From a virus: a DNA stretch of 20,947 nucleotides. Position 1 is the stretch's first letter. Each line of letters starts with the position of its first letter. The DNA lies in the IMG/VR virus record IMGVR_UViG_3300028388_002874, positions 1-20,947 of that record; one strand, given 5' to 3'. Both the position numbers and the translations under genes were made by a program. Under the pieces are notes generated by a model, which was not told where the DNA came from, searched no databases, and was given only the letters and a program-made list of their open reading frames with translations. Below, one piece after another: positions 1-20,947 of this stretch.

Positions 1-1895
1 TTGCCAAGGAATGTCGCCGCGAGGTCTGCTAGCCAGTTGGTCAGATAGCGACTCAACTGCGAGGCCATGTCTTTTCCGCCGGTCAGCGCCGATTTCCACA
101 GAGACTTGAACTCGCCGTCAAGTCCGTCTATGCCACGTTGCCAAGCATCCTCGAAGTCGTCCACAACCTCTCTGGTCCCGCTGGCCATCTCGGCCATCTC
201 AGACTCAAGGCCGCTCATGATCTCGGCCATCTGCGCCTGACTGAGACCTGCGCGCTCACCAGCGAGCGCAAGCGCGAGCTCCGCATCGGCTAGGTCGCGC
301 GCTGCTTGCTCGGCGGGGAGGTATTGGCGAATCAACGACGAGACGGTGCTTTCCGCCTGCGACATCATCGCGTTGTATTCGCGCGCCGCGGCGTTGTACT
401 CCCGCTGCGCGGTTGAAAGCGTGCGCGTCGAACTGGCGGCGCGCTTGTTGCCCTCATCGAGCAGAGTGAGGTGAACATGCGGACTGTTGTCGTAGAGTTT
501 GACCTTGAGGCCGTACTGCGCGGCCATCTCGGCGGTGAGCTTCTTGGTGCCTTCAACGACGTAGTCGAGCGCCTTGCCGTGCTCGTGCAGGCTGTGACCG
601 GGTTTTGCCGCCAGTGGCCCGCCTTCGAGATACTTCTGATAGAGCTTGTATTGCTCGTTGTAGCTGCGCATCCCGGAGGTCAGGCGCCCGACAAGCCCCT
701 CCTCCTTGACCATCTGCTCGAACCGCTCGCGCAGCGTCGAGTTGATTCCCTTGTCCGCGACCTGCGCCTCGTTTGTTCTGTGGGTCGCGTCCACCGACTC
801 TTCCAAGGTCAACACAAGCTCGCGCTGCGCATCGACCTGCTCGAAAAGCGCATTGCGTCGTTGTGCAGCCCCTCGGCCAGAGACCGCCGTAAGCTGCTCT
901 TCTAAGTCAACCAGTCGCTGTCGCGCATCAAGAAGTGCAGCTTCCGGGTCTAAGGCCCTGAGTTGTTCGGCCTGTGATTTTAGAGCGTTGTACCGTTTTT
1001 GCTCTGTCCCAGTCAGGCGTCGTTGCAACGCATCATAAGCGTCTAACTCACTCATCAGCCCTCTATATTCCTGCCGAAGCACCTGTAGTTGCTCCGGCGA
1101 GGTTGTCAGGCTACTGACGTCAATCGTCCGCGATGAAAAGGCTTTTAATATCTGGCCCCAGCCGTCGATCACATCGAGCACGAAGCCCTGCATCGCGGTC
1201 TTGGCACTGGCGATGGCCGTGTTGAAGCGGTCGTTGAGCGCCTCGGCGGCGCGGATGGCCGAGTCCTCGATCACCAGGCCGGCCTCGCGCGCAGCCTCGC
1301 GCATCTCGTCCATGCCCACCTTGCCGTCGCGCAGCATGTTGACCAGCGCGGCGCCTTCGCTGTCGAACGCCTTGAACGCGAGCCGCAGTTTCTCCTGCTG
1401 GCTGCCCGCGCCCTGCACCGCGTTGGCGTAATCGCCAAGGATGGCCTCGAGGGCGCGGGTCTGCCCGTTGGCATCCTTGATGGCGATGTTGTACTGCTCC
1501 AGCACGCCGAGCAGTTCGCCCTTGCCCTGCGCCGCCTCGCCAAGCCTACGACTGAAGCGCTGCATGGCGGTATCGAGCGTGCCGGTGGCCACCCCGGACA
1601 ACTCGGCGGCGTGGCGCAACTCCTGGAGCGCCGTGGTCGTCAACCCCACCTTGTCGGCGGTCTTGCCGATGGCATCAGCGGCGGCCAGCGTATCGGTCGC
1701 AAACCGCGCCAGGGCCACCGCAGACAGTGCCGGCGCAAGCCCCAGGATCGTGCTGCGCATCTTGGCAAACGCCAGCGAGGCCCGCTCGGTGCTCGGCCGC
1801 AGACGGTTCAGTTGCCGCTCGACCTTTTCGATCTCGCCGCTGGCGGCCTTGCCGTCGGCGCTGATCTTGATGCGGAGGTCGAGTGCTTTGGCCAT
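1..1895 (-). CDS. Tail tape measure protein, N-terminal 631 residues (runs off the window)
   Basis: The frame is open from ATG at 1895 to the window edge with no stop, so the C-terminus is missing. Tape measure proteins set siphovirus tail length and are ejected ahead of the DNA. The start reads MAKALDLRIKISADGKA, followed by a helical region and a hydrophobic patch near residues 50-70 (ILGLAPALSAVALARF), as is usual for tape measure N-termini. Residues about 245-385 are Gln/Glu/Leu-rich and probably coiled coil. Residues about 400-475 form an M15/VanY-like peptidase domain, listed separately. The TAG of the chaperone extension lies four bases upstream, and the gene directly follows the two tail chaperones, as expected for this protein. 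Codon use shifts between about 740 and 1165 (TTA, CTA, AGA, ATA codons), unlike its neighbours. The role is sure from position and composition; the full length is unknown. Confidence 0.9.
   Translation of the reverse strand, partial: MAKALDLRIKISADGKAASGEIEKVERQLNRLRPSTERASLAFAKMRSTILGLAPALSAVALARFATDTLAAADAIGKTADKVGLTTTALQELRHAAELSGVATGTLDTAMQRFSRRLGEAAQGKGELLGVLEQYNIAIKDANGQTRALEAILGDYANAVQGAGSQQEKLRLAFKAFDSEGAALVNMLRDGKVGMDEMREAAREAGLVIEDSAIRAAEALNDRFNTAIASAKTAMQGFVLDVIDGWGQILKAFSSRTIDVSSLTTSPEQLQVLRQEYRGLMSELDAYDALQRRLTGTEQKRYNALKSQAEQLRALDPEAALLDARQRLVDLEEQLTAVSGRGAAQRRNALFEQVDAQRELVLTLEESVDATHRTNEAQVADKGINSTLRERFEQMVKEEGLVGRLTSGMRSYNEQYKLYQKYLEGGPLAAKPGHSLHEHGKALDYVVEGTKKLTAEMAAQYGLKVKLYDNSPHVHLTLLDEGNKRAASSTRTLSTAQREYNAAAREYNAMMSQAESTVSSLIRQYLPAEQAARDLADAELALALAGERAGLSQAQMAEIMSGLESEMAEMASGTREVVDDFEDAWQRGIDGLDGEFKSLWKSALTGGKDMASQLSRYLTNWLADLAATFLG
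466..692 (-). other. M15/VanY-like peptidase domain inside the tape measure protein
   Basis: Within the tape measure frame, the segment reads SGMRSYNEQYKLY, then GHSLHEHGKALDY, then PHVHL. The middle part fits exactly the SxHxxGxAxD zinc-binding signature of D-Ala-D-Ala carboxypeptidase and VanY-type (M15) enzymes. The SG(M/Y)RSYxEQ stretch is the usual helix preceding it. PHVHL would supply the third zinc ligand. The acid usually found three residues before that histidine (as in ExxH) is not present: the residue there is Asn or Pro, with an Asp one further away. Peptidoglycan-cutting domains in tape measure proteins are known and are thought to help the tail cross the wall. The fold call is good; activity is uncertain. 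Confidence 0.75.
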
Positions 1896-1899
1896 GTGA

Positions 1900-2385
1900 C
1901 TAGCTCTTTTTCGGTTTGAAGCTGCGGAAGGCGGCCGCCAGGCCGGACTCACGCTTCTCTGCCTGCGCCTCTTGCGCTTCGGCCAGCGGGCTCTTGGCGT
2001 CGTGCTCAGACATCTCGTTGACGGCCGCGCAATAGACGCCAGAGAGTTGGCGAATCAGCCGCGCCTCCTGCGCGCTGATCAGCTCGCCAGTGCGTTCGCA
2101 CCAGGCTGACAGCTCTCGCCAACTCAGCCGCTGCGGCCCCGAGAACCCGGCCTCGGCCGGGCCGGCGTCGAACAGCAGATTCAGCATCTCGCGGCATAAC
2201 TGATCCGGCTCCAGGTCCGGCATCTGAAGCTCCGGCGCGTCCTCGCCGGACTGCTCCTCGATGCGCTCGGCGCGCGTGCGCTTGTCCTCGCGCTGTTTGT
2301 CTTTCTTGCTGTCTGGTTCCTTTGGAACCGCATGCAGCCAGCAGTAGTGCCGAAGCCATACCGTCAGGCTGCCAACGACTCCCCC
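1900..2385 (-). CDS. Tail assembly chaperone extension (gpT-like), read by -1 frameshift
   Basis: This frame lies between the first tail chaperone and the tape measure gene, the position of lambda T. An isolated ATG start at 2223 would give 107 residues. The same frame is open upstream across the end of the first chaperone, and it reads as a sensible protein there (VVGSLTVWLRHYCWLHAVP, then a charged Lys/Arg/Glu linker), so the segment is coding before any ATG. A -1 slip near 2379-2385 would fuse the two into about 288 residues, close to the lambda gpG-T product. The product would be a minor chaperone that binds tape measure and tail tube subunits. It is not itself a structural protein in lambda. 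The extension is well supported; the exact slip base is inferred. Confidence 0.72.
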   Translation of the reverse strand, partial: GGVVGSLTVWLRHYCWLHAVPKEPDSKKDKQREDKRTRAERIEEQSGEDAPELQMPDLEPDQLCREMLNLLFDAGPAEAGFSGPQRLSWRELSAWCERTGELISAQEARLIRQLSGVYCAAVNEMSEHDAKSPLAEAQEAQAEKRESGLAAAFRSFKPKKS

Positions 2386-2765
2386 GCAAAGTTGCCGTCG
2401 TCAAACGCCGCGGCGATCACCTGGTCCCTGATCCATCGGTACTTCTCGTCCTTGTAGATCGCGCGCGCGTTGACGGCGCTGCACTTGATCAGCCCGTCGT
2501 GGCCCTGGATCAGCCAGTCCTTGGTCAGCGTCACCAACATCTCGGTCAGTCGCGCCTCTTCCTTCTCGGCGGTGATCGTCTTGTTGTTGCGCAACTGCTC
2601 GTTGCGGTAGCGCGCGCGTAAAGCGCGAAACTCCGGGGTGTCGGTATTGCCGACCTCGATGAACATCTCTTTGCCGTCGTCGGTCACCAGCACCTCGTCG
2701 GTGATGCGGTGCCGAATCGGCATCTTGTAGGTCGGGGAAAGGGTGATGTCGTCAATCGTTGCCAT
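2364..2765 (-). CDS. Tail assembly chaperone, first frame (gpG-like)
   Basis: A 133-residue protein starting MATIDDITLSPTYKMP. The frame is open further upstream, but ATG at 2765 is chosen because the 14 residues before it look like leader sequence. The protein is charged and helical, with KEMFIEVGNTDTPEFRALRARY and a conserved-looking Trp-rich middle (DWLIQGHDG...YRWIRDQV). It follows the tail tube gene and precedes the frame-shifted extension and the tape measure gene, the invariant order of siphovirus tail operons. The length is close to that of lambda gpG (140). Its expected role is to coat the tape measure protein before tube polymerisation. The assignment rests mainly on position, length and the overlapping -1 frame. 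Confidence 0.75.
   Translation of the reverse strand: MATIDDITLSPTYKMPIRHRITDEVLVTDDGKEMFIEVGNTDTPEFRALRARYRNEQLRNNKTITAEKEEARLTEMLVTLTKDWLIQGHDGLIKCSAVNARAIYKDEKYRWIRDQVIAAAFDDGNFAGESLAA
2379..2385 (-). promoter_or_regulatory. Candidate -1 ribosomal frameshift site (G GGG GAG)
   Basis: On the minus strand, the zero frame reads GCG GGG GAG TCG just before the stop of the first chaperone at 2364. A tRNA on GGG can re-pair perfectly one base back on GGG. The GAG codon would shift to GGA, so this is not the ideal X XXY YYZ pattern seen in lambda (G GGA AAG). After the shift the frame stays open to 1900. The choice of this site is inference. Confidence 0.5.
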
Positions 2766-2792
2766 GTGATTATGCTCTTTGGCTGGTTGGAG

Positions 2793-2813
2793 AAAAGCCG
2801 AGTGCACCCGGCT
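2793..2813 (-). terminator. Possible intrinsic terminator after the tail tube gene
   Basis: On the minus strand the sequence AGCCGGGTGCACTCGGCT folds into a stem of about seven pairs with one G-T pair. It is followed directly by TTTTCT. It lies between the tail tube stop (2840) and the chaperone start (2765). A leaky terminator here would lower chaperone and tape measure expression relative to the very abundant tube protein. The U run is short, so it may be partial. Confidence 0.5.
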
Positions 2814-2839
2814 GAGGGATAATCCTCTAAGGTCGGGGT

Positions 2840-3346
2840 TTAACCTGCGGTGGCGCTGCCCTCGAAGATGGTCCCATTGATGACGAGCGAAGACTGCACC
2901 TTCACCACGTCGTCGCCGGTGCCGACGCTGTAGCGCGACCCCTTGACGAGGCCAGGGAACATGAAGCGCGTCGGGCGCGGCGTGGCGCCGGTGCCAGATG
3001 CGTCCGGGGTGTCGGACAGCTCGACCTTCATCGGAACCGAGGTCACGTCGCCCTGCTTGGAGAGCAGGATGGCGAGGCCATCGTCGTCCGACTTGGCGAT
3101 GGAGAGGCTGACTTCACCGTTATCCACCGTGCCCATGAACTTACAGGCCACGCCGGTGCCGATTGGCGTGAAGGTGCCGATGGACGCATCGGGACCGAAC
3201 TCACCAACGGACTCGATGAGGCCGATCTCGGTCCAGGTCAGCGCGTCGTAGTTGGCGACCGACTCAGTGGCCGGAACCGCGGAGGTGGAAAGATAGACTT
3301 TGGTGCCTTTGGAGGCGATGAGGTCTACACAAGTGCCAAGTGCCAT
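2840..3346 (-). CDS. Major tail protein (tail tube)
   Basis: A 168-residue protein starting MALGTCVDLIASKGTKVYL. ATG at 3346 is chosen because AGGTGA lies five bases upstream. An upstream in-frame ATG at 3370 lacks such a site. The protein is rich in Thr, Ser, Gly and Val with beta-strand patterning (WTEIGLIESVGEFG, VSLSIAKSDDDG, PTRFMFPGLVKG), typical of tail tube subunits that stack into hexameric rings. It is followed by a terminator-like hairpin and the tail chaperones, and preceded by the tail terminator, matching the usual tail gene order. The strong ribosome site fits high expression. No second Ig-like domain is seen. The family call is by composition and context rather than a signature motif. 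Confidence 0.78.
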   Translation of the reverse strand: MALGTCVDLIASKGTKVYLSTSAVPATESVANYDALTWTEIGLIESVGEFGPDASIGTFTPIGTGVACKFMGTVDNGEVSLSIAKSDDDGLAILLSKQGDVTSVPMKVELSDTPDASGTGATPRPTRFMFPGLVKGSRYSVGTGDDVVKVQSSLVINGTIFEGSATAG

Positions 3347-3507
3347 AGTAATCACCTCGTAAGGTGTCACCAGGGAGGCGGCCTTGAGTGCAGAGACGAG
3401 GCGCGGGCGAGGTCTCTACCGGCGAACCTGGATCAGGTTTAAAAGTTTGAAGTTAGAAGTTAGAAGTTTGAAAGGTTGTGCGCTTCGCGCGCTCGATTTT
3501 TCAAACT
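3347..3507 (-). promoter_or_regulatory. Structured leader of the tail tube gene
   Basis: About 160 bases without a gene. It holds an inverted repeat AGAGAC/GTCTCT (3392-3397 and 3412-3417) and a perfect AACCTG-ATC-CAGGTT hairpin (3425-3439). The left arm and core of repeat copy R1 follow. The ribosome site AGGTGA is at the downstream end. A late tail promoter is possible here, as this is the longest gap in the tail region, but no clear -35/-10 pair was recognised. Confidence 0.4.
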
Positions 3508-3530
3508 TCAAACTTCACCCTTCACACTTC
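3443..3530. repeat. Heptad inverted repeat R1, full copy with GCGCTTCGCGC core
   Basis: On the plus strand a left arm of imperfect 7-base units (GAAGTTT, GAAGTTA, GAAGTTA, GAAGTTT; 3443-3475) is followed by the core GCGCTTCGCGC (3480-3490). A right arm of complementary units then follows (TCAAACTTCAAACTTC and on; 3501-3530). The arms can pair into a long imperfect hairpin. It sits downstream of the 37-residue gene and runs into its last codons. Confidence 0.85.
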
Positions 3531-3621
3531 TCTTCTCTTCCAGCCACTCCTCATAGGCACGCAGCGCGCCCTTGAGCAGTCGCAATAGCTTGTCATGAAA
3601 TCTTAGGTCGCTAGGCGTCAT
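3508..3621 (-). CDS. Small hypothetical tail-region protein (37 aa)
   Basis: It starts MTPSDLRFHDKLLRLLKGA and continues into an amphipathic, Trp/Glu/Lys-rich helix (RAYEEWLEEKR). ATG at 3621 overlaps the end of the tail terminator gene by 11 bases, which suggests coupled translation. The last residues (SVKGEV) are encoded by heptad repeat R1, so the native stop may have been replaced when the repeat arrived. A much longer frame containing it is mostly a shadow of the tail terminator gene. Small helical proteins of this kind occur after tail completion genes in related phages, but no function is known. Confidence 0.55.
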   Translation of the reverse strand: MTPSDLRFHDKLLRLLKGALRAYEEWLEEKRSVKGEV

Positions 3622-3988
3622 AGCAGACCACCGTCTGGAATTCGCAGGCCCACTGCAACAATGCGCCGTTGATACCTTCGAGCTTGCCGCTGGTGTATTC
3701 CATCGCGCCGAAGCCGGCGGCCGGTTGCCAGCCGGATAGACGCTCGACCACGGCATCGCGCACCGTCTCCAACGTCGCCGGACTATCCACCGTGAGCACC
3801 ACCAAGTAGGTGCGGCGCATGCGGGTCATGCTGATCAGCGCGCCCTCGTCCTCTGGCTCTTCCTGGCTTGGGTAGACGGTAGCGACCGGGTAGCTGTCGC
3901 GCTCCAGCGGGTTGATGCGGCTCGGCGCCTCGACCGTCGCCAGCGTGCTCAGGCCCTCCAGCCGGGTGATGATGGCGGCAACGCTCAC
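3611..3988 (-). CDS. Tail terminator-like protein
   Basis: A 125-residue protein starting MSVAAIITRLEGLSTLATVE. Its length, the mixed alpha/beta pattern, the central VVLTVDSPATLETVRDAVVERLSGW segment and the final strand (ALLQWACEFQTVVCYDA) resemble siphovirus tail terminator/completion proteins, which cap the tube at the head end. It lies upstream of the tail tube gene in transcription order, the lambda U-V order. ATG at 3988 overlaps the TGA of the preceding gene by four bases. A head-tail joining protein of similar fold is the main alternative. Confidence 0.62.
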   Translation of the reverse strand: MSVAAIITRLEGLSTLATVEAPSRINPLERDSYPVATVYPSQEEPEDEGALISMTRMRRTYLVVLTVDSPATLETVRDAVVERLSGWQPAAGFGAMEYTSGKLEGINGALLQWACEFQTVVCYDA

Positions 3989-4662
3989 GACGCCACCTTC
4001 ACCGGCATGAACGGGTAGCCGTAGACGCGCGGCGGCTGATTGCTGTTGAGCAGCGTCGATTGCGGTGCAGCCTGGATGCGCATGCCTTTGGCCGCCGCGT
4101 AGCCGATCCAGTACTCGGCGCAGGCGCGGTCCTCTTCGCGGCGTTTGGTGGCCTCGTGCGAGTAGTCGGCGCCCCAGATTTGCAGTTCCTCGACGCCGAG
4201 CATCAGCGCATAGGCGATGATCATCGGGATCGAGTTGTGCAGATACAGGTGCGCGGTCTTGCCAGCGGCGGCGATGACCTCCCCCAGCGGGTATTCGTAG
4301 ATGTGCGGCTTCTCGGCGCTGGCGCCCGCGATGCTGGTGATGACCGGCGCCTGGTGGCGCGCGGCCCAGTGCTCGATGGCCTCGACATAGCCGGGATACT
4401 TGGCGCGCTCGCCGTCGAGATAGTCGAGCACAAAGAGGGTGTCGAAGCGCACGCGGCCATCCATCCAGTGCACCGCGGCATTCAGGGACCAGACCTCGTC
4501 GAACCCGATCACCGGCGGCTCAGGCATGTGCGCCGTCTGCGCCGCGATCAGGTCGGCCTTGGTCGGCCCGAGCGCCACCAACTGCACGCGCTTGGGCGAC
4601 TGTCCGGTCGGATGTGCCCACGGAGAAGTTTGAAGTTTGAGGTTTGAAGTTTGATCGTTCAT
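3985..4662 (-). CDS. Rossmann-like phage protein, possibly MptE/DUF115-related
   Basis: A protein of about 225 residues. The body opens with a strand and Gly-rich loop (RVQLVALGPTKADL), then FDEVWSLNAAVHWM, HLYLHNSIPMIIAYALMLGV, EELQIWGADYSH and CAEYWIGYAAAKGM. This pattern is seen in phage proteins of unproven function that resemble the MptE-like/DUF115 fold or glycosyltransferases. ATG at 4662 lies in the centre of repeat R2, so the first dozen or so residues (MNDQTSNLKLQTSPW) are repeat-encoded. A GTG near 4589, just before the first strand, could be the ancestral start. It lies between lysozyme and tail terminator genes, outside the usual tail gene set, so it is probably an accessory gene. 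The fold is moderately supported; the function is open. Confidence 0.5.
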   Translation of the reverse strand: MNDQTSNLKLQTSPWAHPTGQSPKRVQLVALGPTKADLIAAQTAHMPEPPVIGFDEVWSLNAAVHWMDGRVRFDTLFVLDYLDGERAKYPGYVEAIEHWAARHQAPVITSIAGASAEKPHIYEYPLGEVIAAAGKTAHLYLHNSIPMIIAYALMLGVEELQIWGADYSHEATKRREEDRACAEYWIGYAAAKGMRIQAAPQSTLLNSNQPPRVYGYPFMPVKVAS

Positions 4663-4697
4663 CGACTTCACACTTCACCCTTTACCCTTCAAACTTC
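4625..4697. repeat. Heptad inverted repeat R2, copy with a different core
   Basis: The left arm is GAAGTTTGAAGTTTGAGG and further units (4625-4654). The centre is TCGTTCATCGA (4655-4665), which contains the start codon of the Rossmann-like gene on the minus strand. The right arm carries CTTCACACTTCACCC and CCTTCAAACTTC (to 4697). The stop of the lysozyme gene lies inside the right arm. The usual GCGCTTCGCGC core is absent. Confidence 0.82.
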
Positions 4698-5238
4698 CCC
4701 CAAAGAGGGACTTCTCGGCCTCGCGCCGGCGCTCGAGGCCACGCAGACGCTTGCCGCCGGCATGGACCCATCGGCCGAACTCTTGCGCGGCGCCGGCCGT
4801 ATCGCCCGCGTTGAGCTTGCGCAACAACGTCGATTTCTTCAACGCGCCACACCCGACGTTGAAGGCGAAGCTCACTAGGGCGTCGTACTGGCCCTGCGTC
4901 AGCTCGTGCGTCACCATCTCTGAGACGCAGTCCTCGAAGCGCTGTAGATCGGCGCGCAGCAGCCCAAGCGCCTCGGCCTCGTTGATGACCTGCCCCGGGT
5001 GCACGTTGCGGGTATGCCCATATCCAATCGTCCAGACGCCAGCCGAGTCGAGGTAGGCCTTCAGTCGCAGGCCCTCGAACGACTTGATCAGATTGACCCC
5101 GCGCGGACTGGTGCGCGTCGGCTGGATCGGGTCGGGTGCATCCGGCGCCGCGGCCGTCTCTGGCTTCGGTTGTGGCTTGTTAGGAATCAGGCGCTTGCGT
5201 TGTTTCCAAGCGACCTGGAACGGATGGATCAGGCTCAT
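4675..5238 (-). CDS. Phage endolysin, GH24 lysozyme (muramidase)
   Basis: It hydrolyses the MurNAc-GlcNAc bond of peptidoglycan to release progeny. The 187-residue protein has a proline-rich N-terminal linker (residues about 20-45) and then the GH24 domain. The T4-lysozyme type triad is visible: Glu in KSFEGLRLKAY, Asp in YLDSAGVWTIGYGHT and Thr at the end of that motif. The later helices (GQYDALVSFAFNVG, GRWVHAGGKRLRGLERRREAE) are typical of RrrD-like endolysins. The N-terminal FQVAWKQRKRLIPNKP is basic and only weakly hydrophobic, so a signal-arrest segment is not obvious and a holin would be needed for export. ATG at 5238 overlaps the preceding gene's stop. The last residues (GSLKGKG) and the stop come from repeat R2. 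Confidence 0.93.
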   Translation of the reverse strand: MSLIHPFQVAWKQRKRLIPNKPQPKPETAAAPDAPDPIQPTRTSPRGVNLIKSFEGLRLKAYLDSAGVWTIGYGHTRNVHPGQVINEAEALGLLRADLQRFEDCVSEMVTHELTQGQYDALVSFAFNVGCGALKKSTLLRKLNAGDTAGAAQEFGRWVHAGGKRLRGLERRREAEKSLFGGSLKGKG

Positions 5239-5453
5239 CGAATCCCCTCCAGTTTGTTGATGGCCGAGCGCGTGTTACGAAACGCCTCGGCGAGGTCATG
5301 GCTGATCTCTCGCAACGTCACGACGAGAGACGGGTCGATCTGTTCGTCGGCGGCCTTGTTGACGATGTGATGCAGTCCGACGGCGTCCTTGGAGACCTTG
5401 CCGGCGTGCACCAGCAGCATCTGCGCCTGCTCCTTGATGTCTTGCAGGGTCAT
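5235..5453 (-). CDS. Hypothetical small protein before lysozyme (72 aa)
   Basis: It starts MTLQDIKEQAQMLLVHAGK. It is an all-helical, soluble-looking protein with no membrane segment and ends in NTRSAINKLEGIR. It overlaps both neighbours by four bases (ATGA), so it is translated as part of the lysis run between the membrane protein at 5450 and lysozyme at 4675. No family was recognised. Position suggests a lysis accessory role, but this is inference only. Confidence 0.65.
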   Translation of the reverse strand: MTLQDIKEQAQMLLVHAGKVSKDAVGLHHIVNKAADEQIDPSLVVTLREISHDLAEAFRNTRSAINKLEGIR

Positions 5454-5845
5454 CGCTGAGACTCTAGTCGCTTAATGCGTTCATCCAGTTCACGCCCTTG
5501 CGTGCCGGTGAACGGATCGGCACGTTTCGCAGAAACACGAATCAACTCGTGAATTGCCGCCTCGTTTTCGAGAATCTGGGCTATCCACCTGTCGGCCTGC
5601 TTCTCGTGCTCGACCCTGTGGATACTATTTTCTGCGGTCTGTCTTGCAATAATTGAGAGTGTGTTTTCGAGCTGACGTAGCTCAGTGGCGAGACTGTCGG
5701 TCGCGCTGTGTAATACGCCAATGTCCGACTGGAGAACACCCAGGTCGCGCCAACTAACAGCGACAGCACCACCAGACGCAACGGCAGCGGATATGAGCCC
5801 CGCCGCAGCCAGTTTGACCCACCCTTCCTCCTCCGGTCTTCCCAC
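5450..5845 (-). CDS. Membrane-anchored coiled-coil protein (spanin-like or holin-associated)
   Basis: The segment WVKLAAAGLISAAVASGGAVAVSW forms one transmembrane helix near the N-terminus. A long charged helix follows (residues about 45-130, ending ADPFTGTQGRELDERIKRL). This is the layout of an inner-membrane spanin or a small phage membrane protein. The start is uncertain. GTG at 5845 is in frame. An ATG at 5853 overlaps the upstream TGA and begins MNKWEDRRR in another frame, so a one-base indel in the purine run near 5830 could have separated the real start from the body. It lies two genes upstream of lysozyme. Confidence 0.6.
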   Translation of the reverse strand: MGRPEEEGWVKLAAAGLISAAVASGGAVAVSWRDLGVLQSDIGVLHSATDSLATELRQLENTLSIIARQTAENSIHRVEHEKQADRWIAQILENEAAIHELIRVSAKRADPFTGTQGRELDERIKRLESQR

Positions 5846-5849
5846 TTGT

Positions 5850-6098
5850 TCATGCTCTCTCAAACTCAATCCGTGCAAGCACCATTTCGATTGCCAGATT
5901 GACGATGATGCTGCTGACTTCGTCCCACTCCTCGGCAATCGATGCGTGAACCCGCTCGCGCTTTTCGGCGCCCGTGAGGTCTGACATGATCAAGGCAATA
6001 ACGAGTTCTTGAACCCGCTCGAAGAACCCACCGGCAACATAGCGATTGATGAATGCGCGGACGGAAGAATAGGCGAGACTCAGGAATAGGGTCTTCAT
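5850..6098 (-). CDS. Hypothetical small protein (82 aa)
   Basis: It starts MKTLFLSLAYSSVRAFINRYV and continues with helical stretches (FFERVQELVIALIMSDL, EVSSIIVNLAIEMVLARI). Short hydrophobic stretches alternate with charged residues, so it may be membrane-associated, but no clear transmembrane helix is seen. ATG at 6098 overlaps the TGA of the preceding small gene by four bases, evidence that both are real and coupled. No family was recognised. Confidence 0.6.
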   Translation of the reverse strand: MKTLFLSLAYSSVRAFINRYVAGGFFERVQELVIALIMSDLTGAEKRERVHASIAEEWDEVSSIIVNLAIEMVLARIEFERA

Positions 6099-6211
6099 TT
6101 CAGATCACACCGTAGCTGCGCTTCAAGCTGATCACTCACCGTCGTAAAAGTTGCCCAGGTAATGGTCAAGCGGTCGCTGATTTGAAGCAGGCTTTCTTCG
6201 AGTGCTTGCAT
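6095..6211 (-). CDS. Very small hypothetical protein (38 aa)
   Basis: It begins MQALEESLLQISDRLTITWA and ends QLEAQLRCDLK. It is a single amphipathic helix. It overlaps the end of the 110-residue gene (stop at 6132) in another frame and its own TGA overlaps the next ATG (6098) by four bases. That coupling, and more protein-like composition than the other frame over the same bases, argue that it is real. The longer frame that contains it is a shadow before 6211. A frameshift joining the upstream gene to this tail is an alternative. Confidence 0.45.
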   Translation of the reverse strand: MQALEESLLQISDRLTITWATFTTVSDQLEAQLRCDLK

Positions 6212-6464
6212 GTTTTTTACTGCTGGACGCACTCGGCACTTGCTCAGGCTCACGCAGGCGCTCGATTGGGTTATCACGCATGCGGCCAGCAGGCTCAGGC
6301 AAAAACGCCTCCAGCAGTGCGCCCACCGCAACCCCGGCGGCAATGATGGCCTGCGTCTGCTCCGGGTCCAGCGAGATGCCTGCGACGGTGAGCAGCGCGA
6401 CGATGGCGCGCCAGGTCGATCGCTCATCGAGTCGGTCACGAAGAAATCGCAGCACGCTACGCAT
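6132..6464 (-). CDS. Small membrane protein, holin-like
   Basis: A 110-residue protein beginning MRSVLRFLRDRLDERSTWRA, then two moderately hydrophobic helices (IVALLTVAGISL and TQAIIAAGVAVGALLEAFLPEP) and a basic, Ser/Lys/Arg-rich tail. This resembles a small family of phage proteins annotated as holins or lysis-associated. The position, upstream of a spanin-like gene and GH24 lysozyme, fits. ATG at 6464 is used; a GTG one codon upstream is possible. The low-complexity C-terminal part overlaps the 38-residue gene, so the protein could have been extended by loss of an earlier stop. Confidence 0.55.
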   Translation of the reverse strand: MRSVLRFLRDRLDERSTWRAIVALLTVAGISLDPEQTQAIIAAGVAVGALLEAFLPEPAGRMRDNPIERLREPEQVPSASSSKKHASTRRKPASNQRPLDHYLGNFYDGE

Positions 6465-6645
6465 CACGCTGCCCCGTCAGTTGTTTCCAGAGGCTCACCA
6501 GACAGCGCGAGACGCGCGCGGCTGGTTTGTAATCGTCACACCCGACGATGCACTGCGCCGGAAACTCCAGACCGCGCAGGCATTGGCGCCGCGATTGATC
6601 CCAATACACGCAAGGACTCACGCCGACTCCACTGTTGCTGACCAT
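6457..6645 (-). CDS. Hypothetical Cys-rich small protein (62 aa)
   Basis: It starts MVSNSGVGVSPCVYWDQSRR and contains four more Cys after that stretch (QCLRGLEF, QCIVGCDDY, SRCLV). It starts inside the last codons of the previous gene and overlaps the next start by eight bases, consistent with the packed arrangement here. The cysteines could bind metal or form disulfides if exported, but there is no signal peptide. No family was recognised, and it could still be a chance frame. Confidence 0.4.
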   Translation of the reverse strand: MVSNSGVGVSPCVYWDQSRRQCLRGLEFPAQCIVGCDDYKPAARVSRCLVSLWKQLTGQRDA

Positions 6646-7112
6646 GTCATGCCATCCACCTGAATGCTGCGCTCATTAGGTCCGCCCCCGTTCCCTGTCG
6701 TCGCAATCTCCACGTCGATTGTGTTGCCGGCGGGCGCCGAGAAGCTCACACCGATGTCCGTCCCCGTATCCGATGGCGTCCATCCAGTCGAGTCCGCATG
6801 GTGCGACGCGCCACCGTAGTAGATCGTGACTGAATCCACCGTCGGCGCACCGCCGGCTGCCGCATCCTTTCGCGCGCGGATCGTCAACGTCTGCGTCCCG
6901 CTCGGTGTCGCACTTGGGCTCCCGGCAATCTGCCAGCGGTGCGTCCAGTTCACCTTGCCCGTGTCTGTCGTATAGGTGCCGTCCGGTGCACTTAGCGCAT
7001 TTGCCGGTGTCGAGACGTTGCCGCTAACGCTTGAGGTCGCATAGTAGGTTGCGCCCTCGGTTGACGCGCCAGCGCTCAAGAGTGCGGCCACCTTAGACGC
7101 GGCGCTCATCAT
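6618..7112 (-). CDS. Virion surface/fibre-like beta protein (164 aa)
   Basis: It starts MMSAASKVAALLSAGAS. ATG at 7112 overlaps the TGA of the preceding gene. The rest is Thr/Ser/Gly/Ala-rich with beta-strand periodicity (TGKVNWTHRWQIAG, GTQTLTIRARKDA, TVDSVTIYYGGASHH, GVSFSAPAGNTIDVEIAT), suggestive of one jelly-roll or Ig-like domain as in receptor-binding or fibre accessory proteins. It is the last of a run of such proteins, before the lysis genes. No precise family was identified. Confidence 0.6.
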   Translation of the reverse strand: MMSAASKVAALLSAGASTEGATYYATSSVSGNVSTPANALSAPDGTYTTDTGKVNWTHRWQIAGSPSATPSGTQTLTIRARKDAAAGGAPTVDSVTIYYGGASHHADSTGWTPSDTGTDIGVSFSAPAGNTIDVEIATTGNGGGPNERSIQVDGMTWSATVESA

Positions 7113-7879
7113 GACCCGGCCTTCCCAACTGCATACAGGCTCGTCCCTTCCTTCCAGAAGACAGCCAGGTTGGAGTTGTCTGTCCAGGTTGGCTCGCCAC
7201 CGATCCATGCAGAGATCGTCGGCCAGGTCACGGTATAGGTGCTCGCGTTCGTGAACCGCAGCATGATGCTCTGGCCATCGGTCAACGAGTCCGTGAAGGT
7301 CGTATTGGCTGCCAGCGTCTTGTATTGGATGCCTCCGTTGGACGGGTCGAGCGCCGTTCCGGTGAGGCTGTAGGAGGTCTCGGCCGTCTCGCTAAACGTC
7401 TGCTGCGCACTCCATGTGTTAGCGGTGTCCGTTTTTGCGATATCGGCATCGGCTGGCTCATAGACGCCCGCGTGCGTATGATCCCCTGCTGCAACCGTGC
7501 CTGCGCCTGTTCCAACCGCTAGTTTCCAATCGGTATTGGCTAATTCAGTGTCAAGCAGACCCTCGATCTCTGCGCCGGTCTGATCTGCTGTGGCACTCTC
7601 CTCGATGCCGGTCAGCTTGGCCTGCTGCGCGTCAGTAAACGGGTTGGCGTCTGCTGCGGTGATTAGCGCAATCCCATCTGCTGTCGCATCGCTAATATCC
7701 GCCGCAGCGACCGTAGTCAGGAAGTTTGCATGATTGTAGGTTGTCTCGTGCGTCGTCACTGCGCCTGCGCTCTCATAGCTCCCGGAGAGATCCGGGATGT
7801 TTGCCGTCTCAAGCGTATCGGCAGCAGGAAGTTCCTGCGCCTGTCCCGAGACGATAACCAGAGGCTTGCGCGCGGCCAT
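7109..7879 (-). CDS. Tail fibre-like protein (256 aa)
   Basis: It starts MAARKPLVIVSGQAQELPA. The N-terminal part carries the degenerate Asp/Ala/Thr repeats found in phage fibre shafts (TVAAADISDATADG, FTDAQQAKLTGIEESATADQTGAEIEGLL, GDHTHAGVYEPADADIAKTDTANTW). The C-terminal half is a beta-rich head ending SLYAVGKAGS. The HAGVYEP and QQAKLTGIE phrases recur in many phage tail fibre and hinge proteins. It is encoded after several fibre-like neighbours, with a four-base overlap to the next gene. It probably forms a trimeric fibre or spike. Confidence 0.72.
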   Translation of the reverse strand: MAARKPLVIVSGQAQELPAADTLETANIPDLSGSYESAGAVTTHETTYNHANFLTTVAAADISDATADGIALITAADANPFTDAQQAKLTGIEESATADQTGAEIEGLLDTELANTDWKLAVGTGAGTVAAGDHTHAGVYEPADADIAKTDTANTWSAQQTFSETAETSYSLTGTALDPSNGGIQYKTLAANTTFTDSLTDGQSIMLRFTNASTYTVTWPTISAWIGGEPTWTDNSNLAVFWKEGTSLYAVGKAGS

Positions 7880-7882
7880 GCG

Positions 7883-8389
7883 TTATGCCAGCTTGATCGG
7901 GTTGCTTAGCTCGACGTTGATGTTCGTTGCCGATGTCGCCACGCCGACCTTCTGCACAAGGTTGCCACTGCCCGAGGGTGCCGTTGCTGTCACATCTCCT
8001 GCTGTGGCCGCACTCAGATACACGTTGCCTGCCGTCTGGCCGGTGACCTGATTGTTGCTGCCCTCAAAGTAGACCGTCGCGTTGTTGCCGCTGGTCGAAG
8101 CGGCGAGCACAAAACCGTGCGCCTCAAAGTCGTTACTGGCATCCGCCTTACGCGCCGTCGGTGTCGATGCGTTGTCGTAGATATTCACGAAATCACCAGC
8201 GGCCAGATCTTCGCTCGTCGTAATCGTGACGGTATCTGCGCCAATCCCGGTCGGCATGACGCTGTTATCCAGTTTTCCAGCCGCATCAAGCGCAACAAGT
8301 TCCCCGGCATCACCGGCTCCCGCGCTGGTAACAGTCGCCTCCTTTTCGGTGATAACGCCCGCATTGTTATAGAGGTATTTGTCAGCCAT
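7883..8389 (-). CDS. Virion surface protein, decoration or fibre-like (168 aa)
   Basis: It starts MADKYLYNNAGVITEKEAT. The ribosome site (AGGTG, with an ATG shortly after) is good. The body reads as short beta strands with Gly/Asn turns (DTVTITTSEDLAAGDFVNIYD, NNATVYFEGSNNQVTG, TAGNVYLSAATAGDV). The phrase LAAGDFVNIYDN followed by KADASNDFEAHGFV is typical of phage capsid-decoration or fibre-associated beta domains. No trimerisation motif is seen. It lies among fibre-like genes. Confidence 0.6.
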   Translation of the reverse strand: MADKYLYNNAGVITEKEATVTSAGAGDAGELVALDAAGKLDNSVMPTGIGADTVTITTSEDLAAGDFVNIYDNASTPTARKADASNDFEAHGFVLAASTSGNNATVYFEGSNNQVTGQTAGNVYLSAATAGDVTATAPSGSGNLVQKVGVATSATNINVELSNPIKLA

Positions 8390-8398
8390 AGATCACAC

Positions 8399-8896
8399 CT
8401 ACGCGAGAATAATGCCGCGATTGATATTGATTGCGATGGATGTCGCCGTAACAGCAACGCCAATCGGTTGCACGAAAGCCAGGCCAGCGACCGACTGCGT
8501 CAACACACCATTTGCGCCGATAAAAACCGGGCCTGTGTTCCAATTCCATGTGCCCTCTGTAATGCTCCCTTGAGACCTCACCGTCACATCAGCGCCAGAG
8601 ACCACGGCCTGCGTTGTCAGCCCAATGCAGTCATCGCAATCCGCTCCTGCTGCCCCGTCGCAGATCACGACGTTTGCGCCATCACTCCTGACTGCGCGGT
8701 ATGCCGAGAGATTCTCCCCAGCCGTATAAGTCACATCTGCGCCACCGTCTGCGCCAGCCGGTCCCGGCGGCCCTTGCAGCCCAGTCACGACTTCCACCAC
8801 TGCCGTCGAGTCAACGGACACATCGACCGTTGGCGCTGATGAAAGCGTGACCTCTACGTTGACGGGCGATGTTTCCACGACGACGAGGCTGTTCAT
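8399..8896 (-). CDS. Fibre-like protein with a short collagen-like segment (165 aa)
   Basis: It starts MNSLVVVETSPVNVEVTLS. A short collagen-like triplet run (GLQGPPGPAGADGG) at about residues 39-52 is followed by a beta-rich domain (VTYTAGENLSAYRAVRS, GADCDDCIGLTTQAVV, GIAININRG-type end). Short collagen repeats in phage proteins usually trimerise fibres. The C-terminal domain resembles its neighbour encoded at 7883-8389 in pattern (strand, Gly turn, strand). ATG at 8896 overlaps the previous TGA by four bases. Confidence 0.65.
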   Translation of the reverse strand: MNSLVVVETSPVNVEVTLSSAPTVDVSVDSTAVVEVVTGLQGPPGPAGADGGADVTYTAGENLSAYRAVRSDGANVVICDGAAGADCDDCIGLTTQAVVSGADVTVRSQGSITEGTWNWNTGPVFIGANGVLTQSVAGLAFVQPIGVAVTATSIAININRGIILA

Positions 8897-9237
8897 TGCG
8901 TCACATCTCCAACCACCTCGACAGTGAACGTGTCCGTAGACTGAACGGTGTCATCAGTAAACGTCATCTCCATATCGGCCACATAATCTTGTGGCGTCAG
9001 TGTCGCGGTAGTTGCAGCGCTCACGGTCAAAGTGACACGACCGTTCGCCCCACCAATCACCAACTCGCCGCCATCTGAAGACAGGTCGAGCGCTGCCGGG
9101 GCGGTCAGTGATGACTTAAATTGCATCCGCGCACTGCATCCAGTCAGGTCGATTGCGTCTCCTGCGCTATCCTTCCATGTGAAGACCGCCGTAAACGTGT
9201 CTCCGCGCCTTAAAGTCAGATCAGCCACTTCCTGCAC
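8893..9237 (-). CDS. Beta-sandwich virion protein, BppU-N-like (114 aa)
   Basis: It starts with GTG at 9237, directly after the TGA of the preceding gene. The opening LTLRRGDTFTAVFTWKDSAGDAIDLTGCSARMQFK is the pattern found in N-terminal domains of baseplate upper proteins and similar small phage beta proteins, in which a RRGDxF stretch starts the first strands. The remainder (LVIGGANGRVTLTVSAATTATL and YVADMEMTFTDD) continues the sandwich. It probably anchors or connects fibre components. The call rests on the pattern only. Confidence 0.6.
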   Translation of the reverse strand: MQEVADLTLRRGDTFTAVFTWKDSAGDAIDLTGCSARMQFKSSLTAPAALDLSSDGGELVIGGANGRVTLTVSAATTATLTPQDYVADMEMTFTDDTVQSTDTFTVEVVGDVTQ

Positions 9238-9987
9238 TCATTGTAGGTTTGCGAAGGACTGCCACTCGTCCGTTTCCTCGGTACTGAACGTCGCCACATC
9301 CGTCCAGCTCGCACCACTGTCGCTCGATTGCAGCTTGTATGACTTTGCGCCATAAACGCCGAAAAACCCATCGAATACGCGCAACCTGACCGAGCGAACT
9401 GGCAGCGCGGTGTCTCTCAGCTTAATGCGCCACCAAGGCGCCGTGTCCGCTGATCCACTCTCCCAGTAAGTGTCTGTGTCGCCGTCTGCTGCGTAACTCG
9501 CAAGGTTTCCGCCGGCCGTCGAGCTCGCCGCGTAACTGACGGCTGTCGCGGCAACGTCGGCACCAGATGGCTCGCCAGCAACGTACATCTCGACCGATCT
9601 GAGCGCCTGCAAATATCCTCCGTAGGCATCGGCCCAGCTCGGTTCTGCCGCCACCAGGCGCCAATACAGCGCGGTGGTTGGCAGGGCGCTACTAGAAACA
9701 GGCTCACAAAACAGCGTGGTGACGCCGTGGCCGTCGTCCATCGCCTGCGTAATCTTGTACGTCTCGCTGCTGATCACCAGCAGGTCGCCGCGCGCCAGCT
9801 CGCCAAGGTCCGCCGTCAATGCCTCGAAGCGCGACTCCATGCGTCCGTACTCGATCACCCCGCCGCCGTGGTCGGCCTCTTTCCACCATTGGCCGGTGAC
9901 GCTGGTCACGCTGCCGTCGGCAAGGACGGCAGTGCCCGTGACCACGCCGGGCATCCCCGTGGTGAAGAGTGCCGCCCAGTCGGACAT
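9238..9987 (-). CDS. Head-tail attachment-like protein fused to an F5/8 C (discoidin) domain
   Basis: A 249-residue protein with two parts. Residues 1 to about 115 (MSDWAALFTTGMPGVVTG, GDLLVISSETYKITQAM, GHGVTTLFCEP) resemble gpFII-type head-tail attachment proteins. Residues about 125-249 form a discoidin/F5-8 type C domain: YAADGDTDTYWESGSADTAPWWRIKL, SVRLRVFDGFFGVYGAKSY, KLQSSDSGASWTDV. Such domains usually bind glycans. A glycan-binding module on a neck-region protein may add contacts with the host surface. ATG at 9987 lies three bases after the preceding TAG. The discoidin call is strong; the N-terminal call rests on pattern and position. Confidence 0.68.
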   Translation of the reverse strand: MSDWAALFTTGMPGVVTGTAVLADGSVTSVTGQWWKEADHGGGVIEYGRMESRFEALTADLGELARGDLLVISSETYKITQAMDDGHGVTTLFCEPVSSSALPTTALYWRLVAAEPSWADAYGGYLQALRSVEMYVAGEPSGADVAATAVSYAASSTAGGNLASYAADGDTDTYWESGSADTAPWWRIKLRDTALPVRSVRLRVFDGFFGVYGAKSYKLQSSDSGASWTDVATFSTEETDEWQSFANLQ

Positions 9988-9990
9988 GGA

Positions 9991-10461
9991 CTATGGGCCG
10001 ACGCGGACGTAGTCCTTGCAGCCGTGGCCGGAGACGGAGGTCGGCATCGCATCGCCGCGGAACAGTTCGCACCAGGCCGCCGCGAAGGTGCCGGTGCTGC
10101 CGTCGCCCGCGGTCATCGACAGGTCGAGGAAGCGCTTGCGGTTGCGCAGGTCGAGGTCGATGACGACGAAGCCGTTGTCTTCGTCGGCGGCCGGCAGTGC
10201 CAGGGCGTTGCCGTCGATGTCGGTCTGCGTCGAGTCGCTGAAGTCGGTCGCCGCGATCTCGGCGTGGCCGGTGGCCGTGGTGTCTGACTCCGTGACCTTG
10301 AGCGCGGCCATTGCGATGTCGGTGGCGCCGACATAGACGACGTAGCGCGCGTAGTCGAAGCCTTGCGTGTCCACCTCGGCGGTGGTGAAGGCGGCGTTAT
10401 CGACAATCGCCGCGGGCGGCGTCACCGAAACGAGTTTGAAGTTCTGAGCGTCGATTGACAT
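9991..10461 (-). CDS. Probable capsid decoration or head-associated protein (156 aa)
   Basis: It starts MSIDAQNFKLVSVTPPAAIV. ATG at 10461 is preceded by AGGTGA at a suitable distance; an upstream in-frame start lacks such a site. It is a beta-rich, acidic protein (FDYARYVVYVGATDIAMAAL, DNGFVVIDLDLRNRKRFLDL, TFAAAWCELFRGDAMP). Its place directly after the capsid gene, with its own strong ribosome site and a hairpin in the leader, fits a highly expressed decoration or head-surface protein. No family was recognised with certainty. Confidence 0.6.
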   Translation of the reverse strand: MSIDAQNFKLVSVTPPAAIVDNAAFTTAEVDTQGFDYARYVVYVGATDIAMAALKVTESDTTATGHAEIAATDFSDSTQTDIDGNALALPAADEDNGFVVIDLDLRNRKRFLDLSMTAGDGSTGTFAAAWCELFRGDAMPTSVSGHGCKDYVRVGP

Positions 10462-10488
10462 AGGGATCACCTGTAAGTCTGAGCGGCA

Positions 10489-10517
10489 GGCCGGCCCCAT
10501 CTGAGCCGGGTCCGGCC
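10489..10517 (-). other. GC-rich stem-loop after the capsid gene
   Basis: On the minus strand GGCCGGACCC and GGGGCCGGCC pair over ten positions with a single A-G mismatch around a nine-base loop. It lies between the capsid stop (10531) and the next start (10461). No run of T follows, so it is not a classic intrinsic terminator. It may protect or separate the messages of two abundant proteins. Confidence 0.55.
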
Positions 10518-10530
10518 TTGCGGTTACTGA

Positions 10531-12447
10531 TTACTCGCCAACCAGGGCGACAATCGGGCCGGCCTCGGAGGTATCGCCAACGCCGTGACAGTTGATGTCG
10601 AAGCGCTCGGTGGCGATGATGCCGGTCTGGCGATACTCGGCGTAGCGCTCGGAGAGCACCTGCACCTCGATGCCCATGCGGTCGCCGAAGACGACGCCCA
10701 TGCGCAGGTCGCCAAACAGCGCCATTGCGACATCGGAGAGGTCGCCGGTGCTGGTCGGCATGGCCGCCGAGGTGACGATGTCGTAGCCGCCATATTGCTC
10801 AGGCATCATGGCGGACACGTCGCGCTTGGTATTGCCACCGGCGGCGTCGGTGAGCCGGCCGAAGATGGCATTGGCGCCGGCCTTGCTGACCAGCCAGATC
10901 GGGTTGATGCCGGGGAAGTCTGGCAGCACGCCCATGACCGAACGCAGGTCGGTGGCGGTGATCTCGGCAAAGGTGTCATGACCGGACGCGGCATCCACCG
11001 CGCCGGTGCGGCTGGTGGCCGCGGCGAGCAGGGTACGCAGGCCGACGATACCGCCGTAGGTGCTGGTGCCGTCGCCATTGATGAGGCAGGCGTCTTCCTT
11101 CACGGCGAAGGCGTAGGCCATCTCCATCGCCAGACGGTCGGCCAGGTTGATCACCGAGTCGGCCAGATAGCTGTTGGAGATGCGGGTCAGCGCCGAGACC
11201 TCGCGTGCGACGAGGCTGATGTTGTCGAACGCGGCATCGGAGGCCGTGGTCGCGTCCTCGCGGCCGACGAAGTAGGCCGTCACGCCACCGGTGCGCCGTG
11301 GCACGGTCAAAGTGTCGCTCGACATCGGCTCGACCTGGCACAGCCGGCGCGCAACGCCGTACTGCTCGCGCAGGTCGATGATCGGCAGGGCCATCTCGTC
11401 CGGGACCAGCACGGACTCGCTGCCGCCGCCGGTCATGACGCGCTTGCTCAGGCCAACACCGTAGTCACGACACCAGCGCTGCGCCTCCGGGTCGCGGCCG
11501 ATGACGGCCTTGGCCCACTGGCCGGCGCGGTATGCGGCCTCGTCGGCCTCGGCGCGACTGCCGTAGAGGTCGGTGCGGAAGGCGCGCAGGTTGCCGCTGC
11601 TGCGCGGGATACGCGACTCGACGCGCGGCGTGACCGGGATGGGCTCCGGTTGCTTCTTGCGGATGATCTGCCGGAACTGCTCGAGCGTGCCGCCGAGCAT
11701 GATGTGGTCCTCGGCCTGCTCGACCATCTTGAAGTGCCGTCCGCAGGCGCGAATCTGGTCGGCGTCGGGGTTTTCAGGCGCGACGGCGGGCGCCTCGTCC
11801 TTGGGCTCGAGCAGGCGTCTGGCCCTGTCGTATTCCTTGCTCAGATCGACCACGGGCAGGCCGAGGTCTTCCTTTTTGATCTCATCGGTAGCCGGAGTCT
11901 CGCCGGCCGGGTTCGTCTTTTCGTCAGGCATGACGGTCTCCGGGTGGTTGCGGCCGACTCCAACGGAGCTGTCGGCCGGGATTGAAACAATGGAAATTTC
12001 GAGCGGCTCCCAGTCGGTCACACGATAGGTGTCCGCCGCCTCGCGGGTGCCGGTCTCCATCGCGTGCACGACGTAGCCGACGCTGACCTTGGTGCGGATG
12101 CCGTCGCGCACGTCCTGCGCGATCTCGCGGCCGAGCGCGCCGTTGCTGAATCGCACCACGGCGCGGCCGATGCGGTCGGCATCGACGCGCGCGGATTCGA
12201 TCACACCGATCTGCCGGTCCGGGTCGTGCTGGAGAAGGAGCGGGGCGCCGTCGCGCAGTCGCGCGGACCGGATCGCTGTGGGCGTGTGATCCAGTATCTC
12301 GCGGCCAAAGGACCGCTCGACGGGCGCCTCCGAACTGAAGGCCAACTCGACGCGGCGCTCGTCGTCGTCAACGGCGCGCGCGTCGATGCGCATCTCGCGG
12401 GTGCACTGCTGGCCGAGCATCCAGTCGGCCGGGGATTTATCAGTCAT
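10531..12447 (-). CDS. Fused HK97-type prohead protease and major capsid protein
   Basis: A 638-residue fusion. Residues about 1-170 are an S78-type prohead protease: the catalytic His is in LLLQHDPDRQIGV, the Ser in TKVSVGYVV, and the conserved LEISIVSIPAD follows. A charged linker region (about 175-290) resembles a scaffold or delta domain. Residues about 300-638 are an HK97-fold capsid protein: FRTDLYGSRAEADEAAYRAG, SVLVPDEMALPIIDLREQYG, DTLTVPRRTGGVTAYFVGRE, LINGDGTSTYGGIVG and a C-terminal TGIIATERFDINCHGVGD. In the cell the protease would cut the N-terminal part away during head maturation. It overlaps the restored portal end by eight bases (ATGACTGA). The frame is intact throughout. 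Fusions of these two genes are known but less common than separate genes. Confidence 0.93.
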   Translation of the reverse strand: MTDKSPADWMLGQQCTREMRIDARAVDDDERRVELAFSSEAPVERSFGREILDHTPTAIRSARLRDGAPLLLQHDPDRQIGVIESARVDADRIGRAVVRFSNGALGREIAQDVRDGIRTKVSVGYVVHAMETGTREAADTYRVTDWEPLEISIVSIPADSSVGVGRNHPETVMPDEKTNPAGETPATDEIKKEDLGLPVVDLSKEYDRARRLLEPKDEAPAVAPENPDADQIRACGRHFKMVEQAEDHIMLGGTLEQFRQIIRKKQPEPIPVTPRVESRIPRSSGNLRAFRTDLYGSRAEADEAAYRAGQWAKAVIGRDPEAQRWCRDYGVGLSKRVMTGGGSESVLVPDEMALPIIDLREQYGVARRLCQVEPMSSDTLTVPRRTGGVTAYFVGREDATTASDAAFDNISLVAREVSALTRISNSYLADSVINLADRLAMEMAYAFAVKEDACLINGDGTSTYGGIVGLRTLLAAATSRTGAVDAASGHDTFAEITATDLRSVMGVLPDFPGINPIWLVSKAGANAIFGRLTDAAGGNTKRDVSAMMPEQYGGYDIVTSAAMPTSTGDLSDVAMALFGDLRMGVVFGDRMGIEVQVLSERYAEYRQTGIIATERFDINCHGVGDTSEAGPIVALVGE

Positions 12448-12616
12448 CGCTCATCACCGGGTCGGGTTTTGGCGCCGCGGCGCTCATGGCCGGCAGCACG
12501 TCGGCCAGGGTCAGGCCATAGGCCTCGGCGGCCTCTTTGATCTTGGCCAGTTCGCGCACGCGCTCGTTGATCATGTCGTCCAGGTCGCGGCCTTTGCGCG
12601 CGGCGATCTCGGTCGA
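12440..12616 (-). pseudogene. C-terminal piece of the portal gene, out of frame
   Basis: The frame beginning about 12616 reads STEIAARKGRDLDDMINERV, then AKIKEAAEAYGLTLADVLP and ends MSDD with a TGA overlapping the capsid gene start by eight bases. This is the usual end of lambda-type portal proteins (a K/R-G-R-D helix followed by an acidic tail). It is in a different frame from the main portal reading frame, which turns Arg/Gln-rich over the same bases. Confidence 0.75.
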
Positions 12617-13796
12617 TGATGCCTTGGTCGCGCATCAGGGTTGTCCAGTACGCGCGTACCGGCTCCGGGAACTCATCTTGGAACCAGTCCTGCGCCTCCA
12701 TCCAGTGGTCGCGCTCGACGCCCAAGAAAAAGCGCAGCGAGGTGTAGTTGACGCCTTCGGCATCCGATCCGAGCGTGTTGTAGGAGACGCCCAGGCCGGT
12801 GGCGATGCTGCGCAGTCCCCACTTGAGGAAGTCGGGCATCGCCGCATTCGGATGCGTCGGGTCGAAGTATTTGAGCGTGTAGCCGTAAGGCACGACCTCC
12901 ATGCTGCCGGGCGCGACATCCTGCGCGAAGGCGCCGGGGTCGGAACGCAACGGCTGGCCGTCTGCACCAAGGATGTCGGGGTTTGTCGGCTCCGGTGGCG
13001 GCGCCCATTCCTGCGCTTCGTACCCGGCAAATTTGGCCGCGGCGGCGCGGGCGGCCGTGACCTCGGCGTCTTCGACGCCTTGGATCATGTGCATGCGGCT
13101 GGCCGCGGTGGCCATCCAGGGCACGCCGCGGGTTTGCCACACGAACTCGGGCAGGTAGCAGTGCAGCATCTCGTCGGCCGGGATGCGCAGCCGATCACCG
13201 AGCCGATAGGCGGACTGGCGGATGCCGGGCTCGGCGTTGACCCAGTAGGCGACCGGGCGGCGCATGGCATCAAGCTCCACGCCCATGCGAATCTCGCGGC
13301 CCTGGTGCTCGCCGTCGAAGGTGATATCGACGGCATCCGGGTCGATGATCTGGAGCGCAATGCCCCAACGGGTATCGGCCGTGACCCAACGCAGGAAGGC
13401 CTCGCCGTCGCGCGCAATGGTCTCGATGACATGGCGCTGCAGCGATTTCCAGGAGAACTTGCCGGTGATCTCGCAGTGGCCGCGCTTGCCCCACTCGCGC
13501 CACTCGCGCTCGATCTGCTCGCGCAGCGTGGTGTCGGGTCGGCCGTTGGCGAAGGTGGCGCGCGACTGCAGCACGAAGCCGGGCGCGCCGATGATGTTGT
13601 TGCGCACGATGCGGATGAAGCCGCGCGCGTGGTCGCTGTTCTGCGCCAGCTCGCGGGCACGGGCGCGCAGCAGGCCGAGGCCGTTGCGGATGTCGTGATC
13701 CACCGGCCGGCTGTAGACGTTCCACTCCGGGGAGATCGAGGAGAACTTGGCGCCGGACCATTGCCGGGTCGGCAGTTTGACGACCGATGCAGTCAT
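12444..13796 (-). CDS. Phage portal protein, lambda family, disrupted near its C-terminus
   Basis: The portal ring occupies one capsid vertex and is the channel for DNA packaging and ejection. The frame gives recognisable portal sequence from MTASVVKLPTRQWSGAKF to about residue 390, including RARARELAQNSDHARGFIRIVRNNIIG, FLRWVTADTRWGIALQIIDPDAVD, LGVSYNTLGSDAEGVNYTS and LRFFLGVERDHWM. After YWTTLMRDQG the frame turns into an Arg-rich shadow. The true C-terminal end is found in another frame (12440-12616). By comparison with the family, some 60-80 residues between these parts also appear to be missing, although that number is an estimate from memory. ATG at 13796 overlaps the previous stop by four bases. 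As written the gene would give a defective portal. Confidence 0.88.
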   Translation of the reverse strand: MTASVVKLPTRQWSGAKFSSISPEWNVYSRPVDHDIRNGLGLLRARARELAQNSDHARGFIRIVRNNIIGAPGFVLQSRATFANGRPDTTLREQIEREWREWGKRGHCEITGKFSWKSLQRHVIETIARDGEAFLRWVTADTRWGIALQIIDPDAVDITFDGEHQGREIRMGVELDAMRRPVAYWVNAEPGIRQSAYRLGDRLRIPADEMLHCYLPEFVWQTRGVPWMATAASRMHMIQGVEDAEVTAARAAAAKFAGYEAQEWAPPPEPTNPDILGADGQPLRSDPGAFAQDVAPGSMEVVPYGYTLKYFDPTHPNAAMPDFLKWGLRSIATGLGVSYNTLGSDAEGVNYTSLRFFLGVERDHWMEAQDWFQDEFPEPVRAYWTTLMRDQGIIDRDRRAQRPRPGRHDQRARARTGQDQRGRRGLWPDPGRRAAGHERRGAKTRPGDER

Positions 13797-14350
13797 GAGA
13801 CGAACCTCACGCGGACATGCCGGCCGGACTGATCACCGCGCGCGAGGGCCGCGGCCTGGTTCTCGCTGGCGACCATCTGCGCATACTTGGCGCGCAGGGC
13901 CAGCAGTTGGCCCATGTCGCGCTCGACGGTGCGGTCGTTGATGGACTGGCGCACGACGTCGATGTCGCCATCGGTGGCGCGGCCCTCAATCAGCGCATCG
14001 AGCGCCTCGAGCATCTTGCGCGCGTGCGAGCGCGTGTCCATCGCCGCGCCAACGGCGGGGAGGACCTGCCATATACCTGATCCGATCGTGTAGTCGCTGG
14101 CCCCATCGGTGACACGCGCGACCCACTCATAGCGCCCGGCGGTATAGGCGCCAGTGGTGGCGCTCGGCACACTGACGCTGTGGTCGGTGCCGTCTGCCGA
14201 TGCGGTGATGGTGATGGCCGCGCTGCTGTTCCAGGCGTGATAGGTCAGTACCCAGCCAGGAGCTGGGAAGTCAGACAGCGAGCGCGTCCACTGCCAGGTG
14301 TCGCCAGCACGCGGGGAGAGCGGCTCGGTGGTCGGGATGGTGTACGCCAT
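13793..14350 (-). CDS. Protein in the gpW position, with an N-terminal beta domain
   Basis: A 185-residue protein. The first 100 residues (MAYTIPTTEPLSPRAGDTWQ, VLTYHAWNSSAAITITASADG, GRYEWVARVTDG) are an Ig-like or bacterial-surface-like beta domain. The rest (ARKMLEALDALIEGRATDGD, VERDMGQLLALRAKYAQMVASE, SGRHVRVRFV) is helical with a final basic strand. That layout resembles the small head-tail joining protein gpW and related phage proteins, and the gene sits between terminase and portal where lambda has W. It overlaps the portal start by four bases. No strong ribosome site is seen upstream. The fusion of a beta domain to a gpW-like tail is unusual if right. Confidence 0.55.
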   Translation of the reverse strand: MAYTIPTTEPLSPRAGDTWQWTRSLSDFPAPGWVLTYHAWNSSAAITITASADGTDHSVSVPSATTGAYTAGRYEWVARVTDGASDYTIGSGIWQVLPAVGAAMDTRSHARKMLEALDALIEGRATDGDIDVVRQSINDRTVERDMGQLLALRAKYAQMVASENQAAALARGDQSGRHVRVRFVS

Positions 14351-14401
14351 GCCGGGACACTAGCCCGGCCGGCGTCTAGTTTTAAGGCAAAAAATAGAAA
14401 A

Positions 14402-14710
14402 CTATCGGCGCCAAGAATTGACCCAACTGTAAGCCGTGGCGCGGCTGACGTTGTAGCGCTGCTGGATGGTCTGCGGGGTGTCTTTGTGCGTGATCTGCGG
14501 TCGCTCTGGGCGCTTGGGGATATAGATGCGCTCCCCACCCCACTCGGCGCAGATGACCTCGACGACAAAACGGGCCTGCTCGCCGCTGCACCAGGGCTCA
14601 CGCATCAACCGCGCCTTGAGATCATCTGCCCAGCTCATGATGAGAAGTTTGAAGGGTGAAGGGTGAAGTGTGAAGTGTGACGTGATGAGCGCTTCGCGCG
14701 GCGATGGCAT
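14402..14710 (-). CDS. Mor-type helix-turn-helix regulator-like protein with a repeat-encoded N-terminus
   Basis: The core part begins MSWADDLKARLMREPWCSGE and ends in a helix-turn-helix (TIQQRYNVSRATAYSWVNSW), preceded by IYIPKRPERPQ. This matches Mor/Mar-type transcription activator domains of phages. Two starts compete. ATG at 14638 gives 78 residues but has only a C/T-rich leader. ATG at 14710 has a perfect GGGGAGGA seven bases upstream, and translation from it passes through the core and left arm of repeat R3, adding MPSPREALITSHFTLHPSPF to the front. The second start is chosen on its ribosome site. In this position the protein could regulate late genes or act as a small packaging-associated DNA-binding protein. 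Confidence 0.65.
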   Translation of the reverse strand: MPSPREALITSHFTLHPSPFKLLIMSWADDLKARLMREPWCSGEQARFVVEVICAEWGGERIYIPKRPERPQITHKDTPQTIQQRYNVSRATAYSWVNSWRR

Positions 14711-14757
14711 TGGCGAGTCCTCCCCTTTCAAACTTCCAACTTCAAACTTCAAACTTT
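14644..14757. repeat. Heptad inverted repeat R3, full copy with core
   Basis: The left arm GAAGTTTGAAGGGTGAAGGG and further units (14644-14680) is followed by the core GCGCTTCGCGC (14689-14699). After an insert, the right arm reads TTTCAAACTTCCAACTTC and on (14725-14757). The terminase C-terminal stop (TAA at 14756-14758) is at the outer edge of the right arm. A ribosome site and start codon for the Mor-like protein lie between the core and right arm. Confidence 0.85.
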
Positions 14758-15232
14758 ATCTGCGCCACTTATTGACGTAGTTGTTGCGCTTCACCGGCCG
14801 AGGGCGGTTATCCGCCTGCTCCACCGCCGGCTTCTCTTGCCGCGGCAGCACAGCGCCGGCGAGCCGGTAGGCCGACAGTCCGTAAATCCAACAGTCCAAG
14901 GCCTCGTTGCGCGCTCGGGTCTGCACCCACTCGGCATAGGCGCGGGTGCCGCGGACCTTGGTGATGAGCTTCTCGGCGGCGAGCTGCGCGAAGTATTCGT
15001 CGTCGAAGGCGGGCTCGGCCGGCCAGTGGATGTAGCCCGGCCCCGGCACCTGCAGCTTGCAGCGGGCATAGAGCAGGGACTTGGCCTGATCCACGCCGAG
15101 CAGATAGACCGGAGCGGCGCGCTTGCGCTGCTGGCGCATGCGCTGGCGGCGGCGGCGCTCGTCCTCGACGATGGGCCGGCCGGTGCCGGGCATGCCCTTG
15201 ACCGGGAAGGCCCAGGCGCGCGCGGCGCAGAA
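14756..15232 (-). pseudogene. C-terminal piece of terminase large subunit, out of frame
   Basis: The frame from about 15232 reads FCAARAWAFPVKGMPGTGRP, then PVYLLGVDQAKSLLYARCKLQ, GPGYIHWPAEPAFDDEYFAQL and WVQTRARNEALDCWIYGLSA, ending NNYVNKWRR. This is the conserved end of gpA-type terminases: the KGMPG motif, the YIHxP block and the EALDC-W block. It is in a different frame from the upstream terminase part, so the gene is broken at about 15230-15237. Confidence 0.85.
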
Positions 15233-17735
15233 GCTTCAGGTCCTCGCCGAGGGCGGACCAGACCTCCGGCAGGGCCGTGTCGCCGGGCAGGATCAGGTGG
15301 TCGATGACCCAGCACTCCTCGCCCTCGCCCACGTCCATGATGGTGGCCTCGAGGCGGTCCTTCTGCACATCGACGCCGGCGCAGCGCAGCGCGGGCGGGC
15401 GCTGCTCCGGGTAGTGCTCGAGGCGGCCGAGCAGGTTGAGCGGGTCGAGGCTGTCGCCCTCCTCCTCCCAGGCCTCGCCGAGGCTGGTATTGATGAAGCG
15501 CTTGAGCTTGGCCGTATCCCCGTGCGCGTCGTCCCAGGCGTCCATCAGCTCGGCCCAGGAGCGGCCGAGGCCGATGGGGCTGTAGAGCTGGTTGAGCGCA
15601 TAGCCGCGCGTGCGCTTGCCGGGGTTGGCCGCCACCCAGGCGCCCTCGCGCAGCATGGCCGGCTTGTGATGCTCCTCGATGTCGGCCTCGCAGTGCAGGC
15701 AGCGGTAGGTGACGCGGCCGCTGGCGGGCGCGCGGATCAGGCTGTAGCTGCCGTCGTCGCGGCGCCAGCGCAGCGGTTGGCGCTCGCCGCAGTGCGGGCA
15801 GGGCACCTGGTAGCTGCGCTGGTCGCTGAGGCTGTATTCGTCGTCGATCCGGCTCAGTCCGGCCGTGGTCGGGGTGCTGATGAGCAGAATCTTGCGGCGC
15901 GGAAAGTTGTTGGTGCGCTGCTCGACCAGGCCGAGCGGATCGCCCTCGATGCCGGCCTCCCACGGGAAGCGGTCCACCTCGTCGCAGAGGACGTATTGGA
16001 TCGGCATCGCGGCCAGGCTGGCCGGGGAGTTGGCGCCGCCCAGCACGAGGATGCCGCCGGGAAAGTCCTTCATGTCCTCCGAGTTGCCGGCGTCGCGCTG
16101 GCTGCGCGCGTCGAACAGCCGCGAGATGGCCGGCGTCTCCTTCAGCAGCGGGTCCAGCCGCTGCCGGACCCAGCGCTTGCGCACCTCGATGGTCGGCACC
16201 ACCACTAGCATCGGCGCCGGCGCGTGCGCCATGACGTAGCCAATCCAGTTGAGCCCGACCTCGGTGTTGTGCGTTGGCACCATCGCCTCGCCGGCCAGGT
16301 ACAGATGCGTCGGCGAGTCGACGGCAATGCACCGGGTCGGCCGCGACGCAACCGCATCAACGCCAACGATCCGCCTGCGCAACGTCTCGCTCGGCCTGCC
16401 CGTCGCTTTTGACTTAAGCCGCTTTCGTTTCCGCTCAAGGTGGAACACGGGCCAGTCGGCGTAGGCGGTGAATCTAATTCGTGCGCTTTCTCGGCCGCCT
16501 TTTGGCGTTCGCCAGCGGACGGTCGGCTTAAAACCCAGTGAACGGATCAACTCTGCAATCCCTGCCGCAAGGGCAGGATAGGATGACGCGATCTCGCAAT
16601 TTCGACCATCGGGGCCAACGTGTCCGTCGGTGTCCATGAGTCCGCGCAGCAGCTCCATGCGCTGCGCGGCTGATGCGCGCAGATACAACCCCGGGATGTG
16701 TTTATTGCCGATCAGGTCCGCTGCATTGAGCCGCGAGTAAAAGGTCGGCCGGATCACGGGGTCGATCGCCGCCCCGTATTTGCTCTTCTTGCTGTGCTGA
16801 CGCTGGCACTCTGCGCACACATGCACCGACTTGCCGTGGCGCGTCGTTTTGTAGGTGCCGACCTCGGAAAGGATATGACCGCGCAGGCACAGGCCTTCAC
16901 GCGGGCCGCAGGCATCAATCTGCAGCGTCACCGTGACGCCACGGCGGCCGCGCTGAGTCACCTGATACCCCCCCTGCTCAATCCTGGCAATGATCTCCGG
17001 GGCATCGGTGCTGTTCTCCGACACCTGCGCCGAGGCTGAATAGCCGTCGCCAAGCCACACGCCGAGGGTATAGGGGTCGATCGGCAACGGTTGGTCCGGT
17101 AGGTCGAGTGCGGCAGTGACCGGAACCGCGTAGCGGTGACGCTGCCGGTGGCGGTAGCTGGCGGCGACCTGTTCAGTGGAGAGCGTGACCTCGCGCGGTT
17201 GACGATAGTCAGCGGTGTCGGTCAGCGTCCATCGGTGCGCGGCATCGGCAATGATCTCGGCGCCATCGGAGAAGCGCACGCGATAACAATCGTGATCGTC
17301 GAATACCTCCGAGCAGAACAAGACCTTGACCGGCCGCCCGTGCTCGTCGAACACATGGTTCCCTGTCTGAACGTCACCCATCCGCACCCAACCTTCCGGC
17401 GTCGGGATCGGCGTATCGACATCGAGCGCCTTGCCCAACTGCGCCCCGAATCGCAGCACCACGCGCTGCACGTCCGAGGTGACGCTGAGGCAGTCCATCA
17501 CCTCGCGCAGGTAGGGCGTGCGTTCTGTGCGCCAGCGCCCGATCTCGCTCGAGGCCTTGCCGGTGAGCATCCGATGCGCGTCCGACCACGCCGAGAGGGT
17601 CTGCACCCGCGGCGGGCGCACGCGCCGCGCGAAGGTCTGATAGAGCGCCGCGCGGTTGTGCGGGATCAGCACCCGCGAGCGGCGGTCCCGCTGCGCGGAA
17701 GTTGGAAGTTTGAAGGGTGAAGTTTGAAGGGTCAT
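14808..17735 (-). CDS. Terminase large subunit (gpA family), intein-containing, frame-broken
   Basis: The terminase ATPase and nuclease cuts concatemers and drives packaging. ATG at 17735 overlaps the preceding TGA. The first residues (MTLQTSPFKLPTS) are encoded by repeat R4, and the recognisable gpA sequence begins near RVRPPRVQTLSAWSDAHRML. The P-loop AQLGK-TE is split by an intein (16266-17429). After it come LVVVPTIEVRKRWVRQRL, the Walker B strand YVLCDEVDRFPW, a CPHC/CLHC zinc pair and the start of the nuclease domain (CAGVDVQKDRLEATIMD with its first catalytic Asp). Real sequence ends at VWSALGEDLK (about residue 834). About 30 residues, including the usual D-SGGHHT nuclease motif, appear to be missing. 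The remaining tail down to 14808 is an Arg/Pro/Ala-rich shadow of the true C-terminus, which is found in another frame. Confidence 0.92.
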   Translation of the reverse strand: MTLQTSPFKLPTSAQRDRRSRVLIPHNRAALYQTFARRVRPPRVQTLSAWSDAHRMLTGKASSEIGRWRTERTPYLREVMDCLSVTSDVQRVVLRFGAQLGKALDVDTPIPTPEGWVRMGDVQTGNHVFDEHGRPVKVLFCSEVFDDHDCYRVRFSDGAEIIADAAHRWTLTDTADYRQPREVTLSTEQVAASYRHRQRHRYAVPVTAALDLPDQPLPIDPYTLGVWLGDGYSASAQVSENSTDAPEIIARIEQGGYQVTQRGRRGVTVTLQIDACGPREGLCLRGHILSEVGTYKTTRHGKSVHVCAECQRQHSKKSKYGAAIDPVIRPTFYSRLNAADLIGNKHIPGLYLRASAAQRMELLRGLMDTDGHVGPDGRNCEIASSYPALAAGIAELIRSLGFKPTVRWRTPKGGRESARIRFTAYADWPVFHLERKRKRLKSKATGRPSETLRRRIVGVDAVASRPTRCIAVDSPTHLYLAGEAMVPTHNTEVGLNWIGYVMAHAPAPMLVVVPTIEVRKRWVRQRLDPLLKETPAISRLFDARSQRDAGNSEDMKDFPGGILVLGGANSPASLAAMPIQYVLCDEVDRFPWEAGIEGDPLGLVEQRTNNFPRRKILLISTPTTAGLSRIDDEYSLSDQRSYQVPCPHCGERQPLRWRRDDGSYSLIRAPASGRVTYRCLHCEADIEEHHKPAMLREGAWVAANPGKRTRGYALNQLYSPIGLGRSWAELMDAWDDAHGDTAKLKRFINTSLGEAWEEEGDSLDPLNLLGRLEHYPEQRPPALRCAGVDVQKDRLEATIMDVGEGEECWVIDHLILPGDTALPEVWSALGEDLKLLRRARLGLPGQGHARHRPAHRRGRAPPPPAHAPAAQARRSGLSARRGSGQVPALCPLQAAGAGAGLHPLAGRARLRRRILRAARRREAHHQGPRHPRLCRVGADPSAQRGLGLLDLRTVGLPARRRCAAAAREAGGGAGG
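16266..17429 (-). mobile_element. Class 3 intein with LAGLIDADG homing endonuclease, in the terminase P-loop
   Basis: A 388-residue intein inserted between Lys and Thr of the Walker A motif (AQLGK | TEVGL). It starts ALDVDTPIPTPEGWVRMGDV, so residue 1 is Ala instead of Cys or Ser. Block B reads ADAAHRWTL with Trp at intein residue 67. Block F reads TRCIAVDSPTHLYLAG with Cys 367. Block G is MVPTHN with Thr 386, followed by Thr at +1. Ala1 with this Trp-Cys-Thr triad is the signature of class 3 inteins, in which the block F Cys starts the reaction. Two LAGLIDADG motifs are visible: LGVWLGDG (about residue 122) and LLRGLMDTDG (about 260). Between them is a CLRGH...CAEC zinc-like module, so the endonuclease is complete and the element may still be mobile. 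All splicing residues are present. Confidence 0.93.
17698..17732. repeat. Heptad repeat R4, left arm only
   Basis: Units GAAGTTG, GAAGTTT, GAAGGGT, GAAGTTT, GAAGG on the plus strand. No core or right arm is present. It covers the first codons of the terminase gene and ends at the start/stop overlap with the XF1762-family gene. Confidence 0.8.
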
Positions 17736-18199
17736 TCGCCGATCTGCCATCTAAACTTCTGCTGCCCATAGATCGGCTGCCAATGCCGTAAACGGTCGAT
17801 GTTCTCTCGGTTCCATGATCCCGGTTTGCACTCGGCAACAATCCGCCAGCCGGCACCGCGCAGAGACGTGCCGGGCTCCGTTTGCAGCGTGTAAGTAATC
17901 AACCGCTTACCTCCCATCGCGCGCCAAGCCCGCCAGCACGCGCCATACAGCATTGACGGCGTATTCTTCGGCGCATCATCACGGCAACACACGCGCAAGA
18001 CCTCTGCCGTGAAAAGGTCCGCAAGCAGTCTGGCCACTGGACGCCCGACGATTGCAACGCCGACTAGACCCAAATCGTTGTCACCGCAAGACACTGCCCA
18101 CTTTCCGCCGTCTCTCGCTGTGCGGCGCGAGTGCCGGTGATACGACTCAACAAAGTCATTGGCCTCACGCAACGTGATAGGCATCAGAACTAGGCTCAC
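17732..18199 (-). CDS. XF1762-family phage protein
   Basis: A 155-residue protein. The conserved blocks of this phage family are visible: PITLREANDFVESYHRHSRR, then KWAVSC, GLVGVAIVGRPVARLL, TAEVLRVCCRDD, NTPSMLYGACWRAWRAMGG, KRLITYTL and TSLRGAGWRIV. The pattern is GNAT-like, but no activity has been shown to my knowledge. GTG at 18199 overlaps the TGA of the previous gene. ATG at 18184 (MPITLREAN) is an alternative, but the longer start matches the family's usual few residues before PITL. The stop overlaps the terminase start. Codon use is somewhat less GC-rich than in the packaging genes, which may mean separate acquisition. Confidence 0.75.
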   Translation of the reverse strand: MSLVLMPITLREANDFVESYHRHSRRTARDGGKWAVSCGDNDLGLVGVAIVGRPVARLLADLFTAEVLRVCCRDDAPKNTPSMLYGACWRAWRAMGGKRLITYTLQTEPGTSLRGAGWRIVAECKPGSWNRENIDRLRHWQPIYGQQKFRWQIGE

Positions 18200-18783
18200 A
18201 GCGCGTCGATCTCGCGTTGGATGGCGTCTGCCACGTCGCGCTGTAGGCGCTGCGTGGCAACGCGCTCTCCGGTCTCGAAGAAGTCGAAGCGCGCACGACG
18301 CGCGCGGTTCTCGCTGGCGACCACCAGCAGGCGCAGCTTGCGGGCCTTGGGGCCGTAGCGCTCCCAGACGCCGGTGGTGCCGTTGATGGTGGCCACGAAG
18401 CGCTTGCGCCCCATTGCCGCGATCTTGTCCATGCCACCGCGCTTGCCGCGGATGTTGCCGTGCCGATCCAGGCGGATGTTGACCGGCTCCAGGATGGTCG
18501 GCAGCGTGCCGCCGCTAATGGCGTAGCGCAGGTAGGCGGCCTGGATGCGACGGATGAATAGCGTTGCCTGCAGCCGGTTGCGGTCGGCCCGGTACAGCCC
18601 GAGCGCGTTCAGGGTGAACGGCGTCGGCCGGTCCAGGCGGCGCGCCATCTCCACCTTCTCGGCCCGATCCACCTGCACCGCCGTGCGGTTGACGCCGGCG
18701 GCGATGGCAATGTTGAGTCGCTCGCGGCCCAGTTTTTTCAGCGCTGCGCTGACCTCTTTATCACCGAGTAGTTCGAGTTTCAC
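18196..18783 (-). CDS. Probable phage virion-assembly protein, gpZ-like
   Basis: A 195-residue basic protein starting (GTG at 18783) MKLELLGDKEVSAALKKLGR. Next come a helical AAGVNRTAVQVDRAEKVEMA stretch, then RNRLQATLFIRRIQAAYL, KRFVATINGTTGVWERYGP, KLRLLVVASEN and a final helix (RLQRDVADAIQREIDAL). The length (lambda gpZ has 192) and layout, an N-terminal helix pair with an AxxxxVNRTA-like motif followed by a beta-rich middle, suggest a minor tail/completion protein of the gpZ type. The position upstream of the terminase is unusual for such a gene. A GGAGC ribosome site lies about ten bases upstream, at the outer edge of repeat R5. The family assignment is tentative. Confidence 0.5.
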   Translation of the reverse strand: MKLELLGDKEVSAALKKLGRERLNIAIAAGVNRTAVQVDRAEKVEMARRLDRPTPFTLNALGLYRADRNRLQATLFIRRIQAAYLRYAISGGTLPTILEPVNIRLDRHGNIRGKRGGMDKIAAMGRKRFVATINGTTGVWERYGPKARKLRLLVVASENRARRARFDFFETGERVATQRLQRDVADAIQREIDAL

Positions 18784-18799
18784 TTCACCATTCGCTCCA

Positions 18800-18887
18800 A
18801 GTTTGAAGTTAGAAGTTCGAAGTTCGAAGTGCGGAGCGCTTCGCGCAACTTTTCACACTTCAAACTTCTTACTTCGCACTTCTTCGA
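18800..18887. repeat. Heptad inverted repeat R5, full copy with core
   Basis: The left arm has units GAAGTTA, GAAGTTC, GAAGTTC, GAAGTGC (18800-18831). The core GCGCTTCGCGC is at 18836-18846. The right arm TTCACACTTCAAACTTC and further units is at 18849-18887. It lies between two genes. The stop of the zinc-finger-like gene (18869) is inside the right arm, so that protein's last residues are repeat-encoded. Confidence 0.85.
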
Positions 18888-19225
18888 CTTATCGGCGTGG
18901 TATGCCGCATCCCTAACGGCGAGTGCGCGGTGATGCACGGCCACCACTGGCCGCGCGCATCGCGGGCGCCGGCCATCCTGCGACGCGGGCGCGCAGGTCC
19001 CAGCGCGTCCAAGGTCGCGGCGCGGCGGCAGTGCCGGCAGGTATTCACGACGGGCTTGTCGGCCATGCGCTTGGCCAGCGCGCGATGGCTGATCTCGGTC
19101 TCGTGGCCGCATCCGGCCCAACGCACGCGGTACAGCGTCTCGCGCTGATTGGTGCCGTTGAACAGCAGCGCCAGGACCTGGGCGCCGCAGACATCATCAC
19201 CGACCTCGAACAGGCGAAACGGCAT
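18869..19225 (-). CDS. Zinc-finger-like hypothetical protein (118 aa)
   Basis: It starts MPFRLFEVGDDVCGAQVLAL. ATG at 19225 follows a GAGGAGGG ribosome site. The segment VRWAGCGHETEISHRALAKRM followed by NTCRHCRRAA has a CGH...CRHC arrangement that could hold one zinc ion. Short phage proteins of this pattern occur near replication and packaging genes and probably bind DNA or RNA. The ending (LGMRHTTPISRRSAK) enters repeat R5, where the stop lies. The gene follows SSB by ten bases. Confidence 0.6.
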   Translation of the reverse strand: MPFRLFEVGDDVCGAQVLALLFNGTNQRETLYRVRWAGCGHETEISHRALAKRMADKPVVNTCRHCRRAATLDALGPARPRRRMAGARDARGQWWPCITAHSPLGMRHTTPISRRSAK

Positions 19226-19235
19226 CGGTCCCTCC

Positions 19236-19661
19236 TCAAAACGGGATATGGTCATCGAACGGCGCGCCAGGGTCGGCGGTGCCGGTGGCGTTGGGATGCG
19301 CCGGCGCCCCCTCGTCGCGGCGCCCGTCGAGCATCTGCATCACCGCCCGCGGCCCGCTCAGCACAACCTCCGTGCTGTAGCGGTCCGACCCGTCCTGCGC
19401 CTGCCACTTGCGCGTGCGCAGGCTGCCCTCCAGGTAGACCTTCGAGCCCTTGGCCAGATAGCGCCCGGCGATCTCGGCCAGCGGCCCGAACAGGCTCACG
19501 CGATGCCACTCGGTACGCTCCTGCCGGATGCCGGACTGGTCCTTCCAGCTCTCCGAGGTCGCCACCCGCAGATTCGCCAGCGATTGGCCCGATGGCAACT
19601 GCTTGACCTCCGGCTCGGCGCCGAGGTTGCCGATCAGGATGACTTTGTTGATGCCGCTCAT
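19236..19661 (-). CDS. ssb: Single-stranded DNA-binding protein (SSB)
   Basis: It binds and protects single-stranded DNA during replication and recombination and recruits partners through its acidic tail. The 141-residue protein has the SSB OB-fold blocks [68 protein letters not shown] and [11 protein letters not shown], then a linker and the canonical C-terminal DDHIPF tail. The length is slightly short of chromosomal SSBs (about 165-180), as usual in phages. ATG at 19661 is directly preceded by repeat R6, which reads C/T-rich on this strand, so no ribosome site is visible. Translation may depend on structure or on leaderless-type initiation. Confidence 0.96.
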
Positions 19662-19663
19662 GG

Positions 19664-19710
19664 TTGAAGTTTGAAGTTCGAAGTTTGAAGTTTGAAAGAC
19701 GCGAAATCGC
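19664..19710. repeat. Heptad repeat R6, left arm plus a small hairpin
   Basis: Units GAAGTTT, GAAGTTC, GAAGTTT, GAAGTTT (19666-19698), followed by a short GC-flanked palindrome GCGAAATCGC (19701-19710) that takes the place of the usual core. It occupies the SSB leader. No right arm follows until copy R7, on the other side of the 77-residue gene. Confidence 0.8.
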
Positions 19711-19715
19711 GCCGG

Positions 19716-19949
19716 TTAGCTGTTGTGCTGACGGCATCGCGAGAGCATCTCGTCGATGCTGGCGCGCAGCATCGGCCACACATCCTCATTGATCCGCACC
19801 TCCTGGCTCGTGGCGCCGTCAAAAACAATCACGAACTCGCCTGCGCCCTCGTCGTCCACCCGCACGCGCATTGTCCGGCCGTCGTAGATGCGCGACTCCT
19901 CAGCCGGCACCACCGCCAACTCCGTCGTCCGCTGCTCGTAGCGCACCAT
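19716..19949 (-). CDS. Hypothetical acidic protein (77 aa)
   Basis: It starts MVRYEQRTTELAVVPAEESR. ATG at 19949 overlaps the preceding TGA by one base (TGATG), so translation is probably coupled. A GTG one codon earlier is also possible. It is a beta-then-helix protein (TMRVRVDDEGAGEFVIVFD, VRINEDVWPMLRASIDEML) with no known family seen. It is flanked by repeat arms R6 and R7, which face each other across the gene. Confidence 0.65.
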   Translation of the reverse strand: MVRYEQRTTELAVVPAEESRIYDGRTMRVRVDDEGAGEFVIVFDGATSQEVRINEDVWPMLRASIDEMLSRCRQHNS

Positions 19950-20170
19950 CACGCAACCCCCACTTCACACCTCAAACTTCCAACTTCAAACTTCTCTTCC
20001 GCCTTCGCGTTGCAGAAGTACCGCCGCTCCTCATGCTCGGCGACCTTCGCGGCGTTGAACGCCGACACCGGCCGGTGATACCCCATCACCCGCGTCCACA
20101 CCTCGCACCGCGTCCGCTCGCCCTCGTCCAGTGCGACGCCCTCTGTCGTGTCGTTGTGCTTGTCGGTCAT
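19949..20170 (-). CDS. Mini NrdD-like protein (anaerobic ribonucleotide reductase C-terminal motif)
   Basis: A 73-residue protein containing RCEVWTRVMGYHRPVSAFNA followed by KVAEHEERRYF. This is the highly conserved C-terminal stretch of class III ribonucleotide reductase, found in phages and prophages as a stand-alone small protein of unknown use. It lacks the whole catalytic barrel, so it cannot be a reductase by itself. ATG at 20170 is chosen because GAGGG lies eight bases upstream. A longer upstream frame is only repeat sequence. The C-terminal end is repeat-encoded (R7). The next gene starts within its stop codon. Confidence 0.75.
   Translation of the reverse strand: MTDKHNDTTEGVALDEGERTRCEVWTRVMGYHRPVSAFNAAKVAEHEERRYFCNAKAEEKFEVGSLRCEVGVA
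19961..19994. repeat. Heptad repeat R7, right arm only
   Basis: CACTTCACACCTCAAACTTC and further units on the plus strand. It covers the last codons of the NrdD-like gene, adding the residues KFEVGSLRCEVGVA to its end. Confidence 0.8.
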
Positions 20171-20184
20171 GGTCTTACCCTCTT

Positions 20185-20216
20185 TTTCAAACTTCACACT
20201 TCACCCTTCGAACTTT
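20185..20216. repeat. Heptad repeat R8, right arm only
   Basis: TTTCAAACTTCACACTTC and further units on the plus strand. It covers the end of the small membrane protein gene (KVRRVKCEV) and lies upstream of the NrdD-like gene. Confidence 0.8.
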
Positions 20217-20339
20217 CCCATGCGTCCACATCGCGCAAACCGCCCCAATGCCGCCGCCGGCGCTGATCCATGGCCAACTCCCCCAGCCGCTGACGACGAT
20301 GGCGCCCACGACGGCGATCTCGCCGGCGGCGATGAGCAT
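20187..20339 (-). CDS. Small membrane protein (50 aa)
   Basis: It starts MLIAAGEIAVVGAIVVSGWG, with two short hydrophobic segments (IAVVGAIVVSGW and ISAGGGIGAVCAMW) separated by a Pro-Trp turn. ATG at 20339 lies five bases after the methyltransferase stop. The same frame is open upstream to the helicase start, but that stretch is a shadow of the methyltransferase. The last residues are repeat-encoded (R8). The function is unknown; a small hairpin-like membrane protein is the best description. Confidence 0.5.
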   Translation of the reverse strand: MLIAAGEIAVVGAIVVSGWGSWPWISAGGGIGAVCAMWTHGKVRRVKCEV

Positions 20340-20344
20340 CGGCG

Positions 20345-20680
20345 TCAGCGCCGCGGCCAGGTAGTGCCCGCCGGTGACGTTGAGCTGCTGCAGCGCGCGG
20401 CCTCGAGGTGGCCGACGGCGCTGCGGTAGTAGTTCGGATTCAGCTCCGAGCCGATGAACCGGCGCCCGAGCTCCAGCGCGGTGACGCCTTCGCTGCCGAT
20501 GCCGGTGAACGGGCTCCAGATGACCTCGTCGCGGTTGCTCCACAGCTCGATGGCGCGGGCGGTGATGTTCATGGGCATCGGGCACAGGTGGCGCTCGGCG
20601 TTCGGGTCGCGCGACTGCTTGACGTTGAGCACCTCGGTGGCGCGCAGGTCGTAGTCGCCGCCGCCGCTGCGCCCGCGAGC
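20345..20680 (-). pseudogene. DNA methyltransferase, C-terminal fragment
   Basis: The frame opens after a TAG at 20681 with GGGDYDLRATEVLNVKQSRD, then PNAERHLCPMP, ARAIELWSNRDEVIWSPFTG and IGSEGVTALELGRRFIGSEL. The FTGIGSEG block is the AdoMet-binding motif of N6-adenine/N4-cytosine methyltransferases. The usual order places the catalytic DPPY-type motif earlier, and this is missing because the gene is cut by the helicase junction. The fragment has no start codon of its own except a GTG at 20632. It would not be active alone. Confidence 0.8.
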
Positions 20681-20689
20681 CTACCACGC

Positions 20690-20936
20690 CCCTCCGCTCA
20701 TTCTGTGCCTCCGCCCGCGCCAGCGTTGCCATGATGGACGTTTTGCCCATGCCGGGACGGGCGCACACCACCACCATATCGCCGGGTAGCATAGGGTTCA
20801 TGACCTCGTCCACGCACGCTACGCCAAACGGGATGCCCGGTGCATTCAGCGTGCGCTCGGCGAACGCCACGTGCTCCGCCGATAGGTCCGCCGGATTGTG
20901 AATCAGCTCGCGCAGTTGTTCGTGTTTGTCGCTCAT
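20690..20936 (-). pseudogene. DnaB-like helicase, N-terminal fragment with Walker A
   Basis: It starts MSDKHEQLRELIHNPADLSA, then IPFGVACVDEVMNPMLPGDM and the P-loop VVVCARPGMGKTSIMATLA of RecA-fold helicases of the DnaB type. It lacks the DnaB N-terminal domain, like several short phage helicases. After about NERRG (residue 83) the frame turns into Arg-rich shadow of the methyltransferase. Walker B and the rest are gone. ATG at 20936 is close to the window edge, so upstream context is not visible. Confidence 0.78.
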
Positions 20937-20947
20937 AGCGCCCCGCT

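What the first reader, a model, noticed from the sequence alone, without database searches (positions are those of the whole stretch)
16266..17429. Class 3 intein splits the terminase P-loop
The intein starts with Ala and has Trp67, Cys367 and Thr386 at the block B, F and G positions, and Thr at +1. This is the Trp-Cys-Thr signature of the rare class 3 splicing mechanism. The insertion lies exactly between the P-loop Lys and Thr, so no packaging ATPase can form until splicing occurs. Splicing could act as a control point for late phage assembly.
Basis: partly seen in the sequence, partly recalled or inferred. Interest (0 to 1): 0.65.

Follow-up and report, generated by a model that had tools for sequence, protein, structure and literature searches.

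The report
Class 3 intein in terminase P-loop

Summary
A 388-aa intein (16266-17429, minus strand) splits a gpA-type terminase between AQLGK and TEVGLNW. It has Ala1, Asp62-xx-His65, Trp67, Cys367, Thr386, His387, Asn388 and Thr+1. Its closest solved relatives are the crystallised class 3 DnaB inteins (6bs8, 6rix). An AF2 model and Foldseek agree, and W, C and T are near-invariant in 136 aligned relatives. It also carries a LAGLIDADG homing endonuclease.

Class 3 is not rare, and the terminase K|T site was described in 2016 (TerL1-a). Tested TerL inteins splice quickly. A near relative sits in an unrelated terminase (61% intein, 28% extein identity), so homing explains the site better than regulation. 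In this contig the terminase is broken downstream: about 20-25 codons plus the frame are lost, removing the nuclease DSGYNT motif. The 'late assembly checkpoint' has no support here. New member of a known kind.

Worth more than the finding itself: in at least 32 phage/prophage loci, the named ones Rhodobacterales, the same-site class 3 intein is divided into two overlapping ORFs, each under purifying selection in its own frame. This looks like a naturally split class 3 intein.

The parts
17430..17750 (-). N-extein: residues 1-107 of the gpA-type terminase large subunit, ending ...RFGAQLGK
   Evidence: PF05876 GpA_ATPase; compared with inteinless relatives
16266..17429 (-). class 3 intein, 388 aa (A1 to N388)
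17286..17288 (-). Cys48 codon, same position as the redox-partner Cys48 of Msm DnaBi1
   Evidence: (Cys in 120 of 136 aligned inteins), PMC6195587
17229..17237 (-). block B: His65-Arg-Trp67 (Trp of the WCT triplet); Asp62 lies three codons upstream of His65
17043..17066 (-). first LAGLIDADG motif LGVWLGDG (intein 122-129)
   Evidence: sequence; alignment A1
16806..16889 (-). zinc-knuckle-like insert CLRGH...CAEC (Cys181, His185, Cys205, Cys208)
   Evidence: such a motif in 29 of 116 relatives; no Pfam match
16623..16652 (-). second LAGLIDADG motif LLRGLMDTDG (intein 260-269)
   Evidence: PF14528 E 1e-6, PF05204 E 8e-6
16329..16331 (-). Cys367, block F nucleophile of the WCT triplet
   Evidence: invariant in 136 of 136
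16266..16274 (-). block G: Thr386-His387-Asn388
15237..16265 (-). C-extein: rest of the ATPase domain (Thr+1 onward) and first part of the GpA nuclease domain
   Evidence: PF05876 and PF20454; 65-68% identical to L002/L003
15231..15236 (.). joint of a deletion of about 20-25 codons with frameshift in the nuclease domain; the joint carries the only HindIII site (AAGCTT) of the window
14756..15193 (-). rest of the nuclease domain, in another frame from the upstream part
   Evidence: PF20454 positions 179-288, E 2.1e-24

Best explanation
This is a mobile class 3 intein with a LAGLIDADG homing endonuclease, inserted between Lys and Thr of the P-loop of a gpA-type terminase. Inferred from the family, not shown here: on translation the HINT domain folds, Cys367 attacks the Lys(-1)-Ala1 bond to make a branched thioester, Thr+1 takes over the N-extein, Asn388 cyclises with help from His387, and the exteins are joined to restore GKT. 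The endonuclease cuts inteinless terminase genes at this conserved sequence so that the intein is copied in. It sits in the P-loop because that DNA is conserved and imprecise loss is lethal, not because it has a known regulatory task. In this contig the terminase would be non-functional even after splicing, through decay or assembly error.
For: Signature residues and exact junctions. Closest solved relatives are class 3 DnaB inteins with W, C and T in register. AF2 model pLDDT 86 matches PI-SceI (E 9e-20) and class 3 6bs8 (TMt 0.86-0.88 for two chains). 116 unbroken relatives: W 116/116, C 116/116, T 115/116, HN 115/116. Two LAGLIDADG motifs are present. Horizontal movement: L113 intein 61% vs C-extein 28% identity; the nearest exteins (L033, L034, L036-L041) lack the intein at the same site. 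In Kelley 2016 TerL inteins spliced, and both endonucleases tested cut inteinless targets.
Against: No splicing or cleavage assay exists for this protein. The splicing-domain tree is short: the class 1 / class 3 split has support 97/87, but the AU test does not reject grouping the window with class 1 (p 0.21). Pfam's splicing model PF14890 gives no match, probably because it models class 1.
Confidence: 0.9

Rival explanations
1. Splicing is conditional and acts as a switch for packaging, for example through a disulfide between Cys48 and the nucleophile Cys367, as in Msm DnaBi1.
For: Cys48 is at the same position as the DnaBi1 redox partner and is Cys in 120 of 136 aligned inteins, 35 of 44 after thinning; Kelley 2018 showed that a Cys48-Cys118 disulfide forms on oxidation and that splicing is reversibly inhibited (PMC6195587).
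Against: Replacing Cys48 abolished splicing in DnaBi1, so its conservation may only reflect catalysis or folding. The TerL inteins tested splice fast without a stimulus. Nothing links phage packaging to redox state.
Confidence: 0.1
2. The terminase is a pseudogene in a decaying phage or prophage; the intein is a passenger in a dead gene. (Not exclusive of the best explanation.)
For: Deletion of about 20-25 codons with frameshift removes the nuclease DSGYNT motif. A second break near 20.66 kb fuses a DnaB start to the end of a DNA methylase out of frame.
Against: A metagenomic assembly error would look the same; portal, head and tail genes are open. The intein itself is intact.
Confidence: 0.4
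3. It is a class 1 or 2 intein, or unrelated sequence, with W, C and T at these positions by accident.
For: AU test is not decisive.
Against: No nucleophile at position 1; DxxH instead of TxxH; class 3 structures are the best sequence hits and match the model; W, C and T are conserved across more than 130 sequences.
Confidence: 0.02

Closest known systems
Msm DnaBi1 and Mch DnaB1 class 3 inteins (PDB 6bs8, 6rix)
   Same: WCT residues, block B DxxH (DnaBi1), THN end, Cys48, and (DnaBi1) Ala1 and insertion in an ATPase P-loop
   Different: They are mini-inteins without an endonuclease, in DnaB with Ser+1; this one has a LAGLIDADG domain, sits in a terminase and has Thr+1
Mycobacteriophage TerL1-a inteins (Kelley 2016); phage Traaww1 (L021) read here as an example of the K|T site
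   Same: Traaww1 has the same K|T insertion point in a terminase P-loop and the class 3 WCT residues
   Different: Another terminase family as host protein; about 39% intein identity over 84% of the query
IMG/VR loci L002, L003 and L113
   Same: Same site, 59-63% intein identity, same layout with zinc-knuckle-like insert
   Different: Nuclease domains of L002 and L003 are intact; L113 is in a distant terminase (28% C-extein identity)
AceL NrdHF natural split class 3 intein (Hoffmann 2020)
   Same: Relevant to the split relatives: class 3, IntN of 98 aa
   Different: MCT triplet, in a ribonucleotide reductase gene, separate GIY-YIG gene between the halves; the Rhodobacterales loci keep WCT and keep LAGLIDADG inside IntC

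Membership tests
class 3 intein | no Cys or Ser nucleophile at position 1 | tested here: met
   Ala1
class 3 intein | Trp at block B:12 | tested here: met
   Trp67, two after His65, in register with DnaBi1 Trp67
class 3 intein | Cys at block F:4 | tested here: met
   Cys367 aligned with the RC(V) cysteine of 6bs8/6rix
class 3 intein | Thr at block G:5 | tested here: met
   Thr386 in PTHN
class 3 intein | HINT fold | tested here: met
   AF2 pLDDT 86.4; Foldseek 6bs8 TMt 0.86-0.88 for chains B and C
class 3 intein | phylogenetic position among class 3 inteins | tested here: inconclusive
   Falls on the class 3 side (97/87) but AU test p 0.21
class 3 intein | block F branched thioester intermediate | not testable with these tools
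   needs biochemistry
LAGLIDADG homing endonuclease intein | two LAGLIDADG motifs with acidic residues between blocks B and F | tested here: met
   LGVWLGDG and LLRGLMDTDG; PF14528/PF05204
LAGLIDADG homing endonuclease intein | cuts the inteinless allele | not testable with these tools
   only indirect: intein/extein incongruence
gpA-type terminase large subunit | GpA ATPase domain | tested here: met
   PF05876 E 9.4e-78
gpA-type terminase large subunit | intact GpA nuclease domain | tested here: not met
   split over two frames, DSGYNT segment missing
conditional protein splicing switch | splicing rate changed by a physiological signal | not testable with these tools
   only the conserved Cys48 hints at it

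The most novel reading that the evidence does not exclude
For the family to which this intein belongs: in Rhodobacterales phages the same terminase P-loop class 3 intein has become naturally split, with TerL-N + IntN (blocks A and B, usually 99 aa) and IntC + TerL-C (endonuclease, blocks F and G) made from two overlapping ORFs and joined by trans-splicing. For the window intein alone, the most novel reading not excluded is redox-gated splicing through Cys48-Cys367 (about 0.1).
Probability: 0.75. Interest if true: 0.6.

Novelty: new member of a known kind. Interest (0 to 1): 0.3.

Why it matters
The window intein itself adds one more case to a large, known group. Its value is as an entry to that group: the same P-loop position is hit in several terminase families by related class 3 inteins, which makes homing-site tracking testable. 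The redox partner Cys48, which the 2018 paper calls non-conserved, is in fact common in this group, so redox control can be tested outside mycobacteria. And one clade appears naturally split, although a survey of 1701 class 3 inteins found no split ones and reported a single natural case from a metagenome.

Tried and rejected
Exact-match search for another contig of the same phage that could decide between decay and assembly error: none found. Pfam PF14890 as a test for the splicing domain: no match, uninformative for class 3. Zinc-knuckle-like insert against Pfam: no significant family. AU test of the class: not decisive. Programmed +1 frameshifting for the split relatives: considered and thought less likely, because the ORF1 stop is not at a fixed place (ORF1/ORF2 overlap 44, 167 or 203 nt) while the ORF2 ATG and an SD-like stretch are present in 32 of 32. 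Assembly error for the split relatives: rejected, since the same layout recurs in isolate genomes (Thalassovita, Seohaeicola, Paradonghicola) and independent contigs.

Full report
Observation. The minus-strand ORF 14808-17750 reads without interruption through a 388-aa insert at 16266-17429. The host protein is a gpA-type terminase large subunit: PF05876 at E 9.4e-78, with the profile resuming at position 40 directly after the insert. Related terminases without an intein read, for example, AAQLGK|TEVGLNWIGY (L033), which fixes the junction exactly between the P-loop Lys and Thr. In many gpA relatives the Lys is replaced by Ala, Gly or Val while Thr/Ser stays, and related inteins also occur in such proteins: the constant feature of the site is the Thr/Ser, which is also the +1 residue of the intein.

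Class. The best solved relatives are the crystallised class 3 DnaB inteins of M. smegmatis and M. chimaera (6bs8, 6rix; E about 1e-26); ADAAHRW aligns to ADAQHQW, and PTRCIAVD...PTHN to PVRCVEVD...PTHN. In DnaBi1 the triplet is Trp67, Cys118 and Thr137 (PMC6195587), so even the Trp number is the same. An AF2 model from eight related inteins has mean pLDDT 86.4 and pTM 0.81. In Foldseek it matches PI-SceI (E 9e-20) over the whole length and class 3 DnaB inteins with TM-scores up to 0.88 normalised to them; the residue-level superposition was not printed, so the column match rests on the sequence alignment. Among 116 unbroken relatives W and C are present in all, T and HN in 115; in a 136-sequence alignment His65 and Cys367 are invariant, Trp67 135, Thr386 135. 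In a splicing-domain tree the window lies with L113 and L003 on the class 3 side of a 97/87 branch, but the AU test does not reject joining it with class 1 (p 0.21; 113 columns, long branches). I regard the class as settled by signature and structure, and the tree as consistent only.

Endonuclease and mobility. Between blocks B and F lie two LAGLIDADG motifs (LGVWLGDG, LLRGLMDTDG) and PF14528/PF05204 matches. Intein and host relationships disagree: L113 is 61% identical in the intein but 28% in the C-extein, whereas the terminases nearest to the window's (L033, L034, L036-L041; 62-69% in the search hits) are inteinless, with 44-52 of 60 nucleotides identical around the site. The same position is occupied in gpA-type and other terminases and in DnaB. 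This is the pattern of a homing element.

Is it a control point? The K|T terminase site is described as the classic TerL1-a site in Kelley et al. 2016 (PMC5050341), and mycobacteriophage Traaww1 (L021) has an intein with class 3 residues there. In that paper five terminase inteins spliced readily, with precursor readily visible for only one, and both endonucleases tested cut inteinless targets. Those authors do suggest regulatory roles, so the idea is in the literature, but nothing in this sequence supports it specifically. One new hint: the cysteine that forms the inhibitory disulfide in DnaBi1 (Cys48), called non-conserved in PMC6195587, is present here at the same position and in 120 of 136 aligned inteins (35 of 44 after thinning). 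Since its replacement kills splicing in DnaBi1, conservation may reflect catalysis rather than sensing.

The terminase is broken here. The GpA nuclease domain runs in the intein frame up to about 15237 and continues in another frame (PF20454 positions 1-127, then 179-288). Compared with L002 and L003, about 20-25 codons including the DSGYNT motif are missing. The joint coincides with the only HindIII site of the window (15231-15236), a curiosity I cannot explain. Near 20.66 kb a DnaB start is joined out of frame to the end of a DNA methylase. Decay and assembly error cannot be told apart: no second contig was found. Either way this contig gives no case for terminase control by splicing.

Split relatives. 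While tabulating relatives I found loci whose intein region is 1234 nt long, that is, not a multiple of three. In 32 loci (26 distinct intein sequences; genomes named Thalassovita, Seohaeicola, Paradonghicola, Albidovulum, Flavimaricola, and IMG/VR contigs whose hosts were not determined) the terminase is coded by two overlapping ORFs: ORF1 = TerL-N plus 99 (in four loci 140-152) codons from the intein start, with blocks A and B, and ORF2 = 326 intein residues with the endonuclease, block F Cys and THN, plus TerL-C. ORF2 has in all 32 an ATG at the same position, preceded by a purine-rich SD-like stretch (GAGG, AAGG, GGGGGA), while the ORF1 residue encoded there varies (R, K, G). In a ten-locus subset, median dN/dS is 0.12 for IntN in the ORF1 frame and 0.09 for IntC in the ORF2 frame, against above 2 in the wrong frames; TerL-C is 0.02. 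Pfam finds the ATPase start in ORF1 and the rest of the ATPase plus a full nuclease in ORF2. Related L310 and L314 are undivided. The simplest reading is a naturally split, trans-splicing class 3 intein; +1 frameshifting is the rival. Hoffmann 2020 found no split form among 1701 class 3 inteins and reported AceL NrdHF as the first (PMC7891396); my paper searches found no report of split class 3 terminase inteins in the held library, which does not cover all journals.

Verdict. The window feature is a well-read, ordinary member of a known kind. The regulatory claim is unsupported and further weakened by the broken terminase. The side discovery of the split clade is more interesting than the finding.

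Noticed in passing
L009, L010, L218, L224, L228, L230, L238, L244, L245, L246, L249, L250 and 20 of L284-L305 (e.g. L244: ORF1 2423-3034, ORF2 2991-5657): Same-site class 3 terminase inteins divided into two overlapping ORFs (TerL-N+IntN; IntC with endonuclease+TerL-C); 32 of 32 with the ORF2 ATG at one position and an SD-like stretch, both halves under purifying selection in their own frames in a ten-locus test. Probable naturally split class 3 intein.
   Followed up: yes
window 16806-16889; L002, L003, L004, L113-L121, L193-L201 and others: Zinc-knuckle-like module C-x2-GH...C-x2-C inserted in the LAGLIDADG part in 29 of 116 relatives, in different kinds of terminase; no Pfam match.
   Followed up: partly
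window 15231-15236: The only HindIII site of the window lies at the joint of the frameshifting deletion in the terminase nuclease domain; could be coincidence or an artefact of sample handling.
   Followed up: no
window about 20600-20940: DnaB-like start (P-loop ARPGMGKTS) joined out of frame to the C-terminal end of an N6_N4 DNA methylase: a second break in the contig.
   Followed up: partly
window 3442-3530, 4625-4697, 14644-14757, 17698-17729, 18798-18868, 19666-19697, 19970-20202: Heptamer-spaced CTTCAAACTTC units: 35 matches against 0.09 expected, mostly between genes and often as facing arms, so possible hairpins; one block lies within the start of the terminase gene.
   Followed up: partly
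window 17732-18199: Mom-like DNA modification gene directly upstream of and overlapping the terminase start (phrog_1384, E 5e-31).
   Followed up: no
L274/L276: A class 1 intein (Cys1...HNFVANDLVVHN) in a DnaB P-loop at GK|S, the same type of site used by class 3 inteins in other DnaB proteins: two classes at one site.
   Followed up: no
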